A stretch of DNA of 62,114 nt, taken from NCBI RefSeq assembly GCF_944324745.1, contig NZ_CALUXO010000075.1:1-62114 (forward strand), read 5' to 3'. The stretch is from an uncultured Thomasclavelia sp. Lineage in GTDB: Bacteria; Bacillota_I; Bacilli_A; Erysipelotrichales; Coprobacillaceae. Below, one piece after another: positions 1 to 62,114 of the stretch (positions are counted from its first letter, which is position 1; every line of letters starts with the position of its first letter). The notes beneath the pieces were generated by a model. The model did no database searches. It was not told where the DNA came from and worked only from the letters and a program-made list of their open reading frames with translations. Position numbers and translations under genes: made by a program.

Positions 1-3
1 AAA

Positions 4-79
4 TGGTGACCCGCAGGCGATTCGAACGCCTGACCCTCTGATTAAAAGTCAGATGCTCTACCGACTGAGCTAGCGGGTC
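4..79 (-). tRNA. tRNA-Lys (TTT)
   Basis: Complete cloverleaf on the minus strand. The 7-bp acceptor stem pairs GACCCGC with GCGGGTC, CCA is encoded (positions 4-6), and the anticodon loop CTTTTAA gives anticodon TTT. It is the last gene of a tight five-tRNA run. Confidence 0.97.
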
Positions 80-83
80 ATAT

Positions 84-159
84 TGGCTGGGATACCTGGA
101 TTCGAACCAGGGAGATGACAGAGTCAAAGTCTGTTGCCTTACCGCTTGGCTATATCCCA
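84..159 (-). tRNA. tRNA-Gln (TTG)
   Basis: Complete cloverleaf on the minus strand. The acceptor stem is TGGGATA/TATCCCA, CCA is encoded, and the anticodon loop CTTTGAC gives anticodon TTG. It sits 4 bases from the neighbouring tRNA-Lys and belongs to the same transcript. Confidence 0.96.
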
Positions 160-166
160 ATGTTAA

Positions 167-250
167 TGGTGGAGGAGGGCGGATTCGAACCACCGAACCG
201 AAAGGAACTGAGTTACAGTCAGCCGCGTTTAGCCACTTCGCTACTCCTCC
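167..250 (-). tRNA. tRNA-Tyr (GTA)
   Basis: Long-variable-arm (type II) tRNA of 84 bases on the minus strand. The acceptor stem is GGAGGAG/CTCCTCC, CCA is encoded, and the anticodon is GTA. The extra arm, typical of bacterial tRNA-Tyr, is visible between the anticodon stem and T arm. Confidence 0.95.
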
Positions 251-253
251 AAA

Positions 254-329
<76 letters not shown>

Positions 330-346
330 TTTACTTTACTTTTAAA

Positions 347-422
347 TGGTGGAGGCTAACGGGCTCGAACCGCTGACCCTCTGCTTGTAAGGCAGATGCT
401 CTCCCAACTGAGCTAAGCCTCC
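347..422 (-). tRNA. tRNA-Val (TAC)
   Basis: Complete cloverleaf on the minus strand. The acceptor stem is GGAGGCT/AGCCTCC, CCA is encoded, and the anticodon loop CTTACAA gives anticodon TAC. It is the first gene of the tRNA operon, closest to the promoter. Confidence 0.96.
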
Positions 423-440
423 ATTTATCAGTGCCAATAC

Positions 441-469
441 ATATTATCATTATCTGAGATATTAGTCAA
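441..469 (-). promoter_or_regulatory. Promoter of the tRNA operon
   Basis: On the minus strand, TTGACT (464-469) and TAATAT (441-446) are separated by 17 bases, about 20 bases upstream of tRNA-Val. This is a near-consensus sigma-A promoter. Confidence 0.85.
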
Positions 470-582
470 TAATTATTTTAAATTTTTTTAAATTTTTAAA
501 GTGAAAAGTTAAATTCCACTTTAGTATTTCTTAAAAATGATTTTAGATAGATTTATGTCACTGAATTGAATAAATCTTTTAT

Positions 583-615
583 AATTAAAAAGACGATCCT
601 AAAAAGATCGTCTTA
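583..615 (-). terminator. Intrinsic terminator of pgi
   Basis: An 8-bp stem AGACGATC/GATCGTCT (591-598 with 606-613) is followed on the minus strand by a T-rich run. It lies just after the pgi stop codon. Confidence 0.9.
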
Positions 616-622
616 TTAGCTA

Positions 623-1903
623 TTAATAACCTGGTTTACCTAATAGTTTAAACATATTCTTTTTGTAAACTTCAACACCTGGTTGATTGAATGGATTAAC
701 TCCAAGTAAATATACTGACATAGCACATGACATTTCAAAGAAGTAAACCATATATCCAAATCCATAAGCATCCATTTTATCCATTGTAATTAAAATATTA
801 GGAACACCACCAGTATTTACATGAGCATCAATTGTACCTTCACAAGCTTTTTTATTTACATAATCAACAGTTTTTCCAGCTAAATAGTTTAATCCATCTA
901 AGTTATCTGGATCGCTAGGAATATTAACATCACTGATTGGTTCTTTAACTTGGAAAATAGTTTCATAAAGAACTTTGCTTCCTTCTTGGATAAATTGACC
1001 TAATGAGTGTAAATCAGTTGAGAATGTAGCACTTGTTGGTAAAATACCTTTACCTTCTTTACCTTCTGATTCACCATATAATTGTTTCCACCATTCAGCA
1101 ACCATAGCGAATTGTAATTCATATGTTACAAACATTTCAGCAGGATATCCAGCTTTGTGTAAAATTTGACGAGCAATTCCATAACGGTAAGCATCATTTT
1201 GACTCAAATCACTAACACCATATTTTACCATGGCATCTTTAGCACCTTTTAACATTTCATCAATGTCAATTCCAGCCATAGCAATTGGGAATAATCCTAC
1301 TGGTGTTAAAACAGAATAACGACCACCAACATCATCAGGAATAACAAAAGTAGTATATCCTTCTTCAGTAGCTAATGTTTTTAAAGCTCCTTTTGCTTTA
1401 TCAGTAGTTGCGACGATTCTTTCTCTAGCACCATCTTTTCCATATTTTTCTTCGCACATTTCTTTGAAAATTCTAAATGCGATTGAAGTTTCTGTTGTAG
1501 TACCTGATTTTGAAATAACATTGATTGCAAAATCTTTACCTTCAAGATAATCAATTACTTGTTTAATATAGTTTGAAGAGAAAGTGTTTCCGACATAAAT
1601 AATTTCTACTTTATTTGTTGGGAATAAACCATTGATAGCTTCAATAGCAGCACGAGCACCTAAATAAGATCCTCCGATTCCACAAACTAGTAAAACATCA
1701 GTTTTTTCTTGTAAAGCAGCTGCTTTTTCTTTGATTAATTCTACTTCAGCTTTATCATAATTTTCTGGTAATTCTACCCAACCAAGAAAATCATTTCCTG
1801 CTCCAGTTTTGTTGTGAATCATATCATGGATTTCATTTGCTTTATCTTGATATGATTCAACAGCTTCAGTTAATTTAGCTTTAGTTAAATCTAATGTAAT
1901 CAT
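623..1903 (-). CDS. pgi: Glucose-6-phosphate isomerase
   Basis: This cytosolic glycolytic enzyme interconverts glucose-6-phosphate and fructose-6-phosphate. The 426-residue product is slightly shorter than the roughly 450 residues usual in Firmicutes but lacks no block. Visible motifs are GIGGSYLG (residues 75-82), the phosphate-binding SKSGTTTET (131-139), a PGI signature around [10 protein letters not shown], and a second around [11 protein letters not shown]. The ATG at 1903 has GGAGG at good spacing. The gene begins 1 base after the stop of the S1-domain gene, so the two form an operon. A terminator follows the stop codon. Identification is firm from the motifs. Confidence 0.97.
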
Positions 1904-1904
1904 T

Positions 1905-2282
1905 CTAATTTTCCTCCGTGATTCCTTGTTTGATCCATATTTGCATAGCTGCAGCTAATGGTTTAAAACCATTAGGTGTTTCTACGATCGTTCGTCTGGG
2001 ATTTTTATAGTAAACACGTTTATTGCGTCTACGATATCGATTATCAATAGCTTTAAGGCTTAGTCTGGCGTGATTGGTCTGTTCATCAAAATCAATTACT
2101 TTAACTTTAAGAGTTTGACCAATCTTAACAAAACTATCAATGCTCTTAACAAATTTATCTGATATTTCAGAGATATGGATTAGACCTGTAGAATTATCAG
2201 GTAAACTCGCGAAAGCACCATATGGTTGAATACCAGTGATTTTTACATCAACGATATCACCACGTTTTATTTTTTGGCTCAT
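1905..2282 (-). CDS. S1 RNA-binding domain protein (YugI/CvfD-like)
   Basis: A 125-residue protein with a single N-terminal S1 domain (about residues 5-75), including the typical [20 protein letters not shown] start and the GLIHISEIS strand. A basic tail ([12 protein letters not shown]) follows. Proteins of this shape, such as Bacillus YugI (general stress protein 13) and CvfD, bind RNA or ribosomes and act in post-transcriptional control. The exact role here is not shown by sequence. It has a GGGAGTGA ribosome site and lies 1 base upstream of pgi in the same operon, an arrangement that may link it to glycolytic expression. Confidence 0.85.
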
Positions 2283-2306
2283 TAAATAATCACTCCCTAC
2301 TGATGT

Positions 2307-2315
2307 ATTATAGCA
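2307..2315 (-). promoter_or_regulatory. Extended -10 promoter of the S1-pgi operon
   Basis: The minus strand reads TGCTATAAT, an extended -10 element about 15 bases upstream of the S1-gene ribosome site. No good -35 is visible, which is usual for extended -10 promoters. Confidence 0.65.
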
Positions 2316-2426
2316 TAAAATTTTCGAAAATATTTCTTTTTCATAATTTTTTTATTTGAATAATCATATTTATTTAAAAATATTTTTTTTGTGGTAGAAT
2401 ATATTAGGTAAAAAGAGGTGATATTA

Positions 2427-2669
2427 ATGGATAGTACATATGAACAAGTTGAAAAAGTGATTAATAAATTACGACCATACTTAAATCGAAATGAAGGTGA
2501 TATACATTTAATAGATATTAAAGACGGGATAGTTTATGTAAAAATGCTGGGTGCTTGTGCTGGATGCAGTTTTTTAGATGAAACTTTAAAAGATGGTGTT
2601 GAACAGATTTTAATGGAAGAAGTACCAGGTGTTTTAGAAGTCCGTAGTGTCGAAGAACCATTGTTTTAA
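2427..2669 (+). CDS. NifU-like iron-sulfur scaffold protein (NifU C-terminal domain)
   Basis: A short protein of 80 residues consisting only of a NifU C-terminal domain. It has the Fe-S cluster-binding CxxC in GACAGCSF and the usual downstream helix ending in EEVPGV. Such stand-alone Nfu proteins carry and deliver Fe-S clusters. The ATG at 2427 is chosen because AGAGGTG precedes it at good spacing; an in-frame GTG at 2418 lies inside the ribosome site. A likely -10 (TAGAAT, 2395-2400) lies just upstream. It stands alone and points away from the S1-pgi operon. Family assignment is firm; client proteins are unknown. Confidence 0.92.
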   Translation: MDSTYEQVEKVINKLRPYLNRNEGDIHLIDIKDGIVYVKMLGACAGCSFLDETLKDGVEQILMEEVPGVLEVRSVEEPLF

Positions 2670-2709
2670 AAAAATGAGACAAATTTGAGACAAAATACCG
2701 GTAATTTTA

Positions 2710-2718
2710 TGCTACAAT
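2710..2718 (+). promoter_or_regulatory. Extended -10 promoter for the small ORF/metK leader
   Basis: TGCTACAAT is an extended -10. Just upstream lies a direct repeat of TGAGACAAA (about 2675-2695). It is the best candidate start for the transcript carrying the 46-codon ORF, the SAM riboswitch and metK. Confidence 0.5.
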
Positions 2719-2830
2719 ATTAATGGTTATTAAATTGCTTGCATAATTGTATCAGATGTATTAATATTAGTTTATCATTTTTTAGAATATTATTATGTTA
2801 TTTATACAAACTAAGTTAAGGTGATTAGTT

Positions 2831-2971
2831 ATGAATAAAAATAATATCCGTAAACAAAAAATGATAGCTAGTATTTTATTAGATATTGGTTTAGATGATG
2901 AAATTATCGAAACGATTACATCATTGACCAAAGAAGAAATTGAACAAATAAATAAAAAAGACTCTTATTAA
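2831..2971 (+). CDS. Small protein of 46 residues upstream of the SAM riboswitch
   Basis: ATG at 2831 follows AAGGTGA at 7-base spacing, and the frame runs 46 codons to TAA at 2969-2971. The product is charged and predicted helical. Its stretch LLDIGLDDEIIETITSLTKE resembles the short helix-turn-helix-like tail repeat of Rpn/PD-(D/E)XK transposase-family proteins, but this is only a resemblance. The last codons lie inside the 5' strand of riboswitch stem P1 (2962-2969), so ribosomes finishing this ORF would cover part of the aptamer. It may be a real small protein or a translated leader; the good ribosome site favours translation. Confidence 0.55.
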   Translation: MNKNNIRKQKMIASILLDIGLDDEIIETITSLTKEEIEQINKKDSY

Positions 2972-3107
2972 GAACTACGAGATGAAGATCGATGATGTAG
3001 TGGCAACCCTATATTAAATTAGAAGGTGCCTGACTGAGCAAGGTTACACTTGAACAATGAGAGAAGGCTTCCTAAATATGTTTGCTTTCTCTTTAGGAAG
3101 CTTTTTT
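2962..3107 (+). promoter_or_regulatory. SAM-I (S-box) riboswitch controlling metK
   Basis: The aptamer is closed by P1 CTCTTATT/AATGAGAG (2962-2969 with 3056-3063). It contains a P2 stem ACTAC/GTAGT with kink-turn-like GATGA, then GGCAACC and AAGGTGCC, the conserved S-box core. The expression platform can be traced. An antiterminator pairs 3060-3068 with 3084-3092 (9 bp) and shares bases with the 3' strand of P1. When SAM stabilises P1, the terminator 3067-3076/3092-3101 with its T-run forms instead. This matches the known transcription-termination mechanism of S-box leaders. Confidence 0.9.
3067..3107 (+). terminator. SAM-dependent terminator of the metK leader
   Basis: A 10-bp stem GCTTCCTAAA/TTTAGGAAGC (3067-3076, 3092-3101) is followed by six T. 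It is mutually exclusive with the antiterminator described for the riboswitch. Confidence 0.9.
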
Positions 3108-3127
3108 ATTTATGAAAGGAGAAAGTT

Positions 3128-4273
3128 ATGAAAGAAAAAGTTTTATTTACATCAGAATCAGTTTCAAAAGGACATCCAGATAAAGTTTGTGATCAAATTA
3201 GTGATGCTATCTTGGATGCTTGTTTAAAAGAAGATCCTAATTCTAGGGTTGCTTGTGAAGTTTTTGCAACTACAAATTTAGTAGTAATCGGTGGTGAAAT
3301 CACAACTTTAGCTAATGTTGATTATGAGCAGGTTGCCCGTGATGTTTTAAAGGATATTGGATATGATGAAGATGAAAAAGGAATTGATTATCGGACTTGT
3401 AAAATTCAGGTAGTAATGGATAGTCAATCACCAGATATTGCACTAGGGACTAATGATGAAATAGGTGGTGCTGGCGATCAGGGAATAATGTTTGGATATG
3501 CTTGTAAAGAAACTGAAGGATACATGCCACTTTCAATTTCTTTAGCGCATCATTTAGTTCGTTATGCAACAGAAAAGAAAAATAGTGGTGAATTTAAAAA
3601 TGCTCGGCCTGATATGAAAGCTCAAGTTACTATTGATTATACTGAAGATGAACCTAAAATCGATACGATTTTAATGTCAATTCAACATGATCCGGACTTT
3701 GATGAAAGTGCTTTTAAAAAATATATCAAAGAAGAAATTATGGATGCAGTGGTAAAAAAATATAACTTGAATACTGATTATCGAGTTTTAATTAATCCAA
3801 CTGGACGCTTTGTTATCGGGGGACCTCATGGTGATACTGGTTTAACTGGTAGAAAAATTATTGTTGATACTTATGGAGGGGTTGCTCGCCATGGTGGTGG
3901 TGCTTTTAGTGGTAAAGATCCATCAAAAGTCGATCGTTCAGCAGCCTATATGTTGAGATACATCGCTAAAAACATAGTAGCTGCTGATTTATGCGATAAA
4001 ATTGAAATACAGGTTTCTTATGCAATCGGAGTAAAAGAACCAACTTCAATTTATGTTGAAACTTTTGGCAGTGAACATGTAAGTAAGGATACTATCATCA
4101 AAGCTATTCGGGAAAACTTCGATTTAACACCTGGAGGTATTATTAAAACATTAGATTTAAGACGGCCAATTTATCGTCAAACAGCAGCCTACGGGCATTT
4201 TGGTCGCCCTGATTTAGATTTACCTTGGGAAAAATTAGATAAGGTTTCTGATCTAAAGAAATATCTTTTATAA
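3128..4273 (+). CDS. metK: S-adenosylmethionine synthetase
   Basis: The enzyme makes S-adenosylmethionine from methionine and ATP in the cytosol. The product has 381 residues, normal for the family. The N-terminal [13 protein letters not shown], the ATP-loop hexapeptide region GAGDQG and the glycine-rich [19 protein letters not shown] are all present. ATG at 3128 has AAAGGAGA ahead of it. The gene lies directly behind a SAM-I riboswitch, so its own product feeds back on it. It is monocistronic, ending at a terminator 35 bases downstream. Identification is firm. Confidence 0.98.
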
Positions 4274-4305
4274 GAATATAAAAAAGTTTTTATTTGAATT
4301 AAATG

Positions 4306-4334
4306 AAAAAACTCGATTAATTCGAGTTTTTTTG
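4306..4334 (+). terminator. Terminator of metK
   Basis: The stem ACTCGA/TCGAGT (4311-4316, 4322-4327) is extended by A-T pairs and followed by a T-run. Confidence 0.85.
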
Positions 4335-4375
4335 TTTGATTATAAATTTTGGGGAAATTTTGTCAACATTTTAAG

Positions 4376-4404
4376 TGTAAATTTACTGATTTATATTGTA
4401 TAAT
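4376..4404 (+). promoter_or_regulatory. Promoter of hpf
   Basis: TGTATAAT forms an extended -10 (TATAAT at 4399-4404), with a weak TGTAAA (4376-4381) 17 bases upstream. It sits 26 bases before the hpf start. Confidence 0.65.
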
Positions 4405-4430
4405 AATTATATACAAAAGGAGGAGTTCTT

Positions 4431-4958
4431 ATGAAAATCTCAGTAAGAGGAAAAAACATTGAAATCACTGATGCAATTGAACAGAAGATTTCAAAAAAAT
4501 TATCAAAGCTAGATAAATATTTTATAGTAAGCGATAATGTTGAAGCTAAAGTATTATGCCGTGTCTATCCATATGGACAAAAGGTAGAAATTACTATTCC
4601 AACTGAATATGTATTACTAAGAGCTGAAGTCGTTGAAGAAGATTTATATAATGCAATTGATCTAGCAATTGATAAATTAGAAGGACAAATTAGAAAATAT
4701 AAGACACGTTTAAGTCGTAAATCAAAGGATAATAAACTAGCATTTAATCTGTCTTCAATTGAAGATGTCGAACCTGAAGAAGACGTTTTGGTAAAAGTTA
4801 AATCTATTACTCCAAAACCAATGGATATGGAAGAAGCAATTATGCAAATGGAATTAATTGGACATTCATTCTTTGTTTATCGTGATGCCGAAACCGATTC
4901 AATCAGTATTGTATATCGTCGTAATGATGGAGATTATGGATTGATTGAAACTGAATAA
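4431..4958 (+). CDS. hpf: Ribosome hibernation promoting factor, long form
   Basis: A 175-residue protein with the HPF/RaiA fold in residues 1-100 (MKISVRGKNIEITDAIE start, Y/K-rich strands). A linker is followed by a C-terminal dimerisation domain of about residues 115-175 containing MDMEEAIMQMELIGHSFFVY. Long HPF joins two 70S ribosomes into inactive 100S dimers in stationary phase in Firmicutes. The ATG has AAAGGAGG upstream. It is a single gene between its own promoter and a terminator with a TTCG tetraloop. Identification is firm. Confidence 0.96.
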   Translation: MKISVRGKNIEITDAIEQKISKKLSKLDKYFIVSDNVEAKVLCRVYPYGQKVEITIPTEYVLLRAEVVEEDLYNAIDLAIDKLEGQIRKYKTRLSRKSKDNKLAFNLSSIEDVEPEEDVLVKVKSITPKPMDMEEAIMQMELIGHSFFVYRDAETDSISIVYRRNDGDYGLIETE

Positions 4959-4960
4959 TA

Positions 4961-4982
4961 AAAAAAGCCTTCGGGCTTTTTT
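4961..4982. terminator. Bidirectional terminator between hpf and the radical SAM gene
   Basis: A nine-pair stem AAAAAAGCC/GGCTTTTTT surrounds a TTCG tetraloop (4970-4973). It can terminate both convergent genes. Confidence 0.92.
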
Positions 4983-5916
4983 ATTTTAAATTGCAACCTT
5001 GATAGTAATCTTTTTTTACCATCATTTTATCAATATCATTTAAAATAGTTACTTTTTTAATTGACCACAATGGAGCAACTAAGTCATCAACTTTACCATC
5101 ACCTGTCAATCTTTCAATAACAATTTGTTCTGGAATATAGGTCAGTTGATCACAAACAAGTTCAATATATTCTTCTCTTGATAACATAGAAAAAGCTTCT
5201 TGATGGTACAATTGATGAAGTTTTGTTCCTTCAATAATATAGAGCATATGAATTTTTAAAGCTTGAATATCCAAATTTCCCACTGTTTTGGCAGTTTCCA
5301 GCATCATTTCTTTAGTTTCGCCAGGTAGACCATTGATTATATGGACACAAACATTTATCTTTAGTTTTCTTAATTTAGATAAACCATCTAAAAATTCCTG
5401 ATAAGTATGTCCACGATTGATTAATTTACCAGTTTGATCATGGATAGTTTGCAGTCCTAGTTCTACCCATAGATCAACACGTTGATTCAATTTATCCAAA
5501 TAATCTAAAACATCGTCAGCTAAACAATCCGGGCGAGTTGCAATACTAATTGCGACTACGTCTTTTTTATTAACAAATGGTTCAATACAATTTTTAATTT
5601 TTGCTACAGGACCATATGTATTGGTATTAGCTTGAAAATAAGCAATATATTTACAGCCCGGCCATTTGTGATTTAAAATCTGACTCACTTGTTCAAACTG
5701 CATTTCAAGAGAATCTTTAACATTTCCAGCAAAATCTCCTGAACCACTGGCACTACAAAAAATACAGCCCCCAATACCTTTGGTACCATCACGATTAGGA
5801 CAGGTAAAACCGGCATTAAGACCAACTTTAGCTACTTTGCAATGATATTTATTTTTTAAATAATAATTGAATGTATGATAACGTTTATTATCATTACTAT
5901 ATTTAAATTGATTCAT
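4981..5916 (-). CDS. TIGR01212-family radical SAM protein
   Basis: A cytosolic radical SAM enzyme of 311 residues. The cluster motif is seen as CPNRDGTKGIGGCIFC, with the C-x(n)-C-xx-C spacing of the YhcC/TIGR01212 family. Its substrate is not established in general; related enzymes modify RNA or nucleosides. The start is set at 5916 because GGTGAT precedes this ATG. A longer open frame would cover the -10 element TATAAT at 5933-5938, so it is rejected. It diverges from the ABC exporter gene with about 60 bases between starts. Confidence 0.85.
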   Translation of the reverse strand: MNQFKYSNDNKRYHTFNYYLKNKYHCKVAKVGLNAGFTCPNRDGTKGIGGCIFCSASGSGDFAGNVKDSLEMQFEQVSQILNHKWPGCKYIAYFQANTNTYGPVAKIKNCIEPFVNKKDVVAISIATRPDCLADDVLDYLDKLNQRVDLWVELGLQTIHDQTGKLINRGHTYQEFLDGLSKLRKLKINVCVHIINGLPGETKEMMLETAKTVGNLDIQALKIHMLYIIEGTKLHQLYHQEAFSMLSREEYIELVCDQLTYIPEQIVIERLTGDGKVDDLVAPLWSIKKVTILNDIDKMMVKKDYYQGCNLK

Positions 5917-5932
5917 ATTTATCACCATTGGC

Positions 5933-5961
5933 ATTATAACATATTTATATAAATAGATAAA
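5933..5961 (-). promoter_or_regulatory. Promoter of the radical SAM gene
   Basis: Minus-strand TATAAT (5933-5938) with TTTATC (5956-5961) 17 bases upstream, inside the short divergent region. On the plus strand, TTGGCA (5928-5933) could be a -35 for the ABC gene, but no good -10 at proper spacing is seen. Confidence 0.6.
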
Positions 5962-5975
5962 AGATGGAGGCACAT

Positions 5976-7808
5976 ATGGGATTACAATTAATTAATATTT
6001 TCAAATCATATACCTTTGGTAAAAATAAACAACGGGTATTAAATAATCTAACGATTAAATTTCCACGGCAGGGATTAGTAGCCATTATCGGAAAGAGCGG
6101 TACTGGAAAATCGACATTATTAAATATTATCGCCGGAATTGAAAAGCCAGATGGTGGAAAAGTAATGATAGATGGTCATTCGCTGGATTATCGGGAAATT
6201 GCTAATTATCAAAGTCATTATATTAGTTATGTTTATCAGTTTTATAATCTGATTCCAGCTTTAACGGTCAAACAAAATCTAATGATCATTACAGCAATCA
6301 AAGGTGTTGATTTTAAGACGATAGAAACTAAAATGATTGATTACAGTTATAAATTACAGATAAATCATTTACTAGATTCCTATCCAGATGAATTATCAGG
6401 TGGCCAAAAGCAACGGGTCGGTTTGCTACGGGCATTTTTGGGCAATACACCTATTTTATTAGCTGATGAGCCAACTGGTGCCTTAAATTATCATCAGAGT
6501 CAGCAAGTTATGAATTTGCTTAAAGATTATGCTCGAAATCATTTGGTGATTGTAATTTCTCATAATCGGTCTTTAATAAAAAAATATACAACTTTAATAG
6601 TTGATCTTGATGATAACCAGGATTTTTATGATTTTAAAATTAATAAATATCATAAATATTCAACCCAATATCCACCAAAACAGTCTAAACGGCTGTTTTT
6701 TTATATTAAGCAGCAAATCAGATATCAAAAAGCAAAACTAGTAATGATGTTCATATCACAGCTTTTTATTATTTTAGCCTTTGTCTTATTGTTATCAGCG
6801 TGTAATGGTGGCTGGCAGTTTCTTGAAAGTCGTTTTCAAAGTGATCCCTTAAAAAATATTATTGAAGTTTATCAAAGTGATTACAATGTTGCTAATTTTT
6901 CTGATAGGGCAATTAAGAAATTTAAAGAAAATAAAAGTATTGAAAGTGTGAGCTATAAATTAGATTTTAATCGCGGATATTTTAATGATTTGCAGTTAAC
7001 AGGTTATCAGATGACAAAAAGCTACGAATTAGATTATCAGGCAGGAAAATATCCTAAATCTACTAATCAGGTTTTAATAAATCAAGATGCAGCCAGTCAG
7101 TATGATTTAAAAATTGGAGATTCGCTTGAGTTTGTTTTTAATGAAATAACTTATTCATTTACAATTACCGGCATCATTAATGATTATGTTAATCAAGGAG
7201 ATAATTTTTATGTTGACGTTAATTATTTACAGGTAGATTTGAGGGAGGCTTTAGAAACTGAAGATATTTTAATTTTAGAAAGTAATAATGTAAAACAGGT
7301 GATAAATGATCATAAAGATGATTATTTGATGGTAAGTTATCACTTGGAGTATATTGAAAGTTATCAGTTACTTTTTGATTTGGCTCAAATGGTTGTGATG
7401 ATATTTATTGTTATTAGTTTTATGATTTCAATGATTTTAATAAGTATTATTTTAAAAACGATATTTATTGAAAGGAAAAGAGATACGAGCTTGCTTCTAG
7501 CTAATGGGATGAAAAAAGTCCAAATAGTTAATCTATTTAGTTTAGAAGCAACAATAATTGGTTTTTTTATTGGATTATTTGGTAGTGTTTTTAGTTTGAT
7601 AGTTTTAAAATTACTAGCAATATTTAAAATCAGTGAAAAACTTTTTAATATCAGCAATTTATTTGTTTTGCCTGGTGATTTTTTTATGTCATTAGATCTT
7701 TATGGATTATTAATTGGAATATATATGCTGGTATGTTATTTTGCCGGATTACAGGCAGCAATTAAGATAAATAAAATGGATGTTAGTATTCTATTAAAAG
7801 AAAATTAA
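5976..7808 (+). CDS. ABC transporter, fused ATPase and FtsX-like permease
   Basis: A 610-residue protein with an N-terminal ATPase and a C-terminal permease. Residues 1-215 contain Walker A GKSGTGKS, signature LSGGQKQR, Walker B ILLADEPTGAL and an H-loop. One membrane segment follows (about 260-280), then an extracytoplasmic region, then three C-terminal segments: the MacB/FtsX topology. Fused proteins of this type usually act as dimers to export or extract peptides, lipids or drugs. ATG 5976 has GGAGG; an in-frame ATG at 5964 lies over the ribosome site. It is followed at 75 bases by a second fused ABC gene, so the pair may form a heterodimer. The substrate is unknown. Confidence 0.85.
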   Translation: MGLQLINIFKSYTFGKNKQRVLNNLTIKFPRQGLVAIIGKSGTGKSTLLNIIAGIEKPDGGKVMIDGHSLDYREIANYQSHYISYVYQFYNLIPALTVKQNLMIITAIKGVDFKTIETKMIDYSYKLQINHLLDSYPDELSGGQKQRVGLLRAFLGNTPILLADEPTGALNYHQSQQVMNLLKDYARNHLVIVISHNRSLIKKYTTLIVDLDDNQDFYDFKINKYHKYSTQYPPKQSKRLFFYIKQQIRYQKAKLVMMFISQLFIILAFVLLLSACNGGWQFLESRFQSDPLKNIIEVYQSDYNVANFSDRAIKKFKENKSIESVSYKLDFNRGYFNDLQLTGYQMTKSYELDYQAGKYPKSTNQVLINQDAASQYDLKIGDSLEFVFNEITYSFTITGIINDYVNQGDNFYVDVNYLQVDLREALETEDILILESNNVKQVINDHKDDYLMVSYHLEYIESYQLLFDLAQMVVMIFIVISFMISMILISIILKTIFIERKRDTSLLLANGMKKVQIVNLFSLEATIIGFFIGLFGSVFSLIVLKLLAIFKISEKLFNISNLFVLPGDFFMSLDLYGLLIGIYMLVCYFAGLQAAIKINKMDVSILLKEN

Positions 7809-7883
7809 TAATTTAAAAGTAAAAGAAAGGAGCAGTTACATTTAATTCAATCATATATTTGATTTAAAGTAACAAATAATAAT

Positions 7884-9749
7884 ATGCTGGAAATAAGAAA
7901 TTTAACTAAGATATATGATGAGGTAATCATAGATAATTTATCAGTTACATTTCCGGGTACTGGTATGGTCATTATCGTTGGTGAATCGGGCTGTGGCAAA
8001 ACAACATTATTAAATATTATTGGTGGCATAGATTATGAATATTCTGGTGATATTTATTTGGATAATCGTAATATTCATAGCATCTCTCATTATTGTCGAA
8101 AACATATAGGTTTTATTTTTCAAAACTTTAATTTGATCAATTGGCTGAATATCCAGGAAAATTATTTATTACCACGTTTTTTCACTAAAATAATCTTTAA
8201 ACGAGCTATTGATGATCAGGTCGAAAAATTAGAATTAAAAAAATTTAGGCGTAAAAAGGTTAAAGTTTTATCAGGAGGTCAAAAACAGCGAGTAGCTTTA
8301 TTAAGAGCTATGATAAAAAACGTTGATATTTTATTATGTGATGAACCTAGTGGTTCTTTAGATAATGAAAATGCTAAAATCGTTTTTGAACTTTTAAAGC
8401 AGGAAGCTAAGGAACGATTGGTTATTGTAATTACCCATGATGACGTATTAGCTAGACAATACGCTGATTGTTTATATCAGATGAAAGATGGTAAATTAAT
8501 CAAACAAAACAATGAAATAAAACATGAAAGCTTTTATCCGCGATTAAAACAATCAAGGTTACCATTTTCGATGATCAAATTAGCTTTTTATCAGTATAAA
8601 GCTAATTTGTCTCGGAATATTAAGATGACATTTGGTATTGTTTTAGCTATTTTGAGTATCATGATTACCTTTACTTTAAGTGGCTCTTTAAAGCAACAAG
8701 TATTAAAACAAGTGGCTAATATTTTTCCTGATCAAATGGTTTCATTTCAAAAAATAAATCATCAGGTTATAAGTTATGATGAATTACTTGCCTTAAAAGA
8801 ATTTGATAATAATATTTATCTTTATGGGGAACCGGTTAATTATGAGTTTATAGGAATTTCATTGAATCAAGATTATGATATTGAAAAAACGATTTATATA
8901 AGTGATATGACCAAAAAAATTAATGAAAATGAACTTGAATATGGGCGTTTTAGTTCCAATAGTAATGAAATAGTGTTATCAAAAACGACTGCCATGCATT
9001 TAAGCCCAGATTTTTCTAATTTGATTGGAAAGCAGGTATATGGATTTTATTTGTCAAATGATGAAATTAAAAGTATATTATTAAAAATAGTTGGGATTAG
9101 TGATGAAGTGACGATTTTTGATACGATGTATATTGAAGAGTTAGCCAATTATCAACATATTAGTGAGATATTTGAAATTGATAAGTCACAAATTGCTACT
9201 CAGTTGGCAATGATGACTTTAAAATATCAAAAAGATGTCTCATCGGATATCAATAAATTAAAAGAAGATTATTCTAATTTGGATGTAAAAATTGCTGGTG
9301 ATGATATTTCAAATCGGGTAAATAGTTTATTGGAGCAAGTTCAAAAAGTATTGTTACTTTTTTCTGCTCTAGCAATAGTAGCAGCTACTTTTTTAATTGG
9401 TGAGGTCTTATATTTATCGGTTGTTGAAAAAACTAAAGATATTGGGATTTTTAAATGCATAGGTGCCAGTAAAGGACAAATTTTATTGCTGGTATTGCTT
9501 GAAAGTTTTATTATTGTTACGATTAGTTTTGTATTAGCTAGTTGTTTATTTATCCAAACGGTTAATATTTTAAATGAATTAATTATGAAAGCTTTACAGC
9601 TTAAAGATAATTTTATTATTATTGATTATTGGTTAATAATTTTGATTTATATAATTGCTGTATGTTTAGGCATTAGTAGTTCATTGTTGCCGGCAGTTAT
9701 AGCCAGTCATTTAAATCCAGTCAAGGCATTAAAATATCAAAGTTACTAA
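7884..9749 (+). CDS. ABC transporter, fused ATPase and FtsX-like permease (second subunit)
   Basis: A 621-residue protein of the same plan as its neighbour. The ATPase has Walker A GESGCGKT, signature LSGGQKQR and Walker B ILLCDEPSGSLD. A first membrane segment lies near residues 245-265 and three more in the last 150 residues. It probably pairs with the upstream fused transporter in one membrane exporter. The start at 7884 is the only in-frame possibility before an upstream stop, yet no proper Shine-Dalgarno precedes it. A good AAAGGAG at about 7827 instead faces a short dead-end frame. Translation may be coupled or weak, or the spacer may have been rearranged. Confidence 0.82.
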   Translation: MLEIRNLTKIYDEVIIDNLSVTFPGTGMVIIVGESGCGKTTLLNIIGGIDYEYSGDIYLDNRNIHSISHYCRKHIGFIFQNFNLINWLNIQENYLLPRFFTKIIFKRAIDDQVEKLELKKFRRKKVKVLSGGQKQRVALLRAMIKNVDILLCDEPSGSLDNENAKIVFELLKQEAKERLVIVITHDDVLARQYADCLYQMKDGKLIKQNNEIKHESFYPRLKQSRLPFSMIKLAFYQYKANLSRNIKMTFGIVLAILSIMITFTLSGSLKQQVLKQVANIFPDQMVSFQKINHQVISYDELLALKEFDNNIYLYGEPVNYEFIGISLNQDYDIEKTIYISDMTKKINENELEYGRFSSNSNEIVLSKTTAMHLSPDFSNLIGKQVYGFYLSNDEIKSILLKIVGISDEVTIFDTMYIEELANYQHISEIFEIDKSQIATQLAMMTLKYQKDVSSDINKLKEDYSNLDVKIAGDDISNRVNSLLEQVQKVLLLFSALAIVAATFLIGEVLYLSVVEKTKDIGIFKCIGASKGQILLLVLLESFIIVTISFVLASCLFIQTVNILNELIMKALQLKDNFIIIDYWLIILIYIIAVCLGISSSLLPAVIASHLNPVKALKYQSY

Positions 9750-9771
9750 ATTAAAAATCTGTAAAATATTC

Positions 9772-9800
9772 TTGTTATTTACAAATATTCATGATATCAT
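9772..9800 (+). promoter_or_regulatory. Promoter of leuS
   Basis: TTGTTA (9772-9777) and TATCAT (9795-9800) are separated by 17 bases, just upstream of the T-box leader. Confidence 0.75.
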
Positions 9801-9807
9801 AAACTAT

Positions 9808-10032
9808 GTTGAAAATCGATGATTAGGAGTAGTAGTAATTGAATTTTTTATAGAGAGTCAGTGGCTGGTGGAAACTGATAGAATAGATTATGAACTCGCC
9901 TAGGAGATGCAGTAGTGAAAAATAGTAGTTACTGCCGTTAACTGCGTTAAAGTTTTAAGCGCTAAGCATTTTATGCTTGGAACTAAGGTGGTAACGCGAT
10001 ATTAAGTCGTCCTTAGAGGGACGACTTTTTTA
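9808..10032 (+). promoter_or_regulatory. T-box riboswitch, leucine specific, controlling leuS
   Basis: This is a T-box leader. Stem I contains AGAGAG and GGTGGAAAC. The specifier region reads GAACTCGCC, giving a CTC (Leu) specifier codon. The T-box itself reads AAGGTGGTAACGCG (about 9984-9997), close to the consensus. A terminator stem AAGTCGTCC/GGACGACTT (10004-10012, 10019-10027) with six T follows. Uncharged tRNA-Leu would stabilise the antiterminator and allow leuS transcription. The upstream limit is approximate. Confidence 0.93.
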
Positions 10033-10052
10033 TTTTAAGGAGGAACTATAAA

Positions 10053-12449
10053 ATGCCGTTTGATCACAAACAAATCGAGCCAAAATGGCAAAGATATTGG
10101 GAAGAACACAAAACATTTAAGACTGACTGTTATGATGACAGTAAACCAAAATATTATTGTATGGATATGTTCCCATATCCATCAGGTAATGGGTTGCATG
10201 TAGGACACCCAGAAGGATATACTGCAACTGATATTGTTTCTAGAATGAAAAGAATGCAAGGATATAATGTTTTACATCCAATGGGATTTGACTCATTTGG
10301 TTTACCTGCAGAACAATATGCTATCCAAACTGGTCATCATCCAGCTGAATTTACTAAGAAAAATATTGATGTTTTTAGAAAACAAATTAAATCATTAGGT
10401 TTTTCTTATGATTGGGATCGTGAAATTGCTACTAGTGATCCAAAATATTATAAATGGACCCAATGGATTTTTACTAAATTATATGATATGGGACTTGCTT
10501 ATATCGACGAAATTCCAGTAAACTGGTGTCCAGAATTAAAAGCTGTATTGGCTAATGAGGAAGTAATTGACGGAAAAAGCGAACGTGGGGGTTATCCAGT
10601 AATTCGTAAACCAATGCGTCAATGGGTATTGAGGATTACTGAATATGCTGAAAGACTTTTAAGTGATCTTGATGATTTGGATTGGCCTGAAGCCACTAAA
10701 CAAATGCAAAGAAACTGGATTGGTAAATCAGTAGGAGCAAATGTTGATTTCAAAATTGATGGAACTAATAAAGTATTTACTGTCTTTACAACTCGGGCTG
10801 ATACTTTATTTGGGGCTACTTACTGTGTTATGGCTCCAGAACATCCTTATGTTGTTGAAATTACTACTCCAGAACAAAAGGAAGCTGTTGAAGCTTATAA
10901 AAAAGCTTGTGCCAGCAAATCTGATTTGGAAAGAACTGAATTAAATAAAGACAAAACAGGTGTATTTACTGGTGCTTATGCTATTAATCCAGTTAATAAT
11001 AAGAAAATTCCTATCTGGATTTCTGATTATGTTCTTGCAAGCTATGGAACTGGGGCAATCATGGCAGTGCCTGCTCATGATGAACGTGACTGGGAATTTG
11101 CGAAAAAATTCGGACTTGATATTATTCCAGTTCTTGAAGGTGGTAATATTGAAGAAGCTGCTTATATTGAAGATGGGGTACATATCAATTCTGATTGGTT
11201 AAATGGATTAGGAAAACAAGAAGCAATTGATAAAATGATTGCCTGGTTAGAAGAACATCATTGTGGTGAAAAGAAAATATCATACAAATTAAGAGACTGG
11301 TTATTCTCTAGACAACGTTACTGGGGAGAACCAATTCCAATTATTCATATGGAAGATGGTACAATGAGAACTGTTCCACTTGAAGAATTACCTTTGGAAC
11401 TTCCAGCAACTAAAAACTTCCAGCCACATGATAGTGGGGAATCACCACTTGCAAATTGTGAAGATTGGTTAGAAGTAGAAATTGATGGTCAAAAAGGACG
11501 TCGTGAAACGAATACTATGCCACAATGGGCTGGATCATGCTGGTATTATATTCGATATATTGACCCACATAATGATAAAGAAATCTGTGATCCTAAATTA
11601 TTAGAAAAATGGCTTCCAGTTGATTTATATGTTGGTGGGGCAGAACATGCCGTATTACACTTATTGTATTCACGTTTCTGGCACAAAGTATTATATGATT
11701 GTGGTGTAGTAAAATGTAAAGAACCATGGCAAAGATTATTCCATCAAGGAATGATTTTAGGAAGCAACAATGAAAAAATGTCTAAATCAAGAGGAAACGT
11801 TGTAAATCCTGATGATATTGTTAATTCTCATGGTGCTGATGCTTTACGTTTATATGAAATGTTTATGGGTCCATTAGAAGCTGCTTTACCTTGGTCTACT
11901 AATGGATTAGATGGATCTCGTAAATGGCTTGATCGTGTTTATCGTTTATTTATTGAACAAGATAAATTAAGTGATGAAAATGATCATAGTTTGGATCGAG
12001 TTTATCATCAAACTGTTAAAAAAGTTACTGATGATTTTGAAACATTAGGATTTAACACTGCTATTTCACAAATGATGATTTTCATTAATGAATGTTATAA
12101 AGCACCTAGTGTTTATAAAGAATATGCATTTAATTTTATTAAAATGCTTTCATGTATTGCTCCTCATGTCTGTGAAGAAATGTGGCAATTATTAGGACAT
12201 GATGAATCAATTGCCTATGAACCATGGCCAACATATGATGAAAGTATGTTAGTTAGTGAAACCGTTGAAATGGGTGTTCAAGTTAACGGTAAATTAAGAG
12301 CTAAAATTCAAGTTGCTAAAGATGCTGATGAAGAAACAGTTAAGAAAGCTGCTTTTGAACAAGAAAATGTTCAAGCTCATACTAACGGAAAGAATATCGT
12401 TAAGATAATCGTAGTAAAAAATAAGATTTGTAATATCGTAGTAAAATAA
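10053..12449 (+). CDS. leuS: Leucyl-tRNA synthetase
   Basis: A class I synthetase charging tRNA-Leu, 798 residues as is normal for bacteria. The HIGH motif is HVGHPEG near residue 49 and the KMSKS motif is KMSKSRGN near 574. The long CP1 editing domain, a tryptophan-rich catalytic core ([10 protein letters not shown]) and the C-terminal anticodon region are present. The ATG follows AAGGAGGA. The gene sits behind a T-box with a Leu specifier, which independently supports the call. It is monocistronic with a strong terminator about 85 bases downstream. Identification is firm. Confidence 0.98.
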
Positions 12450-12534
12450 AAAAATAGCTATCTTTAAGCTTTATTCAAAGAAAATCAATTATTGCAAAGA
12501 TTGTTTAGCAGCTGTTATTAAATAGTTGTTATTT

Positions 12535-12566
12535 AAAAGACGTTAGTGTTTACTAACGTCTTTTGT
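12535..12566 (+). terminator. Terminator of leuS
   Basis: A 13-bp perfect stem AAAAGACGTTAGT/ACTAACGTCTTTT with a four-base loop; the T-rich arm provides the U-tract. Confidence 0.92.
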
Positions 12567-12677
12567 TATTTGAAGTAATCTTATTTATATATGAATGCTG
12601 TAATGAATATTGTATCAAAAGTAACTTTAATATGATATTATATTAAATAGATAATTATTTAATATTTGGAGAGCGTT

Positions 12678-12869
12678 ATGAACGATGAAAAAAGAAGAAA
12701 ATTACATTTAGTATTGTATACTATAGGTTTAATTATCAGTATATTTGCTTTATATACCTTTATTTTTGTTTTTGATAATGGTATTGGCTGGAAAATATTT
12801 TTACTAATTATTGCAATTGGCTGGTTGATATCTGCAATTTCAGGAATAATAAAAAACTTAAATCGATAA
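12678..12869 (+). CDS. Small membrane protein, two transmembrane segments
   Basis: A 63-residue protein with a charged N-terminus (MNDEKRRK). Two hydrophobic segments lie at about residues 9-33 and 40-60, separated by a short loop. ATG 12678 follows GGAGAG at proper spacing; an upstream in-frame TTG (12666) overlaps the ribosome site and is not used here. No family was recognised. It lies 59 bases before a glycosyltransferase gene and may share its transcript. A role in the envelope is only a guess from the hydrophobicity. Confidence 0.7.
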   Translation: MNDEKRRKLHLVLYTIGLIISIFALYTFIFVFDNGIGWKIFLLIIAIGWLISAISGIIKNLNR

Positions 12870-12928
12870 AAAGTATATAATTATCTTTTGAAAATTGATC
12901 GTAGAATTTGATAAATAGGAGAATAGAA

Positions 12929-13843
12929 ATGAATTCAAATAAACCAATAGCTAATGATGTTACTGTAATTATTACTAGTTATAATCAAAAAAAGATGATT
13001 TTAGAAGCTGTCAGTTCGTTATGCAATCAGACCCTTTTACCAGCTAAAATTATAATTGTTGATGATGGATCAACAGATCAAGAATCGATTAATATTTTAC
13101 AGGAGATTGAAAATATCTATCGGGATATCGTTGAAATTGAGGTAATTAAACAAGAGAATCAAGGAGTATCAGCTGCTAGAAATACGGGAATTTCACAGGT
13201 GCAAACGGAACTAGTTTTAATATTAGATGGTGATGATAAATTAGAACCATCGTATTTACAAAAAGTCCGACAATTATTATTGAGTGATGAGCATATGATT
13301 GCCGCCTCATCATGGATGAAAACTTTTGGGGTTTTACAAGCTGATATTCATCCTTCGGGTGGCACTATTAAAGAGTTTTTATCACACAACTGTGCTCCAG
13401 CAACGCATATGTTTTATCATCAAATTTGGAAACAATGTGGTGGTTATGATGAAACGATGAAAACTGGTTTTGAAGACTGGGATTATTTTTTAAATATGTT
13501 GGAAGTAAAGCAGACTGGTTATATTGGAATCATTGAAGAAGGTCTGATTAATTATCGCACAATTCCAGTTTCAGCTAATATCAAAAGTATGTCAAAACGT
13601 TTAGATTTAATGAAGTATATAATAAATAAACATCAAGCATTTTATCAAATTTATTTGACAGATGTAATTTTGGATATGGAAGCAATTTCGATTTCCAGGC
13701 TTACAGGCTGGGAAAGTGAAATCAATAATTCTTTGGCTAATGAACGTTTATTAAGTGATGAATCAAAGGAGTTTATGAAACAGCCAACTTATGGCGATGG
13801 TGGTATGGCCATGACAGTTAGAGTGGCTTCTAAAAATCGATGA
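12929..13843 (+). CDS. Family 2 glycosyltransferase
   Basis: A 304-residue GT-A enzyme. The N-terminal strand VTVIITSYNQ, the sugar-nucleotide-binding VDDGSTD and the metal-binding LDGDDKLEP (DxD-like) are in the standard order within residues 8-100. A later ED (FEDWDYF) fits the catalytic acid position. No membrane segment is evident, so it acts in the cytosol or at the membrane face. ATG 12929 has AGGAG; an upstream TTG in frame overlaps it. Acceptor and sugar cannot be read from sequence. It is not next to other polysaccharide genes. Confidence 0.85.
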   Translation: MNSNKPIANDVTVIITSYNQKKMILEAVSSLCNQTLLPAKIIIVDDGSTDQESINILQEIENIYRDIVEIEVIKQENQGVSAARNTGISQVQTELVLILDGDDKLEPSYLQKVRQLLLSDEHMIAASSWMKTFGVLQADIHPSGGTIKEFLSHNCAPATHMFYHQIWKQCGGYDETMKTGFEDWDYFLNMLEVKQTGYIGIIEEGLINYRTIPVSANIKSMSKRLDLMKYIINKHQAFYQIYLTDVILDMEAISISRLTGWESEINNSLANERLLSDESKEFMKQPTYGDGGMAMTVRVASKNR

Positions 13844-13868
13844 TCATAAAAATTTATATTAGATAATT

Positions 13869-13908
13869 AATAGGAGCATGATGAATAAATCAGGCTCCTA
13901 TTTTTTTG
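13869..13908 (+). terminator. Terminator of the glycosyltransferase gene
   Basis: A stem AATAGGAGC/GCTCCTATT followed by seven T. Its 3' arm overlaps the last codons of the convergent LysR gene. Confidence 0.85.
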
Positions 13909-14765
13909 TTTGTTTGATATTTTTTAATTAATTGATACAAAAGAGGTTTTAATAAATTTTCATTTTCTTTTAAATAGCAGCAATAAAACGTTGCTTTAGC
14001 TTCAGGATCATCGATTGGAATACATTTACGATTTTTAGGATTATCATTAATTTTGACCATATAATCACTTGTAAATGAAGGTAATGATGATAATTCAACT
14101 AAATCATGAAAAACGCTACGATCTTGTTGCAACAAAAAGCGACTATGAAGCATTGTTTGAAGATGAATTTGATACCAAAAACCAATATTACTCATCAACA
14201 ACATTTTTTCGCCATCCATATCTTTAAATTTTAAACTATGATTATTAGCCAATCGATGATCAGCAGGCAATGCAAAGTATAATTGTTCTTCCATAAAAGC
14301 AATGCTTTCAATTAATTCATCATTAATTTGATATGGTAAGATAATTAAATGATAATCTTTATTTTTTAATTTCTCTAGTAAATCATCAGTATTCTTTATC
14401 TCACTTTGAATAGTTTTATCTTCAAATATGGCAGTAGCCATTTGGGCTAAATAAATATTAGGGGCTGGAGCACAAGAGCCAATTGAAATAATATGCTGGG
14501 TGCGATCAAAGGATTTAATTTGATCTGTCATTTTTTCAAGATTATCAAGTATTTTATTTGCTAATTCAACTGCTAGAATTCCTGTTTTATTAAGAGTAAT
14601 ACTATTTTTAGTCCGATTAAATAATTCAACATCTAATTCTTGTTCTAATTTTTGCATTGAGCGGGTCAAGACTGGCTGTGAGATATGCAATTCTTTAGCA
14701 GCCTTCGACAAAGTTTGATACTTATCATAAGCAACTAAATGATATAGTTGTTCAATTTCAATCAT
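13890..14765 (-). CDS. LysR family transcriptional regulator
   Basis: A 291-residue regulator with an N-terminal winged helix-turn-helix (residues 1-60: IEQLYHLVAYDKYQTLSKAA, LHISQPVLTRSMQKLEQEL) and a periplasmic-binding-like effector domain from about residue 90. ATG 14765 is preceded by AAGGAGG. It diverges from the SDR-MmgE/PrpD-SDR-AKR genes across 241 bases. LysR proteins commonly control the divergent gene, so those oxidoreductases are its likely targets. The effector is unknown. Confidence 0.9.
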   Translation of the reverse strand: MIEIEQLYHLVAYDKYQTLSKAAKELHISQPVLTRSMQKLEQELDVELFNRTKNSITLNKTGILAVELANKILDNLEKMTDQIKSFDRTQHIISIGSCAPAPNIYLAQMATAIFEDKTIQSEIKNTDDLLEKLKNKDYHLIILPYQINDELIESIAFMEEQLYFALPADHRLANNHSLKFKDMDGEKMLLMSNIGFWYQIHLQTMLHSRFLLQQDRSVFHDLVELSSLPSFTSDYMVKINDNPKNRKCIPIDDPEAKATFYCCYLKENENLLKPLLYQLIKKYQTNKKIGA

Positions 14766-14929
14766 CGAATAACCTCCTTGACTATTCTATTTTATTATAG
14801 CAGATTTCTCAGCTGATTAAGATAATAAAAATAAAGTAAAGTTCTAAATTACTAGTTTTTGATACAAAAGATTTTTGTAGATGAGTTGTTTTTTAAACAA
14901 TTAGTTAGATAAAAAGAATAAAAAAGCTA

Positions 14930-14960
14930 TTGACTTATAGTTTACTATAAGTATTAAGAT
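14930..14960 (+). promoter_or_regulatory. Promoter with 19-bp spacer and perfect palindrome (MerR/AdhR-type) before the SDR operon
   Basis: TTGACT (14930-14935) and TAAGAT (14955-14960) are 19 bases apart, the long spacer typical of MerR-activated promoters. Between them lies the perfect inverted repeat CTTATAGT-TT-ACTATAAG (14934-14951). This fits the CTTAAAG-N4-CTTTAAG pattern remembered for the AdhR/NmlR branch of MerR regulators. A near copy lies at 17080-17110. Confidence 0.75.
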
Positions 14961-15006
14961 TTAATTAGTAAAAGTTGATAAATAAAAAGTAAAGGAGGAA
15001 AAAGCA

Positions 15007-15771
15007 ATGAGATTATCAGGAAAAATTGCCTTGATTACCGGTGGCGGTACAGGAATTGGTTTAGATATTGCTAAAAGCTATGTTCGTGAAGGTGCTTATG
15101 TTTATATCACTGGAAGACGTGAAAATAAATTACAAGAAGCCGTTAATAGTATTGGGAAAAATGTGGCCTATGTCGTTAGTGATGTTACCAAAAAAGAGGA
15201 TATGCAGAAGGTGGCAGATAAGATTAAAGAAGAAAAAGGAAAGTTAGATATTTTAATTTGTAATGCCGGGGTTGGTAATTATGTTGCTTTAGAAGATGTG
15301 ACAATTGAAGAATTTAATCGAGTTATGTATACCAATGTTTTAGGTACTTATTACTGTGCCCAAGTTTGTTTGCCTTTAATGAAACCTGGGTCAACGATTA
15401 TTTTAAATACTTCAGTAACAGCCTCACTGGGATTACCAAACTTTAGTTTATATATAGCAGCTAAATCAGCGATGAAATCATTTATCCATACATGGACAAG
15501 TGAATTAAGAGATCGCAAAATACGCGTTAATGCTTTAGCTCCAGGTATAATTCCAACTGATGCAGCTGGAAAAGAATTAGGCAGAGATCCTGCAAAAGAA
15601 AAAGAAGTTCAAGAGTATCGCTCTACATTGATACCAGCAGGTCGTGTCGGTAATGTTAAAGATACTTCAGCTGCAGCTGTATTTTTAGGATCCGATGAAT
15701 CAAATTATATTAATGGGGTTGAAATTTTAGTTGATGGTGGCTTAGCTGCTATTTATCCGGTGAAGTTATGA
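15007..15771 (+). CDS. Short-chain dehydrogenase/reductase
   Basis: A 254-residue NAD(P)-dependent oxidoreductase. The cofactor motif TGGGTGIG lies at residues 11-18, CNAGVGN near 90, a catalytic serine in NTSVT, and YIAAK (YxxxK) near 150. A typical C-terminus (NGVEILVDGG) is present. The ATG has AAAGGAGG. Its stop overlaps the start of the MmgE/PrpD gene (ATGA), so the two are translationally coupled. It is read from the MerR-type promoter. The sequence does not settle the substrate; a sugar, polyol or keto acid is likely. Confidence 0.9.
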   Translation: MRLSGKIALITGGGTGIGLDIAKSYVREGAYVYITGRRENKLQEAVNSIGKNVAYVVSDVTKKEDMQKVADKIKEEKGKLDILICNAGVGNYVALEDVTIEEFNRVMYTNVLGTYYCAQVCLPLMKPGSTIILNTSVTASLGLPNFSLYIAAKSAMKSFIHTWTSELRDRKIRVNALAPGIIPTDAAGKELGRDPAKEKEVQEYRSTLIPAGRVGNVKDTSAAAVFLGSDESNYINGVEILVDGGLAAIYPVKL

Positions 15772-17114
15772 TGGATGAGTTAAATAATTTTGGCGAAGAA
15801 TTAGTAACTTTTATTTCAGAAACTGAATTATTAAAAGTTCCTGAATTTTATTACGATGCCTTGTTGAATTATCTAGGAGTAACTTATCTAGGTGCTAAAC
15901 AACAGGCGATTTCCATCGTATTAAAAACGTTATTAGATGATCACCAAGGTAAGTTTCAGCCTTTAAATCGCTTAGAAAAAGTATCGTTATTAGATGTGGC
16001 ATTAGTAGATTGCTTTTCTTCAGCAATTCAAGCCTATGATGATATTCACTTTACTACCACTACCCATCCATGTGGACCAGTATTGAGTGCTATTTTAGCA
16101 TTAGCGAGAATTCAAAAAATTTCACTTAAAGAAGCTTTGAACGCTTTATATATAGGAATGGAAGTTGAATGTCGCGTAGCCACCTTATTATTTGATCAAA
16201 CTGATAGTAGTTCTAATTGGTATACTACAGGAATTGCCGGAGGCATAGGTGCCACAGGAGCTTTAAGCCATCTACTTAAATTTAATCGCCAACAAATTAA
16301 AAGTGCTATAGGATTGGCTAGTAATCTAGCATCAGGAATCCGTGGCAGTCATGGATCAATGACCGGAAGTTTTATTCCAGCAATTACCTGCCAAAATGGA
16401 TTAAAAGCAGTCATGTTAGTTAAAAATGGTTTTACTTGTTCATTTAATTCTTTTATTGGTCAAAATGGTTTGGTTAGGACAATTACAAAAAATCCAGCGA
16501 TCAATAGTGCTGGAAATGATTTTAATCATAATTTTTTGTCAATGAAAGTTTCATGTAAACCATATCCATATGGCTTCATCGCTTTTGCAACAATTGCAGC
16601 ATTATCAAAAGTTAACGTGAATATTTCAAAAATAAAAGAAGTTAAAGTAATGGTATCACCACGAGTAAAACAATTAGGAGCCAATTATGATGTTAAAACA
16701 ATGTATGATGGTTTTGTTTCATTACCATATATTATCAGTCATCTTTTAATTGACTATCAAAATGCTCATATACCATTAGATGATGATTTTAAAGTGACAG
16801 AAGATGAAAGGAATTTGATGAAAAAAGTCAAAATTCTAGAAAATATTGAATATGGAGATCAGGAAGTTAAAATTATAATTGATGAGCATGAATATTATAT
16901 AAATGATGCTCCGGGATCAATTGCTCATCCAATGCAACATCAGGAAGTTATCAATAAATTTATTAAAATTACCCAATTTAAACAATCAGAGCAATTTATT
17001 AATGCATTGTATCAACAGGAAATTGATGATATTTATCAATTTATTATTACAAATTTAAATGAAAAAATTAAAAAAGTTATTGACTTAGAGTTAACTATAA
17101 ATACTAGAATATAA
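15768..17114 (+). CDS. MmgE/PrpD family protein
   Basis: A 448-residue member of the MmgE/PrpD family, which includes 2-methylcitrate dehydratase and cis-aconitate decarboxylase. Features seen are the conserved early block (THPCGPVLSAILALARI), the glycine/alanine-rich helices (ATGALSHLLKFN, SNLASGIRGSHGS) and the KPYPYGFIAFATIAAL segment near residue 265. The start overlaps the SDR stop by ATGA. The last codons contain the second MerR-type promoter. No other methylcitrate-pathway gene is nearby, so a role with the coupled SDR in converting a dicarboxylate or sugar-acid compound is an inference. Confidence 0.8.
   Translation: MMDELNNFGEELVTFISETELLKVPEFYYDALLNYLGVTYLGAKQQAISIVLKTLLDDHQGKFQPLNRLEKVSLLDVALVDCFSSAIQAYDDIHFTTTTHPCGPVLSAILALARIQKISLKEALNALYIGMEVECRVATLLFDQTDSSSNWYTTGIAGGIGATGALSHLLKFNRQQIKSAIGLASNLASGIRGSHGSMTGSFIPAITCQNGLKAVMLVKNGFTCSFNSFIGQNGLVRTITKNPAINSAGNDFNHNFLSMKVSCKPYPYGFIAFATIAALSKVNVNISKIKEVKVMVSPRVKQLGANYDVKTMYDGFVSLPYIISHLLIDYQNAHIPLDDDFKVTEDERNLMKKVKILENIEYGDQEVKIIIDEHEYYINDAPGSIAHPMQHQEVINKFIKITQFKQSEQFINALYQQEIDDIYQFIITNLNEKIKKVIDLELTINTRI
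17080..17110 (+). promoter_or_regulatory. Second MerR/AdhR-type promoter, before SDR-AKR
   Basis: TTGACT (17080-17085) and TAGAAT (17105-17110) have a 19-base spacer holding the imperfect inverted repeat CTTAGAGT-TA-ACTATAAA (17084-17101). It closely matches the element at 14930-14960 and lies within the 3' end of the MmgE/PrpD gene. Confidence 0.75.
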
Positions 17115-17165
17115 ATAAAGAGATAAGATAAATTTAAATTAAAAATATAGAGGAGGAAATTGAAA

Positions 17166-17999
17166 ATGAAAACATGGTTAATTACAGGATGTTCAAGTGG
17201 AATTGGGGCAGGAATTGCCAAAGCAGTATTAAAAAGTGGTGATCAGGCAGTCATAACTGCTAGAAATAAAAATAAAGTGGCTGAAATTGTTAAAGACTAT
17301 CCAGATACAGCTTTAGCAGTTTCACTAGATGTTTGTGATAATGAAAGTATAAAAAATGCAATAAAAGAAGCAAATGAAAAATTTGGAACAATTGATGTCT
17401 TAGTTAATAATGCTGGATATGGTTATCGTTCAGCAATTGAAGAAGGTGAAGTTGAAGCTGTTCAAACCTTATTTAATACTAATGTTTTTGGACCAGTTGA
17501 ATTAATTAAAGCTGTTTTACCAGGAATGAGAGCTCAAAAATCTGGATTTATAATTAACGTTACTTCAATTGCAGCAGCAAGATCGGCAATTGGATCTGGA
17601 TATTATGCATCATCAAAAGCAGCATTAGAATTACTTACAAACGGATTGATGAAAGAAGTTGCTCCACTTGGAATTAAAGTAATGGTTGTTCAACCAGGGG
17701 CATTTAGAACAAGATTTTATGATGGTGAATCATTAAAAGGTTCAGCAACTGAAATTTCTGATTATGCTGAAACCGCTGGTAAAACTAGAGTAGGACGTTT
17801 TGAAAATAAACATGCACAACCTGGCGATCCTGATAAAGCAGGTGAAGTAATTGTAAATGTTGTCAATGGTGATAAACAACCAGAAATCTTATCATTAGGT
17901 AGCGATGCTGTTAGAGCGGTTAAAGCAACTTTAGAAGCTAAACTAGCAGAATTAGAAGAATGGGCTGATGTATCGGCTCAAAGTGATTTTGATAAATAA
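17166..17999 (+). CDS. Short-chain dehydrogenase/reductase
   Basis: A 277-residue SDR. The cofactor motif GCSSGIG lies near residues 8-14, NNAGYG near 84, and the catalytic YYASSK near 148. The C-terminus extends past the core. ATG 17166 is chosen over an in-frame TTG (17160) because its spacing from GGAGG (17152-17156) is better. The gene is followed at 32 bases by an aldo/keto reductase and read from the second MerR-type promoter. Both products are NAD(P)H oxidoreductases, which fits an aldehyde or electrophile detoxification unit; the actual substrate is unknown. Confidence 0.9.
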   Translation: MKTWLITGCSSGIGAGIAKAVLKSGDQAVITARNKNKVAEIVKDYPDTALAVSLDVCDNESIKNAIKEANEKFGTIDVLVNNAGYGYRSAIEEGEVEAVQTLFNTNVFGPVELIKAVLPGMRAQKSGFIINVTSIAAARSAIGSGYYASSKAALELLTNGLMKEVAPLGIKVMVVQPGAFRTRFYDGESLKGSATEISDYAETAGKTRVGRFENKHAQPGDPDKAGEVIVNVVNGDKQPEILSLGSDAVRAVKATLEAKLAELEEWADVSAQSDFDK

Positions 18000-18031
18000 A
18001 GTGTTATAAAATAATAAAGGAGAATGAAAAG

Positions 18032-19012
18032 ATGTGTAAAGTACAATTAGGAAAAACTGATATGTATGTTAATGTGATTGGTTTAGGATGTATGGGATTA
18101 TCTCATGCCAGTGGAACACCAACACCTAGAGAAGAAGCAATTGAAGTTTTAAGAAAAGCACATGAAATTGGATATGATTTTTATGACACAGCTGAATGTT
18201 ATACTGGAGTATATCCTGATGGAAGTATTAGTTATAACGAAGAATTAGTTGGTGAAGCAATTAAAGATTTTAGAGATGAAATTGTTTTATGTACTAAATT
18301 TGGAGTAACTCATAAAGGAGATCATCTAGAATTAGATAGTTCACCTGAAAAAATCAGATCATCTTTAGAAGGATCACTAAAAAAATTACAAACAGATCAT
18401 GTTGATATTTACTACCAACATCGAATTGATCCTAAAGTAGAACCAGAAGTTGTTGCTGGAGTTATGAAAGAATTAATAGCTGAAGGAAAAATAAAAGCTT
18501 GGGGAATTTCTGAAGTTAATGAAGAATATTTAAGAAGAGCTCATGCTGTTTGTCCAGTAACGGTAATTGAAAATCGTTATTCTATGATGGCAAGATGGCA
18601 TGAAAACTTAATGCCAGTATGTCAAGAATTAGGAATTACTTATGTTGCATTTTCACCAATGGCTAATGGAGCATTAACTGGTGCTTATCAGTCTAAAAAA
18701 GATTTTGGTAATGGCGATCAAGATTTTAGACCAGATATGCCTCAATATAGTGATGAAGGTATTAAAAAGACTAACGAATTATTAGAGGTTGTCAATGAAA
18801 TTGGTGAAAAACATCATGCTAATAGTGCTCAAATGTCATTAGCTTGGATGATCAATAAATATGACTTTATCATCCCAATTCCTGGATCAAGAAAAGTTGA
18901 AAGATTGCAATCTAATTTTGAAGCTGGAAATGTTGAATTAAGTAAAGAAGAAATCAAAATTATTGATGATAAATTAGATTCTATGGAATTCAAAGTATTT
19001 GGTGGTCATTAA
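18032..19012 (+). CDS. Aldo/keto reductase
   Basis: A 326-residue NADPH-dependent reductase with the aldo/keto-reductase barrel. The tetrad can be seen as Asp in YDTAECY, the Tyr there, Lys in CTKFG and His in YYQHRID. The cofactor-binding end is IPIPGSRKVERLQSNF. The ATG follows AAAGGAGA. It is the last gene of the MerR-type unit and has a terminator behind it. It probably reduces aldehydes or methylglyoxal-like compounds, an inference from promoter type and family. Confidence 0.93.
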   Translation: MCKVQLGKTDMYVNVIGLGCMGLSHASGTPTPREEAIEVLRKAHEIGYDFYDTAECYTGVYPDGSISYNEELVGEAIKDFRDEIVLCTKFGVTHKGDHLELDSSPEKIRSSLEGSLKKLQTDHVDIYYQHRIDPKVEPEVVAGVMKELIAEGKIKAWGISEVNEEYLRRAHAVCPVTVIENRYSMMARWHENLMPVCQELGITYVAFSPMANGALTGAYQSKKDFGNGDQDFRPDMPQYSDEGIKKTNELLEVVNEIGEKHHANSAQMSLAWMINKYDFIIPIPGSRKVERLQSNFEAGNVELSKEEIKIIDDKLDSMEFKVFGGH

Positions 19013-19028
19013 TAAAATTAGTTTTTAG

Positions 19029-19062
19029 TCCTAATATCAGTTTTGATATTAGGATTTTTTTT
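19029..19062 (+). terminator. Terminator of the SDR-AKR unit
   Basis: A 10-bp perfect stem TCCTAATATC/GATATTAGGA followed by eight T. Confidence 0.93.
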
Positions 19063-19081
19063 ATTAATTATCTTAAAAAGC

Positions 19082-19112
19082 TTGACTGTATGGTAAGAAT
19101 ATAGTGTTAAAT
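19082..19112 (+). promoter_or_regulatory. Possible decayed MerR-type promoter in a 348-base gap
   Basis: TTGACT (19082-19087), 19 bases, TTAAAT (19107-19112), with an imperfect CTGTAT/ATATAG repeat in the spacer. Nothing recognisable is expressed from it before the permease gene at 19361. The rest of the gap (19063-19360) is AT-rich, with a short palindrome ACTGTACAGT near 19235 and no supportable gene. Confidence 0.35.
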
Positions 19113-19360
19113 AAAGGCAGAAAAAAGGTTTAATGCTTATAAAAAACATACAATTATAATCACGATAAATGACATAAACTTTATCATCGTTATTAAAACT
19201 ATAATGATTTGGTTTTTGATCAGGTTTTTTAACTGTACAGTAAAGAAATTTTGTTTTTTGCTTAAAACAAAAAAGTTATTTCCAAAATCAATCAGTAATC
19301 GTTTTACTGTTTAATAAATAAAAAAGTAGATATTATTATTAAAGATTGGAGAGTACTATT

Positions 19361-20638
19361 ATGAGCTTTATAAGATTTTCAATGTTTGCTTTATTAAAGG
19401 ATTTTAAAAACAATTTACATTATTTATATTCTATTATTATTTTAAGCACAATTAATTTGGTATTTTCTAATATTAACTATCATCAAAATTTGAAAGTCGA
19501 TATGGAAGTTAATCAATTTGGAAATATGATTCCCAGATATACTAGTTTTGTTGTCTTTATCAATATTGCCTTTGCAATCGTTTTGGCAATTTATGCATAT
19601 TCGTATTTATTAAATAAAAAGAATCTAGAAATTAAAATATTAAAAATTTCCGGTGGTGGTCTAAAAAAAGTAGGATTATTTTTATTGATACAAAATTTCT
19701 TTTTAATTATTATTGGTTCGATAATAGGAATTTTAATTGGATCATTGTTAATACCAATTAGTAATAAGATTATTTTTGATTATCTTGGTATAAATGATAC
19801 ATATTTTTTATATCATAGTTCTTCGTTTATAGATTGGATAAATATTAATCTTATTGTAATGGTAGTTACTGGTATTTTAGGATTTGGTTATGTTCAAAAA
19901 AATGAAATAAAACAAACAACATACGATATTTTAAAAGATAACAGAAAAATTAAATTTTCTGGTGGGTTTTATATATTTCTATATTTAGCAGGAATAGTGA
20001 TGTTTATTACTTCTAAAGAAGTAACTTATGGTGGAGTTGCGTTTTCTTTGATAGGTTGCTGTGGAGCCTCAGGAATTATAAAAACTAAATTATGTGATGT
20101 TATCAAAGAAAGAAAAGAACGAATTGACTACGTTGATAAAATAAAAAATATTACTTATTCTAATCTGATTTTTTCACTAAAAGCAAATAGGATGTTAATA
20201 CTGGGAATGTTGTTTGTATCAACGGTTATGTTGTCATGGGTAATTGGTAGTTTGCAGATCAAAGAGGACTTTATTATTGCTTTAATATCATATATCTTTT
20301 CGCTGATTTTATTAGCATTAAGTACATTGTTTAATTATATGATAAATTTTAATGTAAATAATCAAGATTATGTATTATTGTATAAAAATGGGTATACTTT
20401 AAAGCTTTTAAAAAAAGTTGTTTTTGAACAAATAGTTCAGTTTTATTTTACTATCTTTATATTTTCATTTATTTATATAATATTAATTTTTATTCATCCA
20501 ATTATTAATGGAAGTATTAATATAGTGACTTCAATTATCATGATCTTTTTATATGTTGTTTTAATTATAAGTATCTCATTTTTAACATTATGTTTAGCTA
20601 AAAAGAGTATGATAAAAAAACTAAAAGAAAATATTTGA
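19361..20638 (+). CDS. ABC transporter permease, FtsX-like
   Basis: A 425-residue integral membrane protein. Hydrophobic segments lie at about residues 20-40, 55-80, 105-135 and 160-180, with further pairs in the C-terminal half. The stretch LKISGGGLKKVGLFLLIQN near residue 90 has the FtsX/BceB-like pattern. ATG 19361 follows TGGAGAG. About 200 bases downstream is an ATPase gene (20843) that surely supplies the energy. Such pairs move peptides or antimicrobials or sense them. No histidine kinase partner is in the window. Confidence 0.8.
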   Translation: MSFIRFSMFALLKDFKNNLHYLYSIIILSTINLVFSNINYHQNLKVDMEVNQFGNMIPRYTSFVVFINIAFAIVLAIYAYSYLLNKKNLEIKILKISGGGLKKVGLFLLIQNFFLIIIGSIIGILIGSLLIPISNKIIFDYLGINDTYFLYHSSSFIDWININLIVMVVTGILGFGYVQKNEIKQTTYDILKDNRKIKFSGGFYIFLYLAGIVMFITSKEVTYGGVAFSLIGCCGASGIIKTKLCDVIKERKERIDYVDKIKNITYSNLIFSLKANRMLILGMLFVSTVMLSWVIGSLQIKEDFIIALISYIFSLILLALSTLFNYMINFNVNNQDYVLLYKNGYTLKLLKKVVFEQIVQFYFTIFIFSFIYIILIFIHPIINGSINIVTSIIMIFLYVVLIISISFLTLCLAKKSMIKKLKENI

Positions 20639-20805
20639 AGTATATTTATGTATAATGTAGTGGAGGAAGTGTGAAAATAAAATTTGTTATTAATCGAAAA
20701 AAATAAAGACATAGTAGATATTGCTTATGAAAAAAGTAAATCGAATAGTAATATCCTAAATTTATTTAGGTTAATGATAAATTAAAATTTTTATTGTATG
20801 TTTGT

Positions 20806-20826
20806 GTCCGACCGACGAAGGCGGAC
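20806..20826 (+). other. GC-rich hairpin directly upstream of the ABC ATPase ribosome site
   Basis: GTCCG (20806-20810) pairs with CGGAC (20822-20826), and inner CC/GG pairs close a GACGAA loop, with one bulged A. It ends 5 bases before the GGAGG site and stands out sharply in very AT-rich DNA. There is no T-run, so it is not a terminator; a regulatory or mRNA-processing role is possible. Confidence 0.5.
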
Positions 20827-20842
20827 GGAAATGGAGGAAAAT

Positions 20843-21604
20843 ATGAATAAAATTTTAGAAGTAAAACAATTAAGTAAAATATATGATGAGTTTTCATTGA
20901 ATCCGATAAAGGCTTTAAAGGGAATCGATTTTTCGATGAATGATGGTGATTTTGTATGTGTCATGGGTCCTTCAGGTGCAGGTAAATCAACTTTTTTAAA
21001 TTGTATTTCATTGGTTGATAAAGTTTCTTCGGGACAGATTAATATGTTTGGTAGAGAATTAGCTGGTTTAAGTATTGATGAAATTGCTGAATTTAGACAT
21101 AAAAATGTCGGTATTATTTTTCAAGATATTAATTTACTTAATTATTTAACGATATTTGATAATATTGCTATTCCATTAGCTTTATATAATGAAACAAAAG
21201 AGAGAATAAAAACAAAGATTGATAAATTAGCGAAAATAATGGAAATAGAATCACTTTTAAACAAGTATCCATTTGAATGTTCTGGGGGACAAAAACAGAA
21301 AATTGCAATCTGTAAGGCCATAATAAATGATTCAAAACTAATTATTGCCGATGAACCAACTGGTAATTTAGACAGTGATAATACCCATGAACTAATGAAG
21401 TTATTTGTTGAATTGAATAGGCAAGGAAAGAGCATTTTAATAGTTACCCATGATCCAATGGTGGCGTCTTATTCAAATAAGATGATTTATATAAAAGATG
21501 GTTTGATTCAAGGAGAAATAAATAGAAATGGTCATAATCAAACAGAATATTATTATAAAATAGTAAAAATGACATCGAAAGAGTCATTAAAGATATTAAA
21601 ATAA
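20843..21604 (+). CDS. ABC transporter ATP-binding protein
   Basis: A 253-residue LolD/BceA-type ATPase. Walker A is GPSGAGKS, the signature is CSGGQKQK, Walker B is LIIADEPTGNLD, and the H-loop lies in VTHDP. The C-terminal 40 residues extend past the usual domain. ATG 20843 has TGGAGG; longer in-frame starts would run through the GC-rich hairpin and are unlikely. It partners the FtsX-like permease ending at 20638. The 204-base gap between the two is unusually long for such pairs and holds only a broken-looking short frame and the hairpin. Confidence 0.88.
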   Translation: MNKILEVKQLSKIYDEFSLNPIKALKGIDFSMNDGDFVCVMGPSGAGKSTFLNCISLVDKVSSGQINMFGRELAGLSIDEIAEFRHKNVGIIFQDINLLNYLTIFDNIAIPLALYNETKERIKTKIDKLAKIMEIESLLNKYPFECSGGQKQKIAICKAIINDSKLIIADEPTGNLDSDNTHELMKLFVELNRQGKSILIVTHDPMVASYSNKMIYIKDGLIQGEINRNGHNQTEYYYKIVKMTSKESLKILK

Positions 21605-21726
21605 TATAAAATAAAGCTGTTGGACTTATAAAAAATGGCATAAAAGAAAATGTAATTATCTCGGGTTTTAAAAATTAATTCTTTTATTTTTAGCAAGAAT
21701 ATAGACCAATTAGGAGGTTAAATAGA

Positions 21727-22593
21727 ATGAAAACCCATGAAGTTGAAAAATTATTAGGGATTACTAAACAGGCGTTGATTTATTATGAAAAAGAAAACTT
21801 AATTAATCCTTCACGCGATGAAAATAATTATCGTAATTATAATGAAGATGATTTACGACTTTTAAAACTTATTTTGATGTTACGATCATTAGATTTATCA
21901 ATCGATGAAATCAAGCTTATTTTAAATAATCAATTATCAATTAGAGCCTGTCTATTAAATAAGCAGCAATATTTACAAAAATCTAAAAATGATATCGAAG
22001 AAATTGAACAGCGAATAAATGAATATATTAAAAGAATAAAAGTAAAATTAATTTTAAATGGTCATGTAGCTAATGAAGATAATCGCTATGTAGAATTGTT
22101 TATTGATAATCAGGGATGGAAATTTTCAAAACAAGAACTCAGCTGGGAACAAATTCAATCAATTGATATTTCGATTTGTCTATCAAAAGGTGAAGATGGC
22201 CGTTATTATGCAGTTTATAATTTATATTTTATTTGTCTTGATATTAATACAGTTAATGATACTTATTCATTTGAAATTATGAATGATAGTATTACGGGTG
22301 AATTTTTTACTTTTATTAAGAAATATGATCTAAAAATCAATGATCCAATGAATTTAATCGAAATTTATCAAAGATATCCCGATTCACTATCAAGATACAA
22401 GTATATTAATCGAAATTTTCACACTTGGAACAAGCAATATAATTTAGATGTTGCTAAAGATAATCATTTTACGGTAATTAAAGAAAATATAGAAATTTTG
22501 AAGAAAATCAAAGAGCAGGGATCACCTCAAAGCAATTTTAAACAATTGATAGTAAAAATGAAAGATATTTTATCAAGACTCAATAAAAAATAA
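21727..22593 (+). CDS. MerR family transcriptional regulator
   Basis: A 288-residue regulator with an N-terminal MerR winged helix (residues 1-70: THEVEKLLGITKQALIYYEK, ENNYRNYNEDD). A dimerisation helix (about 80-115) and a 170-residue effector domain of no recognised family follow. Its ATG follows TTAGGAGG. It lies between an ABC transporter and a GH1 glycosidase gene on the same strand. It is the only MerR gene in the window, so it is a candidate, but unproven, regulator of the 19-bp-spacer promoters 5-7 kb upstream. Confidence 0.88.
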   Translation: MKTHEVEKLLGITKQALIYYEKENLINPSRDENNYRNYNEDDLRLLKLILMLRSLDLSIDEIKLILNNQLSIRACLLNKQQYLQKSKNDIEEIEQRINEYIKRIKVKLILNGHVANEDNRYVELFIDNQGWKFSKQELSWEQIQSIDISICLSKGEDGRYYAVYNLYFICLDINTVNDTYSFEIMNDSITGEFFTFIKKYDLKINDPMNLIEIYQRYPDSLSRYKYINRNFHTWNKQYNLDVAKDNHFTVIKENIEILKKIKEQGSPQSNFKQLIVKMKDILSRLNKK

Positions 22594-22645
22594 TATCAAA
22601 TTTGCCAAGTTCAAAAGAGACTATACATTATCAGTTAAAATGATG

Positions 22646-24162
<1,517 letters not shown>

Positions 24163-24163
<1 letters not shown>

Positions 24164-24192
24164 AAAAACTGCACAATGAAGTGCAGTTTTTT
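24163..24192. terminator. Bidirectional terminator
   Basis: A 12-bp stem AAAAAACTGCAC/GTGCAGTTTTTT with a six-base loop between the convergent GH1 and HD genes. Confidence 0.92.
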
Positions 24193-24677
24193 TATAATTG
24201 ATACATCGATTTTAATAATTCTTTACCAGTTTTTGTTTTAAAATAGTGCTCAGCAAAATTGCTAATTGCTTCATGACTATAATTAGATTCCTGTGCATTA
24301 ACCAAATAATCAGCTTCAATTAAAATCTGATAATCAGTACCTTCAATTTTATCTAAAGTATGATGATGACCAACTAAATAAGCAACACGCTCAACAACCT
24401 TAGGCTCTAATTTAAAAGGTGCTAAAAATTCTCTTACTAATATTTGACCTTCTTTTTCTTGATATTTGCCATTAGTATTACCATATTTTTGGCGACATAA
24501 TGGACAGGCAATATCATGACAGATAGCGGCAATTTCTAAAATAAATTGTGTTTTACTATCGAGGTTTTCTAATTCACCGATTGTTTTACTATGACACCAT
24601 ACTTTGATTAAATGATTAATATCATGATGATTTCCATTTGAAAATTCAATCATGGCTTTCATTATTTCTGAAATCAT
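24192..24677 (-). CDS. HD domain phosphohydrolase
   Basis: A 161-residue protein with an HD fold. The first histidine of the metal site is in NHLIKVWCH, the HD pair in AAICHDIACP, and later metal residues in GHHHTL and EADYLVN. HD proteins hydrolyse nucleotides or phosphate esters with metal ions. The substrate is not evident. The start at 24677 follows GGGTGAA; the open frame extends 13 codons further without a ribosome site. It stands alone and diverges from the gntR operon. Confidence 0.85.
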   Translation of the reverse strand: MISEIMKAMIEFSNGNHHDINHLIKVWCHSKTIGELENLDSKTQFILEIAAICHDIACPLCRQKYGNTNGKYQEKEGQILVREFLAPFKLEPKVVERVAYLVGHHHTLDKIEGTDYQILIEADYLVNAQESNYSHEAISNFAEHYFKTKTGKELLKSMYQL

Positions 24678-24744
24678 ATTTTCACCCAACTTTCTATTAG
24701 TATTATAGCATAACAATTAGTGGATTAAATAATTAATTATTAAT

Positions 24745-24795
24745 ATAACAGTATATAACAGTTGACAACAGTATTATACTGTTATATACTGTTAT
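24745..24795 (+). promoter_or_regulatory. gntR-ABC promoter embedded in a large palindromic operator
   Basis: TTGACA (24762-24767) and TATACT (24785-24790) with a 17-base spacer form a near-perfect promoter. It is framed by an 18-bp perfect inverted repeat, ATAACAGTATATAACAGT (24745-24762) with its complement at 24778-24795. A second perfect repeat AACAGTAT-T-ATACTGTT fills the spacer. Binding by the adjacent GntR protein would cover the whole promoter, so autorepression is likely. Confidence 0.85.
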
Positions 24796-24812
24796 TGAAC
24801 AGGAGGGCAGCT

Positions 24813-25184
24813 ATGAAAATTATTATTAATCATTCATCGATGATTCCAATTTATGAACAAATTGTCGATCAAATTAAAACTATGATCCGTAGTGGTGATT
24901 TAAAAGAAAATGACAATTTACCATCTGTTCGTACTTTAGCTAAAGAATTAAAAATAAGTGCTTTAACAGTAAAAAAAGCTTACGATAATTTAGAAGCTGG
25001 TGGTTTTACTGTTACTATCCATGGTAAAGGTACTTATGTTGCTATGATCAATACAGAAATTTTATTGGAAGAACAAAAAAAAGAGCTAGAAACCGATTTG
25101 GAAAGGGCCATCCAAAAAGGAAGAAGTTATGGAATAAGTGATGAAGAAATAAAGAGCTTATTTGAATTAATTTTGGAGGGTTAA
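24813..25184 (+). CDS. GntR family regulator, YtrA subfamily
   Basis: A 123-residue regulator with an N-terminal winged helix (MIPIYEQIVDQIKTMIRSGD, LPSVRTLAKELKISALTVKKAY) and only a short helical C-terminal tail. That size marks the YtrA subfamily, which controls the ABC transporter encoded next to it. ATG 24813 has AGGAGGG; a longer in-frame start would read through the operator. It is followed at 3 bases by the ATPase gene. Confidence 0.92.
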   Translation: MKIIINHSSMIPIYEQIVDQIKTMIRSGDLKENDNLPSVRTLAKELKISALTVKKAYDNLEAGGFTVTIHGKGTYVAMINTEILLEEQKKELETDLERAIQKGRSYGISDEEIKSLFELILEG

Positions 25185-25187
25185 AGG

Positions 25188-26033
25188 ATGCTAAAGATTA
25201 CAAATATTCAAAAAAATTATGATAATTTTAATTTAAATTGTACTTTACAAGTATCTAATGGTGCTATAACTGGATTGATTGGGGCTAATGGGGCTGGAAA
25301 GAGTACAACATTTAAAGCAATATTAGGCTTAATTGCTATCAACAGTGGAGAAATTGAATTGTTTGGTAAAGATATAACGCAGCTTACTAATCATGACAAA
25401 GAGCGGATTGGAGTAGTTTTAGCTGATTCAGGATTTAGTGGTTATCTAACGATCAAAGATATAATTCCAATTCTTAGAAGTCTATATTCAAAATTCGACT
25501 ATGATTATTTTATGACTTTGATTCATCGTTTTGATTTACCACTGACTAAAAAAATAAAAGATTTTTCAACGGGAATGAAGGCCAAATTAAAGGTGATTGT
25601 AGCTATTAGTCATGAAGCAGAGTTTTTGATTTTAGATGAACCTACTGCGGGATTGGATGTTTTAGCTCGGGATGAATTATTAGATTTATTAAGAGATTAT
25701 TTAACTGAAAATCAAGAACGTTCAATTTTGATTAGTTCCCATATTTCTAGTGATTTAGAAAACTTGTGTGATGATTTATATATGATTGATGATGGACAAA
25801 TTATTTATCATGAAGATACCGATGTTATTTTAAGTCAGTATGCTTTGTTGAAAGTATCATCAGAACAATTTAATAAGCTGGATAAACAATACTTATTGAA
25901 ATATAAACAAGAGACTTTTGGTTATAGCTGTTTGACGAATCAAAAACAGTTTTATCACGAGAATTATCCTAATATTGTACTTGAAAACGGAACGATTGAT
26001 GATGTATTTACAATGATGATTAAAGGGGAATAA
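25188..26033 (+). CDS. ABC transporter ATP-binding protein
   Basis: A 281-residue ATPase of the CcmA/drug-export class. Walker A is GANGAGKST, the signature is FSTGMKAKL, Walker B is FLILDEPTAGLD, and the H-loop is in ISSHIS. A C-terminal 60-residue extension follows. It follows gntR by 3 bases and precedes the permease by 2 bases, so the three genes form one operon. YtrA-type operons in Firmicutes respond to cell-wall-active antibiotics, a remembered family trait and not proof here. Confidence 0.92.
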   Translation: MLKITNIQKNYDNFNLNCTLQVSNGAITGLIGANGAGKSTTFKAILGLIAINSGEIELFGKDITQLTNHDKERIGVVLADSGFSGYLTIKDIIPILRSLYSKFDYDYFMTLIHRFDLPLTKKIKDFSTGMKAKLKVIVAISHEAEFLILDEPTAGLDVLARDELLDLLRDYLTENQERSILISSHISSDLENLCDDLYMIDDGQIIYHEDTDVILSQYALLKVSSEQFNKLDKQYLLKYKQETFGYSCLTNQKQFYHENYPNIVLENGTIDDVFTMMIKGE

Positions 26034-26035
26034 CA

Positions 26036-26689
26036 ATGAATGGACTATTGATTAAGGATTTGCAATTATTGAAATCGCAAAAGAATTTTTTTATCATGAT
26101 GTTTATTATTACAATTGGAATGGTTGGATTATCATATGATAGTTATTTTGCTATCAGCTTTATTACTTTTGTCATGACTTTATTTACCTTAAGTACGATT
26201 AGTTATGATGAATTTGATAATGGGTATCCGTTTCTAATGACTTTACCATTTTCTCGTAAAAATTATGTATTAGAGAAGTATTTATTTGGTATATTATTAG
26301 GAATTTGTGGCTGGATGTATGCTTTTACTGTCATAACCGGGTTTCAATTATTAAATGGTCAATTAATAAGTATTGATGATATTATTCCATCAATATTAAT
26401 AATTCCTTCAATGTTAATTGTTCTAGCAATCATGTTACCATTTCATTTTAAATATGGTGGTGAAAAGGGAAGAATTATGATTATCGCAGTCGTTGCCTGT
26501 GTTATATTATTGGCAGTGGCAGTATTTAAAATTGCCAGTAATTTTAACATTAACTTAATGGTTTTATTTGATCAGTTATTATCAGCTGATGCGAAGATAA
26601 TAATTATGGTTATAATCCTTCTGGTTGCCATATTTTTTGGAATATCATATGTGATTAGTAATCGGATAGTTAGTCATAAAGAATATTAA
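26036..26689 (+). CDS. ABC-2 type transporter permease
   Basis: A 217-residue membrane protein with six hydrophobic segments, at about residues 17-33, 36-52, 88-108, 118-138, 148-168 and 188-208. A cytoplasmic loop after the second holds DEFDNGYPFLMTLPFSRKNYV, a pattern common in ABC-2 permeases. It starts 2 bases after the ATPase stop and shares its operon. The cargo is unknown. Confidence 0.88.
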   Translation: MNGLLIKDLQLLKSQKNFFIMMFIITIGMVGLSYDSYFAISFITFVMTLFTLSTISYDEFDNGYPFLMTLPFSRKNYVLEKYLFGILLGICGWMYAFTVITGFQLLNGQLISIDDIIPSILIIPSMLIVLAIMLPFHFKYGGEKGRIMIIAVVACVILLAVAVFKIASNFNINLMVLFDQLLSADAKIIIMVIILLVAIFFGISYVISNRIVSHKEY

Positions 26690-26700
26690 TCCATGATCAA

Positions 26701-26730
26701 GGTATCACTACTGTGATACCTCGTTTTTAT
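26701..26730 (+). terminator. Terminator of the gntR-ABC operon
   Basis: An 8-bp perfect stem GGTATCAC/GTGATACC (26701-26708, 26713-26720) followed by TCGTTTTT. Confidence 0.85.
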
Positions 26731-26816
26731 ATTCCGTTGAGATTTTCATCAAGCTAGGCAAAATTATTATCTAATTTACTAGTAAAGGCGCGGGAAAGAT
26801 TACAAGAATATTTACT

Positions 26817-27086
26817 TTAATGAAATTTAAATAAAGTTTTTCCATTATCATCTATGTGTTTATTTAATTCAGCTTCAAAATAGTCTAATATTCTTTTTCT
26901 AAAACAATGACGCCAATATATGGCACAGTGGTTGGTTGAAAGTAGTAAAACAGTTTGTTGATATTTATGTTGTTATCCATCCATTTTAGTATTAAAAGCT
27001 TCATCGCTGGTATCAAACGAATCAACAGGATCGAATTCATTTAATGGTGTTAGACATATTTTACCAATTGGATCATTTAGATTTTC
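26817..27086 (-). pseudogene. Remnant of a KamA-family radical SAM aminomutase gene
   Basis: One minus-strand frame of 90 codons carries the N-terminal part of a lysine/glutamate 2,3-aminomutase-like protein. It has DPIGKICLTPL, FDTSDEAFNTK, then HKYQQTVLLLSTNHCAIYW and RHCFRKRI. It is dead: an in-frame TAA interrupts the expected GLQHKY block, the middle cysteine of CxxxCxxC is now Trp (CAIYWRHC), no start codon remains, and the C-terminal barrel is gone, the frame ending soon after in LFKFH. Family recognition is from motif memory. It fills most of the 449-base gap between the ABC operon and the MATE gene. Confidence 0.75.
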
Positions 27087-27112
27087 GTTTTAAGTGTATT
27101 ATCTTGCTGGTT

Positions 27113-27143
27113 TATAAAAAAATAGAACCACAGTGGTTCTATT
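27113..27143 (-). terminator. Terminator of the MATE gene
   Basis: The stem AATAGAACCA/TGGTTCTATT (27121-27130, 27134-27143) has a T-run on the minus strand and overlaps the MATE stop codon. Confidence 0.85.
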
Positions 27144-28455
27144 TTAAGAACTTCTTAGTATTTTGATAAATGAAAACAATGCTTATTAATGAAACAATTA
27201 TTTCAGTTACCGGAAATGTAGCCCATACTCCAGTCATCTTGAATAGATTTGCTAATAAAAAAGCAGTAGGAATGATGATAATAAATCCTCTTAAAAGCGA
27301 AATAATATGAGCTGGTAATGAATGTTCAGTGGCGGTGAAATATATTGATGAAACGATATTAAAGCCCGCAAATAAACAGCCAATGAAATATATTTTTAAA
27401 CCAGCTTGACCAATTTCTTGTAATAAAGGATTATTTTCACTATTAAATATTTTAACGATTGTATCGTTATTAAAGATTATGATTAGATAAATTGTCATTG
27501 AAACGATGACAACCGTTATCAATGCATATTTAAAAATAGTCTTTACTTTTTTGATATTTTTAAGACCATAGCCATTACTTAAAAGAGGCTGAATTCCTTG
27601 CGATATTCCAGTATAAATAGAAATAACGACTAATGATAAATTGGCAATGACACCATAAGCGGCTACACCAGTATTGCCAGCTAACTGTAAGATAATAGTA
27701 TTAAAGACAATCATAACGATTCCAGAAGATACCTCGGTAATCAATGATGGTAAACCCCCAGAAACAATCTCGATAAAATATAATTTAGCAATTCTTTCTT
27801 TAATGATTTTAAAATGATTCTTTTTCTTAATAAAAAATGGTGAAAGAATCATCATGCTAATAACTGGAGCTAAGCCAGTTGCCAAAACAGCCCCAAATAT
27901 TCCCATATTGAAAGGAAACATAAAAACATAATCTAAGATAATGTTTGATAGACTACCACCAATCATGGCAGCCATTGATAATTGTGGTGCTCCATCATTT
28001 CTGACAAAACACAATAATAAGTTATTAAGCATGAACATTGGAGCAAACAATAAAATTATTTGTAAATAGGTATAGCACATGGAATAGACTTCTTCATTTG
28101 CTCCCAGCATTTTTACAATATTACCAGTAAAACAAATTCCAATGATAAAAAAGGTTAAAGCTATAATTAATGTTAGCATCAAAGCTTGAGTAAAGACACT
28201 ATTAGCGTTTTTATCATTATTTTGGCTTTTAAAAATTGAATATTTAATGCCTCCGCCCATACCGATCATTAAACCTGAACCATTAATAAAACTATAAATT
28301 GGGATAGCCAAGTTCAAAGCTGTCAGGCCGTTAGCTCCTAAAGATTTAGAGACAAAGAAAGTATCGGCTAAGATGTAACAAGATAACCCAATCATGCCTA
28401 AAACATTTAAACTGGTATATTTACTGTACTCTTTTAAATAACTTTGCTTTTCCAT
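27139..28455 (-). CDS. MATE family multidrug exporter
   Basis: A 438-residue protein with twelve hydrophobic segments in two homologous halves. The family block near residues 40-70 reads LGANGLTALNLAIPIYSFI and the glycine-rich LMIGMGGGIKYS follows. MATE proteins export cationic drugs using sodium or proton gradients. The start at 28455 follows AAGGAGG; the longer frame has no ribosome site. It is preceded by a roughly 100-base leader with a strong terminator-like hairpin (28481-28523), which suggests its expression is switched by attenuation. Confidence 0.92.
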   Translation of the reverse strand: MEKQSYLKEYSKYTSLNVLGMIGLSCYILADTFFVSKSLGANGLTALNLAIPIYSFINGSGLMIGMGGGIKYSIFKSQNNDKNANSVFTQALMLTLIIALTFFIIGICFTGNIVKMLGANEEVYSMCYTYLQIILLFAPMFMLNNLLLCFVRNDGAPQLSMAAMIGGSLSNIILDYVFMFPFNMGIFGAVLATGLAPVISMMILSPFFIKKKNHFKIIKERIAKLYFIEIVSGGLPSLITEVSSGIVMIVFNTIILQLAGNTGVAAYGVIANLSLVVISIYTGISQGIQPLLSNGYGLKNIKKVKTIFKYALITVVIVSMTIYLIIIFNNDTIVKIFNSENNPLLQEIGQAGLKIYFIGCLFAGFNIVSSIYFTATEHSLPAHIISLLRGFIIIIPTAFLLANLFKMTGVWATFPVTEIIVSLISIVFIYQNTKKFLK

Positions 28456-28588
28456 TTGGACCTCCTTTAAAAATAAAAAACCCCTAATCAATTTCAACTA
28501 TGGCCTACTGAAATTGATAGAGGTATTGTCCGGCGACAGATAGTTTAGTTTGCAACGATAGTTTATCAATTTTATAAGATGTTGTCAA
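28456..28588 (-). promoter_or_regulatory. Promoter and attenuator-like leader of the MATE gene
   Basis: Minus-strand TTGACA (28583-28588) and TAAACT (28560-28565) are 17 bases apart. The transcript then holds a small hairpin TGTC-GCCG-GACA. A long stem of about 15 pairs follows (CCTCTATCAATTTCA with TGAAATTGATTAGGGG, plus-strand 28481-28523), ending in six T: an intrinsic terminator inside the leader. An alternative pairing of AACTAT with ATAGTT in the terminator loop could act as antiterminator. It matches no riboswitch class I can name. Confidence 0.65.
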
Positions 28589-28650
28589 TTAATTTATCAA
28601 GTTACTAACAAATATTTATTTTCTAAAGTTAATAATCAAATTGAAAAGAT

Positions 28651-29580
28651 TTAGGCAATAAAAATCACAACAAATACATATACGATCAAAGTTATAATCA
28701 TATTTAATGAAATAAATGCTGAAGTAAAACTAGCGTCATCTTCATTTTGATATAATGGTGATATTTGCATTGGTAATGCAAATCCTGTTGGTGACATAAA
28801 GTAAATTAAAACCGCCATCAGATAAATTTCATCAGCCATTAATTCAGGAAAAATGATGAAAAATCCTAGAATAACTAAAAAGTAGAATAGAACTCTTACA
28901 GTTATCATTTTAATAATGACATTTAAAGTTTCTTTATTGATATTTAGATTATAACCAATAATAAATAAAATCATTCCAACGATTGGTCCTGTAACCATTT
29001 CGATTGTATTAGTATAGATGTCGATAAACTGGCTTGTGGCTAGAAAATTATAGACACCAGAAAAATTTAAAATCATTGCTAAAATAACAGCGATAACAAA
29101 TGAATTAGAAAATATTTTTTTTACTAATTGTTTAAAACTAACTTTACCAGCTGATATTTTTGCAACAATAACAGGTATGATTACAAAACACATTAAAGTA
29201 CCAGCTAAATCAAAAATAACAGTATTACTAGAACTTCCAACGATTGATAAGTATAATGGCAATGCTACATTACCACCTTCACAAGTTGTTAGCATATAAG
29301 GGGAAATATGACTGTATTTATGGTTAACTAACTTATTGATAACTTTACCAACTAAAACAGCAATGATAAATACAACAAAGACATATAATACGATCCATAT
29401 TGATGATGCTTCAATCGTTGAAGTTAAGATAATATTAAAAATTAAAAAAGGAAATAAGATATTGAAGATAATATGATTGGTTCCATCTTTTTGCTCTGAA
29501 GTAATCCATCCTCTGATTCTAGCAATTAAACCTAAAGCTACCATAAAAAATACTGGAAATAGTGTTGCTAAAGCGTTCAT
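28651..29580 (-). CDS. AEC family transporter (auxin efflux carrier/malate permease type)
   Basis: A 309-residue membrane protein with about ten hydrophobic segments. It has the N-terminal FFMVALGLIARIRGWI, a central motif TCEGGNVALPLYLSIVG (near residue 98) and the C-terminal SPTGFALPMQI, both conserved in the AEC family. Members carry organic acids or related small anions. The ATG follows AAGGAGA. It starts 9 bases after the GH1 stop, so the two are co-transcribed. An AEC carrier next to a glycosidase is unusual; it may export a product or import an organic-acid aglycone. Confidence 0.88.
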   Translation of the reverse strand: MNALATLFPVFFMVALGLIARIRGWITSEQKDGTNHIIFNILFPFLIFNIILTSTIEASSIWIVLYVFVVFIIAVLVGKVINKLVNHKYSHISPYMLTTCEGGNVALPLYLSIVGSSSNTVIFDLAGTLMCFVIIPVIVAKISAGKVSFKQLVKKIFSNSFVIAVILAMILNFSGVYNFLATSQFIDIYTNTIEMVTGPIVGMILFIIGYNLNINKETLNVIIKMITVRVLFYFLVILGFFIIFPELMADEIYLMAVLIYFMSPTGFALPMQISPLYQNEDDASFTSAFISLNMIITLIVYVFVVIFIA

Positions 29581-29589
29581 CTAATCTCC

Positions 29590-31062
29590 TTAAATTTCTA
29601 AATTTTCACCATTAGTGGCAATTACTTGTTGATACCAATAAAATGATTTCTTTTTGTGTCTTGAAAAATCACCAGTTCCATCATCGTGACGATTGACATA
29701 GACAAAACCATAACGTTTTTTCATTTCACCGGTACCAGCAGAAATAATATCGATCCATCCCCATGGGGTATATCCAATTAAATCGACACCATCCAATTCA
29801 ACGGCATCTTTCATCGCCTTAATATGATTTTTTAAATAGTCAATACGGTAATCATCGTTGATAGTACCATCGTTATTAATCATGTCTGGAGCGCCTAAGC
29901 CATTTTCAACAATAAATAATGGTATATGATAACGATCATAAAGCTGGTTTAAAGCAATTCTTAATCCTAAAGGATCAACGGTCCAACCCCATTGGGTAGT
30001 TGTTAAGTACGGATTTTTGTAGGCTATAAATTGATTTCCTTCAGTTTTGACTGCATTAGGATCGGTTGATGAAACTGTCGACATATAATAACTAAAACCG
30101 ATAAAATCAACCGTTCCCTGTTTAATTATATCTAAATCACCAGCTTTCATTTCAATTTTAATATTTTCTCGTTTAAATTTTTTTAATTGATATTCTGGAT
30201 AATAACCACGAACTTGAACATCAAGATAAAAATCTTTTTGGCGATTAAACTCAATTGTTTCCATCACATCCTCAGGACGACATGTCATTGGATAGCTAGG
30301 GGTATAAGCAATCATCATTCCAATTTTATTTTCTGGATTAATTTGGTGTCCTAAGATTACGGCTTTAGCACTGGCAATAAAAATATGATGATGAGCTTGA
30401 TAAATATTTTGTGGATTATTGTCATGAACGCCTAATTGACACCAGCTAGATAAAACATTTATTTCATTAAAAGTCATCCAGTATTTTACTTTATTTTTAT
30501 AACGAGTAAAAACTGTTTTTACAAAAAATAAGAAAAAATCAATTACTGTACGATTTAACCAGCCATCATAATGATCAGCTAAGTATAAAGGCATTTCAAA
30601 ATGATTTAAGGTTACAACGGGTTCAATTCCATATTTTAATAATTCATCAAATACTTGATCATAAAAAATTAAACCGGCTTCATTTAAATCATACATGCCT
30701 TTAGGACAAATACGTGACCAGCTAATTGCCATTCGATAACATTTAAAGCCCATTTCTGCCATCAAAGCAATATCTTCTTTCCAATGATGATAAAAATCAG
30801 TTGCTTGATGACTAGGATAATAGGTATCTTTTTGGATATAACCAGTAGCACCAATGGGAATAGTACCAGTCATTGTGCTATCGAGTTCAGCTTGTCCAAC
30901 AGTACCATCTGAATCTAAAAATGTTACTTTTCTGGAAATACTATGACTACCACCAGTAACGGTATCAAAAGTACTTAAACCACGATTGTCTTCTAAATAG
31001 CCACCTTCATATTGATTGGCCGAAGTGGCACCGCCCCATAAAAAATTATCTCTAAATCCCAT
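29590..31062 (-). CDS. 6-phospho-beta-glucosidase-like GH1 enzyme
   Basis: A 490-residue GH1 hydrolase. FLWGGATSANQYEGGY lies at the N-terminus, the acid/base glutamate in TFNEIN and the nucleophile in [10 protein letters not shown]. Compared with the GH1 gene at 22694 it has a longer N-terminal insert (about residues 35-75). The start at 31062 has GAGGAGG. It is followed directly by the AEC transporter gene and preceded by a LysR gene on the same strand. Substrates are likely phosphorylated beta-glucosides, a family inference; no PTS gene is in the window. Confidence 0.92.
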   Translation of the reverse strand: MGFRDNFLWGGATSANQYEGGYLEDNRGLSTFDTVTGGSHSISRKVTFLDSDGTVGQAELDSTMTGTIPIGATGYIQKDTYYPSHQATDFYHHWKEDIALMAEMGFKCYRMAISWSRICPKGMYDLNEAGLIFYDQVFDELLKYGIEPVVTLNHFEMPLYLADHYDGWLNRTVIDFFLFFVKTVFTRYKNKVKYWMTFNEINVLSSWCQLGVHDNNPQNIYQAHHHIFIASAKAVILGHQINPENKIGMMIAYTPSYPMTCRPEDVMETIEFNRQKDFYLDVQVRGYYPEYQLKKFKRENIKIEMKAGDLDIIKQGTVDFIGFSYYMSTVSSTDPNAVKTEGNQFIAYKNPYLTTTQWGWTVDPLGLRIALNQLYDRYHIPLFIVENGLGAPDMINNDGTINDDYRIDYLKNHIKAMKDAVELDGVDLIGYTPWGWIDIISAGTGEMKKRYGFVYVNRHDDGTGDFSRHKKKSFYWYQQVIATNGENLEI

Positions 31063-31134
31063 AAATAAGCCTCCTCGTATATTTGCAAGTAAATTATATT
31101 ACAGAAGATTTAAAATATCTAATAGTTATAATTT

Positions 31135-31169
31135 ATCGTTAGATATGATTATTTGTTATATCTAACGAT
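31135..31169. repeat. 12-bp perfect inverted repeat between lysR and the GH1-AEC operon
   Basis: ATCGTTAGATAT (31135-31146) and ATATCTAACGAT (31158-31169) flank 11 bases. The second arm covers the LysR stop codon. There is no T-run after it on the minus strand. It may serve as a weak terminator of lysR or as an operator; a GH1 promoter -10 (TATAAT, minus strand, 31093-31098) lies about 40 bases further. Confidence 0.7.
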
Positions 31170-32040
31170 TAAATATTTTTTTCATTTCTTCAAGTAGCAA
31201 GTTAGCAACTGGACTAAAAACTTGATATTTTTTCCAAATAACATAGATATTAGTTTGTAATAATGGTTCTAATTGTCTAAAACATAAGTTGCTATCAACA
31301 CCGGTATTAACTAAATTATCAAAGCTTAATGCATAGCCAAATCCCTCTTGAACCATGATTGAAGCATTGTAGATTAAATCAAAAGTAGCAACGATGTTTA
31401 ACTGATCTAATTTTTCACCAAACCATTTGGGATAATCTTCACTAATTCCCTGGCGAGAAACAATTAATGGTAATTGCAATAAATCATCAAGGGTAATTGT
31501 TTGTTTTTTTGCTAGTGGACTGCTTTTTGGCATGATTAATCCCCAGGTATCCTGATATGGGATTTTTATATATTGATATTTAGATAAATCAACTTCTTGG
31601 GCAATGATTGCAAAGTCCAATAAGCCTTTATCTAAACGTTCACTAACGGTTTCAGTATTGCCACTGTATAAATGGAAGCGGATATTTGGATATTGGTCAT
31701 AAAGATTTTTAGCTGCTTCGACAAAATATTTTATTGCTTTCGACTCAGCGCCACCAATATAAATATCACCACCACTAATTTCATCTAATGATTGAAATTC
31801 TTCGGTTGTTTTATCAACCATTTTTACAATATCTTCAGCGCGTTTTCTAAGTAGTAAGCCTTCTTCGGTTAATTTAATATTGTGATTACTACGAATAAAT
31901 AGCTTTTTTCCTAATTCTTCTTCTAACAACTTTATTTGTTTTGATAATGTTGGTTGCGTTACGTGAAGATATTTGGCAGCTCTAGTCATATTTTCTTCTC
32001 TAGCTATGGCTAAAAAATATCTTAAAACTCTAATTTCCAT
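31162..32040 (-). CDS. LysR family transcriptional regulator
   Basis: A 292-residue regulator. The winged helix is in residues 1-60 (LRYFLAIAREENMTRAAKYL, VTQPTLSKQIKLLEEELGKK) and the effector domain starts about residue 90 (GDIYIGGAESKAI). The start at 32040 is preceded by GAGGTG; a GTG three codons upstream lies in the ribosome site. It sits upstream of the GH1-AEC operon and diverges from the aldo/keto-reductase operon, and could control either. Confidence 0.92.
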   Translation of the reverse strand: MEIRVLRYFLAIAREENMTRAAKYLHVTQPTLSKQIKLLEEELGKKLFIRSNHNIKLTEEGLLLRKRAEDIVKMVDKTTEEFQSLDEISGGDIYIGGAESKAIKYFVEAAKNLYDQYPNIRFHLYSGNTETVSERLDKGLLDFAIIAQEVDLSKYQYIKIPYQDTWGLIMPKSSPLAKKQTITLDDLLQLPLIVSRQGISEDYPKWFGEKLDQLNIVATFDLIYNASIMVQEGFGYALSFDNLVNTGVDSNLCFRQLEPLLQTNIYVIWKKYQVFSPVANLLLEEMKKIFNR

Positions 32041-32114
32041 TTTAATCACCTCATATTCATTATAACGAATTTAGATATTCCAATAAAGAATAATTTATTA
32101 TTACTTATAGATAT

Positions 32115-32143
32115 TAGACATTATTAAGCAATTTAAATATAAT
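32115..32143 (+). promoter_or_regulatory. Promoter of the aldo/keto-reductase operon
   Basis: TAGACA (32115-32120) and TATAAT (32138-32143) with a 17-base spacer. The divergent LysR gene starts only 75 bases away, so the region probably also holds LysR sites. Confidence 0.8.
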
Positions 32144-32164
32144 ATGCTTAAGGAGATGATGTTT

Positions 32165-32401
32165 ATGCCAGAATATCGTGATAAAGAAGGTATCTTTTTT
32201 CAAAATTTATATGATGCAGGATGCAATCAAACATTGATTGAAAAATGTATCAATTTATACAAGAATAACGATATTCAAGAGTTATTAAAGGTACTTTTTT
32301 ATCACAAGAAGGATTTATTAATAAGTTTACATCAAAAAGAAGATGAGATTGATTGTTTAGATTATTTGATTACAAGTATTAAACAAGAATTTAGTTTATA
32401 A
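32165..32401 (+). CDS. Small conserved-looking protein of unknown function
   Basis: A 78-residue soluble protein, mostly helical, beginning MPEYRDKEGIFFQNLYDAGC and containing LLKVLFYHKKDLLISLHQKE. ATG 32165 follows AAGGAGATG; the longer frame starting at 32144 overlaps the -10 box. I recall similar short proteins beside aldo/keto-reductase genes in clostridia, but no function is known to me. It is the first gene of an operon with two reductases. Confidence 0.75.
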   Translation: MPEYRDKEGIFFQNLYDAGCNQTLIEKCINLYKNNDIQELLKVLFYHKKDLLISLHQKEDEIDCLDYLITSIKQEFSL

Positions 32402-32448
32402 ATTTTAAATCTAGTTGGATGTGGTCTAGTTGAATGGAGGAAAATATT

Positions 32449-33582
32449 ATGATTTATCAAAATTTTAAAGATTTAAAATTATCAGCTTTAGGAATGGGAG
32501 CAATGCGACTTCCAGTTGTCGATAATGATGATGGAAAAATTGATGTTGCATCAGCTAAAGAAATGGTTGCTTTAGCAATGAAGCAGGGGGTCAATTATTA
32601 TGATACTGCCTGGGGTTATCATAATGGTCAATCAGAAGTAGTAATGGGAGAAATTTTAAAACAATATCCAAGAGATTCTTTTTATTTAGCAACTAAGTTT
32701 CCTGGTTATGATTTGAATAATATGGATAAAGTTGCAGAAATTTTTGAAGAGCAGCTAAAAAAATGTCAAGTCGATTATTTTGATTTCTATTTATTTCACA
32801 ATGTCTGTGAGATGAATATTGATGCTTATTTGGATAGTAAATATGGAATTTTTGATTATTTAATTATACAAAAGGAAAATGGTCGAATCAAGCATTTAGG
32901 TTTTTCAGCTCATGGTGATTTAACAACGATGAAACGCTTTTTAGAAGCATATGGTTCTAAAATGGAATTTTGTCAGATTCAATTAAACTATTTGGATTAT
33001 TTATTCCAGGATGGAAAGAATAAATTAGACTTATTAAAGGAATATAATATTCCAGTTTGGGTCATGGAACCATTACGTGGTGGTCGTCTTGCTAAATTGG
33101 ATGATAAGGCAACTGATCAGTTACAATCATTACGTCCTGATGAAACAGTACCGGCTTGGGCTTTTAGATTTTTACAATCAATCGATAGTGTAACAATGGT
33201 TTTATCAGGAATGTCTAATTTAGAACAGTTACAGCAAAATATTCAAACATTTAATGAAAGTAAACCATTAAATCAACAAGAATGGGATACATTGATGAGT
33301 ATTGCTAAAAAGATGTTAGAGAAGAAAATTTTGCCATGTACTGCTTGTCATTATTGTACTAGTCATTGTCCAATGGGACTAGATATTCCATCTTTGATCA
33401 GTTTATATAATGAACATTGTTTTACCGATGGTGGTTTTATTGCGCCAATGGCTTTATCAGCATTACCAGCTGATAAACAGCCTAGTGCTTGTATTGGTTG
33501 TCGCAGTTGTGAAGCGGTTTGTCCTCAACAAATTAAAATTTCAGAAGCAATGAGTGATTTTGCGGCTAAATTAGGTAACTAA
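32449..33582 (+). CDS. Aldo/keto reductase with C-terminal 4Fe-4S domain
   Basis: A 377-residue protein. Residues 1-280 form an aldo/keto-reductase barrel with ALGMGAMRLP, the catalytic Asp-Tyr in YYDTAWGYH, Lys in ATKFPGY and His in FYLFHNV. The last 90 residues carry two cysteine clusters, CTACHYCTSHCPMG and CIGCRSCEAVCPQ, the ferredoxin-like 4Fe-4S pattern. This architecture is common in anaerobes and suggests electron exchange with ferredoxin. ATG 32449 follows TGGAGG. It is coupled to the next reductase gene, which begins 1 base after its stop. Confidence 0.93.
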   Translation: MIYQNFKDLKLSALGMGAMRLPVVDNDDGKIDVASAKEMVALAMKQGVNYYDTAWGYHNGQSEVVMGEILKQYPRDSFYLATKFPGYDLNNMDKVAEIFEEQLKKCQVDYFDFYLFHNVCEMNIDAYLDSKYGIFDYLIIQKENGRIKHLGFSAHGDLTTMKRFLEAYGSKMEFCQIQLNYLDYLFQDGKNKLDLLKEYNIPVWVMEPLRGGRLAKLDDKATDQLQSLRPDETVPAWAFRFLQSIDSVTMVLSGMSNLEQLQQNIQTFNESKPLNQQEWDTLMSIAKKMLEKKILPCTACHYCTSHCPMGLDIPSLISLYNEHCFTDGGFIAPMALSALPADKQPSACIGCRSCEAVCPQQIKISEAMSDFAAKLGN

Positions 33583-33583
33583 G

Positions 33584-34393
33584 ATGGAATATGTGACTTT
33601 ATCTAATGGAATAAAAATGCCTTTAGTGGGCTTTGGAACCTGGGATTTAAGGGGATCAAAATGTATTGATAGTGTTTTGGAGGCATTGAATTGTGGTTAT
33701 CGTCTGATTGATACTGCTAAGATGTATCAAAATGAACGAGAAGTGGGAGTAGCTATCCAAAATAGTCACATACCTCGTGAAAAGTTATTTATCACGACTA
33801 AATTAGATCGTCATTACAATAATTATCAATCAGCTAAAAAGGGAATTTTAGAATCATTAAAAGTGATGCAATTAGATTATCTAGATTTAGTTTTGATTCA
33901 TGAACCATATTCACATTCATTAAAGATGTATCAAGCTCTGGAAGAAGCGTACGATCAAGGTTTGATCAAAGCAATTGGAGTATCTAATTTTCATTATACT
34001 TATTTTAAAAATTTTATTAAAAACTGCAAAATTATTCCAATGGTCAATCAGGTTGAAACACATGTCTTTTTTCAGCAACAAAAATTGCAGCCGATATTGG
34101 CTAAAAATCAAACGGTTATGGAAGCCTGGAGTCCTTTAGCTACTGGAAAAAATAATTTATTTGAATTAAAAGAATTAGTTGAAATAGGAAATGTTTATCA
34201 CAAAACTGCGGCTCAAATTGCTTTAAAATATTTAATTCAATTAGGTATTGTAGTTATTCCTAAATCAGCCCATAAAAAGAGAATGGAAGAGAATATTGAT
34301 TTATTTGATTTTGATTTAACAGAAGATCAGATGGCAATAATAAAAAAATTAGATACTAACCAGTCATTATTTAATTGGTACGATTATCAATAA
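33584..34393 (+). CDS. Aldo/keto reductase (AKR5-like)
   Basis: A 269-residue reductase beginning with the AKR5-type signature LSNGIKMPLVGFGTWDL. The tetrad is seen as DTAKMY (Asp, Tyr), TTKLD (Lys) and LIHEP (His). The C-terminal cofactor site is IPKSAHKKRMEEN. It starts 1 base after the preceding stop with little ribosome site of its own, so it relies on translational coupling. It is a paralogue of the broken gene at 37785. Typical substrates are aldehydes or 2,5-diketo-gluconate-like compounds; the real one is unknown. Confidence 0.92.
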   Translation: MEYVTLSNGIKMPLVGFGTWDLRGSKCIDSVLEALNCGYRLIDTAKMYQNEREVGVAIQNSHIPREKLFITTKLDRHYNNYQSAKKGILESLKVMQLDYLDLVLIHEPYSHSLKMYQALEEAYDQGLIKAIGVSNFHYTYFKNFIKNCKIIPMVNQVETHVFFQQQKLQPILAKNQTVMEAWSPLATGKNNLFELKELVEIGNVYHKTAAQIALKYLIQLGIVVIPKSAHKKRMEENIDLFDFDLTEDQMAIIKKLDTNQSLFNWYDYQ

Positions 34394-34399
34394 AAAAGG

Positions 34400-34422
34400 C
34401 CCCGTTATTTTAAATAACGGGG
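34400..34422. terminator. Bidirectional terminator between the reductase operon and feoAB
   Basis: An 11-bp perfect stem CCCCGTTATTT/AAATAACGGGG around a single T. The T-run is best on the minus strand (for feoAB) and weaker on the plus strand. Confidence 0.85.
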
Positions 34423-34440
34423 TTAATTTTATGATATATT

Positions 34441-36786
34441 TTAAATTATCAAGCCAATTAGATGCACGATAAAGGCTGCAATCCAGGCAATTACACATTG
34501 TCCAACAACAACGAATAGAGCCCATTTACCACCTAATTCTCGTTTGATTGAAGCGATTGCGGCAACGCATGGTGTATATAATAAACAGAAAACTAACAAA
34601 CTTAAAGCTGACAAACTAGAAAAGGTTGTCACTAGATTTGCAGTAGTTCCAAATAAAATAGAGATGGTAGAAACGACACTTTCTTTAGCCATAAAGCCAC
34701 TGATCAAAGCGGTTGAAATACGCCAGTCACCAAATCCCAATGGTTTAAAGATTGGTGTAATCCATCCAGCTACCATTGCTAAAATACTATCTTTAGAATC
34801 AACAACTAAATTTAGTTTAGTATCAAATGTTTGTAAGAACCAAATCACAATAGTGGCAATAAAGATAATGGTAAAAGCTCGTTGTAAAAAGTCTTTGGCT
34901 TTTTCCCATAATAATTGACTAACATTTTTAAAGCTAGGAAGACGATAATTAGGCAATTCCATGACAAAAGGAACAGCTTCTCCTTTAAATAATGTTTTTC
35001 GCATTAAAAATGCTACTAAAATACCAATGATTATACCAATAAAATACAACGCTACCATAACTATAGCACCATTATTTGGAAAAAAGGCAGCAGTAAAAAA
35101 AGCATAAATTGGCAGTTTAGCTGAACAGCTCATAAATGGTGTCAGCAATATTGTCATCTTACGATCGCGTTCTGAAGGTAAGGTACGACTGGCCATAACG
35201 CCTGGAACAGTGCAGCCAAAACCAATTAACATGGGTACGATACTTCTTCCTGATAAACCGATTTTTCTCAATAACTTATCCATTACAAAAGCAATTCGGG
35301 CCATATAGCCACTATCTTCTAGTAATGATAGGAAGAAAAATAAAGTAACGATTATTGGTAAAAAGCTTAAAACACTACCAACACCATTAAAAATACCATC
35401 GACAACTAATGATTGTAAAACATCATTGACATTAGCTCTAATAAGTAAATTAGTTAAAGCATCAGTTATAAAGGTGATTCCTAAATCTAGTAAATCAGAT
35501 AACCAGGCACCAATCACATTGAATGTTAAATAAAATACTAATGCCATAATTCCAATAAAAGCAGGAATTGCAGTATATTTACCAGTTAAGAAGTTATCAA
35601 TTTTAACTGAACGGATATGTTCTTTACTTTCACGAGGTTTAATAACTGTTTCATCGCAGATTTTAGCGATAAAACTAAAACGCATATCTGCCATAGCAGC
35701 ACAGCGGTCAAGTTGTCGTTCAGTTTCCATTTGCACGATAATATGTTCAAGCATTTCTTTTTCATTTTGATCTAAATTTAATTTTTCTAAAATCAAAGGA
35801 TCCCCTTCGGCTAATTTACTAGCTGCAAATCTAATTGGAATATGAGCGCTTCGGGCGTGATCTTCAATTAAATGCATAATAGCATGTAAGCAACGATGAA
35901 CAGCACCGCCATGATCATTAACATCACAAAAATCTTGACGACTTGGCTTTTCTTGATATTTAGCAATATGCAAAGCATGATCGATTAACTCCTGGATTCC
36001 CTCATTTTTAGCAGCAGAAATTGGAATTACGGGAATTCCAAGCATTTCTTCCATTTCGTTAACTAAAATGGAACCACCATTTTCATGAACTTCATCCATC
36101 ATATTTAAAGCTAATACCATTGGTATATCTAATTCTAACAGCTGCATTGTCAAATAGAGATTTCGTTCAATGTTTGTAGCATCAACGATATTGATGATAC
36201 ATTTTGGATTTTCCTCTAAGATAAATTGTCTTGTAACAATTTCTTCGCTTGAATATGGTGATAAAGAATAAATACCTGGTAAATCCGTTACTAAAGTATT
36301 TCGATGACCTTTGATTGGACCATCTTTACGGTCGACTGTAACTCCTGGAAAGTTACCAACATGTTGTGAAGAACCGGTTAATTGATTAAATAACGTGGTT
36401 TTACCACAGTTTTGATTACCTGCTAGAGCAAATGTTAATAATGTATCATCACTTAAAGGATGCTCATCTTTTTTTAAGTGATATTTTCCTCCTTCACCCA
36501 AACCAGGATGGTTCATGTGACCAACTTTTTTAGGATTCTTTCGAATAGTTGTAGTATCACGAATATTTTCAATTTTTATTTTTTTGGCATCATCTAATCG
36601 TAAAGTAAGTTCATAACTATGAATTCTAACTTCAATGGGATCTCCCATAGGAGCAAATTTGACCATGGTTACTTCACTGCCTGGAATCAACCCCATATCT
36701 AGAAGATGCTGCCGTAATGACTTTTCTCCATCGATAGAAACGATGGTAGCTGTTTTGTTTATTGGTAAGTCTTTTAATGTAAGCAT
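34441..36786 (-). CDS. feoB: Ferrous iron transporter, FeoA-FeoB fusion
   Basis: A 781-residue fusion. Residues 1-75 form a FeoA SH3-like domain (LKDLPINKTATIV, LRQHLLDMGLIPGSEVTMV). A linker leads to the FeoB G domain (G1 GNQNCGKTTLFNQLTG near residue 122, G3 DLPGIYSLSPYSSEE, G4 NMMDE). After a helical stalk come the membrane segments with the paired gate repeats (SFLPIIVTLFFFLSLLEDSG, GFGCTVPGVMASR). It imports Fe2+ across the membrane. The start at 36786 has GGGAGG; the longer frame lacks a site. FeoA and FeoB are separate genes in many species. Confidence 0.96.
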   Translation of the reverse strand: MLTLKDLPINKTATIVSIDGEKSLRQHLLDMGLIPGSEVTMVKFAPMGDPIEVRIHSYELTLRLDDAKKIKIENIRDTTTIRKNPKKVGHMNHPGLGEGGKYHLKKDEHPLSDDTLLTFALAGNQNCGKTTLFNQLTGSSQHVGNFPGVTVDRKDGPIKGHRNTLVTDLPGIYSLSPYSSEEIVTRQFILEENPKCIINIVDATNIERNLYLTMQLLELDIPMVLALNMMDEVHENGGSILVNEMEEMLGIPVIPISAAKNEGIQELIDHALHIAKYQEKPSRQDFCDVNDHGGAVHRCLHAIMHLIEDHARSAHIPIRFAASKLAEGDPLILEKLNLDQNEKEMLEHIIVQMETERQLDRCAAMADMRFSFIAKICDETVIKPRESKEHIRSVKIDNFLTGKYTAIPAFIGIMALVFYLTFNVIGAWLSDLLDLGITFITDALTNLLIRANVNDVLQSLVVDGIFNGVGSVLSFLPIIVTLFFFLSLLEDSGYMARIAFVMDKLLRKIGLSGRSIVPMLIGFGCTVPGVMASRTLPSERDRKMTILLTPFMSCSAKLPIYAFFTAAFFPNNGAIVMVALYFIGIIIGILVAFLMRKTLFKGEAVPFVMELPNYRLPSFKNVSQLLWEKAKDFLQRAFTIIFIATIVIWFLQTFDTKLNLVVDSKDSILAMVAGWITPIFKPLGFGDWRISTALISGFMAKESVVSTISILFGTTANLVTTFSSLSALSLLVFCLLYTPCVAAIASIKRELGGKWALFVVVGQCVIAWIAAFIVHLIGLII

Positions 36787-36837
36787 ATATAACCTCCCAT
36801 CATATGTGACAAATTTTTGTTGTTTTGTATAAAAATT

Positions 36838-36866
36838 AGTATAGTGGGGCAAAGCGTATTAGTCAA
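36838..36866 (-). promoter_or_regulatory. Promoter of feoAB
   Basis: Minus-strand TTGACT (36861-36866) and TATACT (36838-36843) with a 17-base GC-richer spacer. It is strong by consensus. No clear Fur box was recognised. Confidence 0.85.
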
Positions 36867-36969
36867 GTAAAGTTTATGTGAGATAATAGTATTAATTATT
36901 TCTAATAGTTTAATAATAAAGTGTTTTTATATTATACTTATAATCGAAAATAGAAGAGAAGTTAAAATA

Positions 36970-37575
36970 ATGAAGAAAACACTTTATTTGATGCATCATG
37001 GCCAAACATTATTTAATTTACAACATAAGATTCAAGGATGGTGTGATGCGCCGTTAACACCACTGGGAATTGAACAGGCTAAGATAGCCGGAAAATATTT
37101 TAAAGATAATAATATTACTTTTGATCATGCTTATTCATCTACATCTGAACGGGCCAGCGATACTTTAGAGATAGTTACCGAAGGTAAAATGCCATATACT
37201 AGACAAAAGAATTTAAAAGAATGGAATTTTGGAGCTTTTGAAGGTAAAGATGAATGTTTGAATCCGCAATTTCCTTATGGTGATTTTTTTGTCCAATTCG
37301 GTGATGAAGGGGAGTTAGAATTTCAAGAACGTATTTCTAATGCTTTACTAGAAATCATGCAAAAAGAAGATCATCGAGTTGTATTAGTTGCCAGCCATGG
37401 AGCGGTTTGTGGTGCTTTTATGCGCAAATGGTTAGAAACTAGTAAAGTTCCATATAAATCAGGAATTGGAAACTGCGCCATTTATAAATACGAATTCGAA
37501 GATGATATTTTTACTTGTGTAGATATTATTAAACATGATTTCAGTCATTTATTTAATGATGTAATTGGAAAATAA
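36970..37575 (+). CDS. Histidine phosphatase family protein
   Basis: A 201-residue phosphoglycerate-mutase-like phosphatase. The catalytic block reads LMHHGQTLFN (residues 7-16), where the family normally has RHG, so the first arginine is replaced by His while the phospho-accepting histidine is kept. Other expected elements are SSTSERASDT (second Arg), the acid in LKEWNFGAFEG and the late VASHGAV (second His). ATG 36970 has a weak AGAGAAG ahead. It is monocistronic with a terminator. The substrate is unknown; the Arg change may lower or alter activity. Confidence 0.88.
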   Translation: MKKTLYLMHHGQTLFNLQHKIQGWCDAPLTPLGIEQAKIAGKYFKDNNITFDHAYSSTSERASDTLEIVTEGKMPYTRQKNLKEWNFGAFEGKDECLNPQFPYGDFFVQFGDEGELEFQERISNALLEIMQKEDHRVVLVASHGAVCGAFMRKWLETSKVPYKSGIGNCAIYKYEFEDDIFTCVDIIKHDFSHLFNDVIGK

Positions 37576-37610
37576 TAATATTTTTACTTGAAAGATAAGT
37601 AAAAAACCGG

Positions 37611-37644
37611 TCCTAGTAAATAAAACATTACTAGGATTTTTTGG
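37611..37644 (+). terminator. Terminator of the histidine phosphatase gene
   Basis: A 9-bp perfect stem TCCTAGTAA/TTACTAGGA followed by six T. Confidence 0.92.
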
Positions 37645-37719
37645 CTGTATCGATTTTGAAATTCGAATTAGTTATTATTTCACTATAAATAAAACGCATA
37701 GCGTGATGTAATTTTGATA

Positions 37720-37749
37720 TTGTACTTTTTTTGTTTCGTTTTTTACAAT
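37720..37749 (+). promoter_or_regulatory. Promoter before the broken aldo/keto reductase
   Basis: TTGTAC (37720-37725), an 18-base T-rich spacer and TACAAT (37744-37749). It is still intact although the gene is interrupted. Confidence 0.6.
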
Positions 37750-37784
37750 AAAAGTAAGAAAAAACTATAGAAGCAGGAGGAAAA

Positions 37785-38633
37785 ATGATGGAATTTGTAA
37801 CATTAAACAATGGTGTAAAAATGCCGGTAATTGGCTTTGGTGTTTATCAAATTAAAGATCTTGATGAATGTAAACAAGCTGTACTCGATGCAATTGATAC
37901 TGGATATCGTTTAATTGATACTGCACAATCTTATGGAAATGAAGTTGCTGTTGGACAAGCTATCAAAGAAACACCAGTTTTACGTGAGAATCTATTTATT
38001 ACAACGAAAGTATGGGTAGCAAATTACGGTTATGATAAAACAAGGGCTTCAGTATAACAGTCACTAAAAAATATGGAACTTGATTATCTGGATTTAGTTT
38101 TATTACATCAGCCTTTTAATGATTATTATGGGGCTTATCGGGCATTAGAAGATTTATATCAAGAAGGAAAGATTAAAGCGATTGGCGTTTCTAATTTCTA
38201 TCCTGATCGTTTAGTTGATTTATCATTATATGATAAAATTAGACCAGCGGTTAATCAGGTAGAAGTTAATGTATTTCATCAGCAGATCGAAGTGCATAAT
38301 TATAATCAAAAATATGGAGTGCAATTAGAAGCCTGGGCTCCTTTTGCTGAGGGGCGTAATAATATGTTTGAAAATGCTCAGTTAAAAGCGATTGGACAAA
38401 AGTATGGAAAAACAAATGCCCAAGTTATACTTCGATGGTTAATTCAAAGGGGAATTGTACCACTAGCTAAAACAGTTAGAAAAGAAAGAATGAAAGAGAA
38501 TATCGATGTCTTTGATTTTGAATTAAGTTATGAAGATATGGAAATTATTGAAAGTATGAATTGTCATCATAGTTGTTTCTTTGATCATTATAATGTTGAT
38601 ACGGTTGAGATGATTGCCGGATTAAAACGCTAA
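37785..38633 (+). pseudogene. Aldo/keto reductase (AKR5-like) interrupted by an in-frame TAA
   Basis: The frame from ATG 37785 (AGGAGG upstream) runs through FVTLNNGVKMPVIGFGVYQI, DTAQSYGNE and TTKVWV to TRASV, then meets TAA at 38055-38057. It resumes without frameshift as QSLKNMELDYLDLVLLHQPF through to a normal C-terminus. The whole is 282 codons, a normal length, and all catalytic residues are present around the stop. The expected codon is GAA (Glu), so a single G-to-T change explains it. The downstream part has an ATG (38073) but no ribosome site. It is a recent pseudogene or a sequencing error. It is a paralogue of the gene at 33584. Confidence 0.88.
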
Positions 38634-38662
38634 AAAATGCCAGTATTTGCTGGCATTTTTGA
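38634..38662. terminator. Bidirectional terminator
   Basis: A 10-bp stem AAAATGCCAG/CTGGCATTTT with a six-base loop between convergent genes, with T-rich ends on both strands. Confidence 0.9.
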
Positions 38663-39058
38663 TTAATTAGCTTGTTTCATTCCTGTAAATTCTAAATATT
38701 CTCGTTTGACATTATCTAGTAAATGTTTAAAAGTCCATTCAATATTAGTGTTAGTAACCATTGCTTTTAATGGAATAAATGGAATATTAGCTTTTTTAAA
38801 GATTTCTAATAAAACATCTATTTGATCTTCTTCAAAACCGGCTAAAACCATCATGTCATCATTTGGAATAGAGGTTAAAGCTTCTGTACCTCGCTGGTAA
38901 CCGTCTAATTTTAAAATATAGCCAAGGGGACACATTAAATCACTAGTTTTGACAATAACAACTTTGACATCCAATTTTTCTAAAATAGAAATAATAGCTT
39001 TACCAGCTTCAGTTTTGTCAATATTGTATAGTAGGACTGTTTCTTGTATTTCTTGCAT
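38663..39058 (-). CDS. DUF3783-like protein
   Basis: A 131-residue soluble protein. It begins MQEIQETVLLYNIDKTEAG and has a central CPLGYILKLDGY and the C-terminal IPFIPLKAMVTNTNIEW. That order matches what I remember of the DUF3783 family of Firmicutes, whose function is not known. The start at 39058 follows GAGAGG; the longer frame has no site. It stands alone between a terminator and the teichoic-acid promoter. Confidence 0.75.
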   Translation of the reverse strand: MQEIQETVLLYNIDKTEAGKAIISILEKLDVKVVIVKTSDLMCPLGYILKLDGYQRGTEALTSIPNDDMMVLAGFEEDQIDVLLEIFKKANIPFIPLKAMVTNTNIEWTFKHLLDNVKREYLEFTGMKQAN

Positions 39059-39236
39059 CTTTGTTGCCTCTCTTTCAAATATAAACTTAGCATATTTTAA
39101 AAGGAGATTCAACTATGATGATTTTAATTATTAAATTACTTTTTTAAAGACGACTAGAAGTAAAAAGACTAAAATATCCGAAAATATCGTTCAATTTTGG
39201 ATAAAATTATGGTATTTTATCTTGTAATGAGATTGT

Positions 39237-39245
39237 GGTATAATT
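39237..39245 (+). promoter_or_regulatory. Extended -10 promoter of the teichoic-acid gene cluster
   Basis: TGGTATAAT gives an extended -10 (TATAAT at 39240-39245), 44 bases before tagG. No strong -35 is seen. Confidence 0.6.
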
Positions 39246-39288
39246 ATAATGATAGTGTTGTAGAATTAAAGTAGCTTGGAGGTAGAAG

Positions 39289-40110
39289 ATGCTTAAAAGT
39301 ATAAAATATGTTCTGAAAGAGAATTTTAGTAACTTATTTAGAATATATTCTATTTCAAAATATGAATTATTATCAGACATGCGAGATTCGCGATTAGGAA
39401 TATTCTGGAATTTTGCCAATCCCTTTATTCAAATATTAACATATTATTTTGTTTTTGGTTTGGTAATGAATCGAAATGATGTTGATGGTATTCCTTTTAT
39501 CCAATGGATGTTAGCTGGGATGGTTGTCTGGTTTTTTATTAATCCATGTATTACCCAGGGAGCTAATGCTATATATTCAAAAATTAATGTGATTACTAAG
39601 ATGAAGTTTCCAGTTAGCGTTTTACCAGCTACTGTTATCTTAAAAGAATTGTTTAATCATGCATGTATTATGATTTTATTGGTGTTATTTTATTTTACCC
39701 AAGGAATCTATCCATCAGTTCATTGGCTTGGTTTGATTTATTATTGTTTTGCAGCATGTTGTTTTACGGTGTCGTTGGCTATGATTACTTCGGTTTTAAA
39801 TATGATTGCCAGAGATACTAGAAAATTGATTTTAGCTTGTATGCGTTTGATTTTATATTTGACGCCAATTTTATGGCCAATATCACGTTTTAGTGCCGAA
39901 ACACCATTATTTAATTTGATTCGTTTTGTGATGAAAGTTAATCCAATCTATTATATTGTCTGTGGATATCGTGATTGTTTTTTATATCACTATGGTTTTA
40001 TGCATTATTGGAAACAAATGGGTGTTTTTTGGTTGATAACTATTGTTTTATTTGCCTTAGGCTGCACGATGATGTATAAGTTTAAACATAAATTTATTGA
40101 TTTGATTTAG
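39289..40110 (+). CDS. tagG: Teichoic acid export ABC permease
   Basis: A 273-residue ABC-2 type permease. The N-terminal amphipathic stretch leads to RDSRLGIFWNFANPFIQIL, then six hydrophobic segments (from about residues 45, 75, 115, 150, 180 and 240). The motif MVVWFFINPCITQGANAIYS and the late NPIYYIVCGYRDCFLY are typical of TagG-like polymer exporters. It works with the ATPase that follows at 9 bases to move undecaprenyl-linked teichoic acid outward. The ATG has TTGGAGG. The identification is helped by tagH and tagD next door. Confidence 0.9.
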   Translation: MLKSIKYVLKENFSNLFRIYSISKYELLSDMRDSRLGIFWNFANPFIQILTYYFVFGLVMNRNDVDGIPFIQWMLAGMVVWFFINPCITQGANAIYSKINVITKMKFPVSVLPATVILKELFNHACIMILLVLFYFTQGIYPSVHWLGLIYYCFAACCFTVSLAMITSVLNMIARDTRKLILACMRLILYLTPILWPISRFSAETPLFNLIRFVMKVNPIYYIVCGYRDCFLYHYGFMHYWKQMGVFWLITIVLFALGCTMMYKFKHKFIDLI

Positions 40111-40119
40111 GTGAGTTGA

Positions 40120-40947
40120 ATGGAAGATTATGCAATTAAATTTGAACATGTTTCAAAAATATACAAGTTAAAAAAGAAAAATGATGGAAAGAAAAAAAGT
40201 AATGAAACAAAACGATTTTATGCTTTAAAGGATATTAGTTTTGAAATTCCTAAAGGTGAGGTAGTTGGAATCTTAGGAACTAACGGATCAGGTAAGTCGA
40301 CATTATCATTGATTTTAGCTGGAATTAGTGAAATTGATGAGGGAGTAATGGATATTAAAGGTGAACAATCATTAGTTGCCATCAATACTGGGTTAAATAA
40401 ACAGTTAACCGGTCTAGAAAATATTAATGTTAAAGGTGCCTTATTAGGGCTATCAAAGAAAAAAATTCAAGAAATAATCGATGGAGTAATTGAATTTGCA
40501 GAATTAGGTGATTTTTTATATCAGCCTGTTAAAAAATATTCTAGTGGGATGAAATCACGACTGGGATTTTCAATTTCAATTTACCTTGATCCAGATATCA
40601 TCATTGTTGATGAAGCTTTATCAGTAGGTGATAAGGGATTCGCTCAAAAATGTTTAAATAAAATGAATGAATTGAAAGACCGGGGAAAAACCATTATCTT
40701 TATTTCCCATTCATTACCACAAGTTAGAAATTTTTGTCAAAGTGCTATGTGGATTGAAGGCGGAATGTTAAAAGAGTATGGTGAAGTAAATGAAGTTTGT
40801 AATCATTATGGTGAGTATGTTGACTACTATAATGGACTCTCTAATAAACAAAAAGCCAAAATAAGAGATGAAAAGTTTGAAAAACGAATTGTTAAAAATC
40901 CTAAAATAGGATTCTTTGAGAAAGTTATAGATTGCATAAAAGGATAG
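40120..40947 (+). CDS. tagH: Teichoic acid export ABC ATPase
   Basis: A 275-residue ATPase. The Walker A region is GTNGSGKSTL, the signature is YSSGMKSRLG, Walker B is IIIVDEALSVGD and the H-loop is in FISHSL: the TagH/Wzt-like set. The C-terminus is short, without the large extension of Bacillus TagH. Translation starts at 40120 after TAGGTGAG. It is the partner of the upstream permease, and the next genes make and polymerise CDP-glycerol, which supports teichoic acid as cargo. Confidence 0.92.
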   Translation: MEDYAIKFEHVSKIYKLKKKNDGKKKSNETKRFYALKDISFEIPKGEVVGILGTNGSGKSTLSLILAGISEIDEGVMDIKGEQSLVAINTGLNKQLTGLENINVKGALLGLSKKKIQEIIDGVIEFAELGDFLYQPVKKYSSGMKSRLGFSISIYLDPDIIIVDEALSVGDKGFAQKCLNKMNELKDRGKTIIFISHSLPQVRNFCQSAMWIEGGMLKEYGEVNEVCNHYGEYVDYYNGLSNKQKAKIRDEKFEKRIVKNPKIGFFEKVIDCIKG

Positions 40948-40956
40948 GTGGATTAA

Positions 40957-41343
40957 ATGAAAAAAGTAATTACATATGGAACATTTGATTTATTTCATGT
41001 GGGACATTTAAATATTTTAAAAAGGGCTAAAGAATTAGGCGATTATTTAATTGTTGCAGTAAGTAGTGATGCTTTTAATGCCCAAAAAGGAAAGAAAGCA
41101 TATCATAGTGAACATGATCGGATGTTGATATTACGGGCTATCAGATATGTTGATGAAGTAATCTTAGAAGAGTCATGGGATCAAAAAATTAGAGATATTC
41201 AAGAACATGATGTTGATATTTTTGTTATGGGTGACGATTGGAAAGGTAAATTTGATTATTTAAAAGACTATTGTGAAGTTGTTTATTTACCACGGACTGA
41301 AGGTATTTCAACAACTAAAATCAAAGATGATTTACATAAATAG
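40957..41343 (+). CDS. tagD: Glycerol-3-phosphate cytidylyltransferase
   Basis: A 128-residue cytidylyltransferase forming CDP-glycerol from CTP and glycerol-3-phosphate. The HxGH motif lies in GTFDLFHVGHLNIL (residues 6-19), the RTEGISTT motif near residue 113, and the length matches TagD. It lies 9 bases after tagH and 14 bases before the glycerophosphotransferase genes that use its product. Confidence 0.96.
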   Translation: MKKVITYGTFDLFHVGHLNILKRAKELGDYLIVAVSSDAFNAQKGKKAYHSEHDRMLILRAIRYVDEVILEESWDQKIRDIQEHDVDIFVMGDDWKGKFDYLKDYCEVVYLPRTEGISTTKIKDDLHK

Positions 41344-41357
41344 GGGCAGGTTATAAG

Positions 41358-43574
41358 ATGAAATTAAGTATAATTATTCCTTATGATCGTTATAAACAAT
41401 ATCTCTATGATTGCTTAGAAAGTATCAGTGAACAAAATTTGACGGATTTTGAAACAATTCTAGTTATTAGTGAAAGTACTGAAATTGATGCAAAAATTAA
41501 AAATTATCCAGTAAACTTGAAAATAATAAAAACTAGTAATAATTCAACTGCAGCTAAAAAAAGAAACGTTGGTTTAGATAGTGCTATTGGCGATTATGTC
41601 TACTTTATTGACTGGGATGACTATTTAATGCCTAATGCTTTAAATCTTTTGTTACAGGCTGCAATAGCGAAACAATTAGATTTAGTGACTGGAATTAGAA
41701 AGGTTACCTGGTTTAAAAAGAAAGTTTTTGAAACCATGGGTGATGAAAAAAATAATGAATTAAATCTCAAAGATAAAGATCATGATCTTGATGATAAATT
41801 TATCGAAAAAGAATATAATGAAGAAAATATTAGTGAATATGCAACTGATATTTTAATTAGAACGCGTCATGCAATTCGTAATATATCGGTTTTGAATATT
41901 TTGATAAAACGTGATTTATTAGAAAAGCATCAATTACGGTTTAACGAAGATTTTATTTATTATAGTGATGCTCCATTTGTCGTGCAATTGTTAGATTATG
42001 CTAATAGTTTCAAGCGGATTGATGAAGCTATTTATGTTAAAAGAAAACACAATGATCCTATTAATAATCCAGCATTATCACAAATTAAAGATCCAGAAAA
42101 TAAATTTGATGAATTTATTGATGTCTATAAATATTGCACGATGTTAGTACCTAAAGATAGTTATATCCGTTATTATCTGGATTCTAAGATGCTGCGTTAT
42201 TATACTAAATACTATGTACGTAAGATTCGTCGTAGTAAAAACGATTATTGGCGTAATGAAAGATTTGAAATCATGGGTGAAGTATTACAAAATATTAATC
42301 CACGTTTATTAGCTAAATCTTCTCGTTATAGCCGTAAAATTGTTAAAGCTTGTATTGATGGTGATTTAAATACAACTAAAAGATTAGTTAATCGTCGTTT
42401 AGCTAAAATTAAATTTAAAAAAATATTGAAGAATAAAAATGAAATGAATAAATATTTATATCAGCATAAATATATTAATAAGCCAATCCAAGAAAATTTA
42501 GTTATGTTCGAAACTTTTATGGGTAAGAGTTATGCTGATTCACCAAAATATATTTATGAATATTTAGCTAAAAATTATCCTGGAAAATATGAATTTGTCT
42601 GGGTATTGAATGATTATAAGGGCAAACTGCCTTATGGTGGTAAAATTGTTAAAAGATTTACACGGGAATATGCTTATTATTTAGGAGTGTCGAAATATTT
42701 TGTTTTCAATGTTCGTCAGCCATTATGGTTCCGTAAACGTGAAGAACAGGTCTTTTTGGAAACTTGGCATGGAACACCATTAAAACGGTTAGCATTTGAT
42801 CAAGAAGAAGTAACCGCAGCATCACCAACTTATAAAGCCCAATTCTATCGTCAGAAAAAAGAATGGGATTATTTGATTGCTCCCAATAAGTTTTCAAGTG
42901 ATATTTTTAAAAGCTGTTTTATGTACGATGGTAATATGTTAGAAACGGGTTATCCACGAAATGATTTACTTTCAGCTAAAAATCGGGATGAAATTGCTCT
43001 TAATTTAAAGAAGAAGTTACATATTCCACTTGATAAAAAGACTATTTTATATGCTCCAACTTGGCGTGATGATGAATATTATGGTAATGGGCGCTATAAG
43101 TTCAAATTAAAATTAGATTTAGATTTATTGAAAAAAGAACTAGGTGATGAATATGTTGTTATCTTAAGAACTCATCATTATATAGCAGATAATCTTGATG
43201 TTTCAGGTTTAGAAGATTTTGCTTATAATCTAAGTAAATATGATGATATTACTGAAATTTATTTAATCAGTGATATTTGTATTACTGATTATTCAAGTGT
43301 CTTTTTTGACTTTGCCAATTTAAAAAGACCATTATTATTCTATACATATGATTTAGATAAATATCGTGATGTTTTACGTGGTTTTTATATTGATATGGAA
43401 ACAGAACTTCCAGGACCATTAGTTTTTACTAGTGAAGAAGTGGTCGATAAGATTAAACATCTTGATGAACTAACTGCTACATATCAAGAAAAATATCAAC
43501 AGTTCTACCAGCGCTTTTGTTCGTGGGAAGATGGAAATGCTAGTAAGCGAGTTGTGGAACAAGTATTTAAATAA
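41358..43574 (+). CDS. Bifunctional family 2 glycosyltransferase-CDP-glycerol glycerophosphotransferase
   Basis: A 738-residue fusion. Residues 1-300 are a GT2 domain (KLSIIIPYDRYKQYLYDCLE, DWDDYLMP as the DxD site). A basic linker (about 325-365) precedes a TagF-like glycerophosphotransferase domain: FETFMGKSYADSPKYIYEYL near 390, ETWHGTPLKR near 468, APTWRDDEYYGNG and the CDP-binding TDYSSVFFDFA near 642. It would add glycerol-phosphate units and perhaps a sugar to the teichoic chain on the cytosolic face of the membrane. Its stop codon is part of a terminator-like hairpin. Confidence 0.9.
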   Translation: MKLSIIIPYDRYKQYLYDCLESISEQNLTDFETILVISESTEIDAKIKNYPVNLKIIKTSNNSTAAKKRNVGLDSAIGDYVYFIDWDDYLMPNALNLLLQAAIAKQLDLVTGIRKVTWFKKKVFETMGDEKNNELNLKDKDHDLDDKFIEKEYNEENISEYATDILIRTRHAIRNISVLNILIKRDLLEKHQLRFNEDFIYYSDAPFVVQLLDYANSFKRIDEAIYVKRKHNDPINNPALSQIKDPENKFDEFIDVYKYCTMLVPKDSYIRYYLDSKMLRYYTKYYVRKIRRSKNDYWRNERFEIMGEVLQNINPRLLAKSSRYSRKIVKACIDGDLNTTKRLVNRRLAKIKFKKILKNKNEMNKYLYQHKYINKPIQENLVMFETFMGKSYADSPKYIYEYLAKNYPGKYEFVWVLNDYKGKLPYGGKIVKRFTREYAYYLGVSKYFVFNVRQPLWFRKREEQVFLETWHGTPLKRLAFDQEEVTAASPTYKAQFYRQKKEWDYLIAPNKFSSDIFKSCFMYDGNMLETGYPRNDLLSAKNRDEIALNLKKKLHIPLDKKTILYAPTWRDDEYYGNGRYKFKLKLDLDLLKKELGDEYVVILRTHHYIADNLDVSGLEDFAYNLSKYDDITEIYLISDICITDYSSVFFDFANLKRPLLFYTYDLDKYRDVLRGFYIDMETELPGPLVFTSEEVVDKIKHLDELTATYQEKYQQFYQRFCSWEDGNASKRVVEQVFK

Positions 43575-43596
43575 GGGGCTTATCCCCTTATTTTTG
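43572..43596 (+). terminator. Internal terminator-like hairpin in the teichoic-acid operon
   Basis: TAAGGGG (43572-43578) pairs with CCCCTTA (43584-43590) around CTTAT, followed by TTTTTG. The first arm includes the stop codon. It may partly stop transcription before the next two transferases. Confidence 0.75.
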
Positions 43597-43610
43597 TAGG
43601 AGGACGATTA

Positions 43611-44789
43611 ATGAAATTTGTAAAAAAGATAATTGGAAAAGGAATACGATTAGCCTATCGATTATTATATCGTTTTATTCCTTTGGATGATCAAACAATT
43701 TTATTTATTTCTTTTCATGGACGTGGTTATACTGATAATCCCATGGCATTACATCAGTATCTAACAGCCAATCCCCAATATCATAATTATCGCTGTATTT
43801 ATGCAATCAAGCATCATCGTCAAAAGAAGATACAGATTGAAAATGCTAAAGTTATTGAGTATTTTAGTATTCCTTATTTTTTCTATTTAGCTCGAGCTAA
43901 ATATTGGATCGTTAATTGTAAACTTCCAAAATATGTCTTAAAAAAGAAAAATCAAATTTATCTACAAACTTGGCATGGAACACCATTAAAAAAATTAGCT
44001 CATGACATTGAAGTTCCTGAAGGAACGACTTTTTATCGCAGTGAAATGTCAATTGAGGAAATGCGTTCAACATATGATAATGATGTTAGTAAATATACTT
44101 ATATGATCAGTCCTAGTAGCTTTACTACCGAGGTCTTTCAAAGTGCTTTTAGAATTAATAAAGAACGTTTAATTGAAACGGGTTATCCTCGAAATGATAT
44201 TTTATCAAACTATAGTGATGAGGATGTTTTGAAAATCAAAGAACAGCTAAAGATTCCTAAAGATAAGAAGGTTATTTTATATGCTCCAACCTGGCGCGAT
44301 AATTCTTATAATTTAAAGGGATATACTTTCAAGCTGGAAGTTAATTTTAAAAAATGGCAAGAACGTTTAAAAGATGAATATATTGTTTTATTTAAGCCGC
44401 ATTATTTAATTATCAATGATTTTGACTTAGAAGCTGTTAAGGATTTTGTTTACTTTATTGACCCTCAGTCGGATATTAGTTCATTATATTTAGTGGCTGA
44501 TGTTTTAGTTACTGATTATTCTAGTGTTTTCTTTGATTATGCAATTTTAAGACGACCAATCTATTTTTATATGTATGATTTGGATAATTATCGTGATGAA
44601 TTGCGTGGTTTTTATTTAGATATTTATCATGATTTACCTGGTGAAGTGGTTGAAGATGAAGATGTGTTATTAGATAAAATAGCCTTAAAGCAATATGATT
44701 ATCAGGCGTTAGAAAAATTTAATCAGCGTTTTAATAACCATGAAGATGGAAACGCTAGTAAGCGAGTAATTGAAATTTTACTTAAGTAG
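43611..44789 (+). CDS. CDP-glycerol glycerophosphotransferase family protein
   Basis: A 392-residue TagB/TagF-like transferase. It has a basic membrane-binding N-terminus (KKIIGKGIRLAYRLLYRF), QTWHGTPLKKLAHD near residue 119, APTWRDNSYNLKG and the CDP-glycerol-binding LVTDYSSVFFDYA near 300. It transfers glycerol-phosphate to the lipid-linked primer or growing chain. It resembles the C-terminal half of the fusion upstream and probably arose by duplication. The ATG has TAGGAGG. Confidence 0.92.
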   Translation: MKFVKKIIGKGIRLAYRLLYRFIPLDDQTILFISFHGRGYTDNPMALHQYLTANPQYHNYRCIYAIKHHRQKKIQIENAKVIEYFSIPYFFYLARAKYWIVNCKLPKYVLKKKNQIYLQTWHGTPLKKLAHDIEVPEGTTFYRSEMSIEEMRSTYDNDVSKYTYMISPSSFTTEVFQSAFRINKERLIETGYPRNDILSNYSDEDVLKIKEQLKIPKDKKVILYAPTWRDNSYNLKGYTFKLEVNFKKWQERLKDEYIVLFKPHYLIINDFDLEAVKDFVYFIDPQSDISSLYLVADVLVTDYSSVFFDYAILRRPIYFYMYDLDNYRDELRGFYLDIYHDLPGEVVEDEDVLLDKIALKQYDYQALEKFNQRFNNHEDGNASKRVIEILLK

Positions 44790-44800
44790 GAGATAAATTC

Positions 44801-45892
44801 ATGGGATTAAAGAAAATCGTTATTAAAATACTATTATCATTTGCCAATATTTTTGTAACAAGATGCAAAATAAAATCTAACCAGATTGCCTTTGTTTCAA
44901 ATGAGTCTAATCATTTAGAAAGTGATTTGAAATTGATTTATGATCAGCTGAGTTTAAAAGATGATTATCAATTAAAAACAGTCTTAATCAATTATAAGAA
45001 AAAATCACTGGTTAATAATTTTCTTTATATGATTAATTGTCTAAAACAAATCTATATTATTAATACTTCAAAAGTTGTATTAATTACTGATAATAACTAT
45101 GTAATTAGTAATTTTAAGCGAGAAGGAGTTACGGTAATTCAAATCTGGCATGCCACTGGGGCCATAAAGAAGTTTGGTAATGTAATTAAAAGGGAATATC
45201 CAATCGATAATTATGATTATGTAATTAGTAATAGTGATTATTGGAAAGAACCCTATCATCTAGCATTTAATGTTCCTAGTGATCATGTAATTACAACAGG
45301 GATGCCCCGGGTTGATCATTTAGTTGATCAAGATTATCTTGAAACAACTAAAAATAAACTGTTAAAAAAATATCCAATCTTAAAAGATAAAAAGATAATT
45401 TTATATGCGCCAACTTTTAGAGGTGATTTGTATCAGGGCTTTAGTGCTATTGATTTTGATGCTTTAAAAGTTGTTGAGGCTTTAGGTGAAGATTATGTTT
45501 TAGTTTATAAATTTCATCCGTTATTATTGAATAGTACTTTGGCTAATGATAAACGGATCATAAACTTAAAAGATGAAGATACTCATGATTTATTTACAAT
45601 TAGTGATCTGTTGATTTCTGATTTTTCATCAATCATCTTTGATTACTCTTTATTATCAAAACCAATGTATTTTTTTGTACCGGATTTAGATGAGTATTTA
45701 AAGACACTAGGATGCTTTGTAGATTATCAAAAAATGATGCCAGGTGCGATTTGTTATAACGAAGATGAATTGATTAAGGCTATAAAAAATAATCAGATTG
45801 GTAATATTGAAACTTTTTCTCGTTTGTTTTTTAAATTTCATGATGGTCATAATACTAAACGGGTAGTTACTTTAATTGAATCGTTAATGTAA
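44801..45892 (+). CDS. CDP-glycerol glycerophosphotransferase family protein
   Basis: A 363-residue member of the same family but more diverged. The active-site block is IWHATGAIKKFG (near residue 115) rather than WHGTPLK, followed by APTFRGDLYQG and LISDFSSIIFDYS near 272. That form is typical of TagB/TarB-like priming enzymes and of some TarL-like proteins, so it may add the first glycerol-phosphate. It starts 11 bases after the previous gene, and the operon ends at a long hairpin. Confidence 0.87.
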   Translation: MGLKKIVIKILLSFANIFVTRCKIKSNQIAFVSNESNHLESDLKLIYDQLSLKDDYQLKTVLINYKKKSLVNNFLYMINCLKQIYIINTSKVVLITDNNYVISNFKREGVTVIQIWHATGAIKKFGNVIKREYPIDNYDYVISNSDYWKEPYHLAFNVPSDHVITTGMPRVDHLVDQDYLETTKNKLLKKYPILKDKKIILYAPTFRGDLYQGFSAIDFDALKVVEALGEDYVLVYKFHPLLLNSTLANDKRIINLKDEDTHDLFTISDLLISDFSSIIFDYSLLSKPMYFFVPDLDEYLKTLGCFVDYQKMMPGAICYNEDELIKAIKNNQIGNIETFSRLFFKFHDGHNTKRVVTLIESLM

Positions 45893-45951
45893 AAGCAGGA
45901 TATGGAAGGACTGAAATATTTTAAAATTAGAGTCCACATTCCTGCTTTTTA
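45890..45951. terminator. Long bidirectional terminator
   Basis: An outer stem AAAAGCAGGA/TCCTGCTTTT (45891-45900, 45940-45949) encloses an inner GGACT/AGTCC stem, with T-rich ends on both strands, between convergent genes. Confidence 0.85.
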
Positions 45952-45952
45952 C

Positions 45953-46606
45953 TTATTTGTTTTGTTGTAAAAATTCTTTGACTTGTAATAAATCATCCAT
46001 AACGTTATAAGTCATTTTAAGATATTTTTCTTCTGGATATTTCATATCAGGAATAGCGATGACTTTAATGTTAGCATTATATGCCGCATTGATACCTGAT
46101 TCAGAATCTTCTAATACTAAAGCATTTTCTGGCTTTACATTTAGTTTTGAACAGGCTTTTAAAAATACCTCTGGATCCGGTTTTCCTTTAGCTACTTCAT
46201 CACCACAAATTGAATCATCAAAATATTCAGTTAATCCAGCCTGATTTAATATTTTATCGACTCGATTACGATGAGAACTAGTTGCCACAATGGTTTTATA
46301 GTTATTATCTTTTAAAAACTGTAATAATTTAACTAAACCTTTTTTAATTGGTACTCCTTCGTTTTCAAATCGATCATTAATGTATTGATGAACTTCTTTA
46401 ATGACTTCAGCCACATCGTATTTATCTCCATAATCTTTTTCAAAAAGTTCATAAACAGCTTTAACAGTTTTACCTAACAGCGTTTTGTAGGTTTCTTCGC
46501 TCATGGTAAGATTATCTTGGGCTAAGACATGACAATATCCTTCATAAGTTACTCGCTCGCTATCAATCATTAAACCGTCCATATCAAAAATAACTGCTTC
46601 AATCAT
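45953..46606 (-). CDS. HAD family phosphatase (beta-phosphoglucomutase-like)
   Basis: A 217-residue HAD hydrolase. Motif I is FDMDGLMIDSE (nucleophile and acid Asp), motif II is ATSSHR, the motif III lysine is in KGKPDPEVFL, and motif IV is LEDSESGINAA. The cap is the helical type inserted after motif I. It dephosphorylates or isomerises small phosphate compounds; the exact substrate is not readable. The start at 46606 has GGAGG; the long upstream frame crosses a promoter region. It is a lone gene. Confidence 0.9.
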   Translation of the reverse strand: MIEAVIFDMDGLMIDSERVTYEGYCHVLAQDNLTMSEETYKTLLGKTVKAVYELFEKDYGDKYDVAEVIKEVHQYINDRFENEGVPIKKGLVKLLQFLKDNNYKTIVATSSHRNRVDKILNQAGLTEYFDDSICGDEVAKGKPDPEVFLKACSKLNVKPENALVLEDSESGINAAYNANIKVIAIPDMKYPEEKYLKMTYNVMDDLLQVKEFLQQNK

Positions 46607-46717
46607 TTTATTACCTCCACTACATGTGCTATCATACCATATATTTTTTAGTTGGTTTAGTTTTTTCAGGAATAAAAATAAATTTATATCATATGTTGCA
46701 ATAAAGGAGTTGTAACT

Positions 46718-47053
46718 ATGATACATAGAGGGGAAATATATTATGCTGATTTATCACCAGTAGTAGGTAGTGAACAAGGGGGTTATCGCCCAGTAATTGT
46801 ATTACAAAACAATAAAGGCAATCGGTATTCGACTACCGTAATTATTGCACCAATATCATCACGACTAAGCAAAAATCCATTACCAACGCATGTATTGGTT
46901 GATAGTAATCTGTTGGAAAAGAAAAGTGTGGTTTTATTAGAACAGATTCGAACAATTGATAAAAAGCGAATTAAAGAAAAAGTAGGTAAAATTGACAATA
47001 GGATCATGAAACGGATTAATCAAGCAATAAAAACTAGTTTAGATATCAAATAA
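46718..47053 (+). CDS. MazF/PemK family toxin-like endoribonuclease
   Basis: A 111-residue protein of the EndoA/MazF fold. It opens with HRGEIYYADLSPVVGSEQGG, followed by RPVIVLQNN, the catalytic-region PISSRLSKNPLPTHV and the dimer-side VLLEQIRTIDKKRI. Such enzymes cut mRNA at short sequences and are normally held by a small antitoxin encoded upstream. No antitoxin ORF is present in the 112 bases before it, nor directly after. The ATG has AAAGGAG. In Bacillus this gene sits beside alr, which is absent here. Confidence 0.9.
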   Translation: MIHRGEIYYADLSPVVGSEQGGYRPVIVLQNNKGNRYSTTVIIAPISSRLSKNPLPTHVLVDSNLLEKKSVVLLEQIRTIDKKRIKEKVGKIDNRIMKRINQAIKTSLDIK

Positions 47054-47102
47054 TTCCCTTTAATGTTAATATTTGGTATAATATTGCTATGGAGGGATCT
47101 GT

Positions 47103-47948
47103 ATGAATGTAAGAGATATCAAGACGAAAGCACGAAGTGTCATAGCGTTGAATCGAAGTAATATAATTTCGATTTTTGTTTTTATCAGTGTGATTACGAC
47201 AGTGATAAATTATTTAACAGAATTAATTGGTAGTCAAATACCTTTTGCATCATTAATTTTGGGAATAATTTTTCTACCACTAGTTCATGGAAATGTAGTA
47301 ACAGCTTTAAAAACGGTTAATGAACGAAGTGATGAATTGACAATCAATGATGATGGTTTGGCTGGTCTTAAACGATATAAACAATTATTTTCAACATATT
47401 TCATTCGTGAAATATTATTTACTATTTTAATTATGTTAGTATTTTTAATTATTGCACTCGTTTCAAAGTTTGTAATTAGTGATCGGGCATTTGATGCTAT
47501 TATTGCAATATTGACATCTAATGCTTCTACTAATATTTCTAGTTATTTGACTGATGTAGAAATAGCTACATTATATGATCAAATTGGTGGAATTATCCTA
47601 TTTGGCTTAATTGCATTAATGATAGTAATTATCATGTTTTCACTTTATTTTGCTTTGACACCATATGTTTTAGAAAAATATAATATTCGTGGTGCTAAAG
47701 CAATGAGTGAGTCAGTTAGATTGATGAAAGGTCATAAAGGGACTCTAGCAGTTTTATATCTTTCATATATTGGCTGGTTTTTCTTAGTAGTTTTACTTTA
47801 TACGGTTGTTGCTATGATTATTCCTATTACGGCAATTAACCAACTAATTTTAGCGATAATTTCCACATATTTATATAGTGCAGAACTTGAAGTTTGTTTA
47901 GCTGTATTTTATGAAGAAATTGATTTAGAAGATAAGAATTTAATTTAA
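47103..47948 (+). CDS. DUF975-like membrane protein
   Basis: A 281-residue integral membrane protein with about six hydrophobic segments. The soluble start MNVRDIKTKARSVIALNRSN and the late cytoplasmic block ALTPYVLEKYNIRGAKAMSE with RLMKGHKGTL match my memory of DUF975 proteins, whose function is unknown. The ATG has GGAGGG. It is followed within 13 bases by a CPBP protease-like gene and so is probably co-transcribed with it. Confidence 0.8.
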   Translation: MNVRDIKTKARSVIALNRSNIISIFVFISVITTVINYLTELIGSQIPFASLILGIIFLPLVHGNVVTALKTVNERSDELTINDDGLAGLKRYKQLFSTYFIREILFTILIMLVFLIIALVSKFVISDRAFDAIIAILTSNASTNISSYLTDVEIATLYDQIGGIILFGLIALMIVIIMFSLYFALTPYVLEKYNIRGAKAMSESVRLMKGHKGTLAVLYLSYIGWFFLVVLLYTVVAMIIPITAINQLILAIISTYLYSAELEVCLAVFYEEIDLEDKNLI

Positions 47949-47961
47949 TGAGGTGTTTTGT

Positions 47962-48690
47962 TTGAATTTGATTGAAACGGTAAAATTAAGTAATCGGCAA
48001 AAAGCAATTGGTGTAATCTTATTGTTTCCATGGTATTTGTATTTTGCACCAACTATCTTTAATTTTTTGATTCAGTTATATATTATTTATATTAGTAATA
48101 AGATACCGAGCGATGTTTTAAATATTATTTATAATATTATTGTTGGGTTGGCAACTGCAATTCCGATTATGATTATTTTTAAAGATTTTATTCAGGAAAA
48201 TTGGAAGATTTTTAAGGATAATTTATTGGAAAATATAATTTGGGTCTTAACAATTGGTTTATTAGTTTCTTATGGTTTATCATATGTTGGTGAATTTATT
48301 AGACAGGTGTTACTAGACACTTCAACTGATGCTAGTAACCAGGTTCTTGTCGAATCATTAGTGCAGACAAATATATTGTTAATGGGATTTCAGGCAGTAA
48401 TTATTGCGCCATTTGTTGAAGAGATGTTATTTAGAGGGGTAATCTTTAATAGTTTACGTCAAAAAAATAAAATCTTGGCGCATATAATATCAGGATTTAT
48501 GTTTGGATTATTACACGTTTATAATTATATCCTAGCTGGAAATATGAGTGAATGGATCCAGTTGATTCCTTATATGTTTATTGGTTTTTCTTTATCATAT
48601 GTATATGAAAAAAAGCAAACAATATTTGCACCGATCTTACTACATGCAACTAAAAACTTGATTGCAGTATTACTACTGGCGCTTATTTAA
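47962..48690 (+). CDS. CPBP family intramembrane metalloprotease-like protein
   Basis: A 242-residue protein with about seven hydrophobic segments. The CPBP/Abi motifs are EEMLFRGVIF (Glu-Glu and Arg, near residue 155), the histidine in GLLHVYN and a last HATKN. Members cleave or process membrane substrates or confer bacteriocin immunity. The start is TTG 47962, placed by TGAGGTG six bases before it; the GTG at 47953 lies in that site. It is coupled to the DUF975-like gene. Confidence 0.85.
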   Translation: MNLIETVKLSNRQKAIGVILLFPWYLYFAPTIFNFLIQLYIIYISNKIPSDVLNIIYNIIVGLATAIPIMIIFKDFIQENWKIFKDNLLENIIWVLTIGLLVSYGLSYVGEFIRQVLLDTSTDASNQVLVESLVQTNILLMGFQAVIIAPFVEEMLFRGVIFNSLRQKNKILAHIISGFMFGLLHVYNYILAGNMSEWIQLIPYMFIGFSLSYVYEKKQTIFAPILLHATKNLIAVLLLALI

Positions 48691-48753
48691 AAAAGTAATT
48701 TTATGATGTATTATTTTTAAAATATGCACTCAAAATTAGATGTACTAAAATAG

Positions 48754-48784
48754 CGAGTTAAGAGATGTACTTAACTCGTTTTTG
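48754..48784 (+). terminator. Terminator of the DUF975-CPBP operon
   Basis: A 9-bp perfect stem CGAGTTAAG/CTTAACTCG (48754-48762, 48770-48778) followed by TTTTTG. Confidence 0.92.
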
Positions 48785-48811
48785 TTTATCATATAATGCT
48801 TTTAAGAATAA

Positions 48812-48856
48812 TAAAAACCCTTTAACTATATCTATGGATCTTATTTAGCTAAAGGG
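48812..48856 (-). terminator. Terminator of the PAP2 gene
   Basis: CCCTTTA/TAAAGGG ends (48818-48824, 48850-48856) of a longer imperfect stem, with a T-run on the minus strand. Confidence 0.75.
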
Positions 48857-48864
48857 AATAATAT

Positions 48865-49383
48865 TTAGATTGTCATAATTATTATACCGATAATAACTCC
48901 TAAAATCATACCAAAAATAACATCACTCAAATAATGAACAAATAAATAAATTCTAGATAATCCCATTATAAAAGCAAAAACAATTAGAAAAATACCAACT
49001 TTAGGATAGGTATAAAAGACAGTTGTTGCACAGGCAAAACTAGTCGTAGTATGACCTGAAGGAAATGAGTAATCACTAGGTATTGCAACTAACATTTTTA
49101 CGTCCTTAAATTGATGACAAGGGCGTTTTCTTTTAATTATGGTTTTAATGGTCACTTGGCCAACTAAAGTAGCTGTTAATAATGCTAATAACATTTTTTG
49201 AGCTAAAAAGCGAGTTGTTGGGACAAAACTTAAAATTAAAATCCATCCTAACCAGACCATTCCAAAATCACCAGTACCGGTGACAAAAATCATCAGTTTA
49301 TTTAAAAACTGATGATGATAAAATTTGGTAAAAAAATGAGAAGTTTGATAATCAACTGCTTGTATTTTTGCTAAGAGATTCAT
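48865..49383 (-). CDS. PAP2 family membrane phosphatase
   Basis: A 172-residue membrane phosphatase with about five hydrophobic segments. The three PAP2 motifs are all present: KRKRP (near residue 88), PSGHTTTS (near 105) and HYLSDVIFG (near 151). It probably dephosphorylates a lipid such as undecaprenyl or phosphatidylglycerol phosphate. Its start (ATG, GGAGG) lies 32 bases inside the end of the upstream HAD-membrane gene, so the two overlap and are translated together. Confidence 0.92.
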   Translation of the reverse strand: MNLLAKIQAVDYQTSHFFTKFYHHQFLNKLMIFVTGTGDFGMVWLGWILILSFVPTTRFLAQKMLLALLTATLVGQVTIKTIIKRKRPCHQFKDVKMLVAIPSDYSFPSGHTTTSFACATTVFYTYPKVGIFLIVFAFIMGLSRIYLFVHYLSDVIFGMILGVIIGIIIMTI

Positions 49384-50839
49384 CTTGACCTCCGATTCGT
49401 TTGATGAAATTACAAAGATATTTGGCTAGATAGAAGATAATAATGTTAAAAATTATTGCCATTAGCAATTCGATAGCCAAAGATGAAACAACTTGATTTC
49501 CAGTAATTAATTCTTGATAACTAGGAACTGGTAAGATAGAACTTAACCCGTTAAAAATTAATTTAAACGGTCCTAAGGCAATCATTAAATAAAAATCAAT
49601 AATGCCTCTAATAATGCTTGATTGTAATCCAGGGCCATTGATAAAATCTTCAAATCCAACATATAAAAGTAAACCAATAAAAGAGATTATAGCAATGATA
49701 ATTACATTATATCCAAAATCAATGATCTTAGATAACATAGTTTTATTTTCGATTTCTTCTTGTTCTCTAATAATTGTTTTCTTTTGATGTTTAGGCTTTT
49801 TCTTTTCATTTGTTTTATTAATTTGATCAATCAGCTGATTTACCTCATTAGGATCAATGCCTAAGGTACTGTTTTCTTTTGATAAATTTTTTTTATTAGT
49901 GAAGATAGTGTTTTGTTTATTAATATTATTATCGGTCTTTTGTTTAGTATTTATAATTGGTTCTTGATCAAATAATGATAAATTATCAGGTAAATTATTA
50001 TCACTAATAATTTGTCCCAAGTAATAATGGTATGTATCGCGAACTAATTCAACTAATTGGGGATCATTATGATATTCTTCGATTAAATGACGATAAGTTT
50101 GATTTAAAGTATCATAATCCATATCACTAGACATACCTAGGATTGGTGAATAAATTTCCATGGTATCATATGGCGTAAATAAGAAAACATTAATAATTTC
50201 CAAATTATTTTTAGCAACTTTAAATACTCGAGGAATAATACTTTCGCTAGCTGGACACAAATCACTTAAATAGATAATATTCATTAAACACTGATTACCA
50301 GCAGCTAATAAAGCTGGGAAATTAGCAATCAACATGGTTTCTTCTGGTTTGCTTTCTAATTGCTCCATCGTAGTATTTAAAACTTCAGGATCAGGTAATG
50401 GAGCTAGATTACTGTCACCACCAATAATAAAATCAATTTGATGGTATAGTTTTGTTAATTGCAAATAACGAATAGCATCTTTAATTTTATGTGTTGAAAG
50501 AACAGCAATTTTAATTTTTCTTTGATTAAAAAAATGTAATAATTCTTCAGTGCCTTCTTTTTTTATTACATCTGGTTTTAATTTAGCATATTCAAATAAA
50601 TCGCGTTCAATCACATTATTAATTTCATCACTATCATAATTATCACTAATAGGAAATTGTTGATACATTGTTTTCATATTTCCGAGGGATTTTTCAAATT
50701 GCTCTTTTGTAATATTATAATTATGTTTTTTACAGATTCTTTTAAAGTAGTTAAAACGTAATCGATTTAAATCCAGAAGCACTCCATCTAAGGGAATGAT
50801 AACTACTTTTATATTATTGACACTTTGTTTATAAAACAT
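49352..50839 (-). CDS. Degenerate HAD-like protein fused to a C-terminal membrane domain
   Basis: A 495-residue protein. Residues 1-190 follow a HAD hydrolase plan (KVVIIPLDGVLLDLNRLRF, LSTHKIKD, PLPDPEVL), but the nucleophile position of DxD is Pro (IIPLDG), so phosphatase chemistry looks lost. A charged linker (about 290-360, rich in Asn/Lys) leads to two hydrophobic segments (about 375-395 and 455-480). I know no family with this architecture. The start at 50839 has GGGGTGAT. It overlaps the PAP2 gene, pointing to a shared membrane-lipid function. Confidence 0.75.
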   Translation of the reverse strand: MFYKQSVNNIKVVIIPLDGVLLDLNRLRFNYFKRICKKHNYNITKEQFEKSLGNMKTMYQQFPISDNYDSDEINNVIERDLFEYAKLKPDVIKKEGTEELLHFFNQRKIKIAVLSTHKIKDAIRYLQLTKLYHQIDFIIGGDSNLAPLPDPEVLNTTMEQLESKPEETMLIANFPALLAAGNQCLMNIIYLSDLCPASESIIPRVFKVAKNNLEIINVFLFTPYDTMEIYSPILGMSSDMDYDTLNQTYRHLIEEYHNDPQLVELVRDTYHYYLGQIISDNNLPDNLSLFDQEPIINTKQKTDNNINKQNTIFTNKKNLSKENSTLGIDPNEVNQLIDQINKTNEKKKPKHQKKTIIREQEEIENKTMLSKIIDFGYNVIIIAIISFIGLLLYVGFEDFINGPGLQSSIIRGIIDFYLMIALGPFKLIFNGLSSILPVPSYQELITGNQVVSSLAIELLMAIIFNIIIFYLAKYLCNFIKRIGGQDESLSKNTSS

Positions 50840-50865
50840 TGATAAATCACCCCATTCACTTTACC

Positions 50866-50871
50866 ATTATA
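50866..50871 (-). promoter_or_regulatory. -10 element of the HAD-PAP2 operon
   Basis: Minus-strand TATAAT preceded by ATGA, 27 bases before the start codon. No clear -35. Confidence 0.5.
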
Positions 50872-50930
50872 TCATAGCTATTTATATTTTTCATTATTTT
50901 TCACTTGCTTTTATGCTTAGATTGTTGTAA

Positions 50931-50936
50931 TATAAT
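50931..50936 (+). promoter_or_regulatory. -10 element of the tRNA-Lys transcript
   Basis: TATAAT at 50931-50936 lies about 11 bases before the decayed tRNA copy. The -35 is weak. Confidence 0.5.
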
Positions 50937-50946
50937 ATCTGTCATC

Positions 50947-50984
50947 TCTCCTTAGTTCAGTTGACAAAGCAACTGACTCTTAAT
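50947..50984 (+). pseudogene. Decayed 5' half of a tRNA-Lys gene
   Basis: Thirty-eight bases match positions 51039-51076 of the intact tRNA-Lys(CTT) with three transitions (in the D-arm region). The match runs through the D arm and anticodon loop (CTCTTAAT) and then stops. The 3' half is unrecognisable, so no tRNA can form. It sits right behind the -10 box, 92 bases ahead of the intact gene. Confidence 0.8.
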
Positions 50985-51037
50985 ATGTCGATGACTGTTT
51001 CCCAAATGCGTTAATTTTGGACTAAAGTTCTATACTT

Positions 51038-51113
51038 GTCTCCTTAGCTCAGTTGGCAGAGCAACTGACTCTTAATCAGTGGGTCTAGGGTTCGAATCCC
51101 TAAGGGGACACCA
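51038..51113 (+). tRNA. tRNA-Lys (CTT)
   Basis: Complete cloverleaf. The acceptor stem pairs GTCTCCT with AGGGGAC (one G-T pair), the anticodon loop CTCTTAA gives anticodon CTT, the T loop is GTTCGAATC, and CCA is encoded. Confidence 0.96.
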
Positions 51114-51124
51114 TTAGTTAATAA

Positions 51125-51159
51125 AGTCTATAGGTAGCAATACTTATAGACTTTTTTTG
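51125..51159 (+). terminator. Terminator of tRNA-Lys
   Basis: A 10-bp stem AGTCTATAGG/CTTATAGACT (51125-51134, 51143-51152, one G-T pair) followed by seven T. Confidence 0.9.
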
Positions 51160-51187
51160 TTTATTATTAAATCTACTTATTTTTTGT

Positions 51188-51484
51188 ATGAAAATAGAAG
51201 GAAATACAAGGGTGAGAGGAACTAGGATTAAGTTAAAAAATAGACAGAAATGTGATTCTGATAGCAATAAGCGGTCTTTTGAAAATGTGATTACATGGTT
51301 CGTTAATTACTGTGAGATTAAGAATTTAAAAGTAAAAAATAAAAACTATTAGGATGCAAGGACTATTAAAGCGATATTTCTTGATTGGTTACCTGTAGTT
51401 GTCATTTACAAATTGGATGATCTTGATATAATAGTTAATTCTGCTGATCCATCTATTCTAGAAAATATTTATATAAAGCATTAA
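51188..51484 (+). pseudogene. Broken ORF of 99 codons with an in-frame TAG, unknown function
   Basis: The frame from ATG 51188 reads 54 codons (including RSFENVITWFVNYCEIKN) to TAG at 51350-51352. It then continues unshifted (DARTIKAIFLDWLPVVVIYK, IVNSADPSILENIYIKH) to TAA at 51482-51484. No ribosome site precedes the ATG. The composition looks protein-like but no family was recognised. It follows the tRNA-Lys gene, a common place for integrated DNA, so it may be a remnant of such an element. The rest of the gap up to the promoter at 51711 is AT-rich with nothing visible. Confidence 0.35.
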
Positions 51485-51710
51485 ATATTGTTTATTTTCA
51501 TTTCTTGCTTTATCATAGACTTTTATTTTTGTATTTTTCTTATAAATCTTAATATCAAAATATCAATAAAGATATAATTGCTTTTACGACTGTTTTCATT
51601 TATATATTTATAATACTAAATATTGGATAGGGATAAATTTGATATTAGTCATTCTGATTTTTAAAATATTTGATATCTATCAGCAATTATTTTTAATAAT
51701 CATAAATCTT

Positions 51711-51739
51711 TTTACCTGTGATTTAAAAAACGTTATAAT
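51711..51739 (+). promoter_or_regulatory. Promoter of the uridine-kinase-like gene
   Basis: TTTACC (51711-51716) and TATAAT (51734-51739) with a 17-base spacer, 36 bases before the start codon. Confidence 0.7.
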
Positions 51740-51774
51740 AATATTATGGAATATCTTACAAAGGATGTGATGAC

Positions 51775-53388
51775 ATGAAAATTATAATTGATCAAGACAT
51801 CATTGATATTCAACGACCTGTCACACTAGAAACTATTGCTCAAACTTATTTTCCTGATAAGAAAATTTACGCAGCGATTATCAATGGTAAGCTTTATGAG
51901 CTCAATCATGAAATCAATAATGATGTACTAATAAATTGGGTCGAGGCTGGCAGTATGACAGGAAAGCAAATCTATGAACGTACTTTAACTTTCTTATTTA
52001 TTGTAGCAACAAAACAATTATTTCCAGACGCATCCATTTGTGTTGAATTTGCATTTCAGGATGGATTATACTGTACAATTAAAAAGCAAAGTCCTCTAAC
52101 ACTTCAGGATACGATTAAAATTAAACAAAGAATGAAAGAATTAGTACAAGCCAAATACGTTATTACACGTCATCATCTATCTAAAGACAAGGCAATATCC
52201 TTTTTTCGACAAAATCATCTTGAAGATAAGGCGGATTTATTGCGCTATCGCCAAAAAGAAGTATGTAGTATTTATCAGATGGAAGGATTCTATGATTATT
52301 TTTATGGATTTATGTTGCCTAATACTTCATATCTTAAAGATTTATCTTTACAATTTTTTGAACCTGGTGTGCGTTTAGGTCAAAAAGACGTTATTTTTCA
52401 ATATTTTAAACTCTTTCAGGTCATGAAAGATTATGAAGAATGGGGGAAACTAATAGGAGTTCCAACGGTTGCTAAACTGAATGAAAAGATTGTCCAAGGG
52501 CAAATCAAAGAATTAATGTTAATGTCTGAAGCAATGATTGAAAAGAAATTAGCTGAATTGGCTACGCAAATAGCTCATCAAAAAAATCATGTTAGAATGA
52601 TTCTTATAGCTGGACCTAGCTCGGCTGGTAAAACAACATTTTCAAAACGTCTCTGTATTCATCTTCGAATCTTAGGAATGAAACCGATAACGATATCTAT
52701 GGATGACTTCTATCTTAATCGAGATGATACACCAAGATTACCTGATGGAAGTTTTGATTTTGAAAATATTGAAGCCGTAGATTTAAAATTGTTTAATAAA
52801 ACAATGTTGCAGTTGATTCATCATGAATCAGTTTGCTTACCACATTATAATTTCAAAACTGGTCAAAGAAGTTTTGATACACAACCGACTTTTTTAGATG
52901 ATGATCATATTTTAATCATTGAAGGTATTCATGGTTTAAATCCCCGTACTTCTTCTTATATTCCTGAAGAGGCTAAAATTAAAATTTATATTAATGCTCT
53001 CACGCATTTAAATTATGATAATCATAATCATATACCTACGTCTGATTATCGCTTGATTCGCCGTATTGTTCGTGATTATCAATTTCGTAATTCAAAAGCT
53101 AAAGAAACTATTCGTCGCTGGAAAAATGTAAAAGCAGGAGAAGACCAATATATTTATCCTTATCAGGAAGAGGCTAACTTTATTTTTAATACATCTATGG
53201 TTTATGAACTATCAGTTTTAAAACCAATTGCCAAAAAATTATTATCCCAAATTCATCCTGATGAAAAAGAATATATACAAGCAAATCGATTAAATAAATT
53301 ACTAGATTATTTTGTCAGTGCTCAGGTAGATATTCCACAGGTTTCTATTCTGGCTGAATTTGTTGGAAATAGCATTTTTGAACAATAA
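51775..53388 (+). CDS. Uridine kinase-like nucleoside kinase with N-terminal TGS/ThrRS-like region
   Basis: A 537-residue protein. Residues 1-60 look like a TGS domain, and residues 60-250 resemble the second domain of threonyl-tRNA synthetase (KQLFPDASICVEFAFQDG, RQNHLEDKADLLRYR). From about residue 275 comes a P-loop kinase: GPSSAGKTTFSKRL, SMDDFYLNRDDTP and IEGIHGLNP. This architecture is known for a bacterial uridine-kinase branch. It probably phosphorylates a nucleoside; the role of the tRNA-synthetase-like part is unclear. The ATG follows AAAGGATGTG. It is monocistronic with a strong terminator. Confidence 0.9.
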   Translation: MKIIIDQDIIDIQRPVTLETIAQTYFPDKKIYAAIINGKLYELNHEINNDVLINWVEAGSMTGKQIYERTLTFLFIVATKQLFPDASICVEFAFQDGLYCTIKKQSPLTLQDTIKIKQRMKELVQAKYVITRHHLSKDKAISFFRQNHLEDKADLLRYRQKEVCSIYQMEGFYDYFYGFMLPNTSYLKDLSLQFFEPGVRLGQKDVIFQYFKLFQVMKDYEEWGKLIGVPTVAKLNEKIVQGQIKELMLMSEAMIEKKLAELATQIAHQKNHVRMILIAGPSSAGKTTFSKRLCIHLRILGMKPITISMDDFYLNRDDTPRLPDGSFDFENIEAVDLKLFNKTMLQLIHHESVCLPHYNFKTGQRSFDTQPTFLDDDHILIIEGIHGLNPRTSSYIPEEAKIKIYINALTHLNYDNHNHIPTSDYRLIRRIVRDYQFRNSKAKETIRRWKNVKAGEDQYIYPYQEEANFIFNTSMVYELSVLKPIAKKLLSQIHPDEKEYIQANRLNKLLDYFVSAQVDIPQVSILAEFVGNSIFEQ

Positions 53389-53396
53389 AAATATTT

Positions 53397-53431
53397 ACGT
53401 CGATAAAACTATTGTACTATCGACGTTTTTT
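53397..53431 (+). terminator. Terminator of the nucleoside kinase gene
   Basis: A 9-bp perfect stem ACGTCGATA/TATCGACGT followed by six T. Confidence 0.92.
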
Positions 53432-53433
53432 GC

Positions 53434-53919
53434 CGTATATATTCTATAGACAATGCAGGTAGTAATATCAATGAATCATCAAGCAGTTTTATTTCTACGA
53501 ATACTAAAGTATTTACAATAGCTTTTAAATGCCGAATATGAAAGTTCGATAATAAGTGGATTAGAAATATTTAATCCCAGTGAATTCATCATTTTTGGTT
53601 AATGATAATTTTTAATCTTTTTATATTAATTTTAAATATACAAGATGTTAGCTAATGGAATTATTGGTAATTGTAAAAATAAATCAAAATCAAAGTAGTT
53701 ATAAGATATGTATTAAAAATATTACTCATTTTAGATAGTCTGTTTTCTGTTTGATATTCAGGTAATAAAAGATTATTTAGAAAAAATGGTAAAAAATTAT
53801 TTTTTTGCAATATTTTTTACATTAAATTCTATTGAAAATAATCAAAAAAGTGCTTTAATTAACTGTAGGCTAGTTCATTTACTAGAGTATCGATTTAATG
53901 ATTAGGGAGAGGAGGAATC
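53434..53919. other. 486-base AT-rich gap without a supportable gene
   Basis: A 49-codon frame (53453-53602) broken by one TAG and lacking a ribosome site is the only coding-like stretch. A possible promoter for the next gene is TTAACT-18-TAGAGT at about 53857-53886, overlapping a CTAGT/ACTAG repeat. Nothing else is evident. Confidence 0.4.
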
Positions 53920-54570
53920 ATGATGAAATCGGTATATGAGGCAATTATTGCTGATAATAAATTATCGAATGAAGAAAATGAATTATTAGTTGAGTTATGT
54001 AATAAGCATAGTAATAAAACAAGTTTAAGATCACGGATTTTAAAAGATATGATTGATGATTTAAATAACTATCAAGAAAATCAGTTGACAATTAATTTAA
54101 AACAAATGATTAGTAGTTATTTACAATCATATCAACAAAAATCTTATTATCACTATATGGATTATATAGAAGTAGGGGTAAATAAATTTATAAATGATTT
54201 TTATGCTAAAAAACCATCTGATGATATTTATTTATGTATTTATTTGTTATTTATTCAAAACAAAAATATAATTGAAAGTCGGTTGAATAATGATGATTTG
54301 ATTGATACAGCATATAATTTGGTTTTTAATTGTATTATTGCTGATGATACTGGAAGAATTGAATTTAAAGAAGATGAATTATCAGGTGAGGATTTAGAAA
54401 TATTTAAATATTTTCAAAAGAATAATTCATTATATTTTAATGAAATGTCATTTTTTCAGCCACAAATTATCATAAGAAATTATTTTTGTATGGAATTTAA
54501 AGAAATGATTGAAGCACAACTTCGATATGATGCTGATAATTGGATTCGTGAATTTACTTTAGATGAGTAA
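53920..54570 (+). CDS. Hypothetical helical protein of unknown function
   Basis: A 216-residue acidic, Asn/Tyr-rich soluble protein with no signal peptide or membrane segment. It starts MMKSVYEAIIADNKLSNEEN and shows helix-rich blocks such as NLKQMISSYLQSYQQKSYYH and a negatively charged end (IREFTLDE). I recognise no family. ATG 53920 has GAGAGGAGG, a very strong site, so it is likely expressed. It is monocistronic, ending in a bidirectional terminator shared with the MetE-like genes. Confidence 0.75.
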   Translation: MMKSVYEAIIADNKLSNEENELLVELCNKHSNKTSLRSRILKDMIDDLNNYQENQLTINLKQMISSYLQSYQQKSYYHYMDYIEVGVNKFINDFYAKKPSDDIYLCIYLLFIQNKNIIESRLNNDDLIDTAYNLVFNCIIADDTGRIEFKEDELSGEDLEIFKYFQKNNSLYFNEMSFFQPQIIIRNYFCMEFKEMIEAQLRYDADNWIREFTLDE

Positions 54571-54577
54571 TCAGATT

Positions 54578-54612
54578 AAAAAGTGTTGTAGTTTATAGGT
54601 ACAACACTTTTT
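54578..54612. terminator. Bidirectional terminator
   Basis: A 13-bp perfect stem AAAAAGTGTTGTA/TACAACACTTTTT (54578-54590, 54600-54612) between convergent genes. Confidence 0.93.
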
Positions 54613-54618
54613 GATATG

Positions 54619-55722
54619 TTATAAAAAATCTTTACAAGATACTAGAAGATCAATTTTTTGCCATTGGATGTCTTCATCAATGCAGTTACCTTCTTCAACT
54701 GATGCAAAGCCACATTGAGGTGATAAAGCAATAATATCTCCAACTACTTCTTTAGCTTTTAAATAACGTTGTTTGATTTCATCATGAGTTTCTAATTTTG
54801 GGTTCTTAGTAGATATTAAACCAGCAACAAATGTTTTATCAGTGTTTTTTAAACAAGCCCAAGGGTCAAATGAACCAGAACGTTCATCGTCATATTCAAC
54901 AAAAAATCCATCATACGGGATTTGGCAAATAATCGGAGCTACACTATCATATAAACCTGAAAATAATGGATAGCCTTTAAAGTTTCCTTTACAAAAATGA
55001 GTAGCAATCGTCATATCTTGGGGTTTATCTTTCAGTGCTTTTGTCGATACTGCTTGAAACCATTTTAAGACTTCTTCTTTTTGATAACCTAATGAAGCAA
55101 CTTTTTGTAAAAAATCTTCATCAATCATATAGGTCCATGAAGTATCATCAATTTGTAAATAACGACAACCATGATCATATAAATCTTTGATGGCTTCTTG
55201 ATAAGCAATGGCAATATCATCAATGATAGCCTGGATATTTTGACCATAATAAGGTGTATCTTTTATCCCTTGTTGTAAGAAATGATCAACTAAAATCATA
55301 TTAGGTCCGGAAATACATTTTTTAGCTCGAACACCAGGATATTTTTTAACTAAGTTATAAAGAAAATCCCAAGCTTCAATTTCTGGATGTAGTTTATTTC
55401 TGTCATAAGTGATTTTACCATTGATCATGCCTAGTTCGATATGGTTTATTATACCATTTCTTTTTCGAGCTAGATGTTTAGTAGTAAAACCATCAAATTC
55501 CTTTAACCAGTCTAAATGCCACCAGCGTCTTCTAAATTCACCATCAGTAACTATTTTTAATCCATGTGCTACTTCTTTAGCTACTAATTTTTCAATTTCT
55601 TTATCTTCTATTTTTCTTAATTCTTCAAGCGTAATTTTGTTATTAAAATAAGCACTTCTTGCTTTTTTAATTGCAGCAGTTCTTAAAAACGAACCAACAA
55701 TATCATATTTAATATTTAACAA
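54619..55722 (-). CDS. MetE-like cobalamin-independent methionine synthase family protein
   Basis: A 367-residue protein of the short YxjG/YxjH type, the C-terminal catalytic half of MetE. The N-terminal block is YDIVGSFLRT. The zinc ligands are the His and Cys of ATHFCKG and the Cys of LSPQCGFAS. FVEYDDERSGSF and the DGEFRR substrate loop are kept. It probably transfers methyl groups to homocysteine from a small donor. The start is TTG 55722 with AAGGAAG before it, 1 base after the stop of its paralogue, so both are in one operon. A longer frame from ATG lacks a site. Confidence 0.85.
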   Translation of the reverse strand: MLNIKYDIVGSFLRTAAIKKARSAYFNNKITLEELRKIEDKEIEKLVAKEVAHGLKIVTDGEFRRRWWHLDWLKEFDGFTTKHLARKRNGIINHIELGMINGKITYDRNKLHPEIEAWDFLYNLVKKYPGVRAKKCISGPNMILVDHFLQQGIKDTPYYGQNIQAIIDDIAIAYQEAIKDLYDHGCRYLQIDDTSWTYMIDEDFLQKVASLGYQKEEVLKWFQAVSTKALKDKPQDMTIATHFCKGNFKGYPLFSGLYDSVAPIICQIPYDGFFVEYDDERSGSFDPWACLKNTDKTFVAGLISTKNPKLETHDEIKQRYLKAKEVVGDIIALSPQCGFASVEEGNCIDEDIQWQKIDLLVSCKDFL

Positions 55723-55723
55723 C

Positions 55724-56851
55724 TTAATCTTCCTTCCATACTTCTTTAGCAATTTCTTTGACTAGTTTTAATTTAGCCCATTGTTGTTTTTCTGTTAGTT
55801 TATTACCAATTTCACATGAAGCAAAGCCACATTGAGGACTTAGATACAAGCGTTCAAGTGGAATATAATTAGCTGCTTGATATATTCTTTTAATTATTTC
55901 ATCTTTATTTTCTAATTCTGGCGTTTTAGTCGTAACTAATCCCAGAACGACTTTTTTATTACCAGTAACGTATTTTAATGGGGCAAAGCTTCCCGAACGT
56001 TCGTCATCAAATTCCAAATAATAAGCATCAACATTTTCTTGACCAAATAATAACTCAGCTACACTATCATAAGCTCCCTGACTAAAAAACGTTGAATGAT
56101 AATTGCCACGACAGACATGGGTATTAATATACATATCATCTGGTTTGCCATCGATAACCCGATTATTAATATCTAATAATTCTAATTTATATGCATCTAG
56201 TTCTTTACCAGTTCGGCCAGTTAAAACTGAAGCCATATTTTTATCAACTAAACCACCCCAAACACAATCATCAAATTGCAAATTATAACAACCTGCTTGA
56301 TAAATTTCATGAATGAATTTTTGATATGTGGCAACTAGATCATCAGCAAACTCTTGACGATTTTGATAGTATTTAAGCATCTCTCTTGTTTTTTCTCTGC
56401 CAGTAAAATAGGCATAAAATTGTCCTGGAGAAGGGATAGTTAATTTAGCAATAGTATTTTCATCTTCAAATTGTTTGACAAATTTAAAATGTTCAACAAA
56501 TGGATGAGTATCTAAAGATATTTTAGAAACCATAAACGTATCATCAATCATTGCTGCTTCGTTATTAAAAGTAGTATTTCCGGTAGTTGTTTTAGTATGT
56601 TCAATCCCATTAAAGCCCCACATAAAGTCTAAATGCCAAGTTGCTCTTCGAAACTCACCATCAGTTATGACATGATAACCTAGTTCTTTTTGTTTTTTAA
56701 TCAAATCGGTAATTGCTTGATTTTCAATATCAGTTAATTTTTCTTTAGTTATTTTTTTATTTTCATAATCTAGTCGGGCTTGTTTTAAATAATCAGGTCT
56801 TAAAAAGCTTCCGACAAAATCATAGTGAAAAGGTGTATGTAATCTATTCAA
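55724..56851 (-). CDS. MetE-like cobalamin-independent methionine synthase family protein
   Basis: A 375-residue paralogue of the following gene. It has YDFVGSFLRP, DGEFRRATWH, zinc ligands in NTHVCRGNY (His, Cys) and LSPQCGFASCE (Cys), and YLEFDDERSGSF. The start is TTG 56851, seven bases after GGAGGT; the ATG at 56866 is part of the ribosome site. In Bacillus such tandem pairs (yxjG-yxjH) are S-box controlled, but no S-box is seen here. Instead a LysR gene precedes it on the same strand and is the likely regulator. Confidence 0.87.
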   Translation of the reverse strand: MNRLHTPFHYDFVGSFLRPDYLKQARLDYENKKITKEKLTDIENQAITDLIKKQKELGYHVITDGEFRRATWHLDFMWGFNGIEHTKTTTGNTTFNNEAAMIDDTFMVSKISLDTHPFVEHFKFVKQFEDENTIAKLTIPSPGQFYAYFTGREKTREMLKYYQNRQEFADDLVATYQKFIHEIYQAGCYNLQFDDCVWGGLVDKNMASVLTGRTGKELDAYKLELLDINNRVIDGKPDDMYINTHVCRGNYHSTFFSQGAYDSVAELLFGQENVDAYYLEFDDERSGSFAPLKYVTGNKKVVLGLVTTKTPELENKDEIIKRIYQAANYIPLERLYLSPQCGFASCEIGNKLTEKQQWAKLKLVKEIAKEVWKED

Positions 56852-56889
56852 CTGTAATACCTCCATTAAGATAAAAATTAGATAGCTTT

Positions 56890-56918
56890 AGTATAGGCCT
56901 AAATTAATAGTTTGAAAA
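56890..56918 (-). promoter_or_regulatory. Probable promoter of the MetE-like operon
   Basis: Minus-strand TATACT (56890-56895) with a poor -35, TTTTCA (56913-56918), 17 bases upstream. A weak -35 fits activator dependence (LysR). Confidence 0.5.
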
Positions 56919-56926
56919 ATATAAAA

Positions 56927-56971
56927 AAATAGTTATTGGCCATAGTTTAAAACTATGACTAATAACTATTT
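56927..56971 (-). terminator. Terminator of lysR before the MetE-like operon
   Basis: An outer stem AAATAGTTATT/AATAACTATTT with an inner CATAGTTT/AAACTATG. Seven T follow on the minus strand. The arm reaches the LysR stop codon. Confidence 0.88.
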
Positions 56972-57884
56972 AGTTAGTTGTTTCAATGTCTAAATGTTTT
57001 TTAAGATATTTGATATAAGCTTTTCCATAACGTGATAATGGTAATTTTTGTTGGGTAATATAGCCAATTGTCATATTTTCATTAACAGCTAAAGGTTTGG
57101 CAATAATATTTTCACCATTTAATTCTTTATCAATAATTCCAGAACTGACTGTGTAACCATTAAGACCGATGACTAAATTAAAGAGCGTGGCTCGATCACG
57201 AACTTTAATATTTTTATTACGATCTAATGTACTAAGTATTTCTTCTGAAAAGTAAAATGAGTTATATTCACCCTGTTCAAAAGACAAGTATGGATAGTCT
57301 TCTAAATCTTGTAATGAGATTATTTCTTTTATCGCTAAAGGGTGTTTAGAAGAAATAAAAACATGGGGCTTAGCAGTAAATAGCTGATTAAATTGCAGAC
57401 CGTTTTGTTTAATTAATTTGATGATGATTTCTTCATTTTTGGAGCTGGTATATAAAATACCAATTTCACTTTTTAAGCGATTGACATCTTCAATAATTTC
57501 ATATGTTTGAGTTTCTCTTAAAGTAAAATCATATTGATTGCCGCCAAACTCTCTGATTAAATCGACGAAAGCATTAACCGCAAAAGAGTAATGTTGACAA
57601 GATATCGAAAATTTCGGGCTGGATTGTTTTTGGTTTAAATATTTTTCTTCTAATAAGGCTACTTGATCTAGTATTTGCCTGGCATAGGATAAAAAGGTAT
57701 CACCTTCATTAGAAACGGTTACGCCTTTATTAGTACGAATGAAAATAGTTATTTGCATTTCTTTTTCTAATTCTTTGATAGCACTGGTTAAACTGGGCTG
57801 AGAAATGAATAATTTTTTGGCAGCTTCAGTAATATTTCCCGTCTCTGCCACGGTTACAATATATTTAAGTTGTTGTAATGTCAA
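56970..57884 (-). CDS. LysR family transcriptional regulator
   Basis: A 304-residue regulator. The helix-turn-helix lies in residues 1-60 (LKYIVTVAETGNITEAAKKL, SQPSLTSAIKELEKEMQI) and the effector domain begins near 90 (FSISCQHYSFAVNAFVDL). That ISCQHYSFAV block resembles, from memory, LysR proteins controlling sulfur or methionine genes. It starts with TTG 57884 after AGAGGTG. It lies upstream of the two MetE-like genes and is separated from them by its own terminator. Confidence 0.9.
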   Translation of the reverse strand: MTLQQLKYIVTVAETGNITEAAKKLFISQPSLTSAIKELEKEMQITIFIRTNKGVTVSNEGDTFLSYARQILDQVALLEEKYLNQKQSSPKFSISCQHYSFAVNAFVDLIREFGGNQYDFTLRETQTYEIIEDVNRLKSEIGILYTSSKNEEIIIKLIKQNGLQFNQLFTAKPHVFISSKHPLAIKEIISLQDLEDYPYLSFEQGEYNSFYFSEEILSTLDRNKNIKVRDRATLFNLVIGLNGYTVSSGIIDKELNGENIIAKPLAVNENMTIGYITQQKLPLSRYGKAYIKYLKKHLDIETTN

Positions 57885-57965
57885 TTATAGCACCTCTTTC
57901 TAAATTGGTTATATATTATCATATTACAAATTTAATAGCTAAGAAAATCAAACATTATTACGGTA

Positions 57966-58634
57966 TTATTTAGTAATTTGACAAAGAGATTTAAGATTTT
58001 TGTAAAGTAGATCGATTTCATTAATCGATAATATTTTTTTATTGGTATTGATTAAACTTGTTATAGTAGGGGATAAATCACTTAAATAGATTAATTTGTA
58101 ATCATGGTTAGAAATGTAAATGCTTTTAAAAGTACAGCGATCATTAAATACAACAAGGGAAAAATAGGGGAAATTATAATTATTTAAATATCTTTTTAGC
58201 CATTTAATATGATTTCTGTTTTGAAAAATCGGATTAAAAAAATGGTATTTTTCGACACCAAAGCGACCTTTAAGAGTTTGGCACCAATAGCGCTGGTTTT
58301 CTTTGCCAAAAATCCAGCCACCATAATTTTTGTTTTCTAAAACATAGATGCCTGTTTCATGAAGTAAAATCAAATCAATTTCGGTAGTTTGATGATCAGG
58401 TTTTGGAATAAGGACATTAAATATAAATTTTTTATAACCGGGGAGTTTTGATAGTGGTTTATATAAAGCATATTCTCCGCTGGTGCCCTTGTTGAAATAG
58501 ACTTCAAAAAAGCTTTTTTTAGTTTCCTGAAAATAGCCTGATTGATAGTATTCATGATATTTAAATATTAATGAAATAATGATAGTAATAAAAATTACTA
58601 GATAGATGATTAAAATAAACTGTATTGGCTCCAT
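57966..58634 (-). CDS. NERD domain protein, membrane anchored
   Basis: A 222-residue protein with an N-terminal membrane segment (residues 6-26). It is followed by a NERD nuclease-related domain: GTSGEYALYKPL near residue 50, TEIDLILLHETGIYVLENKN (the D and ExK of a PD-(D/E)XK-like core) and QNRNHIKWLKRYL. NERD proteins are often linked to DNA processing, but the function is undefined. The start at 58634 has AAGGAGG. It is a lone gene divergent from the next. Confidence 0.88.
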   Translation of the reverse strand: MEPIQFILIIYLVIFITIIISLIFKYHEYYQSGYFQETKKSFFEVYFNKGTSGEYALYKPLSKLPGYKKFIFNVLIPKPDHQTTEIDLILLHETGIYVLENKNYGGWIFGKENQRYWCQTLKGRFGVEKYHFFNPIFQNRNHIKWLKRYLNNYNFPYFSLVVFNDRCTFKSIYISNHDYKLIYLSDLSPTITSLINTNKKILSINEIDLLYKNLKSLCQITK

Positions 58635-58728
58635 ATTTCCTCCTTATTAGTTATATTTTAACATAATGAAATATACTATAATACTTATAAATCAGTTTAT
58701 ATCTTTTTAGTTGTTTATTAAAGTTAAC

Positions 58729-58734
58729 TATAAT
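58729..58734 (+). promoter_or_regulatory. -10 element before the membrane-anchored unknown
   Basis: TATAAT at 58729-58734 in an AT-rich divergent region; the -35 is unclear. Confidence 0.4.
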
Positions 58735-58789
58735 AAAATATAAGTGAGGAAAAGAATTGGGTTTGGTTATTTAAATGGGGATGATTTAA

Positions 58790-59347
58790 ATGACGGCACG
58801 AAGAATAAAACTGCTGATGATTGTTGCCAGCATAATAATTATAGGAATTTTGATTTATTTTGGTTTTGCAATTCAAAACAGTCAAATTAATTATACGCTA
58901 CAATATCAATTTACCTCTGGTAAATATCTAGTAAAACAAAACAATTATCCTAAAATAATAAAAATTGAACTAAACTTAGATCAGATGGATGACGAAGTTG
59001 GTAAAAAAATCCTGATTGATGGCAATTGCTTTTGGGAAATAGTATCTTTTACTGTTGATAATCACCAATATGATGTTTGTTTTAAAAGCCATGGGGATAT
59101 AACTAATGATAGAAGCGTTTATTTTACTTGTAATAAATATATTATAGATGACGAAAAAGTAATGATCACAACGAATACAATGGTTACCACTAATGGAAAT
59201 AACTGGTATCATTCATCCTATAGTGGATTTGATGAAGATGGTGATCGATTTGGATTTAGTATTGAAAAAGATAAAATTGTTGGTCCTGATTGTGTTTTAG
59301 AATTTGATAATGTAAATCGTATTACCTTAAAAAAAGATAATTTTTGA
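58790..59347 (+). CDS. Hypothetical membrane-anchored extracytoplasmic protein
   Basis: A 185-residue protein with basic MTARRIK then a hydrophobic segment (residues 8-27), with no lipobox or clear cleavage site. The rest is beta-rich and would lie outside the membrane, with three cysteines (about residues 80, 98 and 109). No family was recognised. The ATG follows GGGGATGA. It ends at a terminator before the ABC pair. Confidence 0.7.
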   Translation: MTARRIKLLMIVASIIIIGILIYFGFAIQNSQINYTLQYQFTSGKYLVKQNNYPKIIKIELNLDQMDDEVGKKILIDGNCFWEIVSFTVDNHQYDVCFKSHGDITNDRSVYFTCNKYIIDDEKVMITTNTMVTTNGNNWYHSSYSGFDEDGDRFGFSIEKDKIVGPDCVLEFDNVNRITLKKDNF

Positions 59348-59376
59348 TTTATTAGGTAAAATTATATTTTTACTTG

Positions 59377-59406
59377 GCTGGAAATCTTTTGATTTCTAGC
59401 TTTTTT
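59377..59406 (+). terminator. Terminator
   Basis: A 10-bp stem GCTGGAAATC/GATTTCTAGC (one G-T pair) around TTTT, followed by six T. Confidence 0.88.
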
Positions 59407-59445
59407 GTCTTTTATTCATGATTTTGACCGCTTGTACAAAAGCTA

Positions 59446-59473
59446 TTAACTAATTCGTTTTTTAGATTATGAT
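59446..59473 (+). promoter_or_regulatory. Candidate promoter of the ABC permease-ATPase pair
   Basis: TTAACT (59446-59451) and TATGAT (59468-59473) with a 16-base spacer. Confidence 0.5.
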
Positions 59474-59497
59474 GTAAGTAGAAAGAAGGGATGGATA

Positions 59498-60808
59498 ATG
59501 ATCAGGTTCATTGAAAGAATCATAAAAGGGCAAAGAAGTAATTATTTACAGATGGTAATTATTTTAACGTTGTTATCATGTTTTGAGTTTTTATTATTAT
59601 TTATTTTAGTTAATTTAAAAAATGATAATGACATCGTTATTTTTTATTTTAAGATGTTATTAATGATGATGATTGCGATATCGTTTGTATTAGTTTTATA
59701 CCTTAATAATTTCTTTATAGCTAAGAAAAGTGATGAATTTTCCATTATTTTATTAAGTGGCAGAAACTTGCAGGAAGTTTGTCAATATTTATTAGTTCAA
59801 TTTGTCCCTTTATTTATTATTTGTGGTTTTCTTGGTTTAATCCTAGCACTATTATTAACCAATTTTATAACCAGGATATTTGGGGATATGCATGATTTTT
59901 CGTTTACTAAATCACTGTTTTATTATTATGGGTTATTATCGGTTTTAAAGTTGTTTTATGTTTTGCTGTTAGATTTTGGCAAGTTTTCACAAATCAAATT
60001 TAAAATTGTCTTATATTTAAATCACCAGGAGATAAAGAAGAGTCGCGTAAATTATTTTAATTCGTTGCTTGTTGATAAAGAGGAAAAAAGATTTCCGACA
60101 TTCAATTTGATTGTTAGTTGTTTATCGGGATTGATCTTCGTTACATCGTTATCAAAATTATTAATTCTTAGTAATATAACAAATAGATTATTTTACTTTT
60201 TATTTGCAATTGCCGCATTATTTTTGTTGATCAAATATTCTTTACCATTAATATTTGATCTATTACATGATCATCTATTATTGAAACTTTATCAAATTTT
60301 ATTTGTTTTAAATCAATTAGAACAAATGTTTGCTTTATTAACACCATTAATTTTAATAAATTGGTTTTTGACTACGGCTTTAACATTTTTGATTATGCAA
60401 TTATCTGATTGTCAGAGCTTGAATCAGACAATTAGCATTAGTTTTAGCGGAATTTTAATTATTATGATTATTTGTTTTGTTTATCGTATATCTTTAATAA
60501 AGGATAAACAGGTTAAAACTATGGCAATATTAAAAGCCATTGGTTATCAAAGTAGTACGATTAAAATGATCAATTATTGTGAAATTATTATTTTCACTAT
60601 TATTGTTTTATTTTTACCATTATTGATTGATTATTTAACGATTAATCAAGGAATAAGAAATTATTTGGTTAATAGCGATTTAGTTGATTTTTTCATCATT
60701 AGTCAATTGATTGCTTATCTGATTATTTGTCTATATCAAATTATTGTAAGGAGAAAGTTAATTATGGAGGTCATTAAAAATGTCAAATATCTTAATCGAG
60801 GCCAATAA
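59498..60808 (+). CDS. ABC transporter permease, FtsX/BceB-like
   Basis: A 436-residue membrane protein with about eight to ten hydrophobic segments. The stretch LLSGRNLQEVCQYLLVQFVP (near residue 85) and the late MAILKAIGYQSSTIKMINY are FtsX-type coupling helices. It resembles the permease at 19361 in length and order. The ATG follows AAGGGATGG. Its end overlaps the ATPase gene by 29 bases, so the two are translated together, but that ATPase is now truncated, leaving this permease without a local energy source. Confidence 0.8.
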   Translation: MIRFIERIIKGQRSNYLQMVIILTLLSCFEFLLLFILVNLKNDNDIVIFYFKMLLMMMIAISFVLVLYLNNFFIAKKSDEFSIILLSGRNLQEVCQYLLVQFVPLFIICGFLGLILALLLTNFITRIFGDMHDFSFTKSLFYYYGLLSVLKLFYVLLLDFGKFSQIKFKIVLYLNHQEIKKSRVNYFNSLLVDKEEKRFPTFNLIVSCLSGLIFVTSLSKLLILSNITNRLFYFLFAIAALFLLIKYSLPLIFDLLHDHLLLKLYQILFVLNQLEQMFALLTPLILINWFLTTALTFLIMQLSDCQSLNQTISISFSGILIIMIICFVYRISLIKDKQVKTMAILKAIGYQSSTIKMINYCEIIIFTIIVLFLPLLIDYLTINQGIRNYLVNSDLVDFFIISQLIAYLIICLYQIIVRRKLIMEVIKNVKYLNRGQ

Positions 60809-61304
60809 TATTTCTAAAATTTATGATCCGGATATTTTCTTTAAGCGGGGCACTAATTTTCGAGCTTTAAATATGATTGATTTTACGTTAAAAGAACATG
60901 ATTTTGTTGCTATTATGGGGCCAAGTGGTTCTGGCAAATCAACGTTATTAAATTGTCTATCAACATTAGATCAGGTTTCTAGTGGAGTGGTCAAAATTGG
61001 TGGTGAAAACGTCTTGAATTTAAATGATGTTAAGTTAAGCACTTTTCGTTATCAGCATTTAGGTTTTGTTTTTCAAAATCATAATCTGATTGATTCGTTG
61101 TCGATTTTTGATAACATTGCTACACCAATCATGTTTACAAAAACAAACCCCAAAGAAATTATTAAACGAGTGCAAGAATTAGCTAAAACCCTTAATATTA
61201 CCCATCTGTTAAATCGAAAGCCTGATGAATGTTCTGGTGGTGAAAAGCAACGGTGTCTTATTCACCGGTGGAACGACCACAATATCTTGTGGTCGAAAAA
61301 ATAG
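60780..61304 (+). pseudogene. ABC transporter ATPase cut by a mobile element
   Basis: Residues 1-158 are a normal LolD/BceA-type ATPase with GPSGSGKST (Walker A), a Q-loop in FVFQNHN and the signature CSGGEKQR. Directly after CGG (61251-61253) the host sequence stops. The frame then runs on into foreign DNA for about 16 residues (CLIHRWNDHNILWSKK) to a stop at 61304. Walker B and the H-loop are missing, so the protein cannot hydrolyse ATP. The remainder should lie on the far side of the inserted element. Confidence 0.9.
61274..61295. repeat. Perfect 9-bp hairpin near the element end
   Basis: CGACCACAA/TTGTGGTCG (61274-61282, 61287-61295) around TATC. It is followed by A rather than T and so is not a terminator on the plus strand. 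A second hairpin CCGTG/CACGG lies at about 61307-61328. Such structures near an element end can be recombinase or RNA sites. Confidence 0.6.
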
Positions 61305-61549
61305 AGCCGTGAAAGTGGCGTAAACACGGGATTTCTGCGAATTAGCGATTGAAAACCTGCATAAAATCTACATTTATGGGGTGGAGTTTTGAAGAAAAGT
61401 GTTCTCAAGATATGTGTTTTTCTAAAAATATGTACCCCCTATATGTAGATTTCGATTCAGCGGTGAATAGAACCATTCAGCGAAAGTCCTATTTTTTGAC
61501 GAAATGTCTTAACCATTTGGCGAATATAAAATATAGCAAAAGGAGAAAT

Positions 61550-61747
61550 ATGAGAGATAAAAAGAAACATAATTTGAAAGTCTATGGACAGTCCGGATAC
61601 AAATATAAAGAGACTCCTACAATTATTCTTAAGGGACAGTGGCTCAAGGAAGCTGGCTTTGAAATTGGAAAACGTGTCACTCTGGAATGTGATAGAGGAA
61701 CCATTGTGATTAAAGCTGCTGAAAACTACTCTGATGAGTTCAAATAG
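61550..61747 (+). CDS. SymE-like toxin (type I toxin-antitoxin, AbrB-like fold)
   Basis: A 65-residue basic protein. The central ETPTIILKGQWLKEAGFEIG and VTLECDRGTIVIKA match, from memory, the SymE family: an AbrB-like fold with toxin activity, often encoded near restriction-modification genes and silenced by an antisense RNA. ATG 61550 follows AAAGGAGA; a longer frame through 61349 has no site. The 240 bases upstream hold no ORF of their own and could encode such an RNA. It is followed at 78 bases by a DNA methyltransferase gene. Confidence 0.85.
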   Translation: MRDKKKHNLKVYGQSGYKYKETPTIILKGQWLKEAGFEIGKRVTLECDRGTIVIKAAENYSDEFK

Positions 61748-61811
61748 GCTATATGGGTAATTGTAATAAGCCCGTTTTTATTGTATCATTGTAAGTGGAA
61801 ATATAGCCTAT
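61744..61811. repeat. 11-bp inverted repeat framing the methyltransferase promoter region
   Basis: ATAGGCTATAT (61744-61754) and ATATAGCCTAT (61801-61811) are perfect complements separated by 46 bases. The first arm includes the symE stop codon and the second ends just before the GGGAGG site of the methyltransferase gene. A possible operator or large hairpin. Confidence 0.75.
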
Positions 61812-61825
61812 GGGAGGTTGGAAAT

Positions 61826-62114
61826 ATGACGGACGCACAGCAAAAAGCTGCAGCGAGGAACTTTTCAGAATATTGGAAAGGAAAAGGATACGAAAAAGGA
61901 GAAAGTCAGGCATTCTGGCTTTCTTTATTACGAGATGTATATGGGGTTGAGCATCCGGAACAGTTCATCTCATTTGAGGAACAGGTGCATTTGGATCACA
62001 CCAGTTTTATTGACGGAACGATACCCTCTACGAAGGTGCTAATTGAGCAGAAAGGGCTTGGAAAGGATTTAAGAAAGCCCATCAAACAATCGGATGGCAC
62101 TTTACTTACTCCGT
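61826..62114 (+). CDS. MmeI-like class I DNA methyltransferase/restriction enzyme, N-terminal part
   Basis: The window holds the first 96 codons. They read as the N-terminal domain of large MmeI/YeeA-like class I DNA methyltransferases: FSEYWKGKGYEKGESQAFWL, EHPEQFISFEEQVHLDHTSF, then VLIEQKGLGKDLRKP and IKQSDGTLLTP. The IEQK piece is the nuclease-like core (ExK) of this domain. Such proteins methylate adenine and often also cut DNA. ATG 61826 has GGGAGG. The gene is truncated only by the window end. Its place behind symE suggests a defence cassette. Confidence 0.88.
   Translation, partial: MTDAQQKAAARNFSEYWKGKGYEKGESQAFWLSLLRDVYGVEHPEQFISFEEQVHLDHTSFIDGTIPSTKVLIEQKGLGKDLRKPIKQSDGTLLTP

Follow-up and report, generated by a model that had tools for sequence, protein, structure and literature searches.

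A leader upstream of a MATE exporter gene in an uncultured Thomasclavelia sp. is very probably a guanidine-IV riboswitch

The leader of a MATE exporter gene in an uncultured Thomasclavelia sp. is very probably a guanidine-IV riboswitch of the transcriptional ON type, which controls the exporter. It lies on the minus strand of a contig of 62,114 nt, called the window here (the whole stretch of DNA that was analysed), and every element named by an earlier reader of this DNA is present in the sequence (Table 1). The earlier note was right in seeing a small riboswitch-type attenuator before a MATE exporter, as both the Pfam match of the protein and the conserved hairpins indicate. Its remark that the leader matches no class known to that reader has to be given up, since guanidine-IV fits by architecture, conserved bases, covariation of the loop–loop kiss and gene context. 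Most likely there is nothing unusual about the leader: it belongs to a published class and looked unknown because the Rfam library did not recognise that class. When the covariance-model search proposed in the earlier note was carried out with Rfam 15, both at the gathering score and at a relaxed E-value, no family gave a meaningful match at the leader, and there was no riboswitch match for the SMR-linked or PnuC-linked copies of the same RNA.

Table 1. Features of the MATE leader and its surroundings in the window
Feature	Position	Strand	Details or basis
Promoter	28560..28588	-	-35 TTGACA 28588-28583, 17-base spacer, -10 TAAACT 28565-28560; 10/12 consensus matches
P1 hairpin	28527..28538	-	UGUC-GCCG-GACA, 4 pairs; fold and family alignments
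Loop 1 kissing bases GCC	28534-28532	-	within P1 loop GCCG
P2 hairpin (intrinsic terminator)	28480..28524	-	fold and family alignments
P2 loop	28505-28503; 28498	-	kissing bases GGC; conserved G; alignments
Terminator U-tract	28475..28480	-	six U; sequence
Shine-Dalgarno of MATE gene	28461..28468	-	AAAGGAGG; sequence
MATE exporter gene (controlled gene)	27139..28455	-	438 residues, start codon at 28455; MatE PF01554, E = 8.7e-37
Upstream gene	28651-29580	-	same strand as leader; ends about 126 bases before hairpin
SAM riboswitch, elsewhere in window	2962-3063	+	53.6 bits
T-box leader, elsewhere in window	9810-10017	+	151.8 bits
Five-gene tRNA cluster, elsewhere in window	7-422	-

According to the available text of its report, the guanidine-IV class, also named the GGAM-1 motif or the mepA motif, is a conserved RNA that may form a pseudoknot, includes a Rho-independent terminator and precedes sugE, MATE and PnuC genes (Lenkeit et al. 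2020, PMC7736828). We compared this published text and its residue numbers with our own alignments. The leader has the same two hairpins, the second of which is an intrinsic terminator followed by a U-tract; the loops of the two hairpins can form a covarying pseudoknot; and it stands before a MATE gene, with relatives before SMR (sugE) and PnuC genes. In the L. lactis RNA, G66, U67 and G72 of loop 2 are reported as essential and G62 as important (PMC7736828), and in the C. botulinum RNA the kiss includes the pairs C30-G71 and A29-U72, with G77 being critical (eLife 2024, PMC11611296). By comparison by hand, the window carries G, G, C and G at the essential loop-2 positions with the published spacing kept. 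A matching change in loop 1 compensates for the C, and the resulting G-C is the same pair as in the tested C. botulinum double swap, A29G plus U72C, which restores the kiss (PMC11611296). It is on this agreement of architecture, bases, kiss and gene context with the publications that the class assignment is based.

There are some differences. The first kissing pair is G-C in the window and A-U in C. botulinum; the linker and P1 are short compared with described guanidine-IV RNAs; and the window and its nearest relative, L002, have UUGAA after the conserved G, where most relatives have AAGAU. The other guanidine-sensing riboswitch classes have in common with this leader the presumed ligand and the type of target, namely guanidine exporters, but their structures are unrelated to guanidine-IV (PMC7736828). 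What is established in the leader and its relatives is the anatomy, the conservation, the gene context and the covariation, which is seen in the two stems as well as in the kiss; guanidine binding, ON switching and the role of the loop bases are carried over from the published work on other members. By this analogy guanidine is the likely ligand, and we infer that the window copy binds it and that the MATE protein exports it.

The same leader was found before other MATE genes when the MATE protein was searched in 43 genomes of the window's family (loci L001-L030). Twenty-three loci were taken as orthologs (L001-L023, at least 38% identity). The leader is carried by 13 of them and is missing from the other 10, which counts against our reading. 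In L004-L007 it is located further upstream of the MATE ortholog; a small gene separates the two in L004-L006, and L007 has, by eye, an apparent broken copy of that gene. Across 11 of the leaders, 95.4% of the cells are paired in the structure of two stems plus kiss and 13 of the 20 pairs have changed on both sides, and none of 500 shuffles was as good on either measure. The hairpins are thus kept before related MATE genes; a lack of such conservation was what the earlier note had named as evidence against its reading. By eye, the leaderless orthologs L014-L017 have an inverted repeat like CTATAG...CTATAG within the promoter, and also what appears to be a divergent gene, read 3' to 5'; such a layout is typical of MerR-type regulators.

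With E up to 0.1, a covariance model (R1) matched 16 of the 43 genomes of the family; in a sample of the phylum, with E up to 0.01, it matched 15 of 392 genomes. The genome of the window has one match, the score of which is not independent because R1 was built with the window included. In an alignment of 99 leaders (A4), the whole structure is 99.2% paired.

Chance was also considered from the side of the window itself. The folding energy of the 88-base leader is -21.6 kcal/mol (z = -2.97), and only 2 of 200 shuffles were as good. This agrees with the long terminator of the earlier note, although a simple scan for terminators did not list the P2 stem, presumably because its conserved loop and its bulges fall outside the scan pattern. 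A structural descriptor and a sequence-only profile were both derived from 97 relatives, with the window and L002 excluded. The descriptor, which matches 85 of the 97 source leaders, matched the window exactly once, at the MATE leader, and had no match across 150 dinucleotide-shuffled windows. The sequence-only profile ranked the MATE leader at the top of the window, albeit weakly (E = 0.97), and the case therefore rests on the structure and the conserved loops. As for the promoter, the site pointed out in the earlier note does resemble the consensus, and a promoter-like site with at least 10 of 12 matches is present in 10 of the 16 family leaders; by itself, it is only suggestive, because when the 66 bases upstream were shuffled 200 times, 6% of the shuffles had a best site equally good.

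The GCCG hairpin of the earlier note is the P1 hairpin, from which P2 is separated by two unpaired bases. The antiterminator pairing that was proposed with it does exist as a complementarity between GCC of loop 1 and GGC of loop 2, and it is best read as a loop–loop kiss, not as an alternative stem. Named genomes were scanned with a pattern which fixed the loop letters other than those of the first kissing pair; for this pair, either A or G was allowed in loop 1, and either C or T in loop 2. Among the first 80 of at least 117 reported stretches, this pair was A-T in 67, G-C in 12, G-T in one and A-C in none. In the 99 leaders aligned by the model, it was A-U in 73, G-C in 25 and G-U in one, and never A-C. 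Since 76 rows of that alignment came from the scan, the conservation of the fixed loop letters in these rows is not evidence; the agreement of the two free letters is. In L045 the third kissing pair is U-A instead of C-G. The kissing helix is 99.7% paired across the 99 leaders, and the value falls to 29–40% when the partners are slid by one to three columns. Of the 99 sources searched, which left out L040 (a near-copy of L035), L136, L138 and L139, L109 had no match and L073 had two. The latter, from Blautia sp. Marseille-P3087, has guanidine-IV leaders at 888-976 and 1499-1587, on one strand and with a spacing of about 600 bases; they may be switches arranged in series or may belong to two genes.

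The published work suggests how such a leader would operate. Without ligand, the nascent RNA would complete the P2 terminator and transcription would stop ahead of the MATE gene. At high guanidine, the kiss of the P1 loop with the P2 loop would be stabilised, the base of P2 could then not close beside P1, termination would fail and the exporter would be made. It has been argued that a fully formed terminator leaves the linker too short for the loops to meet (PMC9788692). On paper, P1 with only the nine upper pairs of P2 comes to -10.4 kcal/mol, against -21.6 kcal/mol for the full fold. Because of this cost of about 11 kcal/mol, we infer that the choice would have to fall while the RNA is still being transcribed and the base of P2 is not yet finished.

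Several other readings of the leader have to be weighed against guanidine-IV. Gd4v RNA, a published guanidine-IV variant with an unidentified ligand, has a near-identical architecture and an overlapping gene context that includes MATE genes, and its authors call the boundary between the two hard to draw (PMC9788692). In the strict form given in the available text, however, Gd4v never has a G at the conserved G position, and its terminator bears an additional hairpin (Lenkeit et al. 2022, PMC9788692). The window keeps a G at this position, as far as the base can be deduced from the published text, and the G is invariant in the 99 leaders of A4, in 76 of which it was fixed by the pattern. Nor does the fold of the window have an extra hairpin. 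Both Gd4v changes are present in three leaders from a search in the order of Veillonella (L199, L200 and L202), which we assigned to Gd4v by eye and which precede GNAT genes (L199 by Pfam, the other two by likeness); our own data thus show the same contrast. Gd4v was rejected on these two differences and is an improbable identity for the leader.

P2 could also be a plain terminator, without any sensing, that serves the upstream gene, which is on the same strand and ends about 126 bases before the hairpin; yet a promoter lies between that gene and the hairpin, and the same RNA is found elsewhere before unrelated genes. Moreover, conservation is highest in the loop, where a terminator would have no need of it, and covariation is seen in P1 and in the kiss; on account of this loop conservation and kiss covariation we rejected the plain terminator, which is very unlikely. 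The earlier note had also considered a sensing peptide of 16 residues, and an open frame of 16 codons (TTG...TAG, 28555-28505) without a ribosome site does span the leader. The TTG of this frame, though, is located at the predicted transcription start, right at the 5' end. In 16 family leaders, the window included, no start codon in the region has a ribosome site, the frames vary in start, length and sequence, and three leaders have no start codon at all. Without a conserved short frame with a ribosome site in these leaders, attenuation by a translated leader peptide was rejected as well, and hardly any credence can be given to it.

The genes that follow the guanidine-IV-type leaders were assigned by likeness to one example per type, and some by Pfam. 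Among 80 of the at least 117 scanned leaders, the downstream gene is PnuC in 59, MATE in seven, B3/4 in three, pyridoxamine-oxidase-like in two, and SMR and GNAT in one each, with seven having no assignable gene. L061 comes from the genome of Veillonella sp. R32, and a second covariance model (R2) was run on 40 genomes from the order to which this organism belongs. In L192, L193 and L213 it found leaders of the G-C type immediately ahead of SMR genes; among further G-C leaders, L180 is directly before an SMR gene and L185 precedes a B3/4 gene that has an SMR gene after it. A study of a canavanyl-tRNA deacylase reportedly linked that enzyme to B3/4-domain genes. Overall, the gene context of the related leaders agrees with the published sugE, MATE and PnuC. 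A guanidine-IV-type leader in L195 (genome G433) precedes a gene whose product carries the motif CNFNCIFC and is, by eye, a radical SAM protein, a context not named in the available portions of the published guanidine-IV texts.

These contexts raise the question of whether guanidine-IV consists of two working subtypes, split by whether the first kissing pair is A-U or, as in the window, G-C. Among the same 80 of at least 117 scanned leaders (L060-L139), 57 of the 60 A-U leaders with an assignable gene precede PnuC, and 10 of the 12 G-C leaders precede MATE, SMR, B3/4 or pyridoxamine-oxidase-like genes. If the subtypes were true, the set point might be adjusted by the swap, or a related compound might be what the PnuC-linked A-U group responds to. 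However, the sample is the first 80 of at least 117 rows, drawn with one pattern from related species; MATE genes occur with both types; and in L. lactis the validated sugE switch carries a U at the position of the first kissing pair (PMC7736828). For these reasons shared ancestry is the plainer reading, and two working subtypes are doubtful.

A different conserved leader was seen before distantly related MATE paralogs within the window's family (L219-L238, first in L024-L029). It has two small hairpins and a terminator, with a consensus around CUCGGAGGG...UCAUUC...GAAAUGA..AGCUGGAUAAGG...CAG.UUGAAAU..CUG...terminator. Its model (R3), with E up to 0.1, matched 22 of the 43 genomes of the family, the window's own genome not among them, and it matched three of 195 genomes in a phylum sample, all three of the same family. 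MatE was found in all 10 downstream proteins scanned, and 10 of the 21 predicted pairs have changed on both sides. The input structure of R3 was out of register by one or two columns; RNAalifold on the R3 matches gave a consistent fold. There was neither an Rfam match nor a published description that could be tied to the leader of L219-L238, which may be an unclassified switch.

For the MATE pump, the assignment to guanidine-IV would have several consequences. It suggests guanidine as the likely ligand for a protein otherwise filed as a multidrug exporter, and gives the direction of control, with guanidine turning the gene ON. With one model match and no SMR/SugE exporter found in the window's own genome, which is 95.6% complete, it may be the only switch-controlled guanidine exporter there. 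In the published work, as far as its available text goes, guanidine export by MATE proteins is rated as reasonable speculation or as likely, which makes this leader a clean test case. It is also worth pointing out that guanidine-IV leaders can escape routine Rfam annotation.
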